The notes beneath the pieces were generated by a model. It ran no database searches, was not told the DNA's origin, and was given only the letters and a program-made list of their open reading frames with translations. A program made the position numbers and the translations under genes. A stretch of 64,000 nucleotides of DNA, taken from positions 1 through 64,000 of the forward strand of contig CAMDFT010000008.1 of NCBI GenBank assembly GCA_945897795.1. Direction: 5' to 3'. Below are positions 1-64,000 of the stretch, piece after piece; within the stretch, counting starts at the first letter, position 1, and every line of letters starts with the position of its first letter. Origin of the DNA: Limnohabitans sp. Rim8 (GTDB lineage: Bacteria; Pseudomonadota; Gammaproteobacteria; Burkholderiales; Burkholderiaceae_C).

Positions 1-217
1 TGAACAACAACCCCAGCGAATGAAATTGCTGCTGGCTCAAAGCGGTTTGCACCGCCGTGGGCACGCCCCCGGCAAACACCGGCAAATGCGCAAAAGCGGC
101 GCTGAACACCACGCTGGTGCAGGCGCTGATCGCCCCCAGCGCCAGAAACCACCGGGCAGAGTGGGGCCAGACTTCATCAGAGTAATCAAAGGTATTTGCA
201 GAAGACGGACTGGACAT
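1..217 (-). CDS. DUF423 family small membrane protein (3' end outside window)
   Basis: Reading the minus strand from an ATG at 217 gives 72 codons open to the window edge. After a hydrophilic N-terminus comes a hydrophobic stretch (FLALGAISACTSVV) and then a segment ending QQFHSLGLLF, which resembles the 'Y-Q-x-x-H-A-L-G-L-L' region of DUF423/YgdD small inner-membrane proteins. The C-terminal part lies beyond base 1. No strong ribosome-binding site precedes the ATG, so the start is uncertain. The function of this family is unknown. Confidence 0.6.
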   Translation of the reverse strand, partial: MSSPSSANTFDYSDEVWPHSARWFLALGAISACTSVVFSAAFAHLPVFAGGVPTAVQTALSQQQFHSLGLLF

Positions 218-354
218 GGTGCGGCTGGTCGAAAGGTGAAAAAAGGAACCCGCGCATTGGAGCACGACTTTGTGCGTCAGATTTGATTTTCATCAGACAC
301 TGGCCGCGCACCTGGGTGCACAGTGAAGCGTCAACACCAACCCAAGGAAGCACC

Positions 355-483
355 ATGAAACTGCTGATCGATTTGTTTTCAACCGACTACGGCCTGATGA
401 GTTTGGCCGTGATCGTGGTCATGCTGCTGATGGGCGCTTTTTTCTTGCGCATGTTTTTGCACAAGATGAACCACAACGAATGA
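355..483 (+). CDS. DUF3149-type small membrane peptide
   Basis: A 42-residue protein starting at an ATG 5 bases after a good AAGGAAG ribosome-binding site (343-349). The sequence MKLLIDLFSTDYGLMSLAV followed by a hydrophobic helix (about residues 14-34) and a short His/Asn/Glu tail matches the short single-pass proteins grouped as DUF3149. They are common beside housekeeping genes in Betaproteobacteria and have no known function. It lies between the divergent DUF423 fragment and the 3-hydroxyacyl-CoA dehydrogenase gene. Confidence 0.75.
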   Translation: MKLLIDLFSTDYGLMSLAVIVVMLLMGAFFLRMFLHKMNHNE

Positions 484-658
484 CCGCTCACACCAGCCGC
501 CTGCGGTAACCCCCTGTCCGCCCGCCGGGCGACAGCCCCACTTGCCAAAAGGGGTTGTAGCGGACCCGGAAGGTGCGTGCGCAGCACAGCCGGTCGCAGC
601 GACACAGGCGTTAAAAACAGACGGTTTGCCCTTGGGCCCTAGCTTGCCAAAGGGCATA

Positions 659-681
659 ATTGACGTTGACGTAACGTCAAT
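659..681 (+). promoter_or_regulatory. Perfect palindrome upstream of 3-hydroxyacyl-CoA dehydrogenase, candidate operator
   Basis: ATTGACGTT (659-667) and AACGTCAAT (673-681) are 9-bp arms of a perfect inverted repeat around the 5-bp spacer GACGT. It ends 18 bases before the ATG of the downstream gene. The TTGACGT-type half-sites are reminiscent of operators of MerR-family regulators of acyl-CoA and branched-chain amino-acid catabolism (LiuR-like). That assignment is inference; no regulator gene lies nearby. Confidence 0.6.
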
Positions 682-699
682 CACATTCAGGAGCAACAC

Positions 700-1458
700 A
701 TGGACATTCAAGGCAAAGTTTTCATCGTCACCGGCGGCGCATCGGGCTTGGGCGAAGGCACGGCGCGCATGCTGGCGGCCAACGGCGGCAAGGTGGTGAT
801 TGCCGACATGCAGGCTGAAAAAGGTGAAGCGATTGCCAAAGAACTGGGCGGCGCATTTGTGAAGTGCGACGTGAGTAACGAAGCCGACGGCCAGGCCGTG
901 GTCGCCCAGGCCGTGTCCATGGGCAAGCTGGTGGGTCTGGTCAACTGCGCGGGCATTGCCCCGGCCGAAAAAACCGTGGGCAAGAACGGCGCTCACAACC
1001 TGGCCGTTTACACCAAGACCATCATGGTCAACCTGGTGGGCACCTTCAACATGATCCGCCTGGCCTCTGAAGCCATGTGCAAAAACGAGCCAGAAGCCAC
1101 AGGCGAGCGCGGCGTACTCATTTCAACCGCTAGCGTGGCCGCCTATGACGGTCAAATTGGACAGGCCGCTTACGCCGCATCCAAAGGTGGCATCGTCGGC
1201 ATGACCCTGCCCATTGCCCGCGACTTGGCGCGCAACGGCATCCGCAACATGACGATTGCCCCCGGCATCTTCGGCACCCCCATGCTGTTTGGCATGCCGC
1301 AAGAAGTGCAAGATGCCCTGGCCGCCGGCGTGCCCTTCCCCAGCCGCTTGGGCACCCCGCAGGACTATGCCAAGCTGGCCAAACACATCATCGAAAACGA
1401 CATGCTCAACGGCGAGGTGATCCGGCTGGATGGCGCGATTCGACTGGCTCCGAAGTGA
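700..1458 (+). CDS. 3-hydroxyacyl-CoA dehydrogenase type II (short-chain dehydrogenase/reductase)
   Basis: A 252-residue SDR enzyme. The N-terminal TGGASGLG (residues 11-18) is the NAD-binding glycine motif and IADM is the end of beta-2, with Asp selecting NAD. The catalytic Ser145, Tyr158 and Lys162 sit in TASVAAYDG and YAASKGG. The overall pattern (PVAKT-like 'AEKTVGKNG', 'NMIRLA', '[12 protein letters not shown]') matches the HSD17B10-like type II 3-hydroxyacyl-CoA dehydrogenases that oxidise 3-hydroxyacyl-CoA in fatty-acid or isoleucine breakdown. AGGAG at 689-693 sets the start. It is a single gene preceded by the palindrome at 659-681 and followed by a convergent membrane-protein gene. 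Confidence 0.88.
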
Positions 1459-1479
1459 GTTGAAAACAGCCCCGCTGAC

Positions 1480-2274
1480 TCAGGCCGCGATGCCCATCCA
1501 ACTCAGGGCGAACCAAGCCGCAACGTATGCGCCCGTGAAAGCCAGCACCACGGGCATGGCAGCCTGACCTGCCACCCGCTCAGCAAGGATGCCCGCCACT
1601 GGGATGAATTGCTGAGCGTGAACGGCCAAAAAATGCGCGGGGCGCAAATCTTGCCAAGTGTGCCAACCAACCACCGGCCAACCCACGCCAGCAGGCGGCT
1701 GCTTGCCCCCCAGCATGAAACCACTGACAGTGGACAACACAAAGGTCAGGGCCAAGCCCAAAAGCACCGCCAAGAGGGTGGGAGTGAGCACCGCTGCCCC
1801 CAAAGCTTTCCAAATGACCCATGCCAGCCAGGCTTGCGATGCCACCAAGCCCACCGCTGCAGCCGCCATCAGGCCAAACAAAATGGCCCGCACAGGGTCG
1901 GTCGTGTTGTAGTGCGAGCCCTCACCGAGCGACGCTTGGTAAGTGATGTACACCACCTCAAACAAAGAGGTGATGATGATCAAAGCAGCGATCCACTGAA
2001 AGCTTTGGTCATGGCCTACCTCACCGGGCACCAGCGTGGTCAACCACACGGTGGTCAAGGCAAACAGCGCCGTGCCCGCCATGAACTTCATCGGCTTGGC
2101 CCAAATGCCCACCTCGCGGAGCGTCCGCATATCAACCCAAGACAAAGCCAAGGTGGGCAGCAGAGCCATGGCCATCAACAGCGCATATGCACACAGTATT
2201 TTTTGTGCTGTGCTCAGCCCCGACCAAATCAGTAAGGAGCCGCCCAGGTTTTCAGCAAACGGTAAAGATGACAT
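1480..2274 (-). CDS. Polytopic membrane protein of unknown function
   Basis: A 264-residue protein with about seven hydrophobic helices (for example ILCAYALLMAMALLPTLAL, LFALTTVWLTTLV, and LLAVLLGLALTFVLSTVSG). I do not recognise the family. Charged loops such as WVDMRTLREVGIWAKPMKF are typical of small bacterial integral membrane proteins. The start at 2274 is chosen over an in-frame ATG at 2313 because GAGGGGGG lies 5 bases upstream of it. It is transcribed alone, convergent with the dehydrogenase gene and divergent from ggt. The 294 bases between it and ggt hold no further gene that I can support. Confidence 0.7.
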   Translation of the reverse strand: MSSLPFAENLGGSLLIWSGLSTAQKILCAYALLMAMALLPTLALSWVDMRTLREVGIWAKPMKFMAGTALFALTTVWLTTLVPGEVGHDQSFQWIAALIIITSLFEVVYITYQASLGEGSHYNTTDPVRAILFGLMAAAAVGLVASQAWLAWVIWKALGAAVLTPTLLAVLLGLALTFVLSTVSGFMLGGKQPPAGVGWPVVGWHTWQDLRPAHFLAVHAQQFIPVAGILAERVAGQAAMPVVLAFTGAYVAAWFALSWMGIAA

Positions 2275-2568
2275 GTTGCCCCCCTCAATGTTGACACCGT
2301 CTACTATTGTCATTTATTGTTCCGGAGCTCCAACACACTGATTTTGTGATCCCCCCGGACATGGGGTTTGCCACCCGCCCCACACCTGCTTTTTTCCGAA
2401 TGGCCAGGCAGTCGGGCGAGATGGAGGCCCAGCGGCTTTTGCCTCAACTGAAGGCAGCGTTGCAAAGTTCGCAAATTTTGAAACCTTAAAAGGAATATGG
2501 AATAAATTCAAAGGTTCCATCGCCACCATCGAGCGGGCGAATGCGGTTGTCCACCAAAGAGGGAACAC

Positions 2569-4383
2569 ATGAAAACACCTTTGCCTTTGAGCCTGATCTT
2601 GCTGGCGCTTTTGAGCGCCTGCACCACCCAGCCCCCCGCCAACGCCCTGCGTTACAGCGTGCCCGATCAGGCCATGCAACCCGAAGCGGCCAGCGGCAAC
2701 AACACCAAACCAGGCTGGGCCTTCACGCGTCAAGCTGTGGCTGCGGCCAACCCGCTGGCCACCGATGCGGGGCACCAGGTGCTTCGCGCAGGTGGCTCCG
2801 CGCTGGATGCGGCCATAACGGTGCAGATGGTGCTGGGCTTGGTGGAGCCGCAATCGAGTGGCATTGGCGGCGGCGCGTTTTTGCTGCACTTTGATGGCCA
2901 AAAAGTCACCGCGCATGACGGGCGCGAAACCGCCCCCGCTGGCGCACGCGGCGACATGTTTCTAGACCAAGGCAAGCCGCTGCCTTTCGCGGATGCCGTG
3001 CAAAGCGGCCATTCGGTGGGCGTGCCTGGCGTGGTGCGCATGCTGGAGGCGGCGCACCGCCAGCACGGCCGCCTGCCTTGGGCGCAGTTGATGGCGCCCG
3101 CCATCACGCTGGCCGAGCAAGGCTTTCGGGTCAGCCCCCGTTTGCACAGCTTGCTGCAAGCCGATGCGCTGCTCAAAAAAGACCCGCTGGCGCTGCGCTT
3201 TTTCTACCAAATCGATGGCCAAGCCTGGCCCGTGGGCCATGTGCTGCGCAACCCCGAATATGGCCATGTATTGCGACGCATTGCCGCAGAGGGCAGCCGG
3301 GCCCTGCACCAAGGGCCGGTGGCCCAGGCCATGGTGGCCCGCACGGCGCAAGCACCACGCCCCGGCACCCTGAGCCTGCAAGACCTGGCCAACTACCAGC
3401 CCCGAATGCGCGAAGCCCTGTGTTTTGACCACACAGCTTCCTCGCGGGCCTACCGCATCTGCGGCTTTCCGCCACCGTCTTCGGGCCAGATCGCCATCGG
3501 CCAAATTTTGGGCATGCTGGGCCACACCACAGCCCAAGGCCCGGAGCTGGCAGGCGGCCTGCCCTCACCCGACTTTTTGCACCGTTACACAGAGGCCTCT
3601 CGCTTGGCCTTTGCCGATCGGGCGCAGTTCGTGGCCGACCCTGAATTTGTAAGCGCCCCCGCTGGCGACTGGCGCAGCCTGCTGGCACCCGGCTACTTGC
3701 GCGAACGCAGCCAGCTGATTGGCAGCCAAGCCATGAAAGCGGCCCCCGCAGGCCAGCCCGGAGGCCAAACCACCAGCTTTGCCCCCATGCCCACACAAAT
3801 CGAATACGGCACCAGTCACATCAGCGTGGTCGATGCACAAGGCCGCGCCGTGGCCATGACCACCACCATCGAAGCCGCATTCGGCTCACGCCGCATGGTC
3901 ACCACCGACCCGACTCGCCCCGGCGGCTTTTTGCTCAACAACGAGTTGACCGATTTCAGCCTGGCCCCTGCCGACGCGCAGGGCCGCCCGATTGCCAACC
4001 GGGTCGAGCCCGGCAAACGCCCACGCTCGTCCATGTCGCCCACGCTGGTGTTTGACAAGGCCACAGGCCAGTTGCTCATGAGCGGCGGCAGCCCCGGGGG
4101 CGCAGCCATCATCCACTACACGGCCAAACTGCTCACGGGCGCGCTGCACTGGGGCCTGAACGCGCAGCACGCGATTGACCTGCCCAACTTCGGCACGCTG
4201 GGTGGCCCCAGTTTTTTGGAAGCCCAGCGTTTTGACCGCAGCACCGTGGACGCCCTGAAAGCGCGCGGCCACGAGGTGCGCGAAATGGAGATGACCAGCG
4301 GCCTGCAGGCGATTGAGCGCACACCCAAAGGGTGGTTTGGCGGCGCCGATCCCCGGCGCGAAGGCGTGGTACAGGGCGACTGA
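2569..4383 (+). CDS. ggt: Gamma-glutamyltransferase (lipoprotein form)
   Basis: A 604-residue gamma-glutamyltranspeptidase that cleaves the gamma-glutamyl bond of glutathione and related peptides. The pro-enzyme self-cleaves before a threonine, here Thr415 in YGTSHISVVD, giving a large N-terminal and small C-terminal subunit. The signature SGGSPGGAAII near the C-terminus and the N-terminal SSGIGGGAFLL are present. Residues 1-17 form a signal sequence ending LLSAC, so Cys18 is a likely lipidation site and the enzyme would be tethered in the periplasm. The following gene encodes a periplasmic solute-binding protein, so the two may act together, but no transporter membrane genes are adjacent. 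Confidence 0.93.
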   Translation: MKTPLPLSLILLALLSACTTQPPANALRYSVPDQAMQPEAASGNNTKPGWAFTRQAVAAANPLATDAGHQVLRAGGSALDAAITVQMVLGLVEPQSSGIGGGAFLLHFDGQKVTAHDGRETAPAGARGDMFLDQGKPLPFADAVQSGHSVGVPGVVRMLEAAHRQHGRLPWAQLMAPAITLAEQGFRVSPRLHSLLQADALLKKDPLALRFFYQIDGQAWPVGHVLRNPEYGHVLRRIAAEGSRALHQGPVAQAMVARTAQAPRPGTLSLQDLANYQPRMREALCFDHTASSRAYRICGFPPPSSGQIAIGQILGMLGHTTAQGPELAGGLPSPDFLHRYTEASRLAFADRAQFVADPEFVSAPAGDWRSLLAPGYLRERSQLIGSQAMKAAPAGQPGGQTTSFAPMPTQIEYGTSHISVVDAQGRAVAMTTTIEAAFGSRRMVTTDPTRPGGFLLNNELTDFSLAPADAQGRPIANRVEPGKRPRSSMSPTLVFDKATGQLLMSGGSPGGAAIIHYTAKLLTGALHWGLNAQHAIDLPNFGTLGGPSFLEAQRFDRSTVDALKARGHEVREMEMTSGLQAIERTPKGWFGGADPRREGVVQGD

Positions 4384-4493
4384 GCTACAGTCGCCCAAGC
4401 GACCACGCCCGGGCAGCGGCTCAGGTTTGCCCTCTTGCCAGTTCACGCCGCTTCCATTGGAATGGTCACACCCCATTCAAACAGGAGACCGGT

Positions 4494-5477
4494 GTGAAAA
4501 CCCAAGGCACGTCACGACGCACATTTGTTCAGGCAACCGCCGCCGCCGCGGTCACGGTGGCCTTCCCCAACTTGGCGCAAGCCCAGGCCTTTCCGGCCAA
4601 GCCCATCAAACTGATCTGCCCCTGGCCTGCAGGCGGCTCCACCGACGCCGTGATGCGTGCTCTGGGCGAGAGTGCCAGCAAAGCGCTGGGCGTTCAAGTG
4701 ATCATCGAAAACAAACCCGGTGCCAGCGGCATGCTGGGTCCCAATGAGCTGGTCCGTGCCCAGCCCGACGGCTATACGCTTTCGCAAATCACTATCGGCG
4801 TCGCGCGTTTGCCGCACATGCAAAAAATGCAGTTCGACCCGCTCAAGGATTTCACCTACATCGCGTGCCTGACGGGCTACACCTTCGGTGTGGTGGTGCG
4901 GGCCGACTCGCCCATCAAGTCGATTGCGGACCTCGTGGCCTTTGCCAAAGCCAACCCGGGCAAGTTCACCTATGGCTCAACGGGCAATGGCACCACGCCA
5001 CACCTGGCCTTTGCCGAATTCGCCAGCAAAGCCAAGATCGACGTCACCCATGTGCCCTTCAAAGGCAGCGCCGATGGCGTGCAAGCGGTGTTGGGCGGCC
5101 ATGTCATGTCACACAGCGACGCCACCGGCTGGGCCCCACAGGTTGAGGCGGGCACCATGCGCCTGCTGGCCACCTACGGCAGTAAACGCACCAAGCGCTG
5201 GCCCAACATCCCCACGCTCAACGAACTCGGTTTCGACACCGTCTCCGATTCGCCCTTCGGCATTGGCGGCCCCAAAGGCATGGACCCGGCCGTGGTGAAG
5301 AAACTGCACGACGTTTTCAAACAAACCCTGCAAGACCCAGCGGTTCTGACCAGCTTCGACAAATACGACCAATCGGTGATCTACATGGGCACCGAGGAAT
5401 ACACCCAGTTCATCCGCAACACCTTTCAGTCCGAAAAAGCGACCATCGAGCGCCTGGGCCTGGCCATGAAAACCTAA
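4494..5477 (+). CDS. Bug family (TctC-like) periplasmic solute-binding protein
   Basis: A 327-residue protein with a twin-arginine-like signal (TSRRTFVQATAAAAV...AQAQA) followed by the Bug signature FPAKPIKLICPWPAGGSTD and a typical body (KPGASGMLGPNEL, TYGSTGNGTTPHL). Bug proteins bind small carboxylates for tripartite tricarboxylate transporters or act in signalling, and are greatly expanded in Burkholderiales. The GTG at 4494 follows CAGGAG (4481-4486) and places the Tat signal at the N-terminus. Reading further upstream in frame would add about 54 implausible residues. There is no TctA/TctB partner here, as is usual for orphan Bug genes. Confidence 0.85.
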   Translation: MKTQGTSRRTFVQATAAAAVTVAFPNLAQAQAFPAKPIKLICPWPAGGSTDAVMRALGESASKALGVQVIIENKPGASGMLGPNELVRAQPDGYTLSQITIGVARLPHMQKMQFDPLKDFTYIACLTGYTFGVVVRADSPIKSIADLVAFAKANPGKFTYGSTGNGTTPHLAFAEFASKAKIDVTHVPFKGSADGVQAVLGGHVMSHSDATGWAPQVEAGTMRLLATYGSKRTKRWPNIPTLNELGFDTVSDSPFGIGGPKGMDPAVVKKLHDVFKQTLQDPAVLTSFDKYDQSVIYMGTEEYTQFIRNTFQSEKATIERLGLAMKT

Positions 5478-5531
5478 AAAAGGCCATAGCGTCACGCATC
5501 CTGTTCATGAGACGACAGGATGCAGGCCAAA

Positions 5532-5557
5532 AAAACGGCAGCCTAGGCTGCCGTTTT
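5532..5557. terminator. Bidirectional rho-independent terminator
   Basis: AAAACGGCAGCC (5532-5543) and GGCTGCCGTTTT (5546-5557) form a 12-bp perfect stem with A and T runs at both ends. It lies between the convergent Bug and acsA genes and can serve both strands. Confidence 0.85.
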
Positions 5558-5559
5558 GC

Positions 5560-5589
5560 ATGGATGCCGGATCCAATCCGGCATGACAG
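5560..5589. repeat. REP-like palindromic element
   Basis: GGATGCCGGAT and AATCCGGCAT face each other around a 2-base centre, directly after the acsA/Bug terminator. The 'ATGCCGGAT...ATCCGGCAT' palindrome is a widespread extragenic repeat in Proteobacteria. No second copy is in this window, so its repeat nature is inferred. Confidence 0.5.
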
Positions 5590-5595
5590 ATGGGA

Positions 5596-7557
5596 TCAGT
5601 AAGCCTGGCCCAACTGACCCAAGATGGCGGGGTTCTCCAAGGTAGAGATGTCTTGCGTGATCTCTTCGCCCTTGGCCAATGAGCGCAGCAGGCGGCGCAT
5701 GATCTTGCCGGAACGTGTCTTGGGCAGGTTTTCGCCAAAGCGGATGTCTTTGGGCTTGGCGATCGGGCCAATTTCTTTGGCGATGTGGTCGCGCAACTGC
5801 TTGGCAATCGCCTTGCCTTCTTCGGTGTTGGGCAAAGAACGCTTGAGCACCACGAAGGCGCAAATCGCCTCTCCGGTGGTGTCGTCAGGGCGGCCCACCA
5901 CGGCGGCTTCGGCCACCAGCTCGGTGCAGCTGACCAAGGCCGATTCGATTTCCATCGTGCCCATGCGGTGACCCGACACGTTCAGCACGTCGTCGATGCG
6001 GCCGGTGATGGTGAAGTAGCCGGTTTTCTCGTCGCGGATCGCACCGTCGCCCGCCAAGTAGTACTTGCCTTTGAAGTCATCGGGGTAGTAGCTCTTTTTG
6101 AAACGCTCGGGGTCGCCCCAGATGTTGCGGATCATGGAAGGCCATGGCTTTTTCACAACCAAAATGCCGCCTTGGCCATCGGGCACGTCTTTGCCGGTCT
6201 CGTCCACGATGGCCGCTTGGATGCCGGGGAAGGCCAGCGTGCAAGAGCCGGGCACCATGGGTGTGGCACCAGGCAAAGGCGTGATCATGTGACCACCGGT
6301 TTCGGTCTGCCAGAAGGTGTCGACGATGGGGCAATTGCCGCCGCCCACATGCTTGTGGTACCACTCCCAAGCGGCGGGGTTGATCGGCTCGCCGACCGAA
6401 CCCAACAAGCGCAGGCTACTCAGGTCGTAGCTCTTGGGATGCACAGCGTCGTTGGCTTCTGCGGCCTTGATGAGCGAGCGGATGGCGGTGGGCGCGGTGT
6501 AGAAAATGGTGGCTTTGTGGTCCTGAATCATCTTCCAGAAACGGCCCGCATCGGGGTAAGTGGGCACGCCTTCGAACACGATTTCGGTGCCGCCCAAAGC
6601 CAATGGGCCGTAGGTGATGTAAGTGTGGCCCGTGACCCAGCCGATGTCGGCGGTGCACCAGAACACGTCGTCGGCTTTCAGGTCAAAGGTCCACTTGGTG
6701 GTGAGCGCCGCGTGCAGCAAATAGCCGCCGGTGCTGTGCTGAACGCCTTTGGGTTTGCCGGTAGATCCTGATGTGTAGAGCAAGAACAGGGGGTGCTCGG
6801 CACCCACCCACTCGGGCTCGCAGGTGGCGGCTTGCTGGTCAGCCAAGTCGGCCATCCACAGGTCGCGGCCTGCGGTCATGGCGATGTCGGCGCCCGAGCG
6901 CTTGACGACCAAGACATTCTTGATTGAGCCGCAACCGCCGAGGTTGATGGCGTCATCCACGATGGACTTCAAGGGCAGCAACTTGCCGCCGCGCACTTGG
7001 TTGTCGGCGGTGATCACGGCCACGGCGCCGGTGTCTTCGATGCGGTCGCGCAGCGACTGGGCCGAGAAACCACCGAACACCACCGAGTGGGTCGCACCGA
7101 TGCGGGCGCAGGCCTGCATGGCGGCCACGCCGTCGATCGACATCGAGATGTAGATGACCACGCGGTCACCTTTTTGGATGCCCAAGCTCTTGAGTGCGTT
7201 GGCAAATTGGCAGGTCTTGGCCAGCAATTGGCTGTAAGTGACCTTGCTCACTTCGCCGCCGTCGGCTTCGAAGATGATGGCGGTTTTGTCGCCCAGGCCT
7301 TTTTCGACGTTGCGGTCCAGGCAGTTGTAAGAGGCGTTCAGGGTGCCGTCTTCGAACCACTTGAAGAAAGGCGCGTTCGATTCGTCGAGCACCTTGGTGA
7401 AGGGGGTCTTCCAGCTGATCAGCTCTCTGGCCAGACGGGCCCAATAGCCTTCGTAATCGGTTTCGGCTTCTTTGCAAAGCGCCTCATAGGCGGGCATACC
7501 CGAGATGTGGGCGTTTTTGACGAATTCGGCACTGGGTTGGTAGATGGGGCTGCTCAT
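5596..7557 (-). CDS. acsA: Acetyl-CoA synthetase
   Basis: A 653-residue AMP-forming acetate-CoA ligase that converts acetate, ATP and CoA to acetyl-CoA. It has the length and motifs of Acs: the P-loop [14 protein letters not shown], the acetate-pocket segment [14 protein letters not shown], the hinge '[16 protein letters not shown]', and the C-terminal SGK motif (Lys618 in [11 protein letters not shown]) that is the regulatory acetylation site in characterised Acs proteins. The N-terminal half carries the usual ACS_N lead (FVKNAHISG...ISWKTPF). It is transcribed alone and ends at the bidirectional terminator. Confidence 0.96.
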
Positions 7558-7735
7558 AACGTCTGTCTCCTTTGTAACAAGTCAAATTCTAAACTGCGGT
7601 AAATGTCGTTTGTGGCTCTTACAAAGCACTGACTGACATCAAACTTGCACATTCGCAAGCTCAGATACAGGCTCTTCGGCCTAAAATTGCGGGCTGCATG
7701 AAGCGATGCTTTGTGAACTTCAAACTTGGAAAATC

Positions 7736-8329
7736 ATGCCACCTCCCATCGTCAAATCCTCAATTACCCAAATCAACAGCTTTATATTTGCCAGCCGTTG
7801 GCTGCAATTGCCGCTTTATTTGGGATTGATCGCGGCACAAGCCGTTTATGTCTTTCACTTCTGGGTCGAGTTGGTCCATTTGCTGGAAGCCGCATTTGGC
7901 AGCCAAACCGCCCTGCAGGCCCTGATTGGCAGCATTGGCTACAAAACAGACGCCCCCATCACCGGCCTCAATGAAGTGGTCATCATGTTGGTGGTGCTGG
8001 GTTTGATCGACGTGGTCATGATCTCCAACCTCTTGATCATGGTGATTGTGGGCGGCTACGAAACCTTTGTCTCGCGCCTGAACTTGGACGGTCACCCCGA
8101 TCAACCCGAATGGCTCGACCATGTGAACGCCTCGGTGCTCAAAGTCAAACTGGCCACGGCCATCATCGGCATCAGCTCGATCCATTTGCTCAAGACCTTC
8201 ATCAACGCCGCCAACTACACAGAACAGGTCTTGATGTGGCAAACCATCATCCACATCGCCTTCTTGTTCAGCGCCATCGCGATTGCCTATGCCGACCGCC
8301 TGATGTCGCACCACCACAAGGCCCACTGA
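7736..8329 (+). CDS. UPF0114 (YqhA) family membrane protein
   Basis: A protein of about 197 residues with four hydrophobic helices. The characteristic [15 protein letters not shown] opening, the [21 protein letters not shown] centre and the HLLKTFI segment match YqhA/UPF0114 (TIGR00645) inner-membrane proteins, whose function is unknown. The ATG at 7736 follows GGAAA. An in-frame ATG at 7706 would add 10 residues that do not fit the family. It is followed after 48 bases by the class I fumarase gene and may share its transcript. Confidence 0.85.
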
Positions 8330-8377
8330 GCGTCTGACAGAACCACTGTTTTTTGATTTTCTCGGAATCACACCACC

Positions 8378-9931
8378 ATGACCACCCTGATCAAACAAGA
8401 CGACCTGATTGAATCGGTTGCTGCCGCGCTGCAATACATCAGCTATTACCACCCAGCCGACTTCATCTCGCACTTGGCGAGCGCTTACGAGCGCGAGCAA
8501 AGCCCGGCGGCCAAGGACGCCATTGCGCAGATCCTGACCAACAGCAAGATGAGCGCGATCGGGCACCGCCCAATTTGCCAAGACACCGGCATCGTTAACG
8601 TGTTCCTCGAAGTCGGCATGGACGTGAAGTTCGACGGCTTCACCGGCAGCCTAGAAGACGCTGTCAACGAAGGCGTACGCCAAGGCTACAACTTTGCCGA
8701 GAACATGCTGCGTGCGTCTGTCGTGTCGGACCCGCACTTCAACCGCAAAAACACCAAGGACAACACGCCCGCCGTGATCTTCACCAAGATCGTGCCGGGC
8801 CACCATGTGCATGTGACCGTGGCGGCCAAAGGCGGCGGCAGCGAGAACAAGTCCAAGCTGATCATGCTCAACCCCGGCGACAGCATCGTCGACTGGGTAC
8901 TCAAGACCGTGCCCACCATGGGCGCAGGCTGGTGCCCACCCGGCATGCTGGGCATTGGCATTGGCGGCACGGCCGAAAAAGCCGTGCTCTTGGCCAAGGA
9001 AAGCCTGATGGACGACCTGGACATGTACCAGCTGCTCGAAAAATCCAGCAAGGGCGAGAAGCTCGACCAAGTCGAAGACATGCGGCTGGAGCTGTACCAC
9101 AAGGTCAACGCCCTGGGCATTGGCGCGCAAGGCCTGGGGGGCCTGACCACCGTGCTCGACGTCAAGATCAAGCTGTACCCCACGCACGCGGCCAGCAAAC
9201 CCGTGGCCATGATCCCCAACTGCGCCGCCACCCGCCACGCGCACTTTGTGCTCGACGGCTCTGGCCCATCGTATTTGGACGTGCCTTCACTCGACCTGTG
9301 GCCCAACGTGGGGTGGACGGCCGACACCGAAAAAAGCCAGCGCGTGGACCTGAACAAGCTCACGCCCGAGCAAGTCGCTGCCTGGAAACCCGGCCAAACC
9401 CTGCTGCTCAACGGCAAGATGCTGACCGGCCGCGACGCTGCGCACAAGCGCATTCAGGACATGCTGGCCAAGGGCGAACCGCTGCCTGTGAGTTTCAAGA
9501 ACCGCGTGATTTATTACGTCGGTCCCGTCGACCCCGTGGGCGACGAGGCTGTGGGCCCTGCCGGCCCCACCACCTCCACCCGCATGGACGGCTTCACTGA
9601 GATGATGTTGGGCCAAACCGGGCTGATCGCCATGATCGGCAAGGCCGAGCGCGGCCCCGTAGCGATTGAGGCCATCAAGAAGCACAAGAGCGCTTACCTG
9701 ATGGCCGTGGGCGGCGCAGCCTACCTCGTGTCCAAAGCCATCAAGCATGCCCAAGTGGTGGGTTTTGCCGACATGGGCATGGAAGCCATTTACGAATTTG
9801 ACGTGGTCGACATGCCCGTGACGGTGGCCGTGGACGCGGGCGGCACCAGCGCCCACATCAAAGGACCAGCCGAATGGCAAAAGCGCATCGCCACCGGCGA
9901 GTTCAAAGGCATTGGCGTGAACGCTGGCTGA
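8378..9931 (+). CDS. fumA: Fumarate hydratase, class I (iron-sulfur)
   Basis: A 517-residue class I fumarase catalysing fumarate/malate interconversion in the TCA cycle. The N-terminal region has the [4Fe-4S] ligand motif GHRPICQDTGI and the catalytic-domain motif NCAATRHAHFVLDGSGP. The C-terminal Fumerase_C part includes YYVGPVDPVGDEAVGPAGPTT and GGAAYLVSKAIKHA. Both alpha- and beta-type domains are fused in one chain, as in FumA/FumB. A strong terminator (9948-9971) follows 16 bases after the stop. Confidence 0.94.
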   Translation: MTTLIKQDDLIESVAAALQYISYYHPADFISHLASAYEREQSPAAKDAIAQILTNSKMSAIGHRPICQDTGIVNVFLEVGMDVKFDGFTGSLEDAVNEGVRQGYNFAENMLRASVVSDPHFNRKNTKDNTPAVIFTKIVPGHHVHVTVAAKGGGSENKSKLIMLNPGDSIVDWVLKTVPTMGAGWCPPGMLGIGIGGTAEKAVLLAKESLMDDLDMYQLLEKSSKGEKLDQVEDMRLELYHKVNALGIGAQGLGGLTTVLDVKIKLYPTHAASKPVAMIPNCAATRHAHFVLDGSGPSYLDVPSLDLWPNVGWTADTEKSQRVDLNKLTPEQVAAWKPGQTLLLNGKMLTGRDAAHKRIQDMLAKGEPLPVSFKNRVIYYVGPVDPVGDEAVGPAGPTTSTRMDGFTEMMLGQTGLIAMIGKAERGPVAIEAIKKHKSAYLMAVGGAAYLVSKAIKHAQVVGFADMGMEAIYEFDVVDMPVTVAVDAGGTSAHIKGPAEWQKRIATGEFKGIGVNAG

Positions 9932-9947
9932 TGCACCCCTGCTCTTC

Positions 9948-9971
9948 AAGGCCGCGCAAGCGGCCTTTTTT
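9948..9971 (+). terminator. Rho-independent terminator after the fumarase gene
   Basis: AAGGCCGC (9948-9955), loop GCAA, GCGGCCTT (9960-9967), followed by a T run. It lies between the fumarase stop and murI, whose ATG is only 16 bases downstream, so murI transcription must initiate in or read through this hairpin. Confidence 0.85.
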
Positions 9972-9986
9972 CAGGCCCAACACCCC

Positions 9987-10847
9987 ATGAGCACCGATCC
10001 AACACACCCCATTGGCGTGTTTGACAGCGGCATCGGCGGCCTGAGCGTGCTGCAGGCCTTGCAAAAAGAACTGCCGCACGAGTGCTTTGTGTACTTGGCC
10101 GACAACGCGCACGCGCCATACGGCGAAAAAAGCGAATCCTTCATCCGCCAGCGAACCCATGCGATTGCCGAGTACCTGCTGGCGCAGCACCACATCAAGG
10201 CCCTGGTCGTGGCCTGCAACACCGCCACCGCAGCGGCCATCCATGAATTGCGTGCACGGCACCCTGCGCTGCCGCTGGTGGGGCTGGAGCCCGCACTCAA
10301 ACCCGCCCTGGCCCTGAGCCGCACCCACCGTATTGGCGTGATGGCCACCCGGGGCACCGTGGCCAGCGACAAGTTTGCCCGGCTGTTGGCCAGCGTGCAA
10401 AGCGAGGCGCATTTTGAGGTGCAAGCTTGCAACGGACTGGCCTTGGCCATCGAACTCAGCACCCTGCCCGATCAGGCGGTGGCTGCGCAAGCGCAAATAT
10501 CGCAATTGCTGCAGACCTACACCCAGGCCATGGGCCGCTTCGGCTGCGCACCTGGCGACATCGACACCCTGGTGCTGGGCTGCACCCACTATGTGTTTGT
10601 CGAAAAGGATTTGCGCCAGTTGCTGGGACTCGATGTGCAACTGGTCTCAACAGGCGAACCGGTGGCGCGTCAAACGCAGCGCTTGCTGGCGGCAGCTCAG
10701 TTGCTGAACACGCTGGCTCTGCATGGGGCTGCGCAGCCCGTGCGCTTGTTGACCACCGGTGACTTGCAAGGCCTGCAAGCCGCCGCCCAGCGCTGGCTGG
10801 GTTTGCCCCCCGAGGTCTGCGAGGCAGTACCTGCCTTGCTCAGCTGA
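9987..10847 (+). CDS. murI: Glutamate racemase
   Basis: A 286-residue cofactor-independent racemase that supplies D-glutamate for peptidoglycan. The N-terminal GVFDSGIGGLSVLQAL and both catalytic cysteines are present: Cys77 in VVACNTATA and Cys199 in LGCTHYVF. The length is normal. It sits directly behind the terminator of the fumarase gene and converges on an MFS gene. Confidence 0.95.
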   Translation: MSTDPTHPIGVFDSGIGGLSVLQALQKELPHECFVYLADNAHAPYGEKSESFIRQRTHAIAEYLLAQHHIKALVVACNTATAAAIHELRARHPALPLVGLEPALKPALALSRTHRIGVMATRGTVASDKFARLLASVQSEAHFEVQACNGLALAIELSTLPDQAVAAQAQISQLLQTYTQAMGRFGCAPGDIDTLVLGCTHYVFVEKDLRQLLGLDVQLVSTGEPVARQTQRLLAAAQLLNTLALHGAAQPVRLLTTGDLQGLQAAAQRWLGLPPEVCEAVPALLS

Positions 10848-10889
10848 GACTTCGGGACAGCCAATCAAGGGCGTGTTCCACGCCCAACG

Positions 10890-12191
10890 TCAAGGATTCG
10901 ACTGCGCCGCCAATCGGCCACGTTCCACGTTCACCGGCATCAACAACACCAACCCCAGCACAAACAGCAAAGAGGTCGATCCGATCGCGAGGCGCTGGTT
11001 GCCATCGCTCAGCCAGGTGATCAGGCCATAGGTCAGCGGCCCCAAAATGCTGGCCAACCGAATGGCAAAGGTCCACAGGCCAAAAAATTCACCCAAGCGA
11101 TGGGCCGGCACCATCAACCCCGCCATGGCGCGACCCGCAGACTGGCTCGATCCCATGCAAAAGCCAGCGATCCCGGCTGCCCACCAGAACGTGGCCTTGT
11201 CGGTGGACAGGGCCGCGATGAAACAGGTGGCCACCCACCCCAGCAGTGTCAGCGACAAGGCCAGCTTGTGACCCAAGCGGTCTTGCACATGGCCAAAGAT
11301 CAGGGCCCCGACAAAAGCCGCGATGTTGAGCACAAAGATCAGCACCATGGTTTCTTGCGGCTGAAACCCGATGACCTGCTCGGCGTAAATGGCGGCCAGG
11401 GTAATGGCCACCGCCACGCCGCCCTGGTAGGCCACGGCGCAGGCCAGCAACTGGGTGAAGTCGCGGTACGGCAAAGCCTCACGCAGGGTCTGGCGCAAGT
11501 GTCGCAGGCTTTGTGTGACCGACCGGATCGGCACTTCCGGACGGGCTGGCGAGTGCTCACGCAACAGGGCAAAAGTGACCCATGCCGCGCCACCATACAC
11601 GGCCGCCGTGATCAGCATCGTCACCGGGACAAACTGGCTGCCCGACTCGCCGCGCGCCTGGGCGGCCAGCACATAAGCCAGGCAAATGCCCAGCGTCAGC
11701 ATGCCGCCGATGTAGCCCAGCGACCAGCCCCAACCGCTCACACGGCCCATGGCCTCAGGCTTGGCCAATTCGGGCAAAAACGAAGCGGTCAGCGATTCGC
11801 CATAAGAAAAGAAGGTGTTGGACACCACCAAAATGCACAAGCCCAGCGCCACCTGACCCGGCCCGACCAGGGACAAAGCAGCCGTGCTGATCACACAGCC
11901 CGCCGTGACCCACATCAGCATGCGTTTTTTGCCGGCCATCCGGTCGGCCCAAGCGCCCAAACCGGGCATGGTGAGCATCACGATTAAATAAGACAGGCTC
12001 AAACCCGAGGTCCAGGCCAAGGTGGCCCAATCGGCCCCGTCGGCCACACCGCCCACAAAATAGGCGGCAAACACGGCCGTGATGACCACCGTGGAATAAC
12101 CCGAATTGGCGAAGTCGTACATGGCCCAGCCAAAAACTTCGCGCAAACGCACGCCTGGGTTCAGCGCGGAACGAAGACGGTCAAGGTTCAT
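10890..12191 (-). CDS. UMF1-type (Atg22-like) MFS transporter
   Basis: A 433-residue, 12-helix permease. The opening EVFGWAMYDFANSGYSTVVIT is the hallmark of the UMF1/Atg22-like group of the major facilitator superfamily, and PGLGAWADRMAGKKRMLM is the loop 2-3 MFS motif. The substrate is not predictable; members have been linked loosely to amino-acid export. It converges with murI. A 7-bp hairpin at 10869-10885 lies between them but has no T run. Confidence 0.85.
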   Translation of the reverse strand: MNLDRLRSALNPGVRLREVFGWAMYDFANSGYSTVVITAVFAAYFVGGVADGADWATLAWTSGLSLSYLIVMLTMPGLGAWADRMAGKKRMLMWVTAGCVISTAALSLVGPGQVALGLCILVVSNTFFSYGESLTASFLPELAKPEAMGRVSGWGWSLGYIGGMLTLGICLAYVLAAQARGESGSQFVPVTMLITAAVYGGAAWVTFALLREHSPARPEVPIRSVTQSLRHLRQTLREALPYRDFTQLLACAVAYQGGVAVAITLAAIYAEQVIGFQPQETMVLIFVLNIAAFVGALIFGHVQDRLGHKLALSLTLLGWVATCFIAALSTDKATFWWAAGIAGFCMGSSQSAGRAMAGLMVPAHRLGEFFGLWTFAIRLASILGPLTYGLITWLSDGNQRLAIGSTSLLFVLGLVLLMPVNVERGRLAAQSNP

Positions 12192-12203
12192 GGTGCGCCC
12201 CGA

Positions 12204-12839
12204 TCAGTGCAAATGCCTGGGACGGCGTCCACCACCACTGCTGCCACCATGTCCGCTTGACCCCCCCGATCCACGCGGGGGTTTGCCAAGCTCCAACGAG
12301 CTGACCAAGCTGTCAAAGCGCTGGCTGAACAACTTGTCGATCTCGGTCACCACGCCCGACAACTCAGCCCCGTCAAAGTGGCGCTCCATCATGTTGACCA
12401 CATCGTGCACCAACAGGTCGCGTTGAGCCTGCATGATGGCGCCCGGATCAGGCCCCACAAACAACATCACGAAATCGTCACGCGACTCGCTCCCGCTGGC
12501 TTCGTCTTCGTCGTCGAATTCGGTGTCGTAAAAGGTCACCTCGATCTGGGTGCCCGCCGCCGACAAGTCGTTGATGTTCATGCACAAATCGTCCATGACC
12601 ATGCGAAAGTCCTCGTCGCCGCGCACGGTCCAGCACAAGTTCAAGCGGTGGGTGGTGGCATCAAAACGGATGCCCGGCTCTTCTTCGTACAGGCTCACAG
12701 CGCCTTCGTGCAAAGAACGCGCCCCGGCGTAATGCCAAAGGGGCTTGAGCGCTTCCTGTATCGCTTTGATGTCGGTGCCGGGTTTGATCGGCACATCACC
12801 ATGCACGTGAATTTCGAGCGGTGCGTTGTCGTGGTTCAT
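12204..12839 (-). CDS. Conserved hypothetical cytoplasmic protein
   Basis: A 211-residue acidic protein beginning MNHDNAPLEIHVHGDVP with no signal peptide or membrane helix. Residues about 110-125 are very acidic (YDTEFDDEDEASGSE) and the C-terminus is a Gly/Ser/Arg/His-rich tail (GSSGHGGSSGGG). The start at 12839 is set by GAGGAAAA 6 bases upstream. A longer frame exists, but its first 35 codons are the translated tRNA-Leu gene and are rejected. The family resembles uncharacterised Burkholderiales proteins; I cannot give a function. It ends 12 bases before the MFS start and may be co-transcribed with it. Confidence 0.7.
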   Translation of the reverse strand: MNHDNAPLEIHVHGDVPIKPGTDIKAIQEALKPLWHYAGARSLHEGAVSLYEEEPGIRFDATTHRLNLCWTVRGDEDFRMVMDDLCMNINDLSAAGTQIEVTFYDTEFDDEDEASGSESRDDFVMLFVGPDPGAIMQAQRDLLVHDVVNMMERHFDGAELSGVVTEIDKLFSQRFDSLVSSLELGKPPRGSGGSSGHGGSSGGGRRPRHLH

Positions 12840-12857
12840 GATGGTGTTTTCCTCAAT

Positions 12858-12950
12858 TGGTGCCCCGAACCGGAATCGAACCGGTACGCCCGCTATGAAC
12901 GAAGCAACGGATTTTAAGTCCGGTGTGTCTACCAGTTTCACCATCGGGGC
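12858..12950 (-). tRNA. tRNA-Leu (anticodon TAA)
   Basis: A class II tRNA on the minus strand. The 5' end GCCCCGA (from 12950) pairs with TCGGGGC near 12862-12868, with discriminator A at 12861 and an encoded CCA at 12858-12860. The anticodon loop CTTAAAA gives TAA. The T-arm GGTTCGATTCC and a long variable arm are present. The outermost anticodon-stem pair is a mismatch. Confidence 0.93.
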
Positions 12951-12990
12951 AGAGCGCTTATTGTGCCTTGATAACGCGGTCTTTTTGGCT

Positions 12991-13383
12991 TCAGTCGATC
13001 TGCAAATTCAGCATGGCCAGCGCAAACAGTGCCACCACCGTGATGTAAGCCGCCGACCAGGCCATGGTGCGCCATTTGGGTTTGTCGGTCACGTAGAAAA
13101 CCACATAGGCCACCCTGGCCGCGATGAAAAACATGGCCAGTGCATCCACCGTGGCCGGATCGACCCCGGTCAGCAAGGCCAAAATGATGCCTACAGCAAA
13201 AAACGGGAACGCCTCGAAGCAGTTGGCCTGCGCGGCATTGGCCCGAGCCCGAAACCCGGTTTGACTGGCCAGCCAAGCGCGGGGGTCGCTGTTGTCATAG
13301 CCCTTGAAGCCCGACTTGGCGATGCCCGCACACACCACCGGCATGATGCCGGCCACCAACACGGCGCCATAAGAAATCAACAT
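12991..13383 (-). CDS. MAPEG family membrane protein
   Basis: A 130-residue protein with four helices. The FRARANAAQANCFEAFPFFAVG segment and the ARVAYVVFYVTDKPKWRTMAW segment match bacterial MAPEG-like proteins (membrane-associated eicosanoid and glutathione metabolism fold). The start ATG at 13383 follows AAGGAG with ideal spacing. The role in bacteria is unclear, possibly glutathione-dependent detoxification; a GST gene lies about 460 bases upstream on the same strand. Confidence 0.85.
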   Translation of the reverse strand: MLISYGAVLVAGIMPVVCAGIAKSGFKGYDNSDPRAWLASQTGFRARANAAQANCFEAFPFFAVGIILALLTGVDPATVDALAMFFIAARVAYVVFYVTDKPKWRTMAWSAAYITVVALFALAMLNLQID

Positions 13384-13432
13384 TGAGCTCTCCTTGATCA
13401 GCTGCCCAGCCCGGAAAGGTTCTGCAGAAACC

Positions 13433-13464
13433 GAAAAAAAAGCCACTGAGTTCATCAGTGGCTC
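13433..13464 (-). terminator. Rho-independent terminator
   Basis: On the minus strand AGCCACTGA and TCAGTGGCT (13441-13463) form a 9-bp stem followed by a run of Ts (A run at 13434-13440). It ends the transcript of the small basic protein gene just upstream of the MAPEG start. Confidence 0.85.
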
Positions 13465-13498
13465 GGCACTGGCCCGGCAAAAGCCGGGCGCACCGGGT

Positions 13499-13669
13499 TC
13501 AACCGCCCTTGGTGGAGCGCTTGCCGGGGTTCTTCTTGCTGCGTGTAGCCACACCGCGTTCCAGGCTAATGCGCTGGCCACGGCCGCCGGTGCGCAAGGT
13601 CACGCCTGGCAATGCGGGTAGAGGGGGGGTGAATTTACGATCTGCTTCGGTGACGATTTTGTTGCCCAT
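13499..13669 (-). CDS. Small basic conserved hypothetical protein
   Basis: A 56-residue protein, MGNKIVTEADRKFTPPLPA..., ending in a lysine-rich tail (RSKKNPGKRSTKGG). GGAG 7 bases upstream of the ATG at 13669 supports this start over an upstream ATG at 13702, and a clear terminator follows. It has no membrane segment. The high positive charge could indicate nucleic-acid or ribosome association, which is inference only. Confidence 0.6.
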   Translation of the reverse strand: MGNKIVTEADRKFTPPLPALPGVTLRTGGRGQRISLERGVATRSKKNPGKRSTKGG

Positions 13670-13843
13670 CTGTGGCTCCGGATAAAAAATGCAAAACGAC
13701 ATTAAGCCACAAGAAAGGCCCTGTTTCAGACAGCGGCCCCGCCCGGCGCAAGGATTTTGGGGGCCAGAACCACCCCAACCCCACTCCCCTCGCCATTTCT
13801 GCGGGCCAGCGCTGCATCGGCTGCGGCATTTTTTGCAGCCGCA

Positions 13844-14476
13844 TTACTCCCGGCGCAGCGCCACAGCAAAGCCTTTTTGCACCGCGGGCCGCGCCATCAA
13901 GGCCTGGTACCAACGCTGAACGTGGGGAAACTGCTGCAAATCCACTTGGTGACGCGGGTGACGCCAAACCCAGCCCAGAATGGCAAAGTCTGCGATCGAC
14001 AGTTCATCGGCAAAAAATTCGTGGGCGGCCAATCTACGGTCCATCACGCCATACAGGCGCAAGGTCTCGGCCTTGAAACGCTCAAGACCATAGCGTTTGT
14101 CGGCCTCGTTGCTCAAGGCTGCGTAATGGTGCACCTGGCCCGGCGCGGGGCCAAAGCCACCCATCTGAAACATCAGCCACTCCAGCGCGGCCACCCGACC
14201 CGCGCCATGAGCAGGTAAGAATTTTCCAGTTTTTTCGGCCAAATAAATCAAGATCGCGCCGGACTCAAACACCGTCTGCTTCTGGCCATCGGGCCCCTCG
14301 GTGTCCATCAAAGCCGGGATCTTGTTGTTCGGGCTGATCTTCAAAAATGCCGGATCAAATTGCTCTTTTTGGGTGATGTCCACCACTTGCACGGCAAAGG
14401 GCAAACCCATCTCCTCCAAGGCCACGGTGATTTTGCGGGCGTTGGGGGTGTCAAAAGCGAAAAGCGTCAAAGCCAT
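13844..14476 (-). CDS. Glutathione S-transferase (YfcG/YghU-like)
   Basis: A 210-residue GST. The thioredoxin-fold N-terminal domain has TPNARKITVALEEMGLPF, the cis-Pro segment NNKIPALMD and the glutathione-binding FESGAILIYLAEKTG. The helical C-terminal domain has MFQMGGFGPAPGQVHHY, characteristic of Nu-class bacterial GSTs with disulfide-bond oxidoreductase activity. The Thr-Pro-Asn N-terminal motif replaces the classical Ser/Tyr, as in that class. Confidence 0.88.
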   Translation of the reverse strand: MALTLFAFDTPNARKITVALEEMGLPFAVQVVDITQKEQFDPAFLKISPNNKIPALMDTEGPDGQKQTVFESGAILIYLAEKTGKFLPAHGAGRVAALEWLMFQMGGFGPAPGQVHHYAALSNEADKRYGLERFKAETLRLYGVMDRRLAAHEFFADELSIADFAILGWVWRHPRHQVDLQQFPHVQRWYQALMARPAVQKGFAVALRRE

Positions 14477-14742
14477 GTTGTGTGCCTCCTGTGTTGAACG
14501 CGAAGTTTATGCAAAAACGTCTTTACCTCAGGTCCATTTGGGGACCCCTGCTCATGAGATGGGCGACCACGGCGCGACTGCCCGGCGTCTTTCAGTGCAT
14601 CAAGGATGTTTACTTCGGCGGCAACATGAACGCAGCGCTCGCATGGGGCAATGGGCCCAAGCCAAGACTTTCGGATAATGCAACAGACCAACTTGTCCCC
14701 AAAGTGAAGCCCCCATTTCCTTACTTGCACAAAAATCACCCC

Positions 14743-15192
14743 ATGAACACATTTTTGATCCCTCGCGCAGCCACCCTCTCCCTGGTCTTGTTGGCCTGCA
14801 CGCCCACTTGGGCCCAAAACACGGTCACCGCCGCTGCGGCGCAAGAGCCTGGCGCGCAACTCACGGCCTCAGGCATGGTGTACCGATCACTGAAAGACGG
14901 CACCGGGGCCAGCCCCAAAGCCTCCGACACGGTCAAAGTCCATTACCGTGGCACCTTGCCCGACGGCAAAGAGTTCGACAGCTCCTACAAACGCAACGAG
15001 GCCATCGAGTTCCCCCTGAGCCGTGTCATCCCCTGCTGGACCGAAGGCGTGCAGCTGATGAAAGTGGGCGGCAAAGCCAAGCTGACCTGCCCGCCTGCCA
15101 CCGCCTATGGCGATCGCGGCGCAGGCAATGTGATTCCGCCCAAAGCCACCTTGTTGTTCGAGGTCGAGTTGCTGGCCATTAATGGCAAGTGA
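14743..15192 (+). CDS. FKBP-type peptidyl-prolyl cis-trans isomerase, exported
   Basis: A 149-residue protein with a signal peptide (residues 1-24) that contains an LLAC at Cys19, so it could be secreted or a lipoprotein. The FKBP domain follows: DTVKVHYRGTLPDGKEFDSS, then FPLSRVIPCWTEGVQLMKVGGK, and AYGDRGAGNVIPPKATLLFEVELL. This is the FkpA/MIP-like single-domain form without the N-terminal dimerisation region, so a periplasmic folding catalyst is likely. The ATG at 14743 is the only one consistent with a signal peptide. Confidence 0.88.
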   Translation: MNTFLIPRAATLSLVLLACTPTWAQNTVTAAAAQEPGAQLTASGMVYRSLKDGTGASPKASDTVKVHYRGTLPDGKEFDSSYKRNEAIEFPLSRVIPCWTEGVQLMKVGGKAKLTCPPATAYGDRGAGNVIPPKATLLFEVELLAINGK

Positions 15193-15237
15193 ACGGCAAG
15201 TGATCGATTTCTCAAGCCTCCAACTACGGAACACCCC

Positions 15238-16416
15238 ATGAAGCGCCAATCAGCCCGCATGGATGCGGTGGACAGCCCCATCATCCCCACCATCGCCAAG
15301 CTGGTGCGCGACAACCCCGGCACCATCTCACTGGGCCAAGGCGTGGTGAATTACGGCCCCCCGGCGCAAGCCGTGGCCGAATTGCCCAACCTCATGGCCG
15401 ATGGCCAGCTGAACAAATACCAGGCCGTGGGTGGTATCGCCCCCTTGGTGGACCGCTTTCGGCAAAAACTGGCCGACGAGAACCATGTCCATTGCGGCAC
15501 CGAGTCGATCGTCATGGTCACGGCGGGCAGCAACATGGCGTTTCTCAACAGCGTGCTGGCCGTGGCCGACCCGGGCGACGAATTCATCTTGCCCATGCCG
15601 TTTTACTTCAACCAGGAAATGGCCATCCGAATGTGTGGCTGCGTCCCTGTGCCCGTGCCCACACACAGCGACTGGAGCCTGGATGTCGACGCCCTGGCCG
15701 CCGCCATCACGCCCCGCACCCGCGCCATCGTCACGGTCTCGCCCAACAACCCCACCGGGGCCGTGTACAGCGAAGAAAGCCTGCGCGCCGTGAACGCCTT
15801 GTGCGCCCGCGCAGGGCTTTACCACTTCAGCGACGAGGCCTACGAATACTTCACCTATGGCGATGCCCGGCACTTTTCGCCTGCGTCGATTCCCGGAGCC
15901 CAAGGCCACACCCTGTCGTTTTATTCCATGTCCAAGAACTTTGGCATGGCCAGCTGGCGCGTGGGCTATGTGGTGTTCCCGGCCGATCTGTTTGGGGCCA
16001 TGAACAAGGTCCAAGACACCAACCTGATCTGCGCCCCGGTGGCCTCGCAATTGCTGGCGCTGCAGGCCCTTCAGCTGGGCCGTGAATGGGTTCAACCCAA
16101 AGTGCACGCCTTGGCCCAGGTGCGTGCACAGGTCAACCAGGCGCTGCAAGGCCTGGGTGATCTGGTCGAATTTCCAAACACCCAGGGCGCTTTTTATGTG
16201 CTGATGAAGTTGCCTGGCGTGGCCGACCCCATGGCTTTCAACCGCGCCATGACCGAAAAACACCGTGTGGCCACCCTGCCCGGTTTTGCCTTCGGCCTGA
16301 GCGACATGGCCGTTGCCAACTACCAGCGCCTGTCCTATGGTGCCCTGGACGCCGCCACAGTGGCCGAAGGGGTGGCCCGCTATGTGGCAGCGGTCAAGGA
16401 CTGGTACAAGGCCTGA
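15238..16416 (+). CDS. PLP-dependent aminotransferase, class I/II
   Basis: A 392-residue fold-type I aminotransferase. TISLGQGVVNYGPP resembles the substrate-binding SxGxP start, SPNNPTGAVY is the conserved NPTG motif, DEAYEYF holds the PLP-contacting Asp-Glu-Ala, and Lys233 in SMSKNFGMASWRVG is the Schiff-base lysine. The Tyr/Phe-rich EAYEYFTYG resembles valine-pyruvate or kynurenine/glutamine-type enzymes, but the substrate cannot be fixed. A cupin gene follows 54 bases downstream. Confidence 0.88.
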   Translation: MKRQSARMDAVDSPIIPTIAKLVRDNPGTISLGQGVVNYGPPAQAVAELPNLMADGQLNKYQAVGGIAPLVDRFRQKLADENHVHCGTESIVMVTAGSNMAFLNSVLAVADPGDEFILPMPFYFNQEMAIRMCGCVPVPVPTHSDWSLDVDALAAAITPRTRAIVTVSPNNPTGAVYSEESLRAVNALCARAGLYHFSDEAYEYFTYGDARHFSPASIPGAQGHTLSFYSMSKNFGMASWRVGYVVFPADLFGAMNKVQDTNLICAPVASQLLALQALQLGREWVQPKVHALAQVRAQVNQALQGLGDLVEFPNTQGAFYVLMKLPGVADPMAFNRAMTEKHRVATLPGFAFGLSDMAVANYQRLSYGALDAATVAEGVARYVAAVKDWYKA

Positions 16417-16470
16417 GCCCCTCCATTCACCCGCAATTTCCTGCTTTTTCCACCCAACCAAGGCCCAACC

Positions 16471-16749
16471 ATGACCTCTCCCACCCTCGAAAGCTTCACC
16501 GCCCAGTCCCTGGATGAAGGCTTTGATGAAATCATCGTGCGCGAGTGGGATGCCGACCTCAAGCTCGACACCCACACCCACCCCTTTGATGTGAGCGCTT
16601 ATGTGGTGCGTGGTGAATATTGGTTAACGTTGAGCGCCGAGGTTAAGCACCTCCAGGCGGGTGATTTTTTCCGACTGGCACGCGACGTCCCTCATGCTGA
16701 ACTTTACGGCCCCGAAGGCGCCACCGTTTGGGTGGCCCGGGCCAACTGA
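16471..16749 (+). CDS. Cupin domain protein
   Basis: A 92-residue single-domain cupin. Motif 1 is present as DTHTHPFDVSAYVVRGEYWLT and motif 2 as GDFFRLARDVPHAELYGPEG, with two histidines in HTHP and one in PHAE able to bind a metal. The small size suggests an enzyme of the RmlC-like or mannose-isomerase type or a binding protein; substrate unknown. It probably shares the transcript of the upstream aminotransferase. Confidence 0.8.
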   Translation: MTSPTLESFTAQSLDEGFDEIIVREWDADLKLDTHTHPFDVSAYVVRGEYWLTLSAEVKHLQAGDFFRLARDVPHAELYGPEGATVWVARAN

Positions 16750-16848
16750 ATCACGGTAAGGACCAGAACTTGGCTGGCCCAACGGAATGCCCAAACCGTC
16801 GACCGGTCTGGGCGGTACACCAGGCACTTGGGCAGCACCAGCCCCTGT

Positions 16849-17121
16849 TCAGCCTTCTATGATTTTCACGGTTGCGCCAAAGGAGCCCGAGCTTTGCAAG
16901 CCTTGGGTGTCGACTGCCAGATGCCAATGGCCGAGCGTGGGAATTTGCAGTCGCACAGCAGATTGCCGCACCACGCCACCGGTATAAATGTGCTTGACCC
17001 CTTTTTTGTAATTTGCAAAATTGAGATCGTCCATGAGCCGCACATTCGACGGGTTCGTCAGGGTCACCTCGACAATCTCGCCAATTTGCCTGGGGCCTAA
17101 GTCTTTGTATATGAATTGCAT
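16849..17121 (-). CDS. DUF1883 domain protein
   Basis: A 90-residue protein, MQFIYKDLGPRQIGEIVEVT..., with NVRLMDDLNFANYKKG and YTGGVVRQSAVRLQIP...GHWHLAVD. This matches the DUF1883 fold, which is found alone or fused to TIR domains in proteins of unknown function. Here it stands alone. A strong sigma-70-type promoter lies about 115 bases upstream, implying a leader of about that length; longer in-frame starts would cross that promoter. No toxin or TIR partner is adjacent. Confidence 0.8.
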   Translation of the reverse strand: MQFIYKDLGPRQIGEIVEVTLTNPSNVRLMDDLNFANYKKGVKHIYTGGVVRQSAVRLQIPTLGHWHLAVDTQGLQSSGSFGATVKIIEG

Positions 17122-17242
17122 CTTTGCCGATCGGTGAATGGGCTTGATCCAAACTGATCGCACCACACAACATGTGCAACCCTTGCGGGCAGACGGTAAA
17201 AAAGCAGGCTGTTGGTGAACAGCGCCCAAAATCATCCATCGA

Positions 17243-17270
17243 ATTTTAATGATTTTGCTATTAATGTCAA
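17243..17270 (-). promoter_or_regulatory. Sigma-70-type promoter for the DUF1883 gene
   Basis: On the minus strand TTGACA (17270-17265, perfect -35) is followed after 16 bases by TAAAAT (17248-17243), in an AT-rich stretch unlike the surrounding DNA. Predicted transcription starts near 17236. Confidence 0.65.
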
Positions 17271-17321
17271 ATATTATATTTAGGTATGCACTACCCACCC
17301 ATTGGGAATCCTGATTTATGC

Positions 17322-17347
17322 AAAAAAATAGCCCCGCATGGGGCTAT
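17322..17347 (-). terminator. Terminator of the tRNA-Gly-Gly-Cys transcript
   Basis: On the minus strand ATAGCCCC / GGGGCTAT (17347-17340 and 17335-17328) with a 4-base loop, followed by seven Ts. It is located 20 bases after tRNA-Cys. Confidence 0.88.
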
Positions 17348-17366
17348 TGAATGAGTACCAAAAAAA

Positions 17367-17440
17367 TGGAGGCGCGACCCAGAGTCGAACTGGGCTCGAC
17401 GGATTTGCAATCCGTTGCATAACCGCTTTGCTATCGCGCC
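17367..17440 (-). tRNA. tRNA-Cys (anticodon GCA)
   Basis: 74 bases including an encoded CCA (17367-17369). The acceptor GGCGCGA pairs with TCGCGCC. The anticodon loop TTGCAAA gives GCA. It is the last gene of a Gly-Gly-Cys tRNA operon. Confidence 0.95.
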
Positions 17441-17515
17441 ATGGTCAGTCAGGACTGACAAAACAAGTGAATGATGAATCAATGGCCCAAAATTTAACGG
17501 TGTTTAAACTTTGAA

Positions 17516-17591
17516 TGGAGCGGGAAACGAGGCTCGAACTCGCGACCTCAACCTTGGCAAGGTTGCGCTCTACCAACTGAGCTATTCCCGC
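17516..17591 (-). tRNA. tRNA-Gly (anticodon GCC), second copy
   Basis: 76 bases with encoded CCA. The acceptor GCGGGAA pairs with TTCCCGC and the anticodon loop TTGCCAA gives GCC. Its mature sequence is identical to the copy at 17638-17713. Confidence 0.95.
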
Positions 17592-17637
17592 ACATTGAAA
17601 AATCAAATGAAAGATGTTGGAACTTCTTTCGAAAAAT

Positions 17638-17713
17638 TGGAGCGGGAAACGAGGCTCGAACTCGCGACCTCAACCTTGGCAAGGTTGCGCTCTACCAACT
17701 GAGCTATTCCCGC
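17638..17713 (-). tRNA. tRNA-Gly (anticodon GCC), first copy
   Basis: 76 bases with encoded CCA, identical to the copy 46 bases downstream. It is first in the tRNA operon and sits about 12 bases after the predicted transcription start. Confidence 0.95.
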
Positions 17714-17732
17714 GTATTTCAGTGAACTCGGC

Positions 17733-17762
17733 ATTGTAAGCCTTGCTCTCTGGAATGGTCAA
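17733..17762 (-). promoter_or_regulatory. Sigma-70 promoter of the tRNA-Gly-Gly-Cys operon
   Basis: On the minus strand TTGACC (17762-17757), 18-base spacer, TACAAT (17738-17733). Predicted start near 17726, just upstream of the first tRNA-Gly. The hexamers are near consensus, as expected for a tRNA operon. Confidence 0.7.
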
Positions 17763-17774
17763 ATTGTAATTCAA

Positions 17775-17804
17775 TTTCAGGCCGACTTGGCGTTCGGCCT
17801 GAAA
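17775..17804 (-). terminator. Terminator after lon
   Basis: TTTCAGGCCGA (17775-17785) and TCGGCCTGAAA (17794-17804) form an 11-bp perfect stem 9 bases after the lon stop. The tail on the minus strand is only moderately T-rich. Confidence 0.7.
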
Positions 17805-17812
17805 ATTTTGCT

Positions 17813-20236
17813 TCAATGTTTCACCGCCTCGGCTTTGGCCGTTGCAGGCACAGCGGTCAAGGCAGCGGCGGCCACTTCTTCGTCACTCAAGGGTGTTGGC
17901 TTGGCTTCCAAAGCCACCTCCAGCACCTGGTCGATCCACTTGACGGGCACAATTTCCAGACCGTTTTTGACGTTCTCAGGAATGTCCTGCAAGTCCTTGA
18001 CGTTGTCTTCAGGGATCAACACGGTCTTGATACCTCCGCGCAATGCCGCAAGCAATTTTTCTTTCAAACCACCAATGGCCGTGACTTCACCGCGCAGCGT
18101 GATCTCACCGGTCATGGCCACATCGGCACGCACCGGAATGCCTGTCATGGCCGACACCATGGCCGTGGTCATGGCAGCGCCTGCACTCGGGCCATCCTTG
18201 GGCGTGGCGCCATCGGGCACGTGGATGTGGAGGTCTTTCTTCTCAAAGACCTCGTCTTTGATGCCCAAGAAGCGCGAGCGGCTGCGCACCACGGTGCGCG
18301 CAGCCTCCACAGACTCTTTCATCACATCGCCTAGCGAACCGGTGCGGGTGATCACCCCTTTACCAGGCATCAGGGCCGCTTCGATGGTCAGCAAATCGCC
18401 GCCCACCTCGGTCCAAGCCAAACCGACGACCTGGCCCACCTGGTTCTTTTGCTCGGCCCGGCCATAGGTGTACTTGCGCACACCCAAAAAGTCATTCAAG
18501 TTGTCTTCATTCACCACCACCTGAGGCGTCATTTGCTTGAGCAGCAAAGCCTTGACCACCTTGCGGCAGATCTTGCCCAGTTCGCGCTCCAGCGACCGCA
18601 CACCGGCTTCGCGGGTGTAGTAACGCACCACATCGCGTACGGCCTCTTCGGTCACCAGCAGCTCTGAGTCTTTCACGCCATTGTTGGTCAATTGCTTGGG
18701 CAGCAAATACTTCATGGCGATGCTGGTTTTTTCGTCTTCGGTGTAACCCGACAAACGGATCACTTCCATCCGATCCAACAAAGCCGATGGGATATTCATC
18801 GAGTTAGAGGTAGCCACAAACATCACATCGCTCAGGTCAAAATCGACCTCGACGTAATGGTCACCAAAGGTGTGGTTTTGCTCCGGGTCCAACACCTCCA
18901 GCAAAGCACTGGACGGGTCACCCCGAAAATCCGTGCCCAGTTTGTCGATCTCGTCGAGCAAGAACAGGGGGTTCTTGGCACCCACCTTGCTCAGGTTTTG
19001 CAGAACCTTGCCGGGCAAGGCGCCAATGTAGGTGCGGCGGTGACCGCGAATTTCAGCCTCGTCACGCATACCACCCAGCGCCATGCGCACGTATTTGCGC
19101 CCCGTGGCCTTGGCAATGGATTGGCCCAGCGAAGTCTTTCCCACGCCGGGTGGCCCCACCAAGCACAGAATGGGGGCCTTGACCTTGTCCACACGTTGCT
19201 GCACCGCAAGATATTCAAGGATCCGATCTTTGACTTTGTCCAAACCAAAGTGGTCCTGGTTGAGCACATCTTCGGCGTTGGCCAGGTCGTGCTTGAGCTT
19301 GGTCTTTTTGCTCCAAGGCAGACCCACCAACACATCCAGGTAGTTGCGCACCACCGAGGCTTCGGCCGACATGGGTGACATGAGCTTGAGTTTTTTCAGC
19401 TCGCCCTCGGCTTTTTTGCGGGCCTCGGCCGACATCTTGGCCGCCTTGATCTTCTTTTCGATTTCCTCGATGTCCGCGCCCTCTTCGCCATCGCCCAGCT
19501 CTTTCTGGATGGCCTTGACCTGCTCGTTCAGGTAGAAGTCGCGCTGGTTTTTTTCCATTTGGCGCTTGACGCGGCCACGGATGCGCTTGTCCACATTCAG
19601 AATGTCAACCTCATGCTCCAACTGGGAAAACAGGTTTTCTAAACGCGACTTGATGTTGGCCAAATCAAGCACTTGCTGCTTGTTTTCCAACTTGAGCGGC
19701 AAGTGAGCTGCGATCGTGTCGGCCAGGCGTCCAGGATCATCGATGCTGGAAATCGAGGTCAGAATTTCCGGTGGAATTTTCTTGTTGAGTTTGACGTACT
19801 GGTCAAACTGCTGCATCACGGCGCGGCGCAGGGCCTCGATTTCACTGCTGTCATCGGACTGCTCGGATACCGGGTCCACCGGGGTGACGGCGGCCACGAA
19901 ATGGGCTTCACCGTCCACAATGGACTTGACCAAGGCGCGTTGTTGGCCTTCGACCAGCACCTTCACGGTCCCGTCGGGCAGTTTGAGCATCTGCAAGATG
20001 GTGGAGACACAGCCCACGTCAAACATGTCTTCAACGCCCGGTTCGTCCTTGGCAGCTGTCTTTTGGGCCACCAGCATGATGCGCCGCTCGGCGCCCATGG
20101 CCGACTCCAGCGCCTTGATGCTTTTGGGCCGCCCTACAAAAAGCGGAATCACCATGTGAGGGAACACCACCACGTCGCGCAACGGCAACATGGGCAGTTC
20201 AATCAGAGTGGGCGGCAAAGGTGTGTGTCCAGACAT
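17813..20236 (-). CDS. lon: ATP-dependent protease Lon
   Basis: An 807-residue LonA protease that degrades misfolded and regulatory proteins in the cytoplasm. The N-terminal substrate-binding domain starts PMLPLRDVVVFPHMVIPLFVG and a coiled-coil linker follows. The AAA+ module has Walker A GPPGVGKTSLG and Walker B FLLDEIDKLG. The protease domain has the Ser in PKDGPSAGAAMTT and the Lys in GGLKEKLLAAL. It is last in the tig-clpP-clpX-lon block. Upstream a GTTGAA...CCATGT arrangement could be a sigma-32 promoter, but the match is weak. Confidence 0.97.
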   Translation of the reverse strand: MSGHTPLPPTLIELPMLPLRDVVVFPHMVIPLFVGRPKSIKALESAMGAERRIMLVAQKTAAKDEPGVEDMFDVGCVSTILQMLKLPDGTVKVLVEGQQRALVKSIVDGEAHFVAAVTPVDPVSEQSDDSSEIEALRRAVMQQFDQYVKLNKKIPPEILTSISSIDDPGRLADTIAAHLPLKLENKQQVLDLANIKSRLENLFSQLEHEVDILNVDKRIRGRVKRQMEKNQRDFYLNEQVKAIQKELGDGEEGADIEEIEKKIKAAKMSAEARKKAEGELKKLKLMSPMSAEASVVRNYLDVLVGLPWSKKTKLKHDLANAEDVLNQDHFGLDKVKDRILEYLAVQQRVDKVKAPILCLVGPPGVGKTSLGQSIAKATGRKYVRMALGGMRDEAEIRGHRRTYIGALPGKVLQNLSKVGAKNPLFLLDEIDKLGTDFRGDPSSALLEVLDPEQNHTFGDHYVEVDFDLSDVMFVATSNSMNIPSALLDRMEVIRLSGYTEDEKTSIAMKYLLPKQLTNNGVKDSELLVTEEAVRDVVRYYTREAGVRSLERELGKICRKVVKALLLKQMTPQVVVNEDNLNDFLGVRKYTYGRAEQKNQVGQVVGLAWTEVGGDLLTIEAALMPGKGVITRTGSLGDVMKESVEAARTVVRSRSRFLGIKDEVFEKKDLHIHVPDGATPKDGPSAGAAMTTAMVSAMTGIPVRADVAMTGEITLRGEVTAIGGLKEKLLAALRGGIKTVLIPEDNVKDLQDIPENVKNGLEIVPVKWIDQVLEVALEAKPTPLSDEEVAAAALTAVPATAKAEAVKH

Positions 20237-20336
20237 GGTGTGTCCCTCGGGTCAATTCAACTGCACATGGTCATTGGACCTGCGATTTCAACCCATTGTT
20301 GAGCAAGGGTATTCATGGCGGTGCGGCCTCTGTGGG

Positions 20337-21605
20337 TCAGGCCTGCTTGGCCGACTCGCGGTAAACCAGCAGCGGCGGCTTGTTGTCGTCGATGACCGAC
20401 TCGTCCACCACCACTTTTTCAACGTTCGCCTGGTTGGGCAACTCAAACATCGTGTCAATCAGAGCTTGCTCCATGATGGAGCGCAGGCCTCGGGCACCGG
20501 TCTTGCGGGCCAGCGCCTTGCGGGCCATGGCCTTGAGGGCGTTGGGACGCACCTCCAGCTCGACGCCTTCCATGGCCAGCAGCTTGGTGAACTGTTTGAC
20601 CACGGCGTTTTTCGGCTCGGTCAAGATTTGCACCAACGCATCTTCGCTGAGCTCGGCCAAGGTGGCCACCACCGGCAAGCGGCCCACCAGCTCGGGAATC
20701 AAGCCGAACTTGATCAGGTCTTCCGGTTCGACTTCGTTGAAGACATCGGTGAGCGAGCGCTGCTTTTTGCTCTTGACCGTTGCGCCAAAGCCGATGCCGC
20801 CGGATTCGGTGCGGTTTTCGATGACTTTTTCCAGGCCCGCGAACGCACCGCCGCAAATGAACAGGATGTTGGTCGTGTCGATCTGCAAAAAGTCTTGGTT
20901 GGGGTGCTTGCGTCCGCCTTGCGGGGGCACGCTGGCCATGGTGCCTTCGACCAATTTGAGCAAGGCTTGTTGCACGCCCTCGCCCGACACGTCTCGGGTA
21001 ATCGAGGGGTTGTCGGACTTGCGGGTGATCTTGTCGATCTCATCGATGTAGACGATGCCGCGCTGGGCACGCTCGACGTCGTAATTGCAGGTCTGCAAAA
21101 GCTTGGCGACGATGTTTTCAACGTCTTCGCCCACATAACCGGCTTCGGTCAGGGTGGTGGCGTCCGCCATGACAAAGGGCACGTCCAGCATGCGGGCCAT
21201 GGTTTGGGCCAGCAAGGTCTTGCCCGACCCTGTGGGGCCGATCAGCAAAATGTTGCTCTTGGCCAGCTCGACGTCGTCTTTCTTGGCACCCTCTTTGTGT
21301 TTCAGTCGCTTGTAGTGGTTGTACACCGCCACCGCCAGGATGCGTTTGGCTTTCTCCTGACCAATCACGTAGTTGTCGAGGTTGGTCTTGATGTCCAGCG
21401 GGGTGGGCAAGCCCGCTTTGGCGCCCTCGCCCACAGTGGCGGTGGAGGCCAGCTCATCGCGCACGATGTCGTTGCACAAATCAATGCATTCGTCGCAAAT
21501 GAATACCGACGGCCCTGCAATCAGCTTTTTGACCTCGTGCTGGCTTTTGCCGCAAAAGGAGCAGAACAGGTTTTTCTCAGTGCTTGAGCCTTTTTTATCG
21601 GCCAT
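20337..21605 (-). CDS. clpX: ClpX, ATPase subunit of ClpXP protease
   Basis: A 422-residue unfoldase. The N-terminal C4 zinc-binding domain ([11 protein letters not shown]...[10 protein letters not shown]) recruits substrates and adaptors. The AAA+ core has Walker [13 protein letters not shown], Walker [11 protein letters not shown] and the pore loop GYVGEDVE. The length is normal. It feeds substrates to ClpP, encoded just upstream, though a hairpin terminator separates the two genes. Confidence 0.97.
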
Positions 21606-21648
21606 ATATGTCGCCTCGGAATCCAGAATTCATCAATGATAACGAAAG

Positions 21649-21682
21649 AAAAACGGCGTTCACCTTGAGAGGTCAACGCCGT
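21649..21682 (-). terminator. Terminator between clpP and clpX
   Basis: On the minus strand ACGGCGTT and AACGCCGT (21682-21675, 21660-21653) form an 8-bp stem extended by an inner ACCT/AGGT, followed by TTTTTCTTTC. It lies 31 bases after the clpP stop, so clpX probably also has its own promoter or is expressed by read-through. Confidence 0.8.
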
Positions 21683-21712
21683 CAGCCAGAGCGCCGGAAA
21701 GCCCGGCCGCCC

Positions 21713-22321
21713 TCAAGCGCGTTTGGAGATGACTTCGTCGATCAAACCGTAGTCTTTAGACTCGTCGGCCGACAGGTAATAGTCGCGCTCGGTGTCGAGT
21801 TCGATCTTGGACAGCGGCTGCCCGGTGTTCTCGGACAGGATGCGGTTCAGGTGGGCACGGGTTTTGACGATTTCGCGTGCAGCGATCTCGATCTCGGTGG
21901 CCTGACCCCGCGCACCGCCCAAGGGCTGGTGAATCATGATCTTGGAGTTGGGCAGCGAAAACCGCTTGCCCTTGGCCCCTGCAGACAACAGAAACGCGCC
22001 CATGCTGGCGGCCATGCCGTTGCACAGCGTGGACACATCGGGCTTGATGAAGTTCATGGTGTCGTAAATCGCCATGCCCGCACTCACCGAACCGCCGGGC
22101 GAGTTGATGTACAGCGAAATGTCCTTTTCAGGGTTTTCACTCTCCAAAAACAGCAACTGGGCCACGATCACATTGGCCGTGTGGTCGTTGACTTCGCCGA
22201 CCAAAAAGATCACGCGCTCTTTGAGCAGACGCGAATAAATGTCGTAGGCGCGTTCGCCGCGGCCCGACTGCTCGATGACCATGGGAACCATGCCCAAGCT
22301 TGTGATGTCCAGTGTGCTCAT
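21713..22321 (-). CDS. clpP: ClpP, proteolytic subunit
   Basis: A 202-residue serine peptidase forming the ClpXP/ClpAP barrel. The catalytic Ser106 lies in [11 protein letters not shown] and His131 in [20 protein letters not shown]. The oxyanion segment [14 protein letters not shown] is present. Two adjacent ATG codons exist; the second (22321) is preferred because GGAG lies 5 bases upstream. It is located between tig and clpX in the usual order. Confidence 0.97.
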
Positions 22322-22362
22322 CATTTCTCCAAAAATATGACTAGAACTTTAACCTGAGTGAT

Positions 22363-22388
22363 CAAGCCCCCCAATGAGATGGGGCTTG
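22363..22388 (-). other. Inverted repeat between tig and clpP
   Basis: CAAGCCCC and GGGGCTTG bracket an ATGAGAT-containing loop between the tig stop and the clpP start. It has no T run on the minus strand, so it may be a weak attenuator or an RNA-processing hairpin that lets clpP be expressed from the tig transcript. Confidence 0.4.
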
Positions 22389-22444
22389 TCAGCCGAACCA
22401 CAAGCTCGGCGCAAGCCCCATTGTTCGAGGGAATCAAAACCCGA

Positions 22445-23758
22445 TCAGGCCTGCTGACCCATCAGTTCTTCGAAAGAGATGGCTTTTTCAACCACTTTGG
22501 CCTGGCCCAACACAAAGTCGGACACATTGCTCTCGATCACCACGGCCTCAACTTCGGCCATGCGCTGGTTGTCGCTGTGGTACCAACGCACCACGTCGTC
22601 GGGACGCTCGTAGCTGGAGGCCAGCTCCTGGATGTGGGCTTGGATCTGCTCGGGCTTGGCGTGCAAGGTGTTGCCACGCACAACTTCGGCCACCACCAAC
22701 CCCAAGCGCACGCGCTGCTCGGCTTGGGGACGGAAGATGTCGTCAGGAATGGGGGCCTTGTCAGCGTCCTTGATGCCGCGTTGCTTCAGGTCGGCACGGG
22801 CGCCGTCTTTCAGGCGCTCGATTTCGTTTTGCACGATGGACTGGGGCAGGTCCAGTTCGGCCTTGGCCACCAAAGCCTCCATGGCGGCTTGCTTGTTGCG
22901 GGCCAGCAAGCGGAACTTCACTTCACGCTCGAGGTTTTTGCGGATGTCAGCGCGCAGGCCTTCGACAGTCGCATCGGCAATGCCCAAGGACTTGGACAAG
23001 GCTTCATTGACTTCGGGCAAATTCGCGGCCTCGATTTTCTTGACGGTGACCATGAAGTCAGCGGTTTTGCCTGCGACGTCTTGGCCGTGGTAGTCGGCAG
23101 GGAAAGCCAATGGGAACGTCTTGCTTTCGCCGGACTTCATGCCGCGCACGGCCTCTTCAAATTCCTTGAGCATCTGCCCGTCGCCCAAAATGAACTGGAA
23201 GTCTTCGGCTTTGCCCCCGTTGAACACTTCGCCGTCGATCTTGCCTTCGAAGTCGATGGTGGCACGGTCGCCGTCTTGGGCGGCCGTGTCTTGCGGGCGC
23301 TGGGCGAAGGTGCGGCGCTGCTTGCGCAGGATGTCCACGGTCTTGTCGATGGCGGCATCAGACACTTCGGCAGTCAACTTTTCGACTTCGGAGTCTGCCA
23401 GATTGCCGAGCTTGACTTCGGGGTAGACCTCGAAAATGGCTTCAAAATGAAGCTCGCCCTCAGGCGCGCCTTCTTTTTCGGAAATGCGGGGCTGACCGGC
23501 CACGCGCACTTGCGCTTCGTTGGCGGCCACCGAGAAGGCCTCGCCCACTTTGTCGTTCATCACTTCGTACTGAACCGAGTAACCATAGCGCTGGGCGACC
23601 ACGTTCATGGGCACTTTGCCGGGACGGAAACCGTCCATCTTGACCGTGCGGGCCATTTTCTTCAGGCGTGCATCCACTTCAGACTGAATGGCCGTCACGG
23701 GCACAGTCAGGGTGATCTTGCGTTCCAGCTTCTCAAGGGTTTCAACAGTCACAGTCAT
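22445..23758 (-). CDS. tig: Trigger factor
   Basis: A 437-residue ribosome-associated chaperone and prolyl isomerase. The N-terminal ribosome-binding domain contains the signature VKMDGFRPGKVPMNVVAQRYG. The FKBP-like middle domain includes GDRATIDFEGKIDGEVFNGGKAEDFQFILG (split here by description), and a long helical C-terminal domain follows. Normal length. It heads the tig-clpP-clpX-lon block and lies just downstream of tRNA-Leu(TAG). Confidence 0.96.
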   Translation of the reverse strand: MTVTVETLEKLERKITLTVPVTAIQSEVDARLKKMARTVKMDGFRPGKVPMNVVAQRYGYSVQYEVMNDKVGEAFSVAANEAQVRVAGQPRISEKEGAPEGELHFEAIFEVYPEVKLGNLADSEVEKLTAEVSDAAIDKTVDILRKQRRTFAQRPQDTAAQDGDRATIDFEGKIDGEVFNGGKAEDFQFILGDGQMLKEFEEAVRGMKSGESKTFPLAFPADYHGQDVAGKTADFMVTVKKIEAANLPEVNEALSKSLGIADATVEGLRADIRKNLEREVKFRLLARNKQAAMEALVAKAELDLPQSIVQNEIERLKDGARADLKQRGIKDADKAPIPDDIFRPQAEQRVRLGLVVAEVVRGNTLHAKPEQIQAHIQELASSYERPDDVVRWYHSDNQRMAEVEAVVIESNVSDFVLGQAKVVEKAISFEELMGQQA

Positions 23759-23821
23759 TGTCGTTCTCGGTTAATTGAATGTCTCTCAGGCCGCTGGTTA
23801 TCCCATCGGCCACAAGTCGGT

Positions 23822-23908
23822 TGGTGCGCGGGGCGGGACTCGAACCCGCACAGTGTTGCCACCGTCAGGACCTAAACCTGGTGCGTCTACCAATTTCGCC
23901 ACCCGCGC
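23822..23908 (-). tRNA. tRNA-Leu (anticodon TAG)
   Basis: 87 bases including CCA (23822-23824). Acceptor GCGCGGG, anticodon loop TTTAGGT giving TAG, long variable arm (class II), and T-arm GGGTTCGAGTCCC. It lies on the same strand as tig, 63 bases upstream of the tig start. Confidence 0.95.
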
Positions 23909-24023
23909 AGTCCAAACAAAAAGGGCGACAGGCCCATCGTGCGGCCCCAAAGCCGCCTGACACACCTGACCGCCCGGTTGAAATCGGTCAACTTTCTATT
24001 TTAGCCGCTTCAGTGGGTCAGAT

Positions 24024-27000
24024 TCAGGCACGGGTTTGATTTGGCCGCTCAACTCTGAACCAAGCCGCGTACATGGCCGGCAGCGCCAGCAGCGTCAACG
24101 CCGTGGCCACCATCAGACCGCCCATGATGGCCACCGCCATCGGCCCCCAAAAGATGCTGCGCGACAGCGGAATCATGGCCAACACCGCCGCAGCGGCCGT
24201 GAGCACGATGGGGCGCAAGCGCCGTACCGCCGACTCGACAATGGCCTGCCACGGAGGCATGCCTGCGGCCCGATCCTGCTCAATTTGGTCGATCAAGATG
24301 ACCGAGTTGCGCTGGATCATGCCCATGAGCGCGATCACGCCCAGCAGCGCCACAAAGCCAAACGGCCGATCCAGCACCAGCAAAGCGCCCGCCACACCCG
24401 CCATACCCAGTGGTCCGGTCAAAAACACCAGCATCGCGCGACTGAAGCTCTGCAGTTGCAGCATCAGCAAGGTAAAGGTGATGAACAGCATCACCGGCAC
24501 CCCCGCAGCGATCGAGGCCGAGCCTTTGGCGCTTTCTTCCACCGCGCCCGCAACCTCAATGCGGTAGCCGTTCAAGCCTTGACCCTGCCAAGTGGCCTCG
24601 GTCTTTTTCAGCTCGGGCAGCAACTGCGCCGTCACGGTGGCGCCCTGCAGGCCCTCGGCGATGTCCGACTGCACGGTGATGGCAAACTGCCGCCCCTCGC
24701 GCCACATCACGCCCGGCTCCCAGGCCAGCACCGGGGTGGCAATTTGCAGCAAGGGAATGAACCGCCCCGACGCTGTAGGCACATAGGCCTGGCCCAGGTC
24801 CGACAAGGCGTCGCGCTCGGCCAATGGCTGGCGCAGCACGATCTCAATCAGCTTGTCGCCTTCGCGGTACAGTCCGACCGCGCTCCCCGTCAGCATGGTG
24901 CGCGAAGCTTGTGCGATCGACTGGCTGGTCACGCCCAGGTCGCGGGCTTTGGCCTGGTCCACCTCCAAGCGCACCGACTTGACCGACTCATTCCAGTTGT
25001 CGTTCACGCCACGTGTGTTGGGGTTCTGGCGCATCTGGGCCTTGATCTCGTCGGCCTTCAGGCGCAAGACCTTGGGGTCCGGTCCCACCACCCGAAACTG
25101 CACCGGGTAAGGCACGGGCGGACCGTTGGGCAGCAATTTCACACGTCCGCGCACCTCCGGAAACTCCTGCGCCAGCAAAGCGGGCAACTTGGCCCGCAGC
25201 ACCTCGCGGGTTTTCAGATCGGTGGGCAACACGATCAACTGCGACACGTTGGTCTGCGGAAAGACTTGGTCGAGCGGCAAATAAAAGCGCGGCGTGCCCG
25301 AACCCACCCAAGCGGTGACCGACTTCACGCCGGCTTCTTGCGCCAGGCGCTGCTCCACGCGGCGCGTGATGTCCTCACTGGCCTTCACAGGCGAGCCCTC
25401 GGGCAGCCACAAATCCACCATGATTTCCGGGCGTGAAGAATCGGGGAAGAACTGTTGCTGCACCTTGCCCATGCCCACCATGCCCAGCGCAAACAAAGCA
25501 ATGGTGATACCGATCGTCTTCCAGCGGTGCGTGACGCACCAGGTCACCCAGGCGCGAAAGTGCCGGTAAAACGGCGTGTCGTACATCTGTGGTGAATCCA
25601 ATTGCTCTGCCACCACCACATGCGCCGGGGGCTTGAGCAACAAGGTGCCCAGATAGGGCACAAAGTAAACCGAGGCGACCCAACTCACCAACAAAGCCAC
25701 CACCGTGACCGCAAAAATAGCGAAGGTGTACTCGCCCGTCATGGACTTGGCCATGCCGATCGGCAAGAAGCCCGCCGCCGTGATCAAGGTCCCCGTGAGC
25801 ATGGGCATGGCGGTCAGCTCATAGGTGAAGGTGGCCGCTCGCACTTTGTCGTAACCCTCTTCCATCTTGCGCACCATCATCTCCACCGCAATGATGGCGT
25901 CGTCCACCAGCAAACCCAGCGCGATGATCAGCGAGCCCAACGAAATCTTGTGCAAGCCAATGCCCAGGTAGTGCATGGCCAAAAAGGTCACCGCCAGCAC
26001 CAGCGGGATGGTGATGCCCACCACCAAACCGGGGCGGATGTCCAGCGTCCAACGCCGCCACAGGGGGTTGTGGCCCGGCCGCTTGTGCAGTCCCAACGCC
26101 AAAAAACTCACCGCCAACACAATCACCACCGCCTCAATCAGCACCTTGATGAATTCATTGACCGAACTCGACACCGCGCTGGGCTGGTCCTGCACCTGGG
26201 TCAGGCTCATGCCCGCTGGCAAGCTGGCCTGAGTGGCCGCGATCGCCAAGCGCAAGGACTTGCCAAGCGCGATGATGTCGCCGCCTTTCGCCATGGACAC
26301 GCCCAGCGCGATCACCTCCTGGCCATCGTGGCGCACCTTCACACTGGCCGGATCGGCATAGCCACGGCTCACGCTGGCAATGTCCGACAGACGAATTTGC
26401 GAGCCTGACGCGCCGCGAATCGGCATGGCCTTCAAGTCAGTGAGGCTCTGAAACTGTCCACCCACGCGCACCTGCACCACATGGGCGGGGGACTGGATGC
26501 TGCCAGCCGACTCGACCGCGTTTTGCTGGTTCAACTGAGTCAGCACGGCGCCCATGTCCAAGCCCATTTGAGCCAACTTGATTTGCGAGACCTCTACAAA
26601 AACCTTCTCGTCCTGCGCGCCAAACAACTCCACCTTGGCCACATCTGGCACGCGCAGCAAGGCTTGGCGCAAATTGTCGGCTTGCACCTTGATTTCTGCT
26701 GGCGTGAACCCTTGGCCACCCAAGGCGTAAATCACGCCATACACATCGCCAAATTCATCGTTGAAAAACGGCCCCAACACGCCCTGCGGCAAGCTGCCGC
26801 GCATGTCACCAATCTTTTTGCGCACCGTGTACCAAACCTGCGGCACATCACCTGGGTGTGAGTTGTCCTTGATCTGGAAAATGATCTGCGCCTCACCCGG
26901 CTTGGAGTAGCTGCGGATCTTGTCGGCAAACGGCACCTCTTGCAGGGTGCGCTCAATCTTGTCGGTCACCTGCTCGGCCACTTGTTCAGCAGTGGCGCCC

Positions 27001-27179
27001 GGCCAATAAACCCGCACCACCATGGCACGGAAGGTGAAGGGCGGGTCTTCGTCTTGGCCCAGCTGAAAATAAGACGCCATGCCCAGCACCATCAACACCA
27101 CCATCAAGTAGCGTGTCAGGGCCGGGTGCTCGAGCGCCCAGCGCGAAAGGTTAAAACGGGTGTTCTCGGTGCGGCTCAT
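24024..27179 (-). CDS. RND efflux pump inner-membrane permease (AcrB/HAE1-like)
   Basis: A 1051-residue resistance-nodulation-division transporter with 12 predicted helices, two large periplasmic loops and the AcrB layout. The N-terminal ALEHPALTRYLMVVLMVLG helix and the intramembrane 'GLLVDDAIIAVEMMVRKMEE' with the proton-relay Asp pair are visible. It probably exports hydrophobic compounds by proton antiport, together with the adaptor encoded 4 bases upstream. No outer-membrane channel gene is nearby, so a shared TolC-like protein is expected. Confidence 0.92.
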   Translation of the reverse strand: MSRTENTRFNLSRWALEHPALTRYLMVVLMVLGMASYFQLGQDEDPPFTFRAMVVRVYWPGATAEQVAEQVTDKIERTLQEVPFADKIRSYSKPGEAQIIFQIKDNSHPGDVPQVWYTVRKKIGDMRGSLPQGVLGPFFNDEFGDVYGVIYALGGQGFTPAEIKVQADNLRQALLRVPDVAKVELFGAQDEKVFVEVSQIKLAQMGLDMGAVLTQLNQQNAVESAGSIQSPAHVVQVRVGGQFQSLTDLKAMPIRGASGSQIRLSDIASVSRGYADPASVKVRHDGQEVIALGVSMAKGGDIIALGKSLRLAIAATQASLPAGMSLTQVQDQPSAVSSSVNEFIKVLIEAVVIVLAVSFLALGLHKRPGHNPLWRRWTLDIRPGLVVGITIPLVLAVTFLAMHYLGIGLHKISLGSLIIALGLLVDDAIIAVEMMVRKMEEGYDKVRAATFTYELTAMPMLTGTLITAAGFLPIGMAKSMTGEYTFAIFAVTVVALLVSWVASVYFVPYLGTLLLKPPAHVVVAEQLDSPQMYDTPFYRHFRAWVTWCVTHRWKTIGITIALFALGMVGMGKVQQQFFPDSSRPEIMVDLWLPEGSPVKASEDITRRVEQRLAQEAGVKSVTAWVGSGTPRFYLPLDQVFPQTNVSQLIVLPTDLKTREVLRAKLPALLAQEFPEVRGRVKLLPNGPPVPYPVQFRVVGPDPKVLRLKADEIKAQMRQNPNTRGVNDNWNESVKSVRLEVDQAKARDLGVTSQSIAQASRTMLTGSAVGLYREGDKLIEIVLRQPLAERDALSDLGQAYVPTASGRFIPLLQIATPVLAWEPGVMWREGRQFAITVQSDIAEGLQGATVTAQLLPELKKTEATWQGQGLNGYRIEVAGAVEESAKGSASIAAGVPVMLFITFTLLMLQLQSFSRAMLVFLTGPLGMAGVAGALLVLDRPFGFVALLGVIALMGMIQRNSVILIDQIEQDRAAGMPPWQAIVESAVRRLRPIVLTAAAAVLAMIPLSRSIFWGPMAVAIMGGLMVATALTLLALPAMYAAWFRVERPNQTRA

Positions 27180-27183
27180 GCGA

Positions 27184-28305
27184 TCACCGCTTGTCAGTGG
27201 TCAAAGCGGCTGCGCCATACACGGTGACTTTCTGGCCCGGCGACAACACATGCACGCCAGCGCTCACCACCTTTTGACCCGGCTTCAGGCCCGCGGCAAT
27301 CACGACCTCGTTGCCATCGATCGGCCCGAGCTGCACGACCTGGTTGTTGACCTTCATGCTCGCCTCGTCCAGCACCCAGACCGCCGTACCCTGTCCCTCT
27401 TGGCGCAAGGCGCTGGTGGGCAATTTGATGACCGCAGGCGCGCTGCCCGGCAGCCCTGACGCCACCACCTTCAGCGATGCCCCCAAAGGCAAGCGCTCAC
27501 CGGCCTCCAGCGCCAGCTTCACGGCGTAGGTGCGTGTCACCGGATCGGCACTGGCGGCCAGCTCGCGCACCTTGCCTTGCACACTTTGACCGGTGCTGAG
27601 CAGCGTGACCTGCATGCTTTGCCCCACTTTCAAAGCCAAAACCATTTGTTCGGACACGGCGAACACCGCATCACGCGGGCCATCGTGCGCCAGCCGCAGC
27701 ACCGGTTGACCGGCCGACAAGACCTGTCCCACCTCCGCCTCCACCCCGGTGATCACGCCCGCATGGCTGGCGGTCAAACGCGCATACCCGGCCTGGTTGC
27801 CTTGCGCCTGCGCTTGGGCTTTGGCCTGATTCAGGGCCGCCTCGGCCGATTTCAGGGTGGCCTCGCGTCGCTCCAACTCGGCGCCGCTGATGAAGTTTTG
27901 TGCAGTCAAGGCCTCAAAGCGCTTGAATTCGGCCGCGGCCAAATCCCGCTGACTTTGCGCAGCGCTCACCTGCGCCAGGGCTGACTGCGCGGCCAATTGG
28001 AAGTCTTGCGCATCCATCAAGGCCAACAACTGACCCGAGGCCACCCGCTGGCCCACCTCGACAGGCCGCTGTACCAATTTTCCGCCCACCCGAAAGCCCA
28101 AACGCGATTCCACACGCGCCCGCACCTCAGCCGAAAACTCGCCACCCACACTCAGATCACTGCTGGACACCGTGAGCAACTTGACCGAGCGCAAAGGCGC
28201 CGGTGGCGCTTCAGACTTGGAGCAGGCCAACAAAATGGTCAAACAGGCCCCAAGGGCACACAAACGGAAGACGCGCCGCGCGACGCGTGACATGGAAGAG
28301 GACAT
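27184..28305 (-). CDS. RND efflux periplasmic adaptor (membrane fusion protein), lipoprotein
   Basis: A 373-residue adaptor. The signal sequence ends LTILLACSKSE, so Cys28 is the probable lipid anchor. It is followed by the barrel-sandwich hybrid half (ARVESRLGFRVGGKLVQRPVEVGQRV), an alpha-helical hairpin and the second lipoyl half (THAGVITGVEAEVGQVLSAGQPVLRL). It bridges the inner-membrane RND pump to an outer-membrane channel. It is first in a two-gene operon with the permease gene. A palindromic TetR-type site lies upstream at 28326-28343. Confidence 0.92.
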   Translation of the reverse strand: MSSSMSRVARRVFRLCALGACLTILLACSKSEAPPAPLRSVKLLTVSSSDLSVGGEFSAEVRARVESRLGFRVGGKLVQRPVEVGQRVASGQLLALMDAQDFQLAAQSALAQVSAAQSQRDLAAAEFKRFEALTAQNFISGAELERREATLKSAEAALNQAKAQAQAQGNQAGYARLTASHAGVITGVEAEVGQVLSAGQPVLRLAHDGPRDAVFAVSEQMVLALKVGQSMQVTLLSTGQSVQGKVRELAASADPVTRTYAVKLALEAGERLPLGASLKVVASGLPGSAPAVIKLPTSALRQEGQGTAVWVLDEASMKVNNQVVQLGPIDGNEVVIAAGLKPGQKVVSAGVHVLSPGQKVTVYGAAALTTDKR

Positions 28306-28325
28306 GGGATTCTTTAAAATAATAA

Positions 28326-28343
28326 TGACTGACTGGTTAGTAA
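28326..28343. promoter_or_regulatory. Imperfect palindrome, candidate TetR-type operator of the efflux operon
   Basis: TGACTGACTGGTTAGTAA is an imperfect inverted repeat (6 of 9 positions per arm). It sits 21 bases upstream of the adaptor start and 47 bases upstream of the divergent squalene-synthase-like gene. GACTGAC/GTTAGT half-sites are typical of TetR/AcrR repressors of RND pumps. No such regulator is encoded nearby, so this is inference. Confidence 0.4.
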
Positions 28344-28389
28344 TCTATTCAAAGCGGGTTCGCCTGTCAAGCGACAATATGGATTGACC

Positions 28390-29499
28390 ATGCTCAAACA
28401 CCCCTTATTTTCCCAGCGACAGCACCCAGGCCTGAACGCTGAGCAACGAAAGCTTCTGCGCCAAGTCTCGCGCTCTTTTGACCTGTCGATCCGCCTGCTG
28501 CCCGCGGCCCTGCAAGCGCCAGTGGCCATCGGTTACTTGTTGGCCCGCGCCACCGACACCGTGGCCGACACCACCGCCCTGCCCCTGGCCGAGCGGCAAG
28601 TTCTGCTGGCGCTCATGAGCCAATCGATCGATTCAGGCCTGGTCCACACCACCCGCACAGCCGAACTGAACCGTCTCACCCAAGCCTTTGCAGCGCAACA
28701 AACCGACCCGCACGAGCGCGCCCTGATGCAAGCCCTGCCTCAATGCTTGCCGCTGTTGCACACCCTGACAGAGGCCGACCAAACCAGCGTGCGCCAAGTG
28801 CTGCGCCACATCACCCAAGGCCAACAGCTGGACATGACCCGCTTTGGCCCCGGCCTGCAGGCTTTGCAAACCGAAACCGAATTGGCGCACTACACCTGGC
28901 TGGTGGCCGGTTGCGTGGGTGAATTTTGGACCGAACTGTACGGCCGCCACCTGCCCGGTTACAGCCTGCTGCCGCAGGCCGAAATGATGCGCATCGGGCG
29001 GGAATACGGCATGGGCCTGCAGCGCCTGAACATCATTCGCGATGCTGGGGCGGATTTGGCCGACGGGCGCTGCTATTGGCCTGTCGAAACCCTTGCCCAA
29101 GCGGGCGTGACCCCGGCGATGCTGGCCCAAGCTACCCACATCGGCCACTACTTCGAAAATACCTCGGGCCATGACACGGGCCATGCCGACACCCTGCACG
29201 CCCTGGCCCCGCTCTACACCCAGTGGCTGGACCACACACAGGCCCAACTGGCCGACGGCATGCGCTATGCCCTGGCACTCAAGCCCTTGCGGCTGCGCCT
29301 GGCCAGTGCCCTGCCTGCCCTGATCGGTGCGCGCACGGTGGCGCTGCTGCGCCAGGCCGGGCCTGCGGCCCTGAACCAGCGCGTCAAAATGCCGCGCCAC
29401 GAAGTGCGCGCCCTGCTCTGGCGCATTGCCTTGGGCCTCGGGTCTAAGTCCGTTCTGCAAAGAGAATTTCTCCAATTGTCCGGCCAGCCGCAGCCTTGA
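28390..29499 (+). CDS. Squalene synthase-like prenyl transferase (SQS/PSY family)
   Basis: A protein of about 369 residues in the squalene/phytoene synthase family. LLRQVSRSFDLSIRLLP and the first Asp-rich motif LLARATDTVADT, plus the second motif LNIIRDAGADLADGRCYWPVE, are closer to 'complete' squalene synthases than to HpnC. It probably condenses farnesyl diphosphate to squalene or a related C30 precursor. The next gene encodes an HpnD-like paralogue, so the pair may make squalene for hopanoids or a C30 carotenoid precursor. No hpnE or squalene-hopene cyclase gene is in the window. Confidence 0.8.
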   Translation: MLKHPLFSQRQHPGLNAEQRKLLRQVSRSFDLSIRLLPAALQAPVAIGYLLARATDTVADTTALPLAERQVLLALMSQSIDSGLVHTTRTAELNRLTQAFAAQQTDPHERALMQALPQCLPLLHTLTEADQTSVRQVLRHITQGQQLDMTRFGPGLQALQTETELAHYTWLVAGCVGEFWTELYGRHLPGYSLLPQAEMMRIGREYGMGLQRLNIIRDAGADLADGRCYWPVETLAQAGVTPAMLAQATHIGHYFENTSGHDTGHADTLHALAPLYTQWLDHTQAQLADGMRYALALKPLRLRLASALPALIGARTVALLRQAGPAALNQRVKMPRHEVRALLWRIALGLGSKSVLQREFLQLSGQPQP

Positions 29500-29530
29500 T
29501 CTGGCGCTTTGAATGCGAGAATCCCAGCCT

Positions 29531-30370
29531 ATGAGCCCGCAAGACTACGTCCAGCAAAAAGCCGCCGCCTCGGGCAGCAGCTTTTATTACGCCTTCCTGT
29601 TCCTCCCGCCCGAGCGCCGTGCGGCCATCACCGCCTTTTATGCCTTCTGCCGCGAAGTGGACGATGTGGTCGACGAAATCAAAGACCCCGGCGTGGCCGC
29701 GACCAAACTGGCTTGGTGGCAAAAAGAAGTGCAACAAGCCTACGCCGGACAGCCCAGCCACCCGGTCATACACGCCCTCATGCCCTTGGCCCCCACCTTC
29801 CGTATCGAAAGCCGCCACCTGATGGCCGTGATCGAAGGCTGCCAGATGGACCTGAACCAGACCCGGTATCTGGACTTTGCGGGCCTCACAAAATATTGCC
29901 ATTTGGTGGCTGGTGTGGTTGGCGAAGTCGCGGCACGCATCTTTGGCCAGACCGACGAAGCGACCACGGCCTATGCGCACAAGCTGGGCCTGGCTTTTCA
30001 GATGACCAACATCATCCGCGACGTTGGCGAAGACGCCATGCGAGGGCGCATCTACCTGCCGCTCGATGAGCAGCAACGCTTTGGCGTCAAAGCCAACGAA
30101 CTGATGCAGCGCGACTACTCAGACCGCTTCACGGCGCTGATGAAGTTCCAGACCGAACGCGCCCACGCCCTGTACGACGAAGCCCTGGCCCTGCTGCCTG
30201 CGGCCGACCGCCGCGCCCAAAAACCCGGCCTCATGATGGCCAGCATCTACCGCACCTTGCTGCGCGAGATCGAAGCCTCGGGCTATCAGGTGCTGCACCA
30301 GCGCATCGCCCTCACGCCGCTGCGCAAGCTGTGGCTGGCGTGGAAGATGCAGGCGCTGGGGCGGTTTTGA
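29531..30370 (+). CDS. hpnD: Presqualene diphosphate synthase HpnD-like
   Basis: A 279-residue member of the squalene/phytoene synthase family. YVQQKAAASGSSFYYAFLFLP and FCREVDDVVDEIKDP (first Asp-rich motif), with TNIIRDVGEDAMRGRIYLP (second), match HpnD, which joins two farnesyl diphosphates into presqualene diphosphate. The ATG at 29531 fits the family start; an in-frame upstream ATG at 29513 adds six residues. It lies 31 bases after the paralogous gene and is presumably co-transcribed with it. Confidence 0.85.
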   Translation: MSPQDYVQQKAAASGSSFYYAFLFLPPERRAAITAFYAFCREVDDVVDEIKDPGVAATKLAWWQKEVQQAYAGQPSHPVIHALMPLAPTFRIESRHLMAVIEGCQMDLNQTRYLDFAGLTKYCHLVAGVVGEVAARIFGQTDEATTAYAHKLGLAFQMTNIIRDVGEDAMRGRIYLPLDEQQRFGVKANELMQRDYSDRFTALMKFQTERAHALYDEALALLPAADRRAQKPGLMMASIYRTLLREIEASGYQVLHQRIALTPLRKLWLAWKMQALGRF

Positions 30371-30443
30371 GGCGCCGGGTAGCCATCACATCAATCGGGT
30401 GAAACCGCCTCATCGGTCATCGGAGCGCTGAAACGTTGAATAG

Positions 30444-30638
30444 TCAATGCGCAGTGCTTCTCGGACGCGTCTTGTGATCGTCGAAAGGCTCGGCCTGACG
30501 AGGCAAAGACATGGACAACGCCACCGCATTCGGCTGCGCCAGCCAGCCAGGGGCGTAGCAAAAAATCAGCCGCCCCTGCACCAAGCTCAAGGTACCCACA
30601 CGGTCGGTAAACAGCCAGACATCCAGTTCATGCGCCAT
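30444..30638 (-). pseudogene. hipA remnant: N-subdomain 1 only (HipS-like fragment)
   Basis: 64 codons, MAHELDVWLFTDRVGTLSLV...LSLPRQAEPFDDHKTRP, clearly the N-terminal subdomain of HipA kinases (YxNGxRVGxL... PLSLSLP...F). The frame stops where a full protein would continue with the 'FFAGLLPE' region and the kinase domain, and only 73 bases remain before hpnD. The start at 30638 overlaps the hipB end by 11 bases and follows AAGGA with normal spacing. It is either a truncated toxin gene or a stand-alone HipS-like antitoxin subunit. Confidence 0.75.
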
Positions 30639-30894
30639 CGTCATGTCCTTCGCGTTTCGGCTCGACAGCCAAAGCGGCTGCAGGCAAACCATTCAAGGTG
30701 AATTCACCTCCCAATGACTCAATGACCCGCAGCACCTGCGCCAGCTGCACTGTCGGCTTTCCGGCCTCCAACTCCACCACAAAGCGCACCCCCACCCCTG
30801 CGGCCAAGGCCAACTGCGGCTGCGTGAGCGCGAGCTGCTTGCGGGCCATGCGGATGGCCTTGCCCAATTGCTGTGATGAACGAATACTGGTCAT
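30628..30894 (-). CDS. hipB: HipB-type XRE-family antitoxin/repressor
   Basis: An 88-residue protein with a Cro/CI helix-turn-helix (LGKAIRMARKQLALTQPQLA, then AAGVGVRFVVELEAGKPTVQLAQVLRVI) that matches HipB. In intact systems HipB dimers repress hipBA and neutralise the HipA kinase. Here the partner is only an N-terminal fragment, but HipB looks intact and two matching palindromes lie just upstream, so autoregulation may persist. The ATG at 30894 is 12 bases below the proximal palindrome. Confidence 0.85.
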   Translation of the reverse strand: MTSIRSSQQLGKAIRMARKQLALTQPQLALAAGVGVRFVVELEAGKPTVQLAQVLRVIESLGGEFTLNGLPAAALAVEPKREGHDDGA

Positions 30895-30902
30895 GGCTTA
30901 TT

Positions 30903-30924
30903 AAATTTCCTGAACGGGAAATTT
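30903..30924. promoter_or_regulatory. HipB operator-like palindrome O1
   Basis: AAATTTCC-N6-GGAAATTT, an 8-bp-arm perfect inverted repeat with core TTTCC-TGAACG-GGAAA at 30906-30921. It lies just upstream of the hipB ATG and would block initiation if bound. Confidence 0.75.
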
Positions 30925-30954
30925 TGTATATTCAAAGCCTTTGCGTGGTGGTAA

Positions 30955-30970
30955 TTTCCCGTTCGGGAAA
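30955..30970. promoter_or_regulatory. HipB operator-like palindrome O2
   Basis: TTTCC-CGTTCG-GGAAA, the same arms and same 6-bp spacer as O1, centred 49 bp farther upstream. Two equal sites flanking an AT-rich promoter-like stretch (GAATATACAAAAT on the minus strand) resemble the paired operators of hipBA loci. Confidence 0.75.
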
Positions 30971-30994
30971 CCCATACATCAGCAGGCTTAACCC

Positions 30995-31645
30995 TCAAGG
31001 CATCGCCCGAACGCGCTTTTGCGCCTCGCGCTCCATGCAGGCATGCAGCCAGCCCGAAACCGCAGGGAATTGAGTCAGCAAGCCCGGGGCCGGCCGAATC
31101 CAGTTGGCCACGCTGGCCACGCACACATCGGCCACGGTGAAACGCTGGGCAGCCAGAAAAGCTTCACCTCGGTACTGTTGGGTGTGCAGATGCGCCTCCA
31201 TCACGGCCAGCGGCACCTTCAAGCGGCTTTCGGCTTGCTCCGCCAGTTCGGGCTTGCGCTGGTCTTGTGGCATGGCCATGCGGTGCATCAGCACGGTGAG
31301 CGCGTCTTTTTCAAGCTCGGTCACGGTCCAAAAGCTCCAGCGCAGAGCCTCGGCTTCTTCGCGGGCATTGGCGGGGGTGATCGACTGGCCATCGGACTGG
31401 CCATGCACGCGGGCGATGTAAAGGGCGCAGGCCATGCTTTCCCACACGGTGACGGCGCCTTCGGGCCTCTCGTCCACCACCACCGGAATATGGCCATTGG
31501 GGTTGAGCGCCAAAAACTCGGGCGTGCGTGTCGCGCCCGCTTTGTAGGTCATGGCGATGTGTTCAAAGGGCACGCCCAATTCCAATGCAGCCCACAAAGG
31601 CCTCGCGGCGCGAGATGCGCTGATGCCGTAAATTTTCAAAGTCAT
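30995..31645 (-). CDS. Glutathione S-transferase family protein
   Basis: A 216-residue GST. The N-terminal thioredoxin fold begins MTLKIYGISASRAARPLWAA, with Ser in the SASRAAR position where many bacterial GSTs keep the catalytic Ser. NPNGHIPVVVDE holds the cis-Pro, and VWESMACALYIARVHG is the glutathione gamma-Glu site. The helical domain ends with TVADVCVASVANWI. The start at 31645 is set by AGGAGA 5 bases upstream. It is probably co-transcribed with the HAD hydrolase gene upstream. Substrate unknown. Confidence 0.88.
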   Translation of the reverse strand: MTLKIYGISASRAARPLWAALELGVPFEHIAMTYKAGATRTPEFLALNPNGHIPVVVDERPEGAVTVWESMACALYIARVHGQSDGQSITPANAREEAEALRWSFWTVTELEKDALTVLMHRMAMPQDQRKPELAEQAESRLKVPLAVMEAHLHTQQYRGEAFLAAQRFTVADVCVASVANWIRPAPGLLTQFPAVSGWLHACMEREAQKRVRAMP

Positions 31646-31701
31646 CTCTGTCTCCTGATATTCGAACAGCACAGGCCGATGTCGGGGCCTAAGCCACCGC
31701 C

Positions 31702-32409
31702 TTACAAGGTGTATTCGGGCCAGCGGGCGCACAGCGCGTGCAAGTCCCGCACCACCAGGTGAGGACGGGGCTCGCCATGGGTCCATTCGTGGCCTTCGCG
31801 GTTGAGCCAGGCCACCTGCATGCCTGCGGCCAAAGCGCCCACGCAATCGGCGTGTGCGTCGTCGCCTATGTGCAGCACCTCGTGGGGCTGCACGCCCGCT
31901 GCTGCCGCGCCTGCCACAAAAATGCGCAAGTCTGGCTTGGCCACCCCCAAAGACTGGGCGCTCACGCTGGCGTGAAAGTACTGGCCAATACCCACGCGAT
32001 GCACGTCAGCATTGCCATTGGACAGGGCAACGATCGGGTATTTGGCGCTCCAAAAACCCAGTGCAGGCAAGGCGTCATCAAACAGGTCCACCCGCTGACG
32101 CTCCGCAAAAAACACCTCAAAAGCGGCCTCAGCCAAGTGCACCGGGTCACCGGCTTGCTGCAACAAGGCGCGTATCGACTGCAGGCGTAAAAACGACAAG
32201 TCGTGCGCCCGATCGGCATGGCGGGCATTGACCTCGGCGCGAATGGCCTGCTTTAACGCCAAGTCGGCCGACAAGGCCGCCGTCCCCGGCGCATGGTCAG
32301 ACAACCAAGCTTGTAAAACAGCTTCGGCACGGCCAATCGTGGGCCAAACGGGCCACAAGGTGTCGTCCAAATCGAGGGAAATGGCTTTGATTTTTGAAAT
32401 GTCAATCAT
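31702..32409 (-). CDS. HAD-superfamily hydrolase (HAD-IA)
   Basis: A 235-residue phosphatase-like protein. Motif I is ISLDLDDTLW, motif II VALSNGNADVH, the motif III lysine is in LGVAKPDLRIF, and motif IV is HIGDDAHADCVGALAAGM. This is the order of subclass IA phosphatases such as YjjG or phosphoglycolate phosphatase. The start at 32409 faces the hemH ATG at 32429 with only 19 bases between them; no good ribosome site precedes it, so an alternative start at 32430 overlapping hemH is possible. Confidence 0.85.
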   Translation of the reverse strand: MIDISKIKAISLDLDDTLWPVWPTIGRAEAVLQAWLSDHAPGTAALSADLALKQAIRAEVNARHADRAHDLSFLRLQSIRALLQQAGDPVHLAEAAFEVFFAERQRVDLFDDALPALGFWSAKYPIVALSNGNADVHRVGIGQYFHASVSAQSLGVAKPDLRIFVAGAAAAGVQPHEVLHIGDDAHADCVGALAAGMQVAWLNREGHEWTHGEPRPHLVVRDLHALCARWPEYTL

Positions 32410-32428
32410 GGTGGTGGGAGAATAACGC

Positions 32429-33517
32429 ATGGCATTTCAAAAAGAACCCTCCTTCCAGCATGGTCAGGCCGCCCGCACGGCGGTGCTGTATTGCAACTTG
32501 GGCACACCCAGCGCGCCCACAGCGCCAGCGCTTCGCAAGTACTTGGCTGAATTTCTGGGCGACAGTCGGGTGGTCGAAATCCCCAAACCGATCTGGTTGC
32601 TGATCCTGCACGGCATCATCTTGCGTGTGCGCCCCGCCAAATCGGCCGCCAAATACGCCAGCATCTGGACTGAGGGTGGTTCCCCGCTCAAAGTTTTTAC
32701 TGAAAAGCAAGCCCAGTCGCTGGGCACGGCACTGCAAGAGCGCGGCCACCACGTCAGCGTGCGTTACGCCATGCGCTACGGCCAGCCCTCCATCCCAGAG
32801 CAACTGCAAGCACTCAAGACCGAAGGCGTTCAGCGGGTGCTGATTGTGCCTGCCTACCCTCAATACAGCGGCACCACCACGGCCAGCGTGTTTGATGCGG
32901 TCTACCGCTGGGGCCTGAAAACCCGGCTCATCCCCGAGATGCGCTTCGTCAACCACTACCACGACGACCCGCGCTACATCGCTGCGCTGGCGCAGACGGT
33001 TCGTGAACACTGGGCGGCCAACGGCCAATCCGAACAATTGGTGATGAGCTTCCATGGCGTGCCCGAGCGCACCTTGCACCTGGGCGACCCTTACCACTGC
33101 GAGTGCATGAAAACCGGCCGCCTGCTGGCCGAGGCGCTCGGCCTGTCCAAAGACCAATACAAACTCACCTTCCAATCGCGCTTTGGCAAAGCCAAGTGGC
33201 TGGAGCCCTACACCGAGCCCACACTGGTGGCGATGGCGCAGCAAGGCGTGAAAAAGGTGGATGTGATCTGCCCTGGCTTCACAGGCGACTGCCTGGAGAC
33301 GCTGGAAGAAATCCAGCAAGAAGCACAAGAAGCGTTTTTGCACGCGGGCGGCGAAAGCTTCAGCTACATCCCCTGCCTGAACAACCACGCGCAGTGGATC
33401 GATGCCCTGGCCGACATCAGCCTGGACCACATGCAGGCTTGGGACTTGTCAGCACCGGACGCCAAAGCGCTGGCCGCCAGCCGCGAACGCGCATTGGCGC
33501 ATGGTGCCAAAAACTGA
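32429..33517 (+). CDS. hemH: Ferrochelatase
   Basis: A 362-residue enzyme that inserts ferrous iron into protoporphyrin IX, the last step of heme synthesis. Visible hallmarks are AVLYCNLGTPSAPT near the N-terminus, VPAYPQYSGTTTASVFD, the catalytic His209 in MSFHGVPERTL and the C-terminal DVICPGFTGDCLETLEEI. GGGAGA lies 8 bases upstream of the ATG. Bacterial heme-only length; no C-terminal [2Fe-2S] extension. Confidence 0.95.
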   Translation: MAFQKEPSFQHGQAARTAVLYCNLGTPSAPTAPALRKYLAEFLGDSRVVEIPKPIWLLILHGIILRVRPAKSAAKYASIWTEGGSPLKVFTEKQAQSLGTALQERGHHVSVRYAMRYGQPSIPEQLQALKTEGVQRVLIVPAYPQYSGTTTASVFDAVYRWGLKTRLIPEMRFVNHYHDDPRYIAALAQTVREHWAANGQSEQLVMSFHGVPERTLHLGDPYHCECMKTGRLLAEALGLSKDQYKLTFQSRFGKAKWLEPYTEPTLVAMAQQGVKKVDVICPGFTGDCLETLEEIQQEAQEAFLHAGGESFSYIPCLNNHAQWIDALADISLDHMQAWDLSAPDAKALAASRERALAHGAKN

Positions 33518-33579
33518 TCAGATTTTTTTAGCCACCGTCTCTGATACCCCCTCATTTGGGGGTTAGAATACCGATCAGT

Positions 33580-33656
33580 CGGAGCGTAGCGCAGCCTGGT
33601 AGCGCATCTGCTTTGGGAGCAGAGGGTCGCGAGTTCGAATCCCGCCGCTCCGACCA
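33580..33656 (+). tRNA. tRNA-Pro (anticodon TGG)
   Basis: 77 bases with encoded CCA. The acceptor CGGAGCG pairs with CGCTCCG, the anticodon loop TTTGGGA gives TGG, and the T-arm is GAGTTCGAATC. Confidence 0.95.
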
Positions 33657-33704
33657 TTTCATGCAATGCCCAACCAGCGCATTCAACACATTGAATCCAA
33701 CAAC

Positions 33705-33726
33705 AAAGGCCCATCAAGGGCCTTTT
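33705..33726 (+). terminator. Terminator after tRNA-Pro
   Basis: AAAGGCCC (33705-33712) and GGGCCTTT (33718-33725), 5-base loop, followed by a short T-containing tail, 48 bases after tRNA-Pro. Confidence 0.7.
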
Positions 33727-33761
33727 GTGTTTATTCTGAGTGTTCATTCAGCGTATTTTTT

Positions 33762-33838
33762 CTGCCCGTAGCTCAGTTGGATAGAGCAACAGCCTTCTAA
33801 GCTGTGGGTCACAGGTTCGATCCCTGTCGGGCAGACCA
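33762..33838 (+). tRNA. tRNA-Arg (anticodon TCT)
   Basis: 77 bases with encoded CCA. The acceptor CTGCCCG pairs with CGGGCAG, the anticodon stem ACAGC/GCTGT encloses loop CTTCTAA giving TCT, and the T-arm is CAGGTTCGATCCCTG. Confidence 0.93.
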
Positions 33839-33852
33839 ATCTCCCAACTCCT

Positions 33853-33876
33853 AAAAAAACAGCCTCAATAAGAGGC
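33853..33876 (-). terminator. Terminator at the end of the flhA-fliS transcript
   Basis: On the minus strand GCCTC-TTATT-GAGGC then TG-free T run (A run at 33853-33859), 23 bases after the fliS stop. It separates the flagellar operon from tRNA-Arg on the other strand. Confidence 0.75.
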
Positions 33877-33899
33877 CGCTTCAGGAGGAGGGAAACCGA

Positions 33900-34322
33900 T
33901 CAGTTGGTGTAACGCACAGCTGGCTGAGTTTGACCCAACAGACTGGGCAGAGTCTTCCAGGCCTCGGTGATGTCCTTGATCAGGCTTTGCACCTCGTCCA
34001 GCACCGTCAGATCGTTGTACGCGTTGACATGAAACAGGCGGCGCGTGATGTAGGCATACAACTCATTGAGGTTTTGAGCCAATTCGCCGCCACGCTCAAA
34101 ATCCAGCGCCCCCTGCAATCCCACCACGATGCGGCCTGCGCGTGACAAGGCTTTGGACTTTTCTTCAATCGCGTTGTTTTGGATATGGCCCCTGGCCGAA
34201 GCCAGACTCTCGGCCAGACCATCAAACAGCATCTGGATCAGTTGGACATTGTCCGCTGTGGCCACACCTGTGACCACTTGCACCGAACCGTAACTTTGAG
34301 CCGCTCTTGAATATGCACGCAT
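33900..34322 (-). CDS. fliS: Flagellar export chaperone FliS
   Basis: A 140-residue helical protein beginning MRAYSRAAQSYGSVQVVTGV, with LIQMLFDGLAESLASARG and ALDFERGGELAQNLNELYAYI...RRLFHVNAYND, the canonical FliS pattern. FliS binds the C-terminus of flagellin in the cytoplasm and delivers it for export. The start at 34322 follows AAGG; a longer frame adds unlikely residues. It is last in the flhA-flhF-flhG-fliA operon, rather than next to fliC-fliD. Confidence 0.92.
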   Translation of the reverse strand: MRAYSRAAQSYGSVQVVTGVATADNVQLIQMLFDGLAESLASARGHIQNNAIEEKSKALSRAGRIVVGLQGALDFERGGELAQNLNELYAYITRRLFHVNAYNDLTVLDEVQSLIKDITEAWKTLPSLLGQTQPAVRYTN

Positions 34323-34414
34323 GGTAGAAAACCTTTTATCAACTGCTTGTGCAAACAGTATCGGAAAGGCAGGGGGAAACTTGAGCCCCCAAGGCGCAAC
34401 AAAGGGCAAAAAAG

Positions 34415-35014
34415 TCAAGGGGCCGCAGGAGGCGCCAAAATCGGCAACTCGGCAACCGGCAAAGGCATCAAGCTGGCGGACAAAGGCTGGGCCAAGTTCA
34501 CCATCGCTTTGCCGTAGAGGGTTTGACCCGCTTCATCCAGGGCGGCTCGCACCGCATCCAGTTGATCTGACGGCAACTGGGCACTGTCCAGACCACATTT
34601 GTAGAGGGTATTGACCTGTGCCGAGGGCAACCAAGACTCAACGGGGCCGTGGGAAGTGTTAATCAATTTGGTGTTTTTGGGCTCACCCAACATGCCCCGC
34701 TGGCCATCCTTGACGCCTTCTTGAAAAATCGCGTCAACGTGCTTGTGCAAAACCGTCTCATAAAGCACCCTCACCTCATCGACCGTAGAAGCGTCCAGCC
34801 CGTCTGGTAGCCGCCCGGACATGGCATCCCACAACTTTTTGGAGCTCAATCCAGCAAAAGGCCCTGCCAACGCCACCTCTTTGGGGGCATTCAGGGGCCT
34901 GGTCAATAGGCGGGTTTCCCTTTCAAGGGTGTTCACCCGGTCCAACAAATACATGATGAACACCAAAAGCACCAAAAGGCCCATGGCCATGAACGCAAGA
35001 GCAAAGGCTTCCAT
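34415..35014 (-). CDS. Unidentified membrane-anchored protein in flagellar operon
   Basis: 199 residues with one N-terminal helix (about 4-24, ALAFMAMGLLVLLVFIMYLL) followed by a hydrophilic, mostly helical domain (DEVRVLYETVLHKHVDAIFQEGVKDG) and a Pro/Leu-rich tail. I do not recognise a family. It lies between the 173-residue gene and fliS on the same strand with a 92-base gap to fliS, so it is probably part of the flagellar transcript. A role at the inner membrane is all that can be inferred. Confidence 0.7.
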   Translation of the reverse strand: MEAFALAFMAMGLLVLLVFIMYLLDRVNTLERETRLLTRPLNAPKEVALAGPFAGLSSKKLWDAMSGRLPDGLDASTVDEVRVLYETVLHKHVDAIFQEGVKDGQRGMLGEPKNTKLINTSHGPVESWLPSAQVNTLYKCGLDSAQLPSDQLDAVRAALDEAGQTLYGKAMVNLAQPLSASLMPLPVAELPILAPPAAP

Positions 35015-35047
35015 AGGGCCCCATTCCAGATCAAATTATCGAAGGCA

Positions 35048-35569
35048 TCAGGAAAGCCCTGAAGCGTCTTCATTATCTGGTGATTGGGCCAATTCGTCTC
35101 GCAAAAATTGCAAAACTTGAAAAGGCTCTTCCAGTTTCAACTCGTAGTAGCACAGTTGATTGGCCAAGCCCTGCATGGTCTCGATGGCCTTGATCGCAGG
35201 AATTGCGGCAGCCTGGTAGCGCCCGCCCAGAAAAAAAGCTTCATGGGCATATTCTTCGGGCAGGTAGACATAAATGTCGTTCTCACCTGCCTTGATTTTT
35301 TGAAAAACAGAGGGTTCTGGCAGCGGCGGCTTCTCTTTTCCGTTGGCGATCGCCAAGGCTGCCAACTCCTGCCAAGAGGCCATCTGTTCCGCACCGGTCA
35401 CAAAAGATTTGTCCAAGTGCGCGCGGCTCAGCAGGCCCATGCGAACGCGCATATTCCTGGCTTCGCGGGAATCTGACTGTGTCGAAATGATTTTCTCGAA
35501 AAGCGCTTGCGCCTTCCTCATTTCTTCGTCAGGATTTTTGGGTGAAAAGATGGAAAATATGGATGCCAT
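35048..35569 (-). CDS. Unidentified cytoplasmic protein in flagellar operon
   Basis: 173 residues, no signal or membrane helix. It begins MASIFSIFSPKNPDEEMRKA, with helical segments (RKAQALFEKIISTQSDSREA; AIPAIKAIETMQGLANQLCY) and an acidic C-terminus. No family recognised. It follows fliA by 24 bases and precedes the membrane-anchored gene by 33 bases, so the three genes are probably co-transcribed. The helical repeats could be TPR-like, but I see no clear repeat signature. Confidence 0.7.
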   Translation of the reverse strand: MASIFSIFSPKNPDEEMRKAQALFEKIISTQSDSREARNMRVRMGLLSRAHLDKSFVTGAEQMASWQELAALAIANGKEKPPLPEPSVFQKIKAGENDIYVYLPEEYAHEAFFLGGRYQAAAIPAIKAIETMQGLANQLCYYELKLEEPFQVLQFLRDELAQSPDNEDASGLS

Positions 35570-35593
35570 GTATTTTTTGATTTTATCATTTCA

Positions 35594-36304
35594 TCATCCA
35601 ACTTGCAGCGTGAGCCGCAATTTTTTGACCACCGTAGACAAAATTTGACTCACCCGTGACTCGCTGACACCCAGCACTTCTCCGATCTCCTTCAGATTCA
35701 ACTCCTCCACGTAATAGAGGTTCATGACCAGTTTCTCGCGTTCAGGCAAATCATCAATGGCCTGCACCACGGCATCCATGAATTCAGCCTCCTCCACCAT
35801 GACCTCGGGCTGCATGGCGCTGTCGCCGGGCATGCTCATGACCTCGTCATTGACCACTTCCATGGAAAAGGTTTCAAACCGCTTGGCCTGGCCCCGCTCG
35901 CGCTGAAAGTCATCCAGGTCCTTGCCCATGAACAAGGCCAATTCAGACTGGCTGGGAGCCCGGCCCAGCTCGGCGGCCAACACGTGCACCGCCTCGTTTT
36001 CGCTTTTGTTGAATGCAACAGCCGAGCGCGGCAAAAACGATTGCCTGCGCACCTCGTCGAGAATGGCGCCCCGCACGCGGCTCAACGCAAAGTGCTCAAA
36101 CTCGAACCCTTTGGTCGGATCAAAGGAGCGCGCGGCCTCAATCAGCCCGACCATCCCCACCTGGATCAGCTCGTCAAGTTCCATGAAAGGAGGAATACGC
36201 GCTTTCAGGTGAATGGCCACGCGCTTGACCATCGGCATGTGCGCGATGATCAGCGACTCGTTTCGGTTGTCGACCTGTTCGTAGAGGGAAATGGTGCTGG
36301 CCAT
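35594..36304 (-). CDS. fliA: Flagellar sigma factor FliA (sigma-28)
   Basis: A sigma factor of about 236 residues that directs late flagellar promoters. Region 2 includes KARIPPFMELDELIQVGMVGLIEAA and FALSRVRGAILDEVRR (quoted in parts); region 4 has LPEREKLVMNLYYVEELNL and LGVSESRVSQI. The ATG at 36304 is preferred because AAGGTG lies 6 bases upstream. A GTG at 36313 overlapping the flhG stop is the alternative. Placement after flhG is the usual flhA-flhF-flhG-fliA order. Two promoters matching its expected specificity occur later in the window. Confidence 0.95.
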   Translation of the reverse strand: MASTISLYEQVDNRNESLIIAHMPMVKRVAIHLKARIPPFMELDELIQVGMVGLIEAARSFDPTKGFEFEHFALSRVRGAILDEVRRQSFLPRSAVAFNKSENEAVHVLAAELGRAPSQSELALFMGKDLDDFQRERGQAKRFETFSMEVVNDEVMSMPGDSAMQPEVMVEEAEFMDAVVQAIDDLPEREKLVMNLYYVEELNLKEIGEVLGVSESRVSQILSTVVKKLRLTLQVG

Positions 36305-36309
36305 TGTGT

Positions 36310-37134
36310 TCACCTTACCGAAGAGCCGCGAAGCATGCGCTCTGCAAAAAACTGCAGGCGCCCTGACGGCCCATCCACGGGCGGCATCTGATCGATGGCA
36401 TCGGCCAAAGCCCGGAAATCGCGCGCAGCAGCGCAGCCGGGGGCGAACTCAAGCACCGACTGGTATTTGCGCGAAGACTGCAGAACCAACTCATCGGCCT
36501 CAATGGACTGCAAAAACCTGACCGAAACCCCCAGGAAACGGTTGCACACATCGTTCAGGCGACGGTGCAGTTGCCTTCCCTCGTGGGCACTGCCCACCAT
36601 GTTCGGAATCAGGTAAATTTCATCCAGCGACTGCTCGGTGGCCATGACCTTGATCAAGCCGTAAGCATCGGCAATGGACGACGGCTGGTCACACACCACG
36701 ACGAAACGGCGCTGGCAAGCAGCCATGAAATCGAGAACGGCCGGAGCAATGCCCGCCGCCACATCCACCACCAAGAAGTCCACGGGCTCTTTCACGGTGT
36801 CAAAGGCCCGAACCATGCTGGCAATTTGCTGGGTATCCAGGGCCGCGATGTCCCGCAAGCCCGAAGCCCCCGGCACCAAGCGAATGCCCTGCTTGGTGGT
36901 CACCATCACTTCATCCAGCGTTTTTTCGCCGTTGAGCACATGGCTGATGTTGAAAGGGGCATAAGCACCCAAGGCAATTTGGGCGTTGGCCATGCCCAGG
37001 TCAGCGTCCAGCAGCATGACCTTGTGGCCACGCATGGCCAAGGCCACCGCCAGATTGATGGACACCGTGGTTTTGCCAGCACCCCCCTTGCCGCTTGCCA
37101 CACCAATGACCTGAGGAAAATTGGGCTTATCCAT
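36310..37134 (-). CDS. flhG: Flagellar number regulator FlhG (FleN, MinD-like ATPase)
   Basis: A 274-residue P-loop ATPase of the MinD/ParA type. The deviant Walker A is [20 protein letters not shown] (K-G-G-x-G-K-T), followed by [16 protein letters not shown] and [13 protein letters not shown]. FlhG limits polar flagella to one by antagonising FlhF and, in Pseudomonas and Vibrio, by inhibiting the sigma-54 master activator. The ATG at 37134 follows AAAGG; a GTG 6 bases farther up is possible. It overlaps the flhF 3' end. Confidence 0.92.
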
Positions 37135-38641
37135 GCGCACCTTTCAAGATGGAAGATGCTTTGGCGGAGGGTCGTCGCGAGGGGATCGTGGGTAGGCTGC
37201 TCATGAAAGTCGGGATCACGATGTCTTCATCCACCGAGTTTTCGCCCCGCATCTTTGCCGTCTTGGTGAGGGTTTTAGGCGCTTTGGCAACCGATGGCTT
37301 TTTGGCGCGGGAAACGCGTACAGGCGCATGGGTCACCACAGGCTCCACCGAAGGCACAGGCATCGCGGTCTGTGCAACGGGCGTCAGGGGCATCTGCTGT
37401 ACCAAAGGGCTCAGCGCCAATTGCACCAAACGCGACGCATCAAAAGGCTCTGCAGCGTGATCAATTCGGCTTGAACCCGCCACACAGGAAACCCCCAAGG
37501 ACTGCTCGCTCAAGCCCTTGATCAGCGCCCAGGGATAAGCGGCTTCGTCCACCTTGCTCAACATCAAGGAAGACCAACTCAAAGCAGAATTTTGAAGAAC
37601 TTTTTGCACACTGGTCACTGTAGCATCAACCGGTAACACGGCATGACGCAACACCTTCGGATGTTCGGTTTGCAGCAACTCGGCTTGGGCGCAAAAATCG
37701 GTCCCGCAGGTGTCGATCCAGACCGTTTTACCTTCCAGCTCCTGCAACAAGGTGCGCAACATGTCGGAGTTGGTGGCACGGAAACAAGCCACACCCGACT
37801 GCGCCGCCAACAACTGCATCTGGGCCCAGGCACCGGGGCGTTGATCGGCAAAACTGACCATCACCTGGTTTTCGACCCCATGGACTTGCGCTGCGGTGCA
37901 GGCCAGACGACCCACCATAGAGGTTTTGCCCGAACCAGAAGGACCGCACAAGGCATGAACGCCAGATTCAGGCAGCGTCATGGCTGCACGATTCAAAGCA
38001 CTGACCAGCAGACTATGCATCACAGGCCACGCGTCCTGAACACTTTCCAACTCCTGGATGCTGTCGGTCAGCAAAGCGCGCAGACCCGCAGGCACGCCCA
38101 CTTCGCTCATGGCCAAAGACAATTGCTGGATGGCGGGTGACAAACGCAGGCCATCTTGCCAAGGCATCATCTGTCGCGACAGGCTGAAGTCCTTGCGCAG
38201 TGCCGCCATTTCCAAGCGCAGCATTTCCACGATTTCCTGGCTGCGTTGGCCCTCATGGCGCAATTGCTCGGCCAGTGCCTCCACCTGTTTCACCGCCGGG
38301 GCTGACACCACGCCTGGTGACGCGGCCACTGCCGCTTCCAGTGGCAGAACCACATCAGGCAAGGACGCCTCGGGCAACAAAGGCGCCAAAGAACTGGCGC
38401 TTTGGAACAACTTGGAAAACGGCACAAAAGGCGCCGCAGCCCCGTCTTGGCCGTTCGCCTCAGCAACAGCGGGCGCGGACACTTCTGGCGCCGGCTGGGC
38501 ATCCAAGTCCACGGCCACGATCAGCTCGGTCTGATTGTCCAGGCGCTGGGTAGAGATGATCAACACGTCCGATCCGTACAACTGGATGGCCTTTTCGTTG
38601 GCAGAGCGACTGTCGCGAGCGAGGATGCGTTTGAGTTCCAT
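37127..38641 (-). CDS. flhF: Flagellar placement GTPase FlhF (divergent G domain)
   Basis: 504 residues. The N-terminal [20 protein letters not shown] and [10 protein letters not shown] match the FlhF B domain. An N domain and an SRP-like G domain follow with P-loop GPSGSGKTS (about 233-241). The other motifs depart from the family: FADQRPGAW where TTDTYRIGA is usual, DTCGTD for DTAGR and [10 protein letters not shown] for TKLDEA-SLG. A basic tail of about 90 residues ([11 protein letters not shown]...) is unusual. FlhF recruits the first flagellar components to the pole. It lies 6 bases after flhA. Confidence 0.88.
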
Positions 38642-38647
38642 GATCTA

Positions 38648-40765
38648 TCAGACTTTGGTAACAGAGGGGTTGTTGCGGGGATCGGCTTGCACAGTGTTGA
38701 TCACTTTGACCGGCTGGTCGTCCGGAATTTCGCTGTAAGACAGCACCGTCAGGTCGCTGACACGAAAGCGCACGGCCTTGGACATCCAGGGGCGAATCGC
38801 AGGCGAAACCACCAACACAGCCGGGAAACCCTGCTCTTCGGTGGTGCGCGCACTTTCGCGCAAAGCTGTAAAGAGGCCATCGGCCAAACTGGGCTCCAGC
38901 ACCATGCCAGACGAGCCATTGTTTTGTTGCAACACGTTGTGCAGCAGCTGCTCCAATTGGGGATCCAAAGTCAGCACCGACAAGGTGTCGCGATTTTCAA
39001 GTAAACCCTGAACGATCATGCGGCCCAGCTTGGGGCGAACCAGCTGCGCCAACTGGTCGGGGTCTTGCGTGCGGCCGCTGACCTCGGTCAAAGCCTCGAC
39101 CACCGTGCGCATGTCCCGAATCGGCACAGACTCTTGCAACAAGTTTTGCAGCGTCCGCGTCACCACGCCCAAAGACAACTTGCCTGGCACAAGTTCTTCG
39201 ACCAGCTTGGGCGACTTGGCCGCCAATTTGTCCAGTAATTTTTGAGCTTCATCGTGGCTCAGCAACTCGTGCGCGCTGTCACGCAAAACTTTGTTCATGT
39301 GGGTGGCAATGGCTGTGCTGGGGTCCACCACGGTGTAGCCCAAAGCACGGGCCTGATCGCGCCAAGCCGGCTCGATCCAGACCGCTTCCAGACCAAAAGC
39401 AGGCTCCTTGGTCGGCTGACCTTCGACCTTGCCATACACCTTGCCGGGGTTGATGGCCAACTCGCGGCCCACCTTGACTTCGCCTCGGCCACGCACCACG
39501 CCATTCAAGACAATGTGGTACGCATCTGGCTCCAGATTCAGGGCATCGCGAATGCGCACCGGCTGCACCAAAAAGCCCAGCTCGGCCGACAGTTTTTTGC
39601 GCACACCCTTGACGCGCGCCATCAACTGCCCCCCCGACTCCTGGTTGACCAAGGGGATCAAGCCATAACCAATTTCCAGGCCAATCAAGTCCACCTGCTC
39701 CACATCGTCCCAGTCCAGCTCTTTGGGTCCTTCATTGGTGGGCAAAGCGGGCGCGGCCAAACTTTGCTCCGTTTGCATCTGTTTGCGCAACACCATGAAG
39801 GCCATCCCAGCCGTGGCGGCAGCCAGCGTCAGGAACACCAGGTGGGGCATGCCTGGCACCAATCCCATCACGGTCAAAATGCCGGCCGAAATGAACAACG
39901 CCGGCACATTCGAAAATTGGCTGCTTGCCTGCTCGGTCATCGACTCGGAGGTCGTCACCCGGGTCACGATGATGGCGGTAGCCAGCGACAGAAACAATGA
40001 AGGAATTTGGGCGACCAGGCCATCACCGATGGTCAACAGGACATACACCTTGGTTGCCTCGCCCACGGGCAAGTTGTGCTGGCCAATGCCGATGGCCAAG
40101 CCCCCGACAATGTTGATGATCAAAATCAATAAGCCCGCAATGGCATCGCCACTGACGAATTTGGAGGCACCGTCCATGGAGCCAAAAAAGTCCGACTCCT
40201 GCGCCAATTCTTCGCGGCGTTTTTTGGCGGTTTCTTGGTCGATGACGCCAGCGTTCAAGTCGGCATCGATCGACATCTGCTTGCCGGGCATCGCATCCAG
40301 GGTGAAGCGGGCATTGACCTCAGACACGCGACCCGCGCCCTTGGTCACCACAAAAAAGTTCACGATCATCAAGATCACGAAGATGATGAAACCCACCACA
40401 TAGTTGCCGCTGATGACAAACTCGCCGAACGCCGCAATCACTTTACCGGCCGCATCAGGCCCCTCATGGCCATGGACCAGCACCACACGGGTGGAGGCCA
40501 CGTTCAGGGCCAGACGCAACATGGTGGCAAACAGCAAAACAGAGGGAAAGGACGAAAACTCAAGCGGTTTGCGGGTGCCAATCGCGATCATGATCACCAC
40601 CAAGCTGATCATGATGTTGAAGGTGAACAAAATGTCCAGCAACAACGGAGGCAGTGGCACCACCAACATCGCCATGATCAACAGCACCAGGACGGGCAAG
40701 CCCAAACCCGCCAGATCGTAGCGCGTCAACTTCTGTCGGATCGTTGACAGGGTCAAGGTGTTCAT
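38648..40765 (-). CDS. flhA: Flagellar export gate protein FlhA
   Basis: A 705-residue export-gate component. The first half has about eight membrane helices (LGLPVLVLLIMAMLVVPLPP; FIIFVILMIVNFFVVTKGAG with the FHIPEP-region segment ARFTLDAMPGKQMSIDADLN). The second half is the cytoplasmic substrate/chaperone-docking domain (NLVQPVR-like FLVQPVRIRDALNLEPDAY). It is first in the minus-strand flagellar operon, with a sigma-54-type promoter 60-76 bases upstream of the ATG. A TTG at 40771 is a less likely start. Confidence 0.95.
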   Translation of the reverse strand: MNTLTLSTIRQKLTRYDLAGLGLPVLVLLIMAMLVVPLPPLLLDILFTFNIMISLVVIMIAIGTRKPLEFSSFPSVLLFATMLRLALNVASTRVVLVHGHEGPDAAGKVIAAFGEFVISGNYVVGFIIFVILMIVNFFVVTKGAGRVSEVNARFTLDAMPGKQMSIDADLNAGVIDQETAKKRREELAQESDFFGSMDGASKFVSGDAIAGLLILIINIVGGLAIGIGQHNLPVGEATKVYVLLTIGDGLVAQIPSLFLSLATAIIVTRVTTSESMTEQASSQFSNVPALFISAGILTVMGLVPGMPHLVFLTLAAATAGMAFMVLRKQMQTEQSLAAPALPTNEGPKELDWDDVEQVDLIGLEIGYGLIPLVNQESGGQLMARVKGVRKKLSAELGFLVQPVRIRDALNLEPDAYHIVLNGVVRGRGEVKVGRELAINPGKVYGKVEGQPTKEPAFGLEAVWIEPAWRDQARALGYTVVDPSTAIATHMNKVLRDSAHELLSHDEAQKLLDKLAAKSPKLVEELVPGKLSLGVVTRTLQNLLQESVPIRDMRTVVEALTEVSGRTQDPDQLAQLVRPKLGRMIVQGLLENRDTLSVLTLDPQLEQLLHNVLQQNNGSSGMVLEPSLADGLFTALRESARTTEEQGFPAVLVVSPAIRPWMSKAVRFRVSDLTVLSYSEIPDDQPVKVINTVQADPRNNPSVTKV

Positions 40766-40825
40766 GTGCAAAAGGCCGCTGTTTGAAGGGGAAAGTCAGG
40801 GTTTATCGGATTCTCAACACCATCA

Positions 40826-40841
40826 AGCAATCTGTGTGCCA
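40826..40841 (-). promoter_or_regulatory. Sigma-54 (-24/-12) promoter of the flhA operon
   Basis: On the minus strand TGGCACA-CAGA-TTGCT matches the consensus TGGCACG-N4-TTGCW at all but one defined position, with GG and GC exactly 10 bases apart. Expected transcription start near 40815, about 50 bases before flhA. Confidence 0.75.
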
Positions 40842-40899
40842 ACTATCCTGACACCCCCCGTCGTCAAAACCGGGACTTTTGAGCGAAAGGGGCGCAAGC

Positions 40900-40915
40900 T
40901 GGTGCGCAACTTGCT
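40900..40915 (+). promoter_or_regulatory. Sigma-54 (-24/-12) promoter of the fliK-flhB operon
   Basis: TGGTGCG-CAAC-TTGCT, with GG and GC 10 bases apart, fits the sigma-54 consensus except for two -24 positions. Expected start near 40926, about 80 bases before fliK. It is divergent from the flhA promoter 60 bp away, so one upstream activator site could serve both. Confidence 0.65.
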
Positions 40916-41008
40916 CAATCCAAAGCAACCCAAGATGAACGGCAAAGATTGACCGCCACGAATCACGGCCCCATTTCAGGAAAAGACACCGTTGGAGAAG
41001 CCAGACCC

Positions 41009-42628
41009 ATGACCATCACCCTCATCGACAACCTCAGTCAGTCCAGTTCCAATCCAAATATTGGTACTTTAGAATTGAAATATGATCAAAAAGCCGTCCC
41101 CGATGGCCAAAGCTTTGGGCAATTCATGTCTGAAATTTTTCAAGTGCAGGCAGAAATGCCAACCGCTACTGCCCAACACAAAGCCGAACTGGCAGAGCTC
41201 CAAGGGCAGGAAATTGCCGCCACCCTGACCCTGTCAGAGCAAGCCGCCGTGCTCGAGACAGCAAGCTGGTCCCTCAAAGCAGTGACCCTGGGGCCCCATC
41301 TGAGCGTCATCACCCCCGAAACCTCCCCCCCGGACTCTCAAAGCCTGGAAGCCTTCGCGCGCGCCCAAGGCCTGGACGAAACCGCCGTCAATTGGCTGTT
41401 CGGTGGCCAGGCAGGCACCATGCCAGCCATGCCAGCCATCACACTGGCCCCACCCAGCGGGACGAATGCCATGACATCAGGCAGCGCCATTGGCCTCCTG
41501 GCGAGCGTGACCGGTGTCCCAACCAGCACCCAACCGATCACTCAGGCCGCCAGCTTGGTGCCAGACATCGCCCAGACCAGTGACGGGCCAGTCCCCCCCA
41601 CGGTCAACACACAAAGCATCACCACCATGGCCAACAGCGCCGTACAAGGCTCGGTGACCAGCACCGCCTTGCCCGGCTCAGAGGCCATGCCAACCAATGC
41701 CCAGGGCCATCCACCCGCAGGTCCAGTCAACGGCGTGCACAACGGTCAAAACACGGGTGCAGCCACAGGCCTGCTCGGCAGTACCCTGGCCGCAGCCCAA
41801 GCCCTCTTGGCAATGGCCGACGTCCCAGAGCAGACCCCCAAAACCAGCGTGACCAACAGCACCAGCACAGAAGACGCCCTGTCCATCCAGATGCTGCGCA
41901 TGCCGCCCCCAGCGGCTGTCTGGATGCAACGCAGCGTGGTGAACAACGTGCTGCAAAACAGCGTGAGTAAGCCAAAAGAAGCCGACATCAGCCTCAGCGA
42001 ACTGGACCTGGGCGCAGACTGGGGCGGCGAAACGCTGCAGCAACTGCTTGGCGCCGAAGGCGGCGCCCACAGCACAGGCACCCACGGCACGGCCTACGCC
42101 AACTTTGCCTCCCGCTGGGACGCACAGGCCCACCACCGCAACGACCCCACCAACGCCAGCGGCCCCGCACCCGACCTGCCTGACCCCAATGCCCGCAGCG
42201 AAAACATCCAGAACCTGGCCGACAAAATGGGCCAAGCCGTGGGACAACGCATCCTGTCGGAGATGGAAAGAGGCCAATGGCACCTGAAACTCCAACTGCG
42301 CCCCGCCACTCTGGGCCACATCGAAATTGAAATGCGGATGCGAAGCGGCGAATTTGACGCCGTATTCACCGCACCCAATGCCACCACCCGCGATCTGTTG
42401 CAAGATGGCATGGCCAAACTCAGGGAAACACTGAGCCAAATGGGCATGGATGTTGCTAACATCCATGTAGGTGGTGGTCAGACCGGCCAAAGTGGCGGAG
42501 ACCCGACACCTGGTTTTTCCAAAGGCACGCCTACGCAGCCCAAGGAAAGCGGCCAGGAAACCACCCCAGAAATAGCCCGAGCACCGCGCGTCAAGGACCC
42601 CAATGATGGTCTGGACGTTTTGGTCTAA
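41009..42628 (+). CDS. fliK: Flagellar hook-length control protein FliK
   Basis: A 539-residue protein. The long N-terminal part is low-complexity and rich in Ala, Thr, Pro and Gln, as expected for the molecular ruler. The C-terminal Flg_hook domain (about 420-500) holds LKLQLRPATLGHIEIEMRM and TRDLLQDGMAKLRETLSQMG. FliK measures hook length and switches export specificity through FlhB, encoded downstream. The ATG at 41009 follows GGAGAA. It is first in the fliK-L-M-N-O-P-Q-R-flhB operon. Confidence 0.9.
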   Translation: MTITLIDNLSQSSSNPNIGTLELKYDQKAVPDGQSFGQFMSEIFQVQAEMPTATAQHKAELAELQGQEIAATLTLSEQAAVLETASWSLKAVTLGPHLSVITPETSPPDSQSLEAFARAQGLDETAVNWLFGGQAGTMPAMPAITLAPPSGTNAMTSGSAIGLLASVTGVPTSTQPITQAASLVPDIAQTSDGPVPPTVNTQSITTMANSAVQGSVTSTALPGSEAMPTNAQGHPPAGPVNGVHNGQNTGAATGLLGSTLAAAQALLAMADVPEQTPKTSVTNSTSTEDALSIQMLRMPPPAAVWMQRSVVNNVLQNSVSKPKEADISLSELDLGADWGGETLQQLLGAEGGAHSTGTHGTAYANFASRWDAQAHHRNDPTNASGPAPDLPDPNARSENIQNLADKMGQAVGQRILSEMERGQWHLKLQLRPATLGHIEIEMRMRSGEFDAVFTAPNATTRDLLQDGMAKLRETLSQMGMDVANIHVGGGQTGQSGGDPTPGFSKGTPTQPKESGQETTPEIARAPRVKDPNDGLDVLV

Positions 42629-42651
42629 CAGCCAACCAACGAGGACGTACC

Positions 42652-43230
42652 ATGGCAGATGAAGAAACCGAAGTCGAAGTCAAGAAGAAATCACCACTGG
42701 TCAAGATCATCCTGATCGCCGTCGTGGCCATCTTGGTCTTGGCAGGCACCGTGGTGGGCACCCTGTTTGTCACGGGCTTTTTCGACAAAAAAGACACCTC
42801 TGCAGCCGAGGCCCAACTGAAGGCTCTGGAACAAGAAGCCTCTGGGGCCAAAAATGCTGCCAGTGAAGCGCAGCCCAAAAAAGTCACCAAAGACTCCCCC
42901 GAACTGACCCGTTTCGAGAACCATTACATGGAACTCGAAAAAGACTTGGTGGCCAACCTGACCAACTCGCGCAAAGTGATCGCCGTCAAATTGGCCATCA
43001 TGACCCACTACGACGAGCGCGTCTTCAAAAACGTCAAAAAGCATGAGTTTGCATTGCGCTCTACCGCACTCGACGTGATGCGCCTGACTGTGGACGCCGA
43101 TCTGAGCCAACCTGATTTCCGCAAAAAAATGGCCGAAAAAATCCGCCTTGACCTCAATGCCGTTCTGGAAAAATACGAAGACTTTGGCGGCATCGAAGAA
43201 GTGTTTTTCACCAGCTTTGTGGTCCAGTAA
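42652..43230 (+). CDS. fliL: Flagellar basal-body protein FliL
   Basis: 192 residues with an acidic/basic N-terminus (MADEETEVEVKKKSPLVK), one membrane helix (about 18-43) and a periplasmic domain with FENHYMELEKDLVANL and the C-terminal EKYEDFGGIEEVFFTSFVVQ typical of FliL. FliL stabilises stator units around the rotor. It lies 23 bases after fliK in the operon. Confidence 0.93.
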   Translation: MADEETEVEVKKKSPLVKIILIAVVAILVLAGTVVGTLFVTGFFDKKDTSAAEAQLKALEQEASGAKNAASEAQPKKVTKDSPELTRFENHYMELEKDLVANLTNSRKVIAVKLAIMTHYDERVFKNVKKHEFALRSTALDVMRLTVDADLSQPDFRKKMAEKIRLDLNAVLEKYEDFGGIEEVFFTSFVVQ

Positions 43231-43251
43231 ATCCGACCCGACCGAGTAACC

Positions 43252-44250
43252 ATGGCTGACTCCCAATCCCTTTTGTCCAGTGAAGAACTGGCCGCCTTGT
43301 CGGCCAGCTTGAGCGACGACGGCACCAACACCTCACAGGGCTACAACCTGGACGTGCAGGTGCGCAAACACGACCTGGCCGCTGAAGACAGCAGCCTGGG
43401 CGTCAACGTTGCATCGCTGGACATGATCAACGAGCGCTTCATCCGCTTGTTCAGACTGGGCATGCTCGAAGTGCTGCGCACCAGCCCACGTATGAACCCC
43501 ACGCGCACGCAGATCATGCGCTTTGGTGACTACCTCAAAGACCTCAAATCACCCTTGTCGGTCAACATCGTGCGCATGAGCCCCTTGCGCGGCTACGCCA
43601 TGGTCGTCATCGAGCCCACCGTGGTGTTCAGCTCACTCGACAGTTTTTTTGGCGGCTTTGGCCGTGGTGTTGGCCAACTGCCCCCTGGCAGACTGTTCAC
43701 CCCCACCGAAACCCGGATCATCAAAATCATCTTGCAGGTCTTCTTTCGCTCGTTCAAAGAAGCCTGGTCTCCTTTGACCCCGGTTGACTTCGAGCACATC
43801 AGCTCCGAAATCAACCCTCAGTTTGCCCAAATCGTTGATGAAAACGACCTGGTCATCCTGAACCGCTTTGAATCCGAGGCCACCTCACAAGGCTCAGGCT
43901 TTGTGGACATGGTCATCCCCTACGTGGCCCTGAAGCCCGTGCGAGACCTGCTGCGCAGCCGCGTGCAAACCGGCGACGGCAACGAAGACTCCGACAAGAT
44001 CTGGCGCGCCCAACTGAACGACGCCGTGCACGATGCCGAGCTGGGCATGCACATCCATCTGGGCAAACTCAGCGTGTCCCTGCAGCAACTGCAAACCATG
44101 CAACCAGGGGACATCCTGCCTTTCAAAAAATCCGATTTCGCCCGCGCCATGATCCAAGACATGCCCGTGTACGACGTCGAAGTCGGTGCCATGGGCGGCC
44201 AAGTGGCGATCAAGATCGTCAACGCCATCAGCCCCAACGCCCCCACCTGA
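43252..44250 (+). CDS. fliM: Flagellar motor switch protein FliM
   Basis: 332 residues. The N-terminal LLSSEELAALSASLSDDG is the CheY-binding/FliM start region. The CheC-like middle domain includes SVNIVRMSPLRGYAMVVIEP, and the C-terminal SpoA domain (VSLQQLQTMQPGDILPFKK) contacts FliN. It forms the C ring that controls rotation direction. Confidence 0.95.
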   Translation: MADSQSLLSSEELAALSASLSDDGTNTSQGYNLDVQVRKHDLAAEDSSLGVNVASLDMINERFIRLFRLGMLEVLRTSPRMNPTRTQIMRFGDYLKDLKSPLSVNIVRMSPLRGYAMVVIEPTVVFSSLDSFFGGFGRGVGQLPPGRLFTPTETRIIKIILQVFFRSFKEAWSPLTPVDFEHISSEINPQFAQIVDENDLVILNRFESEATSQGSGFVDMVIPYVALKPVRDLLRSRVQTGDGNEDSDKIWRAQLNDAVHDAELGMHIHLGKLSVSLQQLQTMQPGDILPFKKSDFARAMIQDMPVYDVEVGAMGGQVAIKIVNAISPNAPT

Positions 44251-44271
44251 ACCCCACAACAAGGAACGCCC

Positions 44272-44580
44272 ATGAGCGAACTGACCCCTAACGAAGCCCT
44301 GAACGAAGCCACCGACAAGGGCCACATCAACACCGACGTGTTGCAAAACATCCCGGTCACGCTGTCCATTGAAGTGGGCCGTGCCCAGATCAAAATCCGT
44401 GACCTCATGCGCCTGACTCAGGGCAGCGTGGTCGAACTTGACCGCATCGCGGGCGAACCCCTTGACCTGCTGGTCAACAACACCGTGGTCGCACAAGGTG
44501 AAGTCGTGCTGGTGAACGACCGCTATGGCATCCGCCTGACCCGCGTGGTGCCCGCCTCCGAGCGGCTAGACAACCTGTAA
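44272..44580 (+). CDS. fliN: Flagellar motor switch protein FliN
   Basis: 102 residues, mainly one SpoA domain: NIPVTLSIEVGRAQIKIRDL, LTQGSVVELDRIAGEPLDLL and GEVVLVNDRYGIRLTRVV. This is the FliN core that completes the C ring with FliM, with normal length and a 21-base gap to fliM. Confidence 0.95.
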   Translation: MSELTPNEALNEATDKGHINTDVLQNIPVTLSIEVGRAQIKIRDLMRLTQGSVVELDRIAGEPLDLLVNNTVVAQGEVVLVNDRYGIRLTRVVPASERLDNL

Positions 44581-44588
44581 AGCCTGCC

Positions 44589-44942
44589 ATGAACACCGGG
44601 TGGACATTCTCTGACTGGCTGCAATATGCGTTCAGCTTCGCACTGGTCATCGGCTTGCTGCTGGCCGTGCTGTGGGGCTTGCGCAAAATGCAAAGCGGCG
44701 CCAGTTTTTTGCGCAAAAACTCGCAACGTCTGCAAACGATTGAGAGTCTGTCCGTCGGCCCGCGACAAAAAATTCTCCTCATCCAGGTCGACGGCCACGA
44801 CGTACTGGTCGGCGTAACGGCCCACCAGATGACCGCCCTGTCCCCCTGGCCCGTGCAAGCCCCTGCGGCTGCGGCTGCGTCTGTGTCTGCGACTAAGCCT
44901 TCGCCTGCACCTGTTGAACCCAAAGAAACCCAAACGTCATGA
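44589..44942 (+). CDS. fliO: Flagellar biosynthesis protein FliO
   Basis: 117 residues, one N-terminal helix (about 12-30, LQYAFSFALVIGLLLAVLWGL), then LQTIESLSVGPRQKILLIQVDG, the signature of the FliO cytoplasmic part, and an Ala/Pro tail. FliO helps assemble the FliP ring of the export gate. It overlaps fliP by 4 bases. Confidence 0.9.
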   Translation: MNTGWTFSDWLQYAFSFALVIGLLLAVLWGLRKMQSGASFLRKNSQRLQTIESLSVGPRQKILLIQVDGHDVLVGVTAHQMTALSPWPVQAPAAAAASVSATKPSPAPVEPKETQTS

Positions 44943-45691
44943 AGCGCCGCCTCTCCCTTGGGCTGATTTTGACCCTTGTCCTGTGCCTGCTGCCCCTGTT
45001 GGCGCAAGCGGCACCTGACATGCCCGCCATCACCGCCACCAACACGGGCAAGGGCACCCAATACAGCCTGACACTGCAGCTGCTGGCGCTCATGACGACG
45101 CTGTCGGTGCTGCCCTCGGTCTTGCTCATGATGACCGCCTTCGTGCGCATCGTCATCGTCATGTCTCTGCTGCGCCAAGCCCTGGGCACCGGCCAGACCC
45201 CCCCCAACATGGTCATCGTTGGGCTGTCGCTGTTTCTCACCCTGTTCGTCATGACCCCGGTGCTCACCGATGTCTACCAAAACGCGCTGCTGCCGTACAT
45301 GAACCAGGGGCTGAGCTTCGACAAAGCCCTGGCCGCCGCAGAAAAACCCATCCGCGCCTTCATGCTGCTGCAAACCCGCGAAGACGACATCGCCATGTTC
45401 ATGGACATCGCGCGCAACACCAACTTCACCAGCCCGCAAGACGTGCCCTTCACCACCCTGGTGCCCGCCTTTCTCACCTCCGAGCTTAAAAGTGCCTTCA
45501 CCATCGGCTTTTTGATCTACATCCCCTTTGTCGTGATCGACCTCATCGTCGCCAGCGTGCTCATGTCCATGGGCATGATGATGCTCTCGCCGATGATGAT
45601 CTCGATGCCCTTCAAACTCATGCTGTTCGTGCTGGTGGACGGCTGGAGCCTGATCATGGGCTCACTGGCTGGCAGCTTTGCCATGCCTTAA
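44939..45691 (+). CDS. fliP: Flagellar export gate protein FliP
   Basis: A 250-residue protein with a cleavable signal peptide (about 1-22) and four helices. YSLTLQLLALMTTLSVLPS, MTAFVRIVIVMSLLRQALGT and LVDGWSLIMGSLAGSF are diagnostic. FliP forms the core of the type III export channel. It overlaps fliO by 4 bases (ATGA). Confidence 0.95.
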   Translation: MKRRLSLGLILTLVLCLLPLLAQAAPDMPAITATNTGKGTQYSLTLQLLALMTTLSVLPSVLLMMTAFVRIVIVMSLLRQALGTGQTPPNMVIVGLSLFLTLFVMTPVLTDVYQNALLPYMNQGLSFDKALAAAEKPIRAFMLLQTREDDIAMFMDIARNTNFTSPQDVPFTTLVPAFLTSELKSAFTIGFLIYIPFVVIDLIVASVLMSMGMMMLSPMMISMPFKLMLFVLVDGWSLIMGSLAGSFAMP

Positions 45692-45703
45692 AGGAACTGC
45701 CCC

Positions 45704-45973
45704 ATGGACACCGCCACCGTCATCGATTTGGGCCGCCATGCCCTGTGGACCATCGCCTTGGTCAGCGCCCCGCTGCTGCTGGTGGCACTGGCCGTGGGCC
45801 TGTTCATCGGCATCATCCAGGCCGCCACCTCCATCAACGAAATGACACTCAGCTTCATCCCCAAGCTGATCGCCATGGCCCTGGCTTTGCTGCTGTTTGG
45901 CAGCTGGATGCTGGTCACCCTGGTCGACTTCACGCGCAGCATCTTCGAGCGCATCCCGACCCTGTTCGTCTGA
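45704..45973 (+). CDS. fliQ: Flagellar export gate protein FliQ
   Basis: 89 residues with two membrane helices. LLVALAVGLFIGIIQAATSI and NEMTLSFIPKLIAMALAL match FliQ, which packs around FliP-FliR in the export gate. Confidence 0.95.
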   Translation: MDTATVIDLGRHALWTIALVSAPLLLVALAVGLFIGIIQAATSINEMTLSFIPKLIAMALALLLFGSWMLVTLVDFTRSIFERIPTLFV

Positions 45974-45992
45974 GCCGCCCACAGGTCACCCC

Positions 45993-46769
45993 ATGAACTT
46001 CCTGGCCGCCGATGTCATCGAAAGGTTTTACACCTTTTTGTGGCCCATGCTGCGCATCTCGGCCCTCATGATCACCGCGCCCATCTTCTCGCTCAGCGCC
46101 TTCAACACCCGCATGCGCATCTTGGTGGCGCTGGTGCTGGCCTGGTTGGTCTACCCCTTGTACAACTGGCCCGTGATCGACCCCACCAGCGCCCAAGGTC
46201 TGCTCGAAGTCTTCAACCAAATCATGATCGGCGCCACCATGGGCCTGATCCTGCAAATCGTGGTCGCCGCCGTGGTGGTGGCAGGCCAAAGCATCGCCGC
46301 CGCCATGGGCCTGTCCATGGCCAACATGATCGACCCCAACATGGGCAACGTGCCCGTCATCTCACAGCTGCTCATCGTCATGTCCACCCTCATTTTTGTC
46401 GGCTTTGGGGGCCATGCCATCTTGCTGGGTCTGATCCTCGAATCCTTCAACACCCTGCCCATTGGCACCGACATCCTCAACCAAGCCGTCTACGGCCGGG
46501 TGCTGCAATGGAGCTCCATGATGTTCTTGGGCGCCGTGCTCATGGCCCTGCCCGTCATGGTCTCGCTGCTCTTCATCAACGTCGGCCTGGGCATCGTCAC
46601 ACGCGCCGCACCCAGCCTGAACATTTTTGCTGTGGGCTTTCCCGCCATGATCATGGCGGGCCTTGTCATTCTCATCATCTCGCTCGACAGCATTGGCGGG
46701 CGCATCGAATGGCTATGGGTTCAAGGTTTTTCGCTGGTTCGTGACGTCATAGGAGCGCCCCGTGTCTGA
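45993..46769 (+). CDS. fliR: Flagellar export gate protein FliR
   Basis: 258 residues with about six helices. Typical segments are PMLRISALMITAPIFSLSAF, GATMGLILQIVVAAVVVAGQ and NIFAVGFPAMIMAGLVIL. The start at 45993 fits the family. It overlaps flhB by 8 bases. FliR is the single subunit completing the FliPQR pore. Confidence 0.94.
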   Translation: MNFLAADVIERFYTFLWPMLRISALMITAPIFSLSAFNTRMRILVALVLAWLVYPLYNWPVIDPTSAQGLLEVFNQIMIGATMGLILQIVVAAVVVAGQSIAAAMGLSMANMIDPNMGNVPVISQLLIVMSTLIFVGFGGHAILLGLILESFNTLPIGTDILNQAVYGRVLQWSSMMFLGAVLMALPVMVSLLFINVGLGIVTRAAPSLNIFAVGFPAMIMAGLVILIISLDSIGGRIEWLWVQGFSLVRDVIGAPRV

Positions 46770-47922
46770 AAGCGCACAAGACAAAACAGAAGACCCGACG
46801 GCGCAAAAGCTCAAAAAAGCGCGCGACGACGGCCAGGTTGCCCGGTCCATGGAACTGCCTGCCGCCGTCATCGTCATTGGCGCCATTGCCATGCTCATGG
46901 TCACGGGCAGCTGGGTCATCACCCGGCTCTCCGCCGTGTTCGCGCAAGGCTTCGTATTTGACCGCCAGCTGATCGAAAAACCCCTGCTCCTGCCCGCCCA
47001 CTTTGGCGAGCAAATGCTGTCCGCCTTCATTCTCGTGATGCCCGTCATCCTTTTCACCATGGTGGCCGCCGTCATCGCCTCGGGCCTCACCGGGGGCTAC
47101 TTGTTCTCTCTGGGTGCCGTCATGCCCAAGGGCTCCAAGCTCAACCTCATCAGCGGGCTCAAGCGCATCTTTGGCACACACGCCTTGGTGGAACTGGGCA
47201 AAGCCATCCTGAAATTCGTACTGGTCGCGACGGTGTTGTGGTGGTCACTCATGGCCAACATGGACTCGCTCGTCCAAATTGGCCAAATGGGACTGGAACC
47301 TGCACTGGACGCGGCAGGCAAGATGATCCTCCAATCGGGCCTGTGGGTGTCACTCAGCCTGGCCGTCATCGCCTTGATCGACGTGCCCTGGCAAAAGCAC
47401 AGCTTCACCAAACGCATGCGCATGAGCAAGCAAGAGGTCAAAGACGAATACAAGCAAATGGAAGGCAGCCCCGAAGTCAAGGCCCAGATCCGCAGGCGTC
47501 AACGCGAAATGGCCAACTCGCGCATGATGGACCGCATCAAAGACGCCGACGTCGTGATCACCAACCCCGAACACTTCGCCGTGGCCCTCGAGTACGACCC
47601 CACCGGCGACGGTGCGCCCATCATGGTGGCCAAAGGCTCCGACCACATGGCCGCCCTGATTCGTGCCGAGGCTAAAAACCACGGCATCCACATTTTTGAA
47701 GCCGCCCCACTGGCCCGTGCCATCTACTTCACCACCGAAGTCGAGCGCCAAGTGCCCGAAGACCTTTACCACGCCGTGGCCCAAGTCATTGCCTACGTCT
47801 TCAGTCTCGAAGCCGCCTCGCCCCTGAACCCGCCTAGCCCCAAGCCCCAAGTGAAAGTGCCCCCCAGCATGCAATTCAGTCCTGACGGCAAGAAAGCCCA
47901 AGCCCAAGGAGCCACCGCATGA
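46762..47922 (+). CDS. flhB: Flagellar export switch protein FlhB (NPEH cleavage motif)
   Basis: 386 residues beginning at GTG 5-6 bases after AGGAG. QDKTEDPTAQKLKKARDDGQ is the canonical FlhB start, followed by four helices and the cytoplasmic FlhB_C domain. The self-cleavage motif, NPTH in most FlhB and YscU proteins, reads N268-P269-E270-H271 here (ITNPEHFAVALEY). Asn and Pro needed for cyclisation and His are kept. FlhB switches export from hook to filament substrates on a FliK signal. It overlaps the following gene by 4 bases. Confidence 0.94.
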   Translation: MSESAQDKTEDPTAQKLKKARDDGQVARSMELPAAVIVIGAIAMLMVTGSWVITRLSAVFAQGFVFDRQLIEKPLLLPAHFGEQMLSAFILVMPVILFTMVAAVIASGLTGGYLFSLGAVMPKGSKLNLISGLKRIFGTHALVELGKAILKFVLVATVLWWSLMANMDSLVQIGQMGLEPALDAAGKMILQSGLWVSLSLAVIALIDVPWQKHSFTKRMRMSKQEVKDEYKQMEGSPEVKAQIRRRQREMANSRMMDRIKDADVVITNPEHFAVALEYDPTGDGAPIMVAKGSDHMAALIRAEAKNHGIHIFEAAPLARAIYFTTEVERQVPEDLYHAVAQVIAYVFSLEAASPLNPPSPKPQVKVPPSMQFSPDGKKAQAQGATA

Positions 47923-48908
47923 AGACCCCGGTCACAACCCATGCCCCCAACCCGGACGACTTCGTCTTCCGGGCCGCCGACCGCATGCGCATCGACGGCT
48001 GCACCAACGCCATCGCCCGCGAAGGGCTGAGCCTGTCGCTGCAATGCGAACACGAAGCCCTGCTCGATCACTACACCAACCTGCTGCTCAAACGCCTGCG
48101 GCAAGAAGCCCCCGAACACCACATCGAGGTTTATTTCCCAACCAACACCGATGCCTTGCTCGCCCGCTTCAACGACGCACTGGCCCGCCAATCGGTACAA
48201 CAAGCCACGCGCACCGCCACCGGCGTCAGCGCTGCACAAATTTGGGTCGTGCACGACGCCCAAGCCCTGCCCGATGCCGAAATTCAGCTGCTCGCCCGCC
48301 TGATTCAGAACTTTCCTGGCGCCAACATCCGGGCCATCCTGCTCATGAAAGGCCCTGCAGACGGGTACAGCAACCTGTCCGCCTTCGGCCGCAAAATCCT
48401 GCGCTGGGAAATCGAAGCCCCCAACGCCGAACAGGCCCAAGCAACGCTCGACACCGCCCGCTACGAAGGCCGCTTGCAGCCCGTGCAACAGCTGCTCAAA
48501 CGCATCAACCGTCAAGCCTGGGCCGAAGATGCCCCCCTCGCCGACACCCAAGACGCGGCCGACTTCGCCGACGAAGCCCCCACGCCATCGCGCCCCCACC
48601 GCGCCAGCCGGGTCAAGCAACATGTGCAAGCCTTTCACGAAAAAGGCCAAGAAGCCCTGGCCAAAAGCACCCGACTCCTGGGCAAATGGGACAAAAACCA
48701 CACCCGACTGCTGCTCTGGGTCATGGCCGCACTGACCCTGTCCACCGCCACCATGCTCTGGCTCCAGCCTGAAGCCTTTGGCATAGGCAAAGCCCCCCAC
48801 GGCCAGACCTCCATGCCCAAGCCACTCCCCATTGAGTTGCCACAACCCGGTGCAGGCAACACCCCAGCCCAGCCCGAAGCCCCCGCGACGCCCGTCAAGC
48901 TTCCCTGA
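47919..48908 (+). CDS. Unidentified membrane protein with degenerate ATPase-like domain, flagellar operon
   Basis: 329 residues, starting within the flhB stop codon (ATGA overlap), so translationally coupled. The N-terminal about 200 residues resemble an ExeA/DamX-type AAA domain: AIAREGLSLSLQCEHEALLD sits where a Walker A loop would be but lacks Gly-Lys-Thr/Ser, while IWVVHDAQALP resembles a Walker B strand. A single helix (about 263-282) and a Pro-rich tail follow. I know no characterised family that fits. Its place directly behind flhB suggests a flagellar assembly role. Confidence 0.75.
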   Translation: MKTPVTTHAPNPDDFVFRAADRMRIDGCTNAIAREGLSLSLQCEHEALLDHYTNLLLKRLRQEAPEHHIEVYFPTNTDALLARFNDALARQSVQQATRTATGVSAAQIWVVHDAQALPDAEIQLLARLIQNFPGANIRAILLMKGPADGYSNLSAFGRKILRWEIEAPNAEQAQATLDTARYEGRLQPVQQLLKRINRQAWAEDAPLADTQDAADFADEAPTPSRPHRASRVKQHVQAFHEKGQEALAKSTRLLGKWDKNHTRLLLWVMAALTLSTATMLWLQPEAFGIGKAPHGQTSMPKPLPIELPQPGAGNTPAQPEAPATPVKLP

Positions 48909-48927
48909 CCCCGCACAGGAACACGCC

Positions 48928-49431
48928 GTGAAAAAATCCACCCTCATCCGCAGCGACCAACCCCACGCCGTCAAAATGCCAGCGGGCTCGAATGTGGCCG
49001 CTCGCCAAAACACCCAAAAATTCAAGTCATCGGAAACCACCGAGGACAGCCCCACCAACATTCAAAAAGTGGCGCCCGTCAAAACCCCAAAAAGCAAGCG
49101 CGCCGAGCCCCCCGCTCCGATCGTCAAAGCCGTGCGTGCCAAAGCCCTCAAGAGCCCGCCGGTCGAAACCCCGACCCCACGCGCCAAACCCCAATCCAAA
49201 CCCGCATCCGGCCCAACGGCCAGGGCCAAACCCAAACTGCGCACCGCGCCGCCCACCAGCAGCGCCAAAGCGCAAGCCCTGGACGCCGCGCCCACAACGA
49301 TTCAGCCCATCTGGGAACAAGACAACCCCGTCAAAACCCGCATCGATCAACTCAGAGCCCGTAACGCCCAATTGGCAGAACAACTCCAGCGACTCCCGCA
49401 GATGCCCACAGCCCGAGGAAAACAACCATGA
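48928..49431 (+). CDS. Unidentified basic Pro/Lys/Ala-rich protein, flagellar operon
   Basis: 167 residues from a GTG at 48928 preceded by CAGGA; earlier in-frame codons lie within the previous gene. Most of the protein is disordered-looking, with repeated Lys-Pro/Ala-Lys (KTPKSKRAEPPAP; RAKPQSKPASGPTARAKPK), ending in a short helix (TRIDQLRARNAQLAEQLQRL) that could be a coiled coil. No signal peptide. It overlaps the next gene by 4 bases. A linker or scaffold between its two membrane-protein neighbours is conceivable but unproven. Confidence 0.65.
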   Translation: MKKSTLIRSDQPHAVKMPAGSNVAARQNTQKFKSSETTEDSPTNIQKVAPVKTPKSKRAEPPAPIVKAVRAKALKSPPVETPTPRAKPQSKPASGPTARAKPKLRTAPPTSSAKAQALDAAPTTIQPIWEQDNPVKTRIDQLRARNAQLAEQLQRLPQMPTARGKQP

Positions 49432-50417
49432 GCGACAAAGACTTCACCCCCACCGACCCCATCCTTGTGGAAGCCACCGAGAGCGAGGACAGCACCGCCC
49501 AAGCCCCTCACAGCGCCAGCAACACGTTCCCCAGCGCTGCGGCACCCCCCAACAGCGCTGCGGCACCGGCCCCTGAGTCGCCACCACACCTGGGATTCAG
49601 CGTCGATGAACGCGCCTACCGGCAATACCAATCGCTGGCCCAAGTCGTGCTCGACTCGGCCGACATCGCCAGCAAGTCCGCCGAATCCGCCGCCGCCGCC
49701 AGCAGAAACATGCACAAGGCCACCACCGAATTCAAAGACCTGACCGAAGTCGGCCACAAAAAAGCCCTGATCCTGCTGGGCGCCACAGGTGGTCTGATGG
49801 TGATTTGTCTCATCTTCTTTTTGGTCATGGGCGTGCGCATGAACAGCCGCATCAACCAACTCGACACCATGATGCTGGCTGTGGGCAAGCGCGTGGTCGA
49901 CCTCAACGTCGGCCTCGAATCGCTCAACGTCATGAACCGCAGCATCGAAGGCCTGACAGCGCAACAAGTCGAACAAGCCAAAAACCAAGGCCAGATCGAA
50001 ACACGCATCAGCGACGCCCTCAAAAAATCCGAAACCATGGTGCAGACCGTGCCCGGAGAAACCGCCAAACAAGTCGCCGCCACCAGCGACAACCTGCTCA
50101 AACAAGTCCAAGCCATCAACGGCCGCCTGCAAAGCCAGGCCGGTGCCGTGCAAAGCCTGGGCAACGAAGTCAAAGCCCTCAAAGGCGCGGTCGGCAACGT
50201 CGACAAGCTCAACAGCGACGTCCAGGCCCTGGTGACCCTGCAAAAAGAACGCTACCTCGAAACCCTGCAGAAAAACAGCGCCAACGCCAACGCCAACACC
50301 AACCGCGCCGTCCAATTCCCACGCGCCAGCCCGCCCAAACCCGCAGGCGAAGCCGCGGCCAATGTCCCAGCTATTTCCCCAACCAATGCCACCGCAGCCC
50401 CGGCCATGCCGCGGTGA
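49428..50417 (+). CDS. Unidentified coiled-coil membrane protein, end of flagellar operon
   Basis: 329 residues. A Pro/Ala-rich N-terminus (1-60) is followed by an amphipathic helical stretch (YRQYQSLAQVVLDSADIA), one membrane helix (about 113-135, ALILLGATGGLMVICLIFFL) and a long coiled-coil region (about 140-280) with regular Leu/Val spacing, then an Asn/Ala/Pro tail. The layout resembles chemoreceptor-like or tethering proteins, but no HAMP or signalling hairpin is seen. It is the last gene of the fliK-flhB operon, coupled to the previous gene by ATGA. Confidence 0.7.
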   Translation: MSDKDFTPTDPILVEATESEDSTAQAPHSASNTFPSAAAPPNSAAAPAPESPPHLGFSVDERAYRQYQSLAQVVLDSADIASKSAESAAAASRNMHKATTEFKDLTEVGHKKALILLGATGGLMVICLIFFLVMGVRMNSRINQLDTMMLAVGKRVVDLNVGLESLNVMNRSIEGLTAQQVEQAKNQGQIETRISDALKKSETMVQTVPGETAKQVAATSDNLLKQVQAINGRLQSQAGAVQSLGNEVKALKGAVGNVDKLNSDVQALVTLQKERYLETLQKNSANANANTNRAVQFPRASPPKPAGEAAANVPAISPTNATAAPAMPR

Positions 50418-50498
50418 AGACGCCACACGCAAGCGCCCGCATGGCGGCATCGGGGTCCACCGTCAACGACCAGCCCTTGGGTCTGCTCAATTAGATTT

Positions 50499-50527
50499 CG
50501 CTGATCGGCACGCGCCGCCGATCAGCG
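50499..50527. terminator. Strong hairpin between convergent operons
   Basis: CGCTGATCGGC (50499-50509) and GCCGATCAGCG (50517-50527), an 11-bp perfect stem with a 7-base loop, between the flagellar operon end and the convergent 50550-50960 gene. It lacks a T run, so it may act with Rho or as a transcript stabiliser. Confidence 0.5.
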
Positions 50528-50549
50528 GGTGCCAGCGGCCGCTGTGGGC

Positions 50550-50960
50550 TTATTGGACGCACATGGCGATGTAGGTGAGCACAAAAACGCCATTGGGTGG
50601 AATTTTTCGCCAGTAGCCCATTTCTTTGACCTCGGCAACTTTTGCGCCTGTCATTTTGGGACCCGCAAAACTGGTCATTTGACCCAGCCGGTGCATCTTG
50701 TAGGTGCAGTCGTACTCGTTCAGGTAACGCCTTGAGCGCACCCCTTCGGCATCCGGTGTTTTGAGATCCTGCATTTCCCAGACCCGGCGAATGTTGTCTT
50801 CACGCTCGATGCTGTTGCGGTTCACGTACAGCGTCACTTCCGGGGTTTCTCCGATGCGGGTCCAGGCCCATGCTGCCGCAGGTCCCAGGCTGCTTATCAA
50901 GCCGGCACAGCACAGGCTCCACCGCACCACAGCACGCATTGAAAATGCTCGGATCGTCAT
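50550..50960 (-). CDS. Exported surface-adhesin E-like protein
   Basis: 136 residues with a signal peptide (about 1-30, ending AAAWA). The mature part WTRIGETPEVTLYVNRNSIE...RRVWEMQDLKTPD...SRRYLNEYDC matches the small 'surface-adhesin protein E'-like fold often found in Betaproteobacteria as a periplasmic or surface protein. The ATG at 50960 is chosen because the upstream TTG at 50972 would extend into the preceding gene. It overlaps the end region of the FemAB-like gene and is presumably co-transcribed. Confidence 0.65.
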   Translation of the reverse strand: MTIRAFSMRAVVRWSLCCAGLISSLGPAAAWAWTRIGETPEVTLYVNRNSIEREDNIRRVWEMQDLKTPDAEGVRSRRYLNEYDCTYKMHRLGQMTSFAGPKMTGAKVAEVKEMGYWRKIPPNGVFVLTYIAMCVQ

Positions 50961-50968
50961 GTTTGTTC

Positions 50969-51895
50969 TCAAAAATAAGTTCCCGCAAGGGTGATGGCTT
51001 GACCGCCTGTGCCCAGTTTGAAGCGAGAGATGCCGGGCAGATCGTGGGTGTTGACGCCCCCCAGATCGAGCACCTCAATGCCCTGCTCCTGCAAATAAGC
51101 CATGGCCTGCCAAAGCAATGCATTGTGGGCATTGAGCTGCCGGCCCTCTTCGTCAGCCCAGCCCATATGGTAACTGGCCACTCGGCCGTGAATCAGAAAG
51201 AGCATGCCGCCCACGGTGTTCTTGCCCAGTTCGGCATACGCCACCACAAAGGCCTGACGGGGGTCGGCCGCAGCGGCGATGTAGGCCTGCACAAAATCGG
51301 TGGGCAAACCATGGAATTTTTTTGCTTCGCGCTGGGCGATTTCCTGGCCCAGCAGCCAATCACAGCGCTTTCGGCTCGGTTGCACATGGACACGCAGTTT
51401 CACATGGGCCTGCACTTTGTTCAAACGGTTGCGCCACTTGCCCTCGAGCTGGGCTTTCAAAGTGGGCAGCGGGTGGGTCAAATCGAGCAGCACCGTGGCG
51501 TAACCGGTCATCACCCGCGACATGCCCCGAGTTTCAAGCGGATCGAGTTGTTCGCCTGTGCGGTCGGGCGAAAACAAGGGGACTTTCAGGCGCGGCAGCG
51601 GAATCGTTTGGCGCAGGCGCTTGTAAATGTCCGCTCGTTGCGCGGGGCTGAGGTCGGGAAGGAAGATCGGACCCCGCGTGCAAGAGGCCAAAGAGATGTA
51701 ACCCAGCACCCGTTTGCACATGAATTGGGCGATGGCCACCAAGCGGCCATCCTCGAAAACCATGGCCCTCCGCATGTTCACGCCCACTGAGGTCAAGGCC
51801 TCACCGTAAATCCATGCCTGCTGCAAAGCGCCGCGCTGGGTCGAATGAAATTCTTCCCAATCGGCTTGTGGCAATTGCTCCCATATCAAATCCAT
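50969..51895 (-). CDS. FemAB/GNAT-like acyltransferase
   Basis: 308 residues with the double-GNAT layout of FemAB-type aminoacyl/acyl transferases: an N-terminal half ending in YATVLLDLTHPLPTLKAQL, and KWRNRLNKVQAHVKLRV, characteristic of the family ('lrknlRnrirka'). The C-terminal half has VGGMLFLIHGRVASYHMGW and LDLGGVNTHDLPGISRFKLG. It probably transfers an acyl or aminoacyl group to a cell-envelope substrate. It is divergent from the small-protein/motAB unit and upstream of the exported adhesin-like gene. Confidence 0.75.
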   Translation of the reverse strand: MDLIWEQLPQADWEEFHSTQRGALQQAWIYGEALTSVGVNMRRAMVFEDGRLVAIAQFMCKRVLGYISLASCTRGPIFLPDLSPAQRADIYKRLRQTIPLPRLKVPLFSPDRTGEQLDPLETRGMSRVMTGYATVLLDLTHPLPTLKAQLEGKWRNRLNKVQAHVKLRVHVQPSRKRCDWLLGQEIAQREAKKFHGLPTDFVQAYIAAAADPRQAFVVAYAELGKNTVGGMLFLIHGRVASYHMGWADEEGRQLNAHNALLWQAMAYLQEQGIEVLDLGGVNTHDLPGISRFKLGTGGQAITLAGTYF

Positions 51896-51927
51896 ATCGT
51901 CATAATAGGCAAATTTTTCAAATTCAA

Positions 51928-51955
51928 CTCAAGATATCGCATTTGTGTCCGATGA
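51928..51955 (+). promoter_or_regulatory. Sigma-28 (FliA) promoter of the motAB unit
   Basis: CTCAAG (51928-51933), 14-base spacer, TCCGATGA (51948-51955). This resembles the Pseudomonas-type FliA consensus CTCAAG-N13/14-GCCGATA and has the same spacing as the site before flgP at 56192. Expected start near 51962. Confidence 0.6.
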
Positions 51956-51976
51956 ATACAGGTGTTAACAGAAAAA

Positions 51977-52165
51977 ATGAGCTCGTCATCTCCTAAAGAA
52001 CATGCCATCTTGGGGCATGACATCCCCAAAGCCCGCTTGACAATTTCGGGATGGGCTTGGGGCGCGCTGTATTTGGGTCTGCCTGTCATTTTGCTGGGCA
52101 ATTTGATCGACTTCTTTTTTCAATGGACGCTGGGTTGGTGCATCGGTGTTTGGTGCATTGTCTAG
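51977..52165 (+). CDS. Small membrane protein upstream of motA
   Basis: 62 residues, MSSSSPKEHAILGHDIPKAR... then two short hydrophobic segments (SGWAWGALYLGLPVILLGNLI; FFFQWTLGWCIGVWCIV). It lies 15 bases before motA and just downstream of the sigma-28-like promoter, so it is likely part of the stator operon. An in-frame GTG at 51962 would add 5 residues. No family recognised; the ribosome-binding site is weak, so coding status is moderately certain. Confidence 0.55.
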   Translation: MSSSSPKEHAILGHDIPKARLTISGWAWGALYLGLPVILLGNLIDFFFQWTLGWCIGVWCIV

Positions 52166-52180
52166 ACTTAAAGGGCCACC

Positions 52181-53044
52181 ATGTTTTTCTTTGTCGGTTT
52201 AGCGGTTGTTTTTGGAGCCGTGTTTGGCGGTTACGTCATTGCTGGCGGCAAGATGGCCCCCATCATCAAGGCCGCGCCTTTCGAATTTCTGATCATCGGG
52301 GGTTCGGCCGTTGGCGCCTCATTGATTGCCAACAGCTTTCCCGTCTTCAAAGCGGCGTTTGGTGGCATTGGCAAATGCATCAAAGGCCCGAGTTTTCACC
52401 AAGCCGACTACCTGGCTTTGATGCTGCTGGTGGGCAAACTGCAAACGGTGATGAAAAAAGAAGGTGTGGTGGCGCTCGAATCGCACGTCGAAAACCCAGA
52501 CTCGAGCCCGATTTTTGGTGAATTCCCCAAACTGGCCAAGGACCACTCCATCGTTCAGATGATTTGCGATCCCCTTCGTTTGATGGTGATCTCGCAAGGC
52601 AATCTGGACGCCGATGCCTTGGATGATTTGATGAAAAAGGCCATCAAGGTGCACCACCATGAGGCCTTGTTGGCCCCCGGCGCGTTGGCCAACATTGCGG
52701 GGGGGTTGCCCGCGCTGGGCATCGTGGCTTGCGTGTTGGGTGTGGTGAAAACCATGGGCGCCATTGACCAACCCCCGCCTGTGCTGGGCGCGCTGATTGG
52801 TGCCGCGCTGGTGGGTACGCTGATGGGAGTGTTTTTGGCCTACGGCATGTTTGAGCCCTTTGCCGGCCGGCTGACCCAAATCATCAACGAAGACGCGCAA
52901 GCGTTCGACGTGATTCGCGAGATGATCGTGGGCAACCTCAGGGGCTACGCGCAACCGCTGGTGATCGAGTCTGCACGGGCCTGCATTTCTCACCACAACC
53001 AACCGAGCTTTTCCGAAGTCTTTGACGGCATGCGAGGATCCTGA
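52181..53044 (+). CDS. motA: Flagellar stator protein MotA
   Basis: 287 residues with four helices. MFFFVGLAVVFGAVFGGYVI and the large cytoplasmic loop (KLAKDHSIVQMICDPLRLMV; GNLDADALDDLMKKAIKVHH) correspond to the proton-type MotA. GGLPALGIVACVLGVVKTMG and LGALIGAALVGTLMGVFLAY are helices 3 and 4 with the conserved prolines. It overlaps motB by one base. Confidence 0.95.
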   Translation: MFFFVGLAVVFGAVFGGYVIAGGKMAPIIKAAPFEFLIIGGSAVGASLIANSFPVFKAAFGGIGKCIKGPSFHQADYLALMLLVGKLQTVMKKEGVVALESHVENPDSSPIFGEFPKLAKDHSIVQMICDPLRLMVISQGNLDADALDDLMKKAIKVHHHEALLAPGALANIAGGLPALGIVACVLGVVKTMGAIDQPPPVLGALIGAALVGTLMGVFLAYGMFEPFAGRLTQIINEDAQAFDVIREMIVGNLRGYAQPLVIESARACISHHNQPSFSEVFDGMRGS

Positions 53045-54054
53045 TGGCCGAGCCAGACAAAGCCGCAGCGGGAACACCCGAAGAAATCGCAGCAGCAGCA
53101 GCTGCTGCTGCAGAGGCATTGCGGCCGATCATCATCGTCAAAAAAATCATTGCCGACGACGGCCATGCAGGTGCGCACGGTGGCGCCTGGAAAATCGCTC
53201 TGGCCGACATGATGACGGCCATGATGGCTTTCTTCTTGCTGATGTGGCTGTTGGGTGCCAGCGACGAGGACAAGCGCAAAAGTGTGGCGGACTATTTCAG
53301 GCCCACCTCCCACAGCCAGATTGCGTTTGGTGAATTGGCGGGCTCCAATGGCTTGTTCGGTGGCAAGTCCATCATCGACCCCGATGGTTTCCCTTTCACC
53401 GCCAAACAATCTGCATTGCTTGAGCGTTTGACGCCTCAGGCCCAAGGTGGGCCAGGCGAAAGCTTTGGTTCATCCAAGGAAGAGAACAACAAGGATGGCC
53501 CCTCTGACCAAGACCCTGGCAAAGCCACGGGTTCGGGCTCACCTGGCGAGGGTGGCGGCAGTGGCTCACCAGGCCAGAAACAGGACAAAGAAAATTTCGA
53601 CAAGGTCGAAAAAGAAATCAAACAGAAATTGTCTGAAAGCCCGCAGTTCGACAAAATCAAGGACCAGGTCAGCATCACCCGCGAAAAGGACGGTTTGCGC
53701 ATTGAGGTGATCGACAAGGCCGACTTTGCCATGTACAGCTCTGGCGGCGCAGAAATGGGCAGCAAAGCTGCCGCCTTGATGGCCGAGGTGACCAAAACCC
53801 TCAAACCACTGCCCAACAAATTGTCCATCCGTGGGCACACCGACAGCATGGGTTTCGCTCCGGACAGCATGCGTAACAATTGGACCTTGTCGACCGAGCG
53901 GGCCGATGCCACGCGGCAATTCATGCAATCCCAGGGCATCGCTGGCAATCGGTTCTCGCGCATCGAGGGGGTGGCCGATACCAATCCCAAAGTGCCGGGC
54001 AATGCTGCAGACCCGCGCAACCGGCGCGTCAGCATCACGGTGCTCAACCAGTGA
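53044..54054 (+). CDS. motB: Flagellar stator protein MotB
   Basis: 336 residues. A cytoplasmic lead is followed by one helix with the ion-binding aspartate (WKIALADMMTAMMAFFLLMWLL), a Gly/Ser/Pro-rich linker (about 140-185) and an OmpA-like peptidoglycan-binding domain (LSIRGHTDSMGFAPDSM; NWTLSTERADATRQFM; ADPRNRRVSITVL). The aspartate without polar neighbours points to a proton-driven stator. It is the partner of MotA in the same unit. Confidence 0.95.
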   Translation: MAEPDKAAAGTPEEIAAAAAAAAEALRPIIIVKKIIADDGHAGAHGGAWKIALADMMTAMMAFFLLMWLLGASDEDKRKSVADYFRPTSHSQIAFGELAGSNGLFGGKSIIDPDGFPFTAKQSALLERLTPQAQGGPGESFGSSKEENNKDGPSDQDPGKATGSGSPGEGGGSGSPGQKQDKENFDKVEKEIKQKLSESPQFDKIKDQVSITREKDGLRIEVIDKADFAMYSSGGAEMGSKAAALMAEVTKTLKPLPNKLSIRGHTDSMGFAPDSMRNNWTLSTERADATRQFMQSQGIAGNRFSRIEGVADTNPKVPGNAADPRNRRVSITVLNQ

Positions 54055-54137
54055 TCAAGTTTGAATGCGGCTTGACTGAGCGCTAAGATGACGAATAACC
54101 GCCCAGGTTCATACCCACACCTTCTAGAGGTTTCCCC

Positions 54138-54635
54138 ATGCTGAAAAATACTGCAATCGGTATCGCCATCGGTCTTTTGGTCATGGGCGGCATCTGGGGG
54201 CTGGTGCACCTCATGTGGGACACTCGTCCAGAGACCGATTTGATCGCCGAAAGCTTGCCCGGCGACAGCAAAGGGGTGATGGATCTGATTTGTGAGCTGG
54301 AGCTGGACTTGGACGGTCAACTGGCTTTGGGCATCAAGGAAAACGAGCCCTCCAGAATCACCATGGCACAGATTGATTTTGAGAAAAAATCAGGCTGGTA
54401 CCAAGGCAAGATTGCCATCTCCGAAAGCCGTGCAGGCACCCTCAACCTGATGGGTACCCGGATGAAAATTTACCGCCCCGCCATGTTTCAGCGCTTTGGC
54501 GTGATGATCACGGGTGAAGAGTTTGTGGTGGACCGCAAAACAGGCAGTTTTGTGCAATCCCTGAACCTGAACGACGGGCGCAACGTCAAGCTCATCAAGG
54601 GCACTTGCGCCAAAGTGATCAAACCGCCGTTCTGA
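54138..54635 (+). CDS. Unidentified membrane-anchored periplasmic protein next to motAB
   Basis: 165 residues with an N-terminal helix (about 5-26, TAIGIAIGLLVMGGIWGLVH) that may be an uncleaved anchor, then a beta-rich domain (LICELELDLDGQLALGIKEN; IAISESRAGTLNLMG; MITGEEFVVDRKTGSF). No family recognised. It lies 83 bases after motB on the same strand and converges with the enhancer-binding-protein gene. A stator-associated or envelope role can only be suggested by position. Confidence 0.65.
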   Translation: MLKNTAIGIAIGLLVMGGIWGLVHLMWDTRPETDLIAESLPGDSKGVMDLICELELDLDGQLALGIKENEPSRITMAQIDFEKKSGWYQGKIAISESRAGTLNLMGTRMKIYRPAMFQRFGVMITGEEFVVDRKTGSFVQSLNLNDGRNVKLIKGTCAKVIKPPF

Positions 54636-54680
54636 GTTCGACCCCCGTGGGTCTGCAACGCCTGCCCTGCAGAGGCCGTC

Positions 54681-55937
54681 TCAGGCCACGCCGCGCAGTT
54701 CGTACTTGTTGATTTTTTCGATGAGTGTGGTTCTTTGCAGCTGCAGCAGCTTGGCCGTTTGAGACACATTGCCCAGGGTGCGGCTAAGGGCTTGCTCGAT
54801 CAGGCTGCGCTCAATGTCGATCAGGTGTTGCTTGAGCGAGATGCCATCGCTCGGCAGGGTCTGGATGCCTTGGGCCAGCAAGATGACTTCTTCGACCGAA
54901 CTCATTTCGTCGTTGGAGGCCGACAGGGGCATCGGGGCGAAGGCGGCTCGGGGGACGGGCGCAGGGCTGTCGCTGCCTGCAAACAAATGGCTCAACGGGT
55001 CATTGTCAGCCCAGGGGGGGCTTTCGGCATCGCCAGCTGCCACGGGTGTCCCATTCGGCTCGGCAAAGGCCAACGCGTCTTGCAGGGCCGAATCGGAACG
55101 AAACAGCGAGGGTTGCGGGGCCGGTGTGGGCATTTGGCTCAGGCGCTGGGCCTGCAAAGCGACCAAACCCGAGGGCATCATGCAGGCAGGCACGGTGTGC
55201 ACCTGCAGGGTTTGCGAGGGGAACAGCGTCGAAAAACGGTCCACCAGATTCGACAACTCGCGCACATTGCCCGGCCAAGCGTAGGCCTGCAGCAGCTGCA
55301 TCATGTCAGGCGCAAACTTCAGGGGGCGGTTGCCCGGCAGGATGTGCTTTTCCGCGTAAAACTGCAGCAAGGCAACAATGTCTTCAGGCCGCTCGCGCAA
55401 AGCGGTCGTGTTGATGGGCAAGACGTTGATGCGGTAATAAAGGTCTTCCCGGAAACGCCCTGCCGCCACTTCTGATTCCAGATTTTTGTGAGTGGCCGCG
55501 ACCACCCGCACGTCCACAGACACTTCGCGCGAGGCGCCCACCGGCAAAAGGCAGCGCTCTTGCAGGACGCGCAAAAGCTTGACTTGCATGTCCATGGGCA
55601 GGTCGCCGATTTCGTCCAGAAAAAGGGTGCCACCGTGCGCCAGCTCGAATCGGCCCAAACGGTCGGCCACGGCACCGGTGAAGGCGCCTTTGCGGTGACC
55701 AAAAAGCTCGCTTTCGATCAGATCGCGCGGGATGGCCCCACAGTTGATGGGCACAAACGGTCCACCTGCGCGGGGGCCTTGGGCATGCAGCGCCTGGGCC
55801 ACCAGTTCTTTACCCGTACCGCTCTCGCCAGTCACCAGGGCTGTCGAAGATGACGCCGCCAAAGTCTGGATGAGCTCGCGCAAAAACTGCGTCGCTCGGC
55901 TTTGTCCAATGATTTGGGTTTTGGCGCTGGCTTTCAT
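54681..55937 (-). CDS. Sigma-54 enhancer-binding protein without receiver domain (FleQ/FlrA-like)
   Basis: 418 residues. The AAA+ domain starts almost at the N-terminus (TQIIGQSRATQFLRELIQTL): Walker A TGESGTGKE, sigma-54-contacting GAFTGA (in HRKGAFTGAVADR), Walker B GGTLFLDEIGDL and the arginine finger region FREDLYYRINVLP. A variable linker (about 245-365) and a C-terminal Fis-type helix-turn-helix (IEQALSRTLGNVSQTAKLLQ) follow. No receiver or FleQ N-terminal domain is present. It is a good candidate activator for the sigma-54 promoters between flhA and fliK. Confidence 0.88.
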   Translation of the reverse strand: MKASAKTQIIGQSRATQFLRELIQTLAASSSTALVTGESGTGKELVAQALHAQGPRAGGPFVPINCGAIPRDLIESELFGHRKGAFTGAVADRLGRFELAHGGTLFLDEIGDLPMDMQVKLLRVLQERCLLPVGASREVSVDVRVVAATHKNLESEVAAGRFREDLYYRINVLPINTTALRERPEDIVALLQFYAEKHILPGNRPLKFAPDMMQLLQAYAWPGNVRELSNLVDRFSTLFPSQTLQVHTVPACMMPSGLVALQAQRLSQMPTPAPQPSLFRSDSALQDALAFAEPNGTPVAAGDAESPPWADNDPLSHLFAGSDSPAPVPRAAFAPMPLSASNDEMSSVEEVILLAQGIQTLPSDGISLKQHLIDIERSLIEQALSRTLGNVSQTAKLLQLQRTTLIEKINKYELRGVA

Positions 55938-55994
55938 GTCAATTCGTTGTCTGATGGTCTCAGGCGGCGCTCAGGGCACGCCCATCGGGCAAGT

Positions 55995-56010
55995 TGCGCT
56001 GAAAGCGCCA
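55995..56010 (-). promoter_or_regulatory. Weak sigma-54-like site upstream of the enhancer-binding-protein gene
   Basis: On the minus strand TGGCGCT-TTCA-GCGCA keeps GG and GC 10 bases apart but departs from TTGCA at -12. If used, the activator would control its own expression. Low confidence. Confidence 0.3.
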
Positions 56011-56100
56011 CACGGCAGTTGAAAAAACTTTAGGCGGTTTAGTCATTTTTAGTTTATAAATTATCAATTGGTACTTTGGCAAGTGATTTTATCAAAAATT

Positions 56101-56141
56101 CAAATAAATACGTTTTTTATACCAAAAAAAGTATTTATTTG
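56101..56141. repeat. AT-rich perfect inverted repeat
   Basis: CAAATAAATAC (56101-56111) and GTATTTATTTG (56131-56141) are 11-bp perfect arms, and inside them TTTTTT and AAAAAA can pair further. It is far more AT-rich than the rest of the window and lies in a regulatory region between two flagellar transcription units. Confidence 0.7.
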
Positions 56142-56191
56142 TTCAATATTTAGAACTATTCGACCCTCTCCGCTGGAAAGACCGGTTGAAA

Positions 56192-56219
56192 CTCAAGACT
56201 TGGGCATTGCTGCCGATGT
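56192..56219 (+). promoter_or_regulatory. Sigma-28 (FliA) promoter of flgP
   Basis: CTCAAG (56192-56197), 14-base spacer, GCCGATGT (56212-56219). It shares both half-sites and exact spacing with the site before motAB. Expected start near 56226, about 60 bases before flgP. Confidence 0.6.
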
Positions 56220-56288
56220 ATGCAACAAGACACAACACATCCACGCACCGCTTTGGTCAGTGTGGGTGCCCGTTCATGGAGAAGCACA

Positions 56289-56783
56289 ATGACCCGTACC
56301 CGATCACTGGCAGCCGCCCTGCTGACCACCTTGGCCTTGGCCGGATGCCAATCCCTGCCCTTGAACATTCAGGCAAAGGACGCCACCGTCCCGCAGGCGC
56401 CCGCCGCCTCGATGCTCAGCCCCTTGGTGGAAAAGCGTGAAACCCTGGTGGCCACGGGTTACGCCGTCATCAGCGTACAAAACCACAAAAACCCGGCGCA
56501 GCAACGCCTGTTGGCCATCCGCGCCTCCAAGCTTGACGCTTACCGTTCTTTGACCGAGCAGGTCTATGGCCAACAACTTGACGCCACCACCACCGTGGCC
56601 GACATGACGGTCATGAGCGACACCTTCCGCGCCAAGGTAGAGGGCGTGATCTACGGCGCCACCATGGTCAGCATCACCCCGGTCGGCGAAGACACTTACG
56701 AGACCACCATGTCGCTGGACCAGTACGTGGTGCGTGATTTGCGTGCCTTGTACCTCGGTCAGATGACTTCGCGCCGCCGCTGA
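56289..56783 (+). CDS. flgP: Flagellar outer-membrane lipoprotein FlgP (LPP20 family)
   Basis: 164 residues. The signal sequence ends LALAGCQS, so Cys20 is lipidated. The mature part VATGYAVISVQNHKNPAQQR, IRASKLDAYRSLTEQVYGQQ and TVADMTVMSDTFRAKVEGV matches FlgP, which forms basal disks or the H ring around sheathed or high-torque polar motors in Vibrio and Campylobacter. GGAGAA lies 6 bases before the ATG at 56289. The neighbouring FlgT-like gene supports the assignment. Confidence 0.82.
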   Translation: MTRTRSLAAALLTTLALAGCQSLPLNIQAKDATVPQAPAASMLSPLVEKRETLVATGYAVISVQNHKNPAQQRLLAIRASKLDAYRSLTEQVYGQQLDATTTVADMTVMSDTFRAKVEGVIYGATMVSITPVGEDTYETTMSLDQYVVRDLRALYLGQMTSRRR

Positions 56784-56808
56784 TCACCCCTCAGATTGGA
56801 CTGACCCC

Positions 56809-58056
56809 ATGCTGGCCCTTATGAACTCGCCCCGCCCTGCCTGGTTGCGCATCAGCGCTGCCGTGCTGGCCTGTGCGTTGGCCAGTACGGCCTCAGCCCA
56901 AAGCCCCAGCCCTGCCGAATTGGCAGCCAAAGCGCTGGCCTCGGCCCCGGTGCAGGCCCTGTTGAATGCCCAGTCCCAGTCGGCCAAGGCGGCCCAGAAG
57001 AACCCACAAAATAACCACGACGCGCAACTCGCCGCCATCCGTCAGGCCATTCTGGAAGCCACCCTGGACCGGCCCACACGGGTGGTCAGCACGGCTTGGG
57101 TGGACCACCAGGGGGCTTTGCACGAAAGCGCCCATTTCCACTCCGAGGCGCAGGTGCGCGGCGTGCGGGTCTTGTCTTATGTGCAAGGCAACGAACCCGT
57201 GACCCAGGTCAGCGCCGAGGTCTTGCCCTGGGGCTGGAAGCCCGTGGGAGCAGACCAGAGCTGCAAGGCACCACCCCGGCCCTGGCGTTTGCCTTTGGGC
57301 GTGCAAGTCGTGATGCCTGAGGGCTTCAGTGGCCCGCAACTGTTTGCCAGCCAGACCCTGCTGGCGCTGGCGCAGCAGGCCTGGAGCCAGAACATGCAAG
57401 CCTCTCAGCGCTGGCGCACGCACAGCGTGGCGCAGGCCGCCCCGCAGTCAGACAACGCTTACATGCGTGCGCTCACCGGCCAGACCGAAGAGCGCAGCGG
57501 CTGGACAGCCGAGATTTCGCTGCAGCCGCACGCCCCGGTTGTGGCACGTTCGTGGACTGAGTACCTCGGCCTGAACGCCAGTGCCTCGCCGTTGCACTGG
57601 ACAATGAGCTTGCGCTTGGGCCAAAAGCTCAGCCCGGCCTCGCGCCTGGTGCCGCAGTGGCAAATCGAACAAATCATCTCGATCTCTCCCTTGGCCCTGG
57701 CGCAAAGCCCCACGGCCTGGGCGCAGCAGATGCAAGGCCTTTTGCAAGAGCGCATGCACCAATGGGTGGCCCAGCTGGACAAGCAAACCGAATGCGAACC
57801 GGTGCAGTTCCATGTGCGCCGCCAAGGCACGCAGTCCCTCGAGCTGCAAGCGGGCTTTGACAGCGGATTGCGCCCCGGTGACCGCGTGCTCTTGATGGAC
57901 CCCGCCCATGTGCCGGCCCGCATGCTAGAGCCTGGGGTGGCCCAGCACCTGGCCTTGGCCCAGGTGGTCAAGGTCGGCCCACACCGCACCGAGCTGCAAC
58001 AACTCGCGGGCCCAGCCCTAGCCTCGCATGGCGCCTGGATGGCCCTGCCCTTGTGA
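56809..58056 (+). CDS. FlgT-like flagellar assembly protein
   Basis: 415 residues with a signal peptide (about 5-31, ending TASAQ). The N-terminal domain (QLAAIRQAILEATLDRPTRV; SEAQVRGVRVLSYVQGNEPV) and the C-terminal domain (LELQAGFDSGLRPGDRVLLM; ALAQVVKVGPHRTELQQLAG) resemble the two outer domains of FlgT, the H-ring protein that surrounds LP rings in Vibrio. The start could be 12 bases later. It lies 25 bases after flgP. Overall identity is too low to be sure by eye. Confidence 0.65.
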   Translation: MLALMNSPRPAWLRISAAVLACALASTASAQSPSPAELAAKALASAPVQALLNAQSQSAKAAQKNPQNNHDAQLAAIRQAILEATLDRPTRVVSTAWVDHQGALHESAHFHSEAQVRGVRVLSYVQGNEPVTQVSAEVLPWGWKPVGADQSCKAPPRPWRLPLGVQVVMPEGFSGPQLFASQTLLALAQQAWSQNMQASQRWRTHSVAQAAPQSDNAYMRALTGQTEERSGWTAEISLQPHAPVVARSWTEYLGLNASASPLHWTMSLRLGQKLSPASRLVPQWQIEQIISISPLALAQSPTAWAQQMQGLLQERMHQWVAQLDKQTECEPVQFHVRRQGTQSLELQAGFDSGLRPGDRVLLMDPAHVPARMLEPGVAQHLALAQVVKVGPHRTELQQLAGPALASHGAWMALPL

Positions 58057-58086
58057 GCCTGTTCAACCCCGAACCACACCACCCCT

Positions 58087-58653
58087 ATGACCTCTGCCGT
58101 TTCTCCTCACCGTCACTTGGCCACCTGGCTGCTCGGCTGCTTCGCGCTGGTCAGCTGGAGTTCAGCGGCCTGGTCCGCTGACACTGCCGGGGCCTTGGCA
58201 CTCAAGGCACTGCTGGGCCCGCAAGCCGCGTTCCAGCAAATGGGCGGCTTGCCACCCACACCGGCCCATTCGGCGGAGGGTCTTGCACACACCAGCCCTT
58301 CGGCCATCACCTCGGCACCCGCGGCCGCAGCCATGGCAAGCGGCACGGTCACGGTGCAACGCGGCGAGACGCTGGACCGCCTGATCCGCAGGACTTTGCC
58401 GGATGTCCCTTTGCACCCCGACTTTTTGCGCAAGGCCTTTGTGACCCTGAACCCGCAGGCTTTTCCATCAGGTTCACCCCATCAGATGCGGGCTGGGGTC
58501 CAATTGAAGGTGCCCAGCATGCCGGCCTTGCGCCAGATGGTGTTGAGCCAGCACCCGGGGGCAGCAGCTTTGCTCGGCGGGGCTGACAAACCGGCAGAAC
58601 AAAAGCTTGCGCACGAGCCGAACGACCAGCGCCGCTGGGTGCGTTTCCCCTGA
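58087..58653 (+). CDS. Exported LysM/FimV-like protein, flagellar cluster
   Basis: 188 residues with a signal peptide (about 12-31, ending AAWSA). Residues about 88-143 resemble a LysM or FimV-type domain: VTVQRGETLDRLIRRTLPD, FVTLNPQAFPSG and MRAGVQLKVPS. Such domains bind peptidoglycan or localise polar machinery. It lies 30 bases after the FlgT-like gene and 20 before the FliK-like gene, in the FlgO position of FlgOPT clusters, but it is not FlgO by sequence. Confidence 0.65.
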   Translation: MTSAVSPHRHLATWLLGCFALVSWSSAAWSADTAGALALKALLGPQAAFQQMGGLPPTPAHSAEGLAHTSPSAITSAPAAAAMASGTVTVQRGETLDRLIRRTLPDVPLHPDFLRKAFVTLNPQAFPSGSPHQMRAGVQLKVPSMPALRQMVLSQHPGAAALLGGADKPAEQKLAHEPNDQRRWVRFP

Positions 58654-58672
58654 TCGCAGCGCAGGCCGCAGC

Positions 58673-59791
58673 ATGATCACCGGGGCTGAAACCGCCCACC
58701 TCAGCCCTAAGATTCCGACCATTTACCTGGATGGAAAACTGCCCCTGGTGGTCGAGCGCAGCGCCGCCGAACTGGGCTTGCGCGACGGCCAGGTGATTCA
58801 ATCCACCGTCGAAAACCGCCAAGACCGGATTCGTCTGATCCTGCAAGACCCCGCGCAAGCCGGCCGTTTTATTGACTTGCCCAAAGAACTGCCCGCGGGG
58901 CTGCGCCTGGCTTCGGGCGACACGGCCCTGTTTCGGGTGCAACTGCAAAGCGATGGCTCGATCTGGCTGCGCCCGCTGCAAGCCACCGCTGCGGCTGCCC
59001 CCGCAGCCGCTGCACCTTTGGCGCAAATGCCCAACCGCATGCAACAGCTGGGATTCAGACCCCCCGACATGGGCGCCCTGGCCCTGCTGCTGCGTCCGGG
59101 CGGTCTGGACAGCCTGCTGCAAAGTCTGAACTCGGCGTCCCCCGAGCTGGCAGTTTTGCAGCAGTGGCAACGCATGCGCCCCAGCATGGCCCAACTGACG
59201 CCGGAAAAACTCCAGCAACTCATGCAGCGCAGCGGCCTGATGACCGAAGCTTTGCTGTCACAGGGCCACGGCAGTGGTCTGGTTGACTTGAAGTCGGGTC
59301 TGCGGCAGTTGTTGCGACTGCTGCAAAGCACCAGCCACGAGGCGACGGGCCGTGTGCAAGATGCCATCGACGACATCGAGTCGCACCAACTCACTGCAGC
59401 CGACACCCTGACAGGGCGCGAATGGGTGTTTTCGATGATGCTGCCTTTTGCGGACGCCGAACCCGTGGCGCTGCGATTTGTGCGGGGCCGCAGCAAGCGG
59501 GGCGAAGAAAAGGCACCGCTGGTCATTCACTTGCACACCCGCAACCGCGAACTGGGCGAAGTGTGGCTGCAAACACGCATCAGCGACCAGACCGAAGTCG
59601 ACATGGTCATGTGGGCCTTGCGCGAGGATGTGGTGAAACGGGCACGCGACCTGACGCCCAACCTGGCCGAAGAGCTGGACAGCGCAGGCCTGAACATGAC
59701 CCGGCTGCACATCATCCACGGCCCAGGCCCTTCCGAGCCCATGCCCTGGAACCCGCCCGAGACCGGCAGCTTGCTGGATGTGCAGACATGA
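58673..59791 (+). CDS. Second FliK-like hook-length control protein
   Basis: 372 residues. The N-terminal half is variable (LDGKLPLVVERSAAELGLRD; Ala/Pro-rich 100-120). The C-terminal half has EWVFSMMLPFADAEPVALRF, VIHLHTRNRELGEVWLQTRI and LAEELDSAGLNMTRLHIIHG, a Flg_hook-type fold as in FliK. The start at 58673 follows AGG. It overlaps the FlhB C-terminal-domain homologue by 4 bases. Such paired genes occur in many motile proteobacteria, but the role of the second FliK is unsettled. Confidence 0.75.
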   Translation: MITGAETAHLSPKIPTIYLDGKLPLVVERSAAELGLRDGQVIQSTVENRQDRIRLILQDPAQAGRFIDLPKELPAGLRLASGDTALFRVQLQSDGSIWLRPLQATAAAAPAAAAPLAQMPNRMQQLGFRPPDMGALALLLRPGGLDSLLQSLNSASPELAVLQQWQRMRPSMAQLTPEKLQQLMQRSGLMTEALLSQGHGSGLVDLKSGLRQLLRLLQSTSHEATGRVQDAIDDIESHQLTAADTLTGREWVFSMMLPFADAEPVALRFVRGRSKRGEEKAPLVIHLHTRNRELGEVWLQTRISDQTEVDMVMWALREDVVKRARDLTPNLAEELDSAGLNMTRLHIIHGPGPSEPMPWNPPETGSLLDVQT

Positions 59792-60066
59792 AAGCCCCGC
59801 TGAAAGAGGCGATTGCGCTGGAGTATGGCAAGCGCAAAACCCCCGTCATCAGCGCCAAGGGTGAAGACGAGCTGGCCCAGCGCATCATCGACGAAGCCCA
59901 GCGCCACGGCGTGTACGTGGCCGAAGACCCCCAGTTGCTGGCCTTGCTCAGCCGCATCGACCTGGACAAGGAAATCCCCCCCGAGCTCTACACCGCCGTG
60001 GCCGTGATTTTGTCGTGGGTTTACTGGCTCAAGGGCATGCGCCCGGGCGACGAAAAAAGCCCGTAA
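59788..60066 (+). CDS. FlhB C-terminal-domain homologue (FhlB-like)
   Basis: 92 residues corresponding to the cytoplasmic C-terminal part of FlhB without the membrane helices or the NPTH motif: AIALEYGKRKTPVISAKGED, RIIDEAQRHGVYVAEDPQLL and IPPELYTAVAVILSWVYWL. In Salmonella the similar FhlB can substitute for the cleaved FlhB C-terminus. It is translationally coupled (ATGA) to the FliK-like gene, suggesting that the pair acts together in export switching. Confidence 0.85.
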   Translation: MKAPLKEAIALEYGKRKTPVISAKGEDELAQRIIDEAQRHGVYVAEDPQLLALLSRIDLDKEIPPELYTAVAVILSWVYWLKGMRPGDEKSP

Positions 60067-60159
60067 ATCGCCCCGCCTGGCGCACCAAAGCTGGGCACAT
60101 TCGACCGCAAACCTAGGGTAAACACCAGACACCCCAACGCCATCTGGTGCGCACAATAT

Positions 60160-60176
60160 GGTTATCAGCAATAACC
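60160..60176. promoter_or_regulatory. GGTTAT-N5-ATAACC palindrome upstream of the crotonase operon
   Basis: GGTTAT (60160-60165), CAGCA, ATAACC (60171-60176), a perfect 6-bp-arm inverted repeat (7 with flanking T/A context) 41 bases before the crotonase ATG. GGTTAT/ATAACC half-sites are typical of MarR-family regulators of hydroxycinnamate catabolism. No such regulator gene is adjacent. Confidence 0.55.
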
Positions 60177-60217
60177 TTATTGCATTCTCTGACCCAGACC
60201 CGCCTAGGACCTTTGCG

Positions 60218-61024
60218 ATGACTCAAGCCCCTCACCCGATCCTGGAACGTGCAGCCGCCAACGGCGTGGCCCTGGAGATGCAAGGCGCTGTGGCCGTGGT
60301 GCGCCTGTGTCGCCCAGCCAAACGCAATGCGCTCAACGACCCCCTGATCGAAGCGCTGCGCGATGTGTTCCAGAACCTGCCCCCCGAAGCCCGCTGCGCG
60401 GTGATTCACGGTGAGGGCAGCCACTTTTGCGCCGGGCTGGATTTGTCGGAGCTCAAAGAACGCGACGCGGGCGAAGGCATTCACCACTCACGCGGCTGGC
60501 ATGTGGCGCTGAACGCAGTCGAGCAAGGCAGCGTGCCCGTGGTCTGTGCGCTGCACGGCGCGGTGGTGGGCGGCGGGCTGGAGCTGGCCAGCGCAGGCCA
60601 CATCCGTGTGGCCGACGAGAGCACCTTTTACGCCTTGCCAGAAGGCACTCGCGGCATTTTTGTGGGCGGCGGCGGCTCGGTGCGCGTGCCCAAACTGATC
60701 GGCACGGCGCGCATGATCGACATGATGCTCACGGGGCGTGTCTACGACGCGCAAGAAGGCGAGCGTGTGGGCTTTGCCCAATATTTGGTGCCCACCGGCA
60801 CGGCTTTGGCCAAGGCCATCGAGCTGGCCACCCGCATCGCCACCAACGCCCCGCTGACCAACTTTGCGCTCACCCACGCCATGCCGCGCATTGCCGAGCA
60901 ACCGGCTGACCACGGCCTGTTCACCGAAGCCCTGATGGCCTCGATCGCCCAAGCCGCCCCCGAAGCCAAAGCCCGTGTCCGCGCCTTCCTCGAAGGCAAG
61001 GCGGCCAAAGTGCAAAAAAGCTGA
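60218..61024 (+). CDS. Enoyl-CoA hydratase/isomerase family (crotonase)
   Basis: 268 residues. The crotonase fold is evident: RLCRPAKRNALNDPLIEAL, the first oxyanion-hole segment GSHFCAGLDLSEL, the second GAVVGGGLELASAGHI with the Gly-Gly-x-Glu that carries a catalytic Glu, and LPEGTRGIFVGGGG with a second Glu. It is not the vanillin-forming HCHL type, so hydration of a cinnamoyl-CoA is more likely than retro-aldol cleavage. The ATG at 60218 fits the family. It precedes the feruloyl-CoA synthase-like gene by 13 bases. Confidence 0.85.
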   Translation: MTQAPHPILERAAANGVALEMQGAVAVVRLCRPAKRNALNDPLIEALRDVFQNLPPEARCAVIHGEGSHFCAGLDLSELKERDAGEGIHHSRGWHVALNAVEQGSVPVVCALHGAVVGGGLELASAGHIRVADESTFYALPEGTRGIFVGGGGSVRVPKLIGTARMIDMMLTGRVYDAQEGERVGFAQYLVPTGTALAKAIELATRIATNAPLTNFALTHAMPRIAEQPADHGLFTEALMASIAQAAPEAKARVRAFLEGKAAKVQKS

Positions 61025-61037
61025 GCCGGAGACGCGC

Positions 61038-62891
61038 ATGAACGCCCCCCAATTTCGCCCCCTCAAATTTGGCGTGACCCGCGTCAACGTGCGCGACGGC
61101 GCACCCGGCACGCGCTACCTGCAAGCCGATCAGGCGCTGCAGGCTTTTCCGGACCGCCTGACCGACCGGCTGCAGCACTGGGCGCAGGTCAAACCCGAGC
61201 AGACTTTCATGGCGCGCCGCGTCAAAAATGCCGATGGTACTTTGGGCGACTGGAAGCACATCACCTATGCGCAAGCCTGGCAAACGGCGCGCGGCATTGC
61301 ACAAGGCCTGATCGACCGCGGCCTGAGCACCGAACGCCCGGTGGTGATCCTGAGCGAAAACAGCTTGGAGCACGGTTTGCTTTCTTTGGGTTGCCTGGTG
61401 GCTGGCGTGCCCTTTGTGCCCACCTCGCCGCCCTACTCATTGGTGAGCGTGGACTTCGACAAGCTCAAGCATGTGCTGCGCACCGTCACACCGGGTTTGG
61501 TGTTTGCCTCCGACGCCCGCTACGCCAAAGCCGTTGCGGCCACCGTGAGTGACGACATGGAAGTGGTGATGTGCGAAGGCCAGGTGCCCGGTCGCACGGT
61601 CACGGCCTTTGACAGCCTGTGCGCCACCGCTGCCACAACCGCGGTGGATGCCGCCATGGCCGCCACCGGCCCCGATACCATCGCCAAGTTTTTGTTCACC
61701 AGCGGCTCCACCAAGATGCCCAAGGCCGTGATCAACAACAACCGCTTGTGGTGCGCCAACCAGCAACAAATGGCGCAATCCATGCCCGTGCTGGCCGAGC
61801 AAGAACTGGTGCTGGTGGACTGGCTGCCGTGGAACCACACTTTTGGTGGCAACCACAACTTTGGCATGACGGTGTTCCATGGTGGCACGCTCTACATCGA
61901 CGACGGCAAGCCCACACCCGCGCTGATGCACGAGACCTTGCGCAACCTGCGCGAGATCGCGCCCACGGTGTACTTCAACGTGCCCACCGGCTTTGAGGCG
62001 ATTGCCCACGCCATGAAGACCGATGACCAGCTGCGCAAAACGCTGCTCTCGCGGATGCAGATGTTCTTTTATGCCGGAGCCGCATTGGCACAACCAATTT
62101 GGGACAGCCTCTACGAATCGCAAGAGCGCGAGATCGGCGAGCGCATCGTCATGGGCACGGGCTTAGGGATGACCGAATCCGGTCCCTTTGGCATCTTCGT
62201 GACCAACCCCTTTGTGCAAGCGGGCGACCTGGGCGTGCCCACGCCAGGGCTAGAGCTCAAGCTGGTGGACACCGACGGCAAAACCGAAGTGCGCTACCGT
62301 GGCCCCAACATCACACCCGGCTATTGGCGCAACCCGCAAGAAACCGCCGGTGCGTTTGACGAAGAAGGCTTCTTCAAAACCGGCGATGCGGTCCAATGGA
62401 TTGACGACGCCAATGTGCATCTGGGCCTGAAGTTTGACGGCCGCATTGCCGAAGACTTCAAGCTGGCCACCGGCACCTTTGTCAGCGTGGGCCCGCTGCG
62501 CGGCAAGATCATCGCGGCCGGTGCGCCTTACATCCAGGACGCCGTGCTGACCGGCATCAACCTCAAGGAAGTCGGCGCCATGATTTTCCCGACCCCGGCG
62601 GTGCGTGCTTTGAGCGGCCAGCCTGCTGATGCGCCGCTAGCCGACGTGCTGGCCTCGGCGCCGGTGCTGGCCAAGTTCCAGGACATCGTGAACACCCTGG
62701 CCCAAACCGCCACCGGCAGCGCCAACCGCATTGCCCGGCTGTGCCTGCTGAGCGAGCCGCCCACCATCGACAAGGGCGAGATCACCGACAAGGGATCGAT
62801 CAACCAGCGCTCGGTGCTCGCGCACCGGGCCGACACCGTGGCGGCGCTGCATGCTGACAAGCTGCAAGACATCGTTAAACCCCAAACCTAA
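61038..62891 (+). CDS. Feruloyl-CoA synthase-like AMP-dependent ligase
   Basis: 617 residues of the ANL superfamily. A-motif KFLFTSGSTKMPKAVINNN, WLPWNHTFGGNHNFGMTVFH, MGTGLGMTESGPFG and the late YLKT-like GEITDKGSINQRS match feruloyl-CoA synthases of Pseudomonas and Acinetobacter. It would activate ferulic, coumaric or caffeic acid with ATP and CoA. GGAG 7 bases upstream sets the ATG at 61038. With the crotonase and thiolase it makes a plausible beta-oxidative side-chain shortening pathway. Confidence 0.85.
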   Translation: MNAPQFRPLKFGVTRVNVRDGAPGTRYLQADQALQAFPDRLTDRLQHWAQVKPEQTFMARRVKNADGTLGDWKHITYAQAWQTARGIAQGLIDRGLSTERPVVILSENSLEHGLLSLGCLVAGVPFVPTSPPYSLVSVDFDKLKHVLRTVTPGLVFASDARYAKAVAATVSDDMEVVMCEGQVPGRTVTAFDSLCATAATTAVDAAMAATGPDTIAKFLFTSGSTKMPKAVINNNRLWCANQQQMAQSMPVLAEQELVLVDWLPWNHTFGGNHNFGMTVFHGGTLYIDDGKPTPALMHETLRNLREIAPTVYFNVPTGFEAIAHAMKTDDQLRKTLLSRMQMFFYAGAALAQPIWDSLYESQEREIGERIVMGTGLGMTESGPFGIFVTNPFVQAGDLGVPTPGLELKLVDTDGKTEVRYRGPNITPGYWRNPQETAGAFDEEGFFKTGDAVQWIDDANVHLGLKFDGRIAEDFKLATGTFVSVGPLRGKIIAAGAPYIQDAVLTGINLKEVGAMIFPTPAVRALSGQPADAPLADVLASAPVLAKFQDIVNTLAQTATGSANRIARLCLLSEPPTIDKGEITDKGSINQRSVLAHRADTVAALHADKLQDIVKPQT

Positions 62892-62894
62892 CCC

Positions 62895-62954
62895 GTAGGT
62901 CGGTGGCTTCAGCCCCGACAAGCAAGACCCGTCGGACCTGAAGGCCCGACCTAC
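62895..62954. repeat. REP-like inverted repeat (GTAGGTCGG element)
   Basis: GTAGGTCGG...CAGCCCCGAC (62895-62919) faces its imperfect complement GTCGGACCTG...CCGACCTAC (62931-62954). 'GTAGGTCGGGCTTCAGCCCGAC' palindromes are dispersed extragenic repeats in many Proteobacteria. It lies between the ligase and thiolase genes and could affect transcript stability. Confidence 0.65.
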
Positions 62955-63003
62955 TGAACAGCCCCAAATCGGATTCAAGGATTCGAATCTCAAGGACATG
63001 AAC

Positions 63004-64000
63004 ATGGCTTCCAAAGGATTTTTCAACGCGTTTGCCGATGTGTGGATGCACGAGGGCGTGCGCACGCCCATGGTCGATTACTGTGGATCACTCGGCCACA
63101 TTTCGCCCACTGATCTGGGCATCAAGGCCGCACGCGAGGCGCTCAAGCGCGCAGGCATCGCCCCCACAGAAATCGGCTCGGTCATCACCGGCAACATGGC
63201 CCCCGGCGACTTCGACCAGTTTGTGCTGCCGCGCCACATCGGCTTGTACGCCGGTGTGCCGCAAGAAGTGCCCGCCATCATGGTGCAGCGCATTTGCGGC
63301 ACCGGGTTTGAGTTGTTTCGCCAAGCGGGCGAGCAGATCGAAGCGGGCGTGTGCGAGGCCGCGCTGGTGGTCGGCACCGAGAGCATGACGCGCAACCCGA
63401 TTGCTGCGTTTGACCACCGCACCGGCTTCAAACTGGGTTCGCCCGTGGGTTTCAAAGACTTCATGTGGGAAGCCCTGAAAGACCCGGCTGCAGGCATCAA
63501 CATGATCCAGACGGCCGAGAACCTCGCCAAGAAGTACAGCATCACCCGCGAAGAGGTCGACCAGTTCGCTTCCGACTCGTTTGCCAAGGCCGTGACCGCG
63601 CAGCAAGCCGGTTTTCATGCGGGCGAAATCGTGCCCGTGGTCACTGAAAAATTCGAGCTCGAAGGCTACATCCCTCGCGGCATCAAGCTGCAAGGCAAAG
63701 TGACGGAGGTTTGCGCCGACACGCACCCGCGCATCTCGCCTGCCGAGGTGCTGGGCAAACTCAGGTCGGTGTACGAAGGCGGCGTGCAAACCGGTGGCAA
63801 CAGCTCGGCCTTGGTCGATGCGGCGGCGGCTTGTGTGGTCACTTCGGGCACGTATGCCAAAGCCCACGGCAAAAAACCCATCGCCCGCGTGGTGGCTGCT
63901 GCGGCCGTGGGTGTGCCGCCGGAGATCATGGGCATCGGCCCAGCCCCGGCCATTCGCTTGTTGCTCGAGCGCACGGGTCTGAAACTGTCGGACATCGGCC
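63004..64000 (+). CDS. Thiolase (acetyl-CoA acyltransferase), 3' end outside window
   Basis: The first 332 codons of a thiolase, open to the window edge. Cys98 in MVQRICGTGFELF is the acyl-accepting cysteine. VVGTESMTRNPIAAF, NMIQTAENLAKKY and YEGGVQTGGNSSALVDAAAA are standard thiolase motifs; the C-terminal His and Cys lie beyond base 64000. The ATG at 63004 is preferred over one at 62998 because AAGGA is only 1 base from the latter. It would cleave a 3-ketoacyl-CoA to a shortened acyl-CoA and acetyl-CoA. Confidence 0.9.
   Translation, partial: MASKGFFNAFADVWMHEGVRTPMVDYCGSLGHISPTDLGIKAAREALKRAGIAPTEIGSVITGNMAPGDFDQFVLPRHIGLYAGVPQEVPAIMVQRICGTGFELFRQAGEQIEAGVCEAALVVGTESMTRNPIAAFDHRTGFKLGSPVGFKDFMWEALKDPAAGINMIQTAENLAKKYSITREEVDQFASDSFAKAVTAQQAGFHAGEIVPVVTEKFELEGYIPRGIKLQGKVTEVCADTHPRISPAEVLGKLRSVYEGGVQTGGNSSALVDAAAACVVTSGTYAKAHGKKPIARVVAAAAVGVPPEIMGIGPAPAIRLLLERTGLKLSDIG

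Follow-up and report, generated by a model that had tools for sequence, protein, structure and literature searches.

Three genes directly behind flhB in a freshwater Limnohabitans-like bacterium, P1, P3 and P2 in the order flhB-P1-P3-P2, are tied to one flagellum type, and the features of their products suggest that they probably help to place or anchor it. This role is proposed because the module was found only beside one flagellar type and most P1 proteins examined carry a wall-binding domain. The genes lie as follows in the window, by which we mean the whole 64,000-nucleotide stretch of DNA that was analysed:

46762-47922, + strand: flhB (type-1 FlhB), matching TIGR00328 with 381 bits against a cut-off of 349
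47919-48908, + strand: P1, with a cytoplasmic pseudo-AAA+ domain, a transmembrane (TM) helix and a Pro-rich tail; SPOR is absent from the window copy
48928-49431, + strand: P3, a basic low-complexity protein whose N-terminal motif and C-terminal helix are conserved in a 27-sequence alignment
49428-50417, + strand: P2, a bitopic, mainly helical membrane protein

Gene order and candidate promoters

An earlier note on this DNA had described three genes behind flhB with ATGA couplings at P1 and P2, and both the reading frames and the overlaps proved exact. The P1 start (ATG 47919) overlaps the flhB TGA within the ATGA at 47919-47922, 19 bases separate the P1 stop at 48908 from the GTG start of P3 at 48928, which is backed by homologues starting VKK or MKK, and the P2 ATG at 49428 overlaps the stop of P3. 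The window also contains FlhF-like and MinD/FlhG-like genes, an LPP20 lipoprotein gene in the locus, whose product we take to be FlgP-like, and motAB close by. The -24/-12 pattern of sigma-54 promoters is TGGCAC-N5-TTGC, and two sites of this type are relevant here:

40827-40841, - strand: sigma-54-type -24/-12 site before the divergent flhA-flhF-flhG-fliA, an exact match to the pattern
40900-40914, + strand: sigma-54-type -24/-12 site before fliK, with 2 mismatches to the pattern

The same note had placed the genes under one sigma-54-type promoter. Taken alone, the fliK-side site is no better than chance, since 109 matches with two mismatches were observed in the window against 139 expected, but its position is kept: with a looser expression, 23 of the 25 Limnohabitans-like loci holding the region show TGGTGC-N5-TTGC there, against 0/20 more distant loci. 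On the divergent flhA side, again by a looser expression, 43 of 45 loci have a similar site, and a search of 46500-51000 revealed no sigma-70-like promoter. Judged from its sequence and position, the site at 40900-40914 is likely to be the promoter of an operon running from fliK through flhB-P1-P3-P2.

Linkage to one flagellum type

We surveyed the neighbourhoods of 80 named P1 loci, the best 80 of 159. flhB is directly upstream of P1 in 80/80 of them and P2 lies behind P1 in 71/80; in the other nine the contig breaks off 1 to 937 bases past P1. In a set of 200 genomes of the family, P1 was present in all seven whose FlhB is at least 52% identical to that of the window and in none of the 149 carrying other FlhBs (Fisher p 2.6e-12, relatedness ignored). 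One genome of this set (G199) has P2, with neither P1 nor type-1 FlhB detected; its P2 sits at a contig start, adjoining motB and motA. Within the genus (60 genomes), type-1 FlhB and P2 occur together in 42 genomes and are both missing from 14, while two have FlhB only and two P2 only, and all four mismatches lie at contig edges with other module genes there. No module gene was present within the 12 kb read at a second flagellar-type export locus of three genus genomes, and across the order P1 keeps company with a single FlhB type in three families. Homologues are thus not scattered away from flagellar loci, which supports the earlier proposal that these genes are part of this flagellum, probably a sigma-54-controlled system with FlhF-/FlhG-like genes in Limnohabitans and some other Burkholderiales.

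These data bear directly on two other explanations. That the genes are co-transcribed passengers with no flagellar role would fit their lack of a match to any curated flagellar family, but this is extremely improbable, and we rejected it on the linkage to flhB in 80/80 loci (best 80 of 159) and the association with a single FlhB type in three families. The 4-base overlap with flhB, the constant position behind it and the resemblance of P3 to a small adaptor would be expected of a factor that aids FlhB/FlhA assembly, substrate switching or timing at the export gate; such a function is unlikely, however, given that P1 occurs in 0/149 genomes with other FlhBs and that a gate factor would not be expected to have a SPOR domain in the periplasm.

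At class level (274 genomes), the P3 profile matched the genome of the window (G000) and gave three weak matches (E 1.6e-4 to 5.6e-4) that are thought to be chance. The P1 profile matched in 26/274 genomes, and the class-level matches listed, except the genome's own P1 and own paralogue, all start at profile position 246 or later and are therefore probably other SPOR or linker proteins. In the paralogue (G000:C31; L049:4205-5272, - strand), the match to the P1 profile takes in residues 33-345 of 355 (E 6.8e-15) and comprises an AAA-like part, a TM helix and SPOR, the last scoring below the Pfam cut-off (18.5 vs 21 bits). With the other 27 window genes as queries, no match at E 1e-4 was obtained in the 14 kb around it, so the paralogue has no apparent flagellar locus.

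Architecture of the three proteins

Searches with Pfam and NCBIfam models, including flagellar protein families, assigned P1, P2 and P3 to no family at its curated cut-off; the earlier note had likewise seen no match to a known flagellar component. Its descriptions of P1 as AAA-like with one membrane helix and of P2 as a membrane coiled coil agree with our models and TM predictions; P3, described as basic, Pro/Lys-rich and disordered, is indeed basic and Pro/Lys-rich, but it is more than disorder, namely a conserved family with two motifs. The features of P1 are:

47958-48518, + strand: P1 pseudo-AAA+ domain, about residues 14-200, from the model of homologue L071; without Walker A
48708-48764, + strand: P1 TM helix, residues 264-282, mean hydropathy 1.86

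In the structure model the cytoplasmic part of P1 has an AAA+ fold: residues 9-213 of the L071 P1 gave a best AAA+ structure match of Z 12.7 (rmsd 5.0 over 189 residues), and the fold search returned Z of at least 8 for 866 of 971 aligned chains. SPOR structures are absent among the best 50 fold matches, which are filled by the AAA+ domain. The ATP-binding Walker A motif, GxxxxGK[ST], occurs in residues 1-200 of 0/80 P1, which rules out an active ATPase. Of 78 homologues, 67 have more Lys and Arg on the N-terminal side of the TM helix, 1 shows the reverse and 10 are tied, and the N terminus is therefore probably cytoplasmic.

SPOR is a peptidoglycan-binding domain, and a divergent C-terminal copy is present in 61 of 75 complete P1, whereas the window P1 ends 47 residues past its TM helix with no SPOR match. 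PF05036 exceeded its gathering score of 21 in two of eight P1 scanned (L045, 23.5 bits; L047, 25.4 bits), and at E 0.05 Pfam SPOR was detected in 2/49 members of a P1 alignment (A3) that includes about 12 SPOR-less forms, which marks the domain as divergent and leaves its binding of glycan uncertain. In the model, residues 341-410 form a strand-helix-strand-strand-helix-strand block with pLDDT 80-96. The closest solved sequence is the SPOR domain of E. coli DamX (2LFV, E 4.5e-4), the only match to PDB sequences below E 0.6, and profile alignment of P1 with DamX (hhalign) covers DamX residues 338-427 (E 1.6e-6, probability 90). DamX (E. coli b3388), a septal protein with a role in division, resembles most P1 homologues examined in having a cytoplasmic part, one TM helix, a Pro-rich linker and a C-terminal SPOR. 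P1 differs from DamX in being encoded within a flagellar operon and in the AAA+ fold of its cytoplasmic domain, E. coli DamX being without a Pfam AAA domain, and the window P1 has no SPOR. P1 is probably not a DamX of the E. coli kind: SPOR is common to both, and the profile match to the one E. coli DamX compared spans the SPOR stretch only.

Six loci of Limnohabitans-like genomes have no P1 between flhB and P3, and several lineages are without P1 or its SPOR. With the domain absent from the window P1 as well, this flagellum must be able to do without wall binding by P1. It seems that closely related operons have traded P1 alleles with and without SPOR. The frequency of SPOR (61/75 complete P1) would suit P1 and P2 recruiting wall hydrolases so that the rod or the stators can cross the peptidoglycan, but no hydrolase domain was found and the several lineages without P1 or SPOR speak against this idea, which we consider quite improbable.

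The motifs of P3 (pI 11.1, Pro 14%, Lys 11%) and the features of P2 are:

48943-49005, + strand: P3 N-terminal motif, LIRSDQPHAVKMPAGSNVAAR in the window; P12, G20 and A24 invariant in 27 rows
49309-49395, + strand: P3 C-terminal helix-like motif; L142 and N146 invariant, L153 and L156 nearly so (27-row alignment)
49770-49826, + strand: P2 TM helix, residues 115-133, inside a predicted continuous helix, 59-207
50313-50324, + strand: P2 C-terminal QFPR tag ([QR][FY]P[RK]), conserved in homologues

The tag motif lies within the last 70 residues of 69/69 complete P2 homologues. Across these 69, the N-terminal flank of the TM helix is richer in Lys and Arg in 39, poorer in 16 and equal in 14, so that a membrane orientation read from these counts is weakly supported. 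The P2 structure model, which is of low confidence (mean pLDDT 67.8, pTM 0.22), consists of helices only. We rejected kinship of P2 to a solved structure, the only profile match at or below E 0.01 being nuclear-pore Nsp1 (E 0.008), taken as coiled-coil chance, and likewise membership of a Pfam coiled-coil family, DUF7310 (E 2.8e-4) being below cut-off and not trusted.

With its long predicted helix, membrane anchor and conserved C-terminal tag, P2 might instead build a periplasmic ring or spokes round the basal body that position the stators, an analogue of the E-ring, basal disk or H-ring in which P1 would be the wall tie and P3 an assembly adaptor. The LPP20 lipoprotein of the locus and the nearby motAB would suit such a motor scaffold, and there is a precedent in FlbB of the E-ring, a membrane-anchored coiled-coil scaffold; beta- and gamma-proteobacteria are without an E-ring, which makes other scaffolds plausible (both from the accessible part of PMC13023049). 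According to the same partial source, FlgY, FlbB and MotE are coiled-coil motor scaffolds near the inner membrane, FlbB with an N-terminal TM helix, and in this they resemble P2; theirs is, however, a helical stalk followed by a globular head, which the low-confidence P2 model (pTM 0.22) does not have, and flgY mostly adjoins fliJ or fliK, whereas P2 lies in the flhB neighbourhood. Since, moreover, P2 has no Pfam relation above cut-off, the gene overlap is with an export gene and P1, the presumed wall tie, is dispensable, we regard a motor scaffold as possible but doubtful.

A proposed role at the pole

Our preferred reading, held tentatively and at somewhat less than an even chance, is that the module is an inner-membrane adaptor or scaffold that links an FlhF/FlhG flagellum to the peptidoglycan of the pole. 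We infer the mechanism from the linkage to type-1 flhB, the architecture and the motif conservation, and the polar context from the FlhF-/FlhG-like genes. Together the three proteins would form an inner-membrane complex, an accessory specific to one flagellum type, with P1 as a bitopic adaptor whose AAA+-fold domain, its nucleotide site lost, would serve as a protein-binding platform. Through its ancestral periplasmic SPOR, P1 would attach to amidase-denuded glycan where the cell divides, the future new pole, so that the complex would mark the pole wall for placement or anchoring of the flagellum. P2 would be the membrane coiled-coil scaffold, its QYPR-type tag a docking site, and P3 a flexible adaptor that brings partners together through its two motifs, perhaps P1 or P2 on the one hand and the FlhB/FlhF side on the other. 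The core would consist of P2 and P3, whereas P1 with its SPOR would be the variable part, swapped or lost between species; in the window species, P1 would have lost its own SPOR. The SPOR of the relatives favours peptidoglycan attachment, and the "polar anchor" among the ideas of the earlier note fits best.

FipA (DUF2802) is an FlhF partner of polar flagellates, and FimV is a polar organiser. As a membrane helper linked to FlhF/FlhG flagella, FipA may be a functional counterpart of the module, from which it differs in that DUF2802 (PF10975) is not among the Pfam matches of P1, P2 and P3 up to E 1. A search of 15 genus genomes found DUF2802 in none, so that some other FlhF helper could take its part; it is also absent from 5/9 other-family genomes. 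fipA lies directly downstream of the flhF/flhG operon (excerpt of PMC11620751). HubP/FimV spans the membrane and has a periplasmic LysM-like domain where most P1 carry SPOR (excerpt of PMC12918733), whereas no LysM or FimV model is among the Pfam and NCBIfam matches of the window P1, P2 and P3 up to E 1. FimV is encoded separately in the genome of the window, so no polar landmark is clearly missing and we dropped that idea. RgsS of Sinorhizobium offers a parallel for SPOR at new poles (excerpt of PMC7822825). In a bolder and rather unlikely form of the polar reading, the pseudo-AAA+/SPOR protein would read the denuded glycan of the new pole and recruit one FlhF/FlhG system in place of FipA, and recombination would exchange the wall-reading allele between closely related operons, so that species could switch between wall-bound and wall-free states.

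The SPOR domain in 61/75 P1, the AAA+ fold without Walker A, the two P3 motifs and the P2 tag are new here. No SPOR protein of a flagellar operon is described in the titles and abstract openings found, mostly open-access literature, in which we also found nothing on Limnohabitans motility genes and nothing related on genes downstream of flhB. L. australis is called non-motile in one abstract, and the accessible part of PMC3591437 holds no passage on motility or flagella of the bacteria. The module touches on the open question of what guides polar flagella to the correct pole when no landmark is universal, and the wall-binding domain of most homologues examined can readily be compared with natural variants that are without it. 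For non-model freshwater bacteria, the module adds flagellar families that are uncharacterised.

The locus behind flhB and its neighbourhood

Once the reading frames had been checked, the three genes were found behind flhB as the earlier note described them:

46762-47922 (+): flhB
47919-48908 (+): P1, a pseudo-AAA+ domain and a transmembrane (TM) helix, with a SPOR domain in most of the homologues examined
48928-49431 (+): P3, a basic low-complexity protein
49428-50417 (+): P2, a helical bitopic membrane protein

The overlaps behind the proposed translational coupling were borne out, with 4 bases each at flhB/P1 and P3/P2 and a gap of 19 bases between P1 and P3, and all three products score under every Pfam and NCBIfam family cut-off. 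The plus strand also carries fliK (Flg_hook), fliL, fliM, fliN, fliO, fliP and fliR, where fliP and fliR were named from position and conserved neighbourhood with no family search behind either name, and there is no separate call for fliQ in the window. On the minus strand lie flhA, a flhF-like gene (37127-38641), a MinD-like gene at the flhG place, which scores under the MinD cut-offs, and fliA. Judged by its score, FlhF is divergent here: TIGR03499 sets its cut-off at 174 bits, and the protein reaches 92. Further genes were observed in the window:

34415-35569 (-): a pair of genes following fliA, for proteins of 199 and 173 aa, no NCBIfam match at 1e-5 and no Pfam match at 0.05
50550-51895 (-): genes for an Adhesin_E protein and for one that is FemAB/GNAT-like, lying between P2 and motA in the opposite orientation; the pair is present in many related loci, not all
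56220-58653 (+): an LPP20 lipoprotein, which we take to be FlgP-like, a 415-aa unknown protein and a 188-aa protein, possibly parts of an outer flagellar ring; at 58432-58536 there is also a FimV_core/LysM-like match below threshold
59422-60066 (+): a protein matching PF01312 in its C-terminal part (residues 126-200), and there only the FlhB cytoplasmic C-terminal domain; similar short matches occur in about 43 of 60 genus genomes (counted by eye)

For the single sigma-54-type promoter proposed for the module, the best candidate lies ~35 bases ahead of the start called for fliK, which puts it ~7 kb upstream of P1. Taken alone, one such site has no significance; it is, however, kept in 23 of the 25 Limnohabitans-like loci in which this region is present, and a divergent flhA-side site is kept in 43 of 45 loci.

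Linkage and co-occurrence with one FlhB type

A P1 profile search of the genome_contigs collection returned 159 coding relatives, and among the best 80 of these flhB lay directly upstream of P1 in every case (80/80). P2 followed P1 in 71 loci, the contig ending 1 to 937 bases past P1 in the remaining nine, and the called P1 start read [AG]TGA, as in a stop-start overlap, in 71 of 80. Close named relatives of the window's genome (3.26 Mb, 164 contigs, 87% complete) were Limnohabitans and other Comamonadaceae records; part of the 80 records are the same genomes as those surveyed for co-occurrence, so that neither set is independent of the other.

Co-occurrence was surveyed in two draws from the family, each of 200 genomes and with the same handles listed. 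One was searched with P1, which was found in 7 genomes, and the other with FlhB, found in 156. The FlhB proteins fell into type 1, the class of the window's flagellum (7 genomes, 52-100% identity to the window's protein, at least 422 bits), and other types (149 genomes, best scores at most 259 bits, 40% identity or lower among the matches listed), and the seven type-1 genomes were exactly the seven with P1. The P2 profile matched in 13 of 299 family genomes. One of these, G199, also within the 200, has only other-type FlhB and no P1 match; its P2 is next to motB, motA and the sigma-54 activator where a contig begins, so that the flhB side is cut off. At order level, type-1 FlhB (at least 49% identity) was found in 6 of 280 genomes, the next best reaching 41% and 277 bits. 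P1 lay directly behind flhB in five of the six, and in the sixth (G422) P2 lay ~640 bases behind flhB with P1 not detected; P2 itself occurred in 5 of 250 order genomes, all among these six. Within the genus (n=60), type-1 FlhB (E 1e-80 or lower) and P2 were each found in 44 genomes, both in 42 and neither in 14. The discordant genomes hold P1 behind flhB and then a contig end (G016), P1, SPOR and P3 behind flhB and then a contig end (G852), or P3 and P2 on contigs ending before a full flhB (G845 and G868, the latter also with P1). Fisher p values of 2.6e-12 and 7.6e-10 are a rough guide only, as relatedness is ignored. Several genus genomes carry a second FlhB-like gene, 31-35% identical, alongside type-1 FlhB; around three such loci of the fliN-fliP-fliR type (G001, G841, G865) no module gene was present within the 12 kb read. 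In the other-type loci read (G205, G088, G160), flhB was followed by flhA. The general interpretation that the module belongs to the window's flagellum is supported by the flhB linkage and by the occurrence of P1, among the family genomes searched, in all 7 with type-1 FlhB and in none of the 149 with other types.

Protein domains and P1 alleles

Window P1 has 329 residues, and most examined homologues are longer. Using tblastn with the SPOR ends of other P1 proteins, we detected a C-terminal SPOR-like domain in 61 of 75 complete named P1. Pfam SPOR exceeded the gathering score in two loci (L045, L047); the domain is divergent in this family, because only 2 of 49 members of the P1 alignment reach E 0.05. 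Independent support comes from the alignment profile, which had a sole PDB match below E 0.6, the DamX SPOR domain 2LFV (4.5e-4), and matched residues 338-427 of E. coli DamX (E 1.6e-6), and from structure prediction. In the AlphaFold model of the homologue from locus L071 (mean pLDDT 80.4), the C-terminal order is strand-helix-strand-strand-helix-strand (block pLDDT 80-96), which we take to be the SPOR fold, and the cytoplasmic domain has an AAA+ fold (best Z 12.7; Z 8 or more in 866 of 971 aligned chains). Walker A was found in none of the 80 P1, and a loose HD-A-like expression matched at the Walker B place in 78. The window's genome encodes a second protein of this layout on another contig (contig 31, L049:4205-5272, -). 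It resembles P1 along most of the sequence (E 6.8e-15), and its surroundings show no apparent flagellar locus, so P1 looks like one flagellar offshoot of a wider pseudo-AAA/SPOR family.

Automatic calling detected P3 in 58 of 80 loci; the other 22 include contig ends and genes missed by the expression (for example in L071, L100 and L118, where P3 was seen on inspection). In 17 of 17 loci chosen for inspection a P3-like gene lay between P1 and P2, only the C motif being clear in L100. The 27 aligned sequences share two motifs joined by a variable linker, the N-terminal PHxVxMPEGSxVA and a helix-like one at the C-terminal side (MDFPARLIHLKIENDxVRxQL; Limnohabitans form LWEQDxPVKxRIxQLRxRN). P3 and P2 look like the core and P1 an option, because six Limnohabitans-type loci without P1 (L038-L042, L050) have flhB, then directly P3, then P2. 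P2 has one TM, through which a predicted helix (59-207) runs, further helices at 213-254 and 258-287, and an end of low model confidence whose [QR][FY]P[RK] tag is conserved in all of the 69 complete homologues. Overall this is a weak model (mean pLDDT 67.8, pTM 0.22). Positive-inside counts (N-in 39 versus 16, 14 ties) point weakly to an N-in orientation.

On a tree of 96 FlhB proteins, 86 of them with an assigned state (67 SPOR, 13 no SPOR, 6 no P1; some states set by hand), P1/SPOR states needed 10 changes, and repeated SPOR loss is the simple reading because SPOR is found in most deep branches. For a set from the same genus, restricted to the 25 rows in which P1 and FlhB are complete, the P1 N-terminal-domain tree needed 1 change (support 91) and the FlhB tree 5; over all 76 P1 rows the P1 tree needed 3. 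The trees were built quickly and contain some long branches, and flhB evolves more slowly than P1 and P3. Compared with the SPOR-bearing locus L067, the window is 94% identical in FlhB, 89% in P2, 76% in P3 and only 66% in the P1 N-domain; against the SPOR-less L077 the values are 97%, 92%, 89% and 92%. At the DNA level, the window and L067 share 90-97% identity along most of flhB and 78-87% in P1 and the greater part of P3; in P2 the value is 90-99% outside its first part (82%). Across L065, L067 and L077 the operons are ~88-97% identical to the window's in flhB and P2, and P3 diverges along with P1 (47919-48908). Since the P1 tree and these identity contrasts differ from FlhB, SPOR was probably lost once in the window's part of the genus, and a later exchange of SPOR-bearing and SPOR-less alleles by recombination is likely, not proven. 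The analysis adds to the earlier note the SPOR domain in relatives, the P-loop loss, conserved motifs in P3, a tag at the end of P2, the association with a single FlhB type and a probable exchange of P1 alleles.

A possible role at the cell wall

FlhF- and FlhG-like genes are present in the window's system, and from them we infer a polar position for its flagellum. DUF2802/FipA was absent from all 15 genus genomes searched and present in 4 of 9 other-family genomes of the same search; in an excerpt of PMC11620751, FipA is described as occurring only together with FlhF/FlhG and in polar flagellates. A placement or anchoring complex would fit the module best, because SPOR is reported, in work on RgsS, to bind amidase-processed peptidoglycan and to matter in new-pole selection (excerpt of PMC7822825); a motor scaffold would fit nearly as well. 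FimV, however, is present in the window's genome, and P1 of the window's own species is missing the SPOR arm, so a wall-reading step cannot be general. The module would be part of the type-1 FlhB flagellum only, at the inner membrane, and in many lineages would carry a wall-binding arm, one that can be given up.
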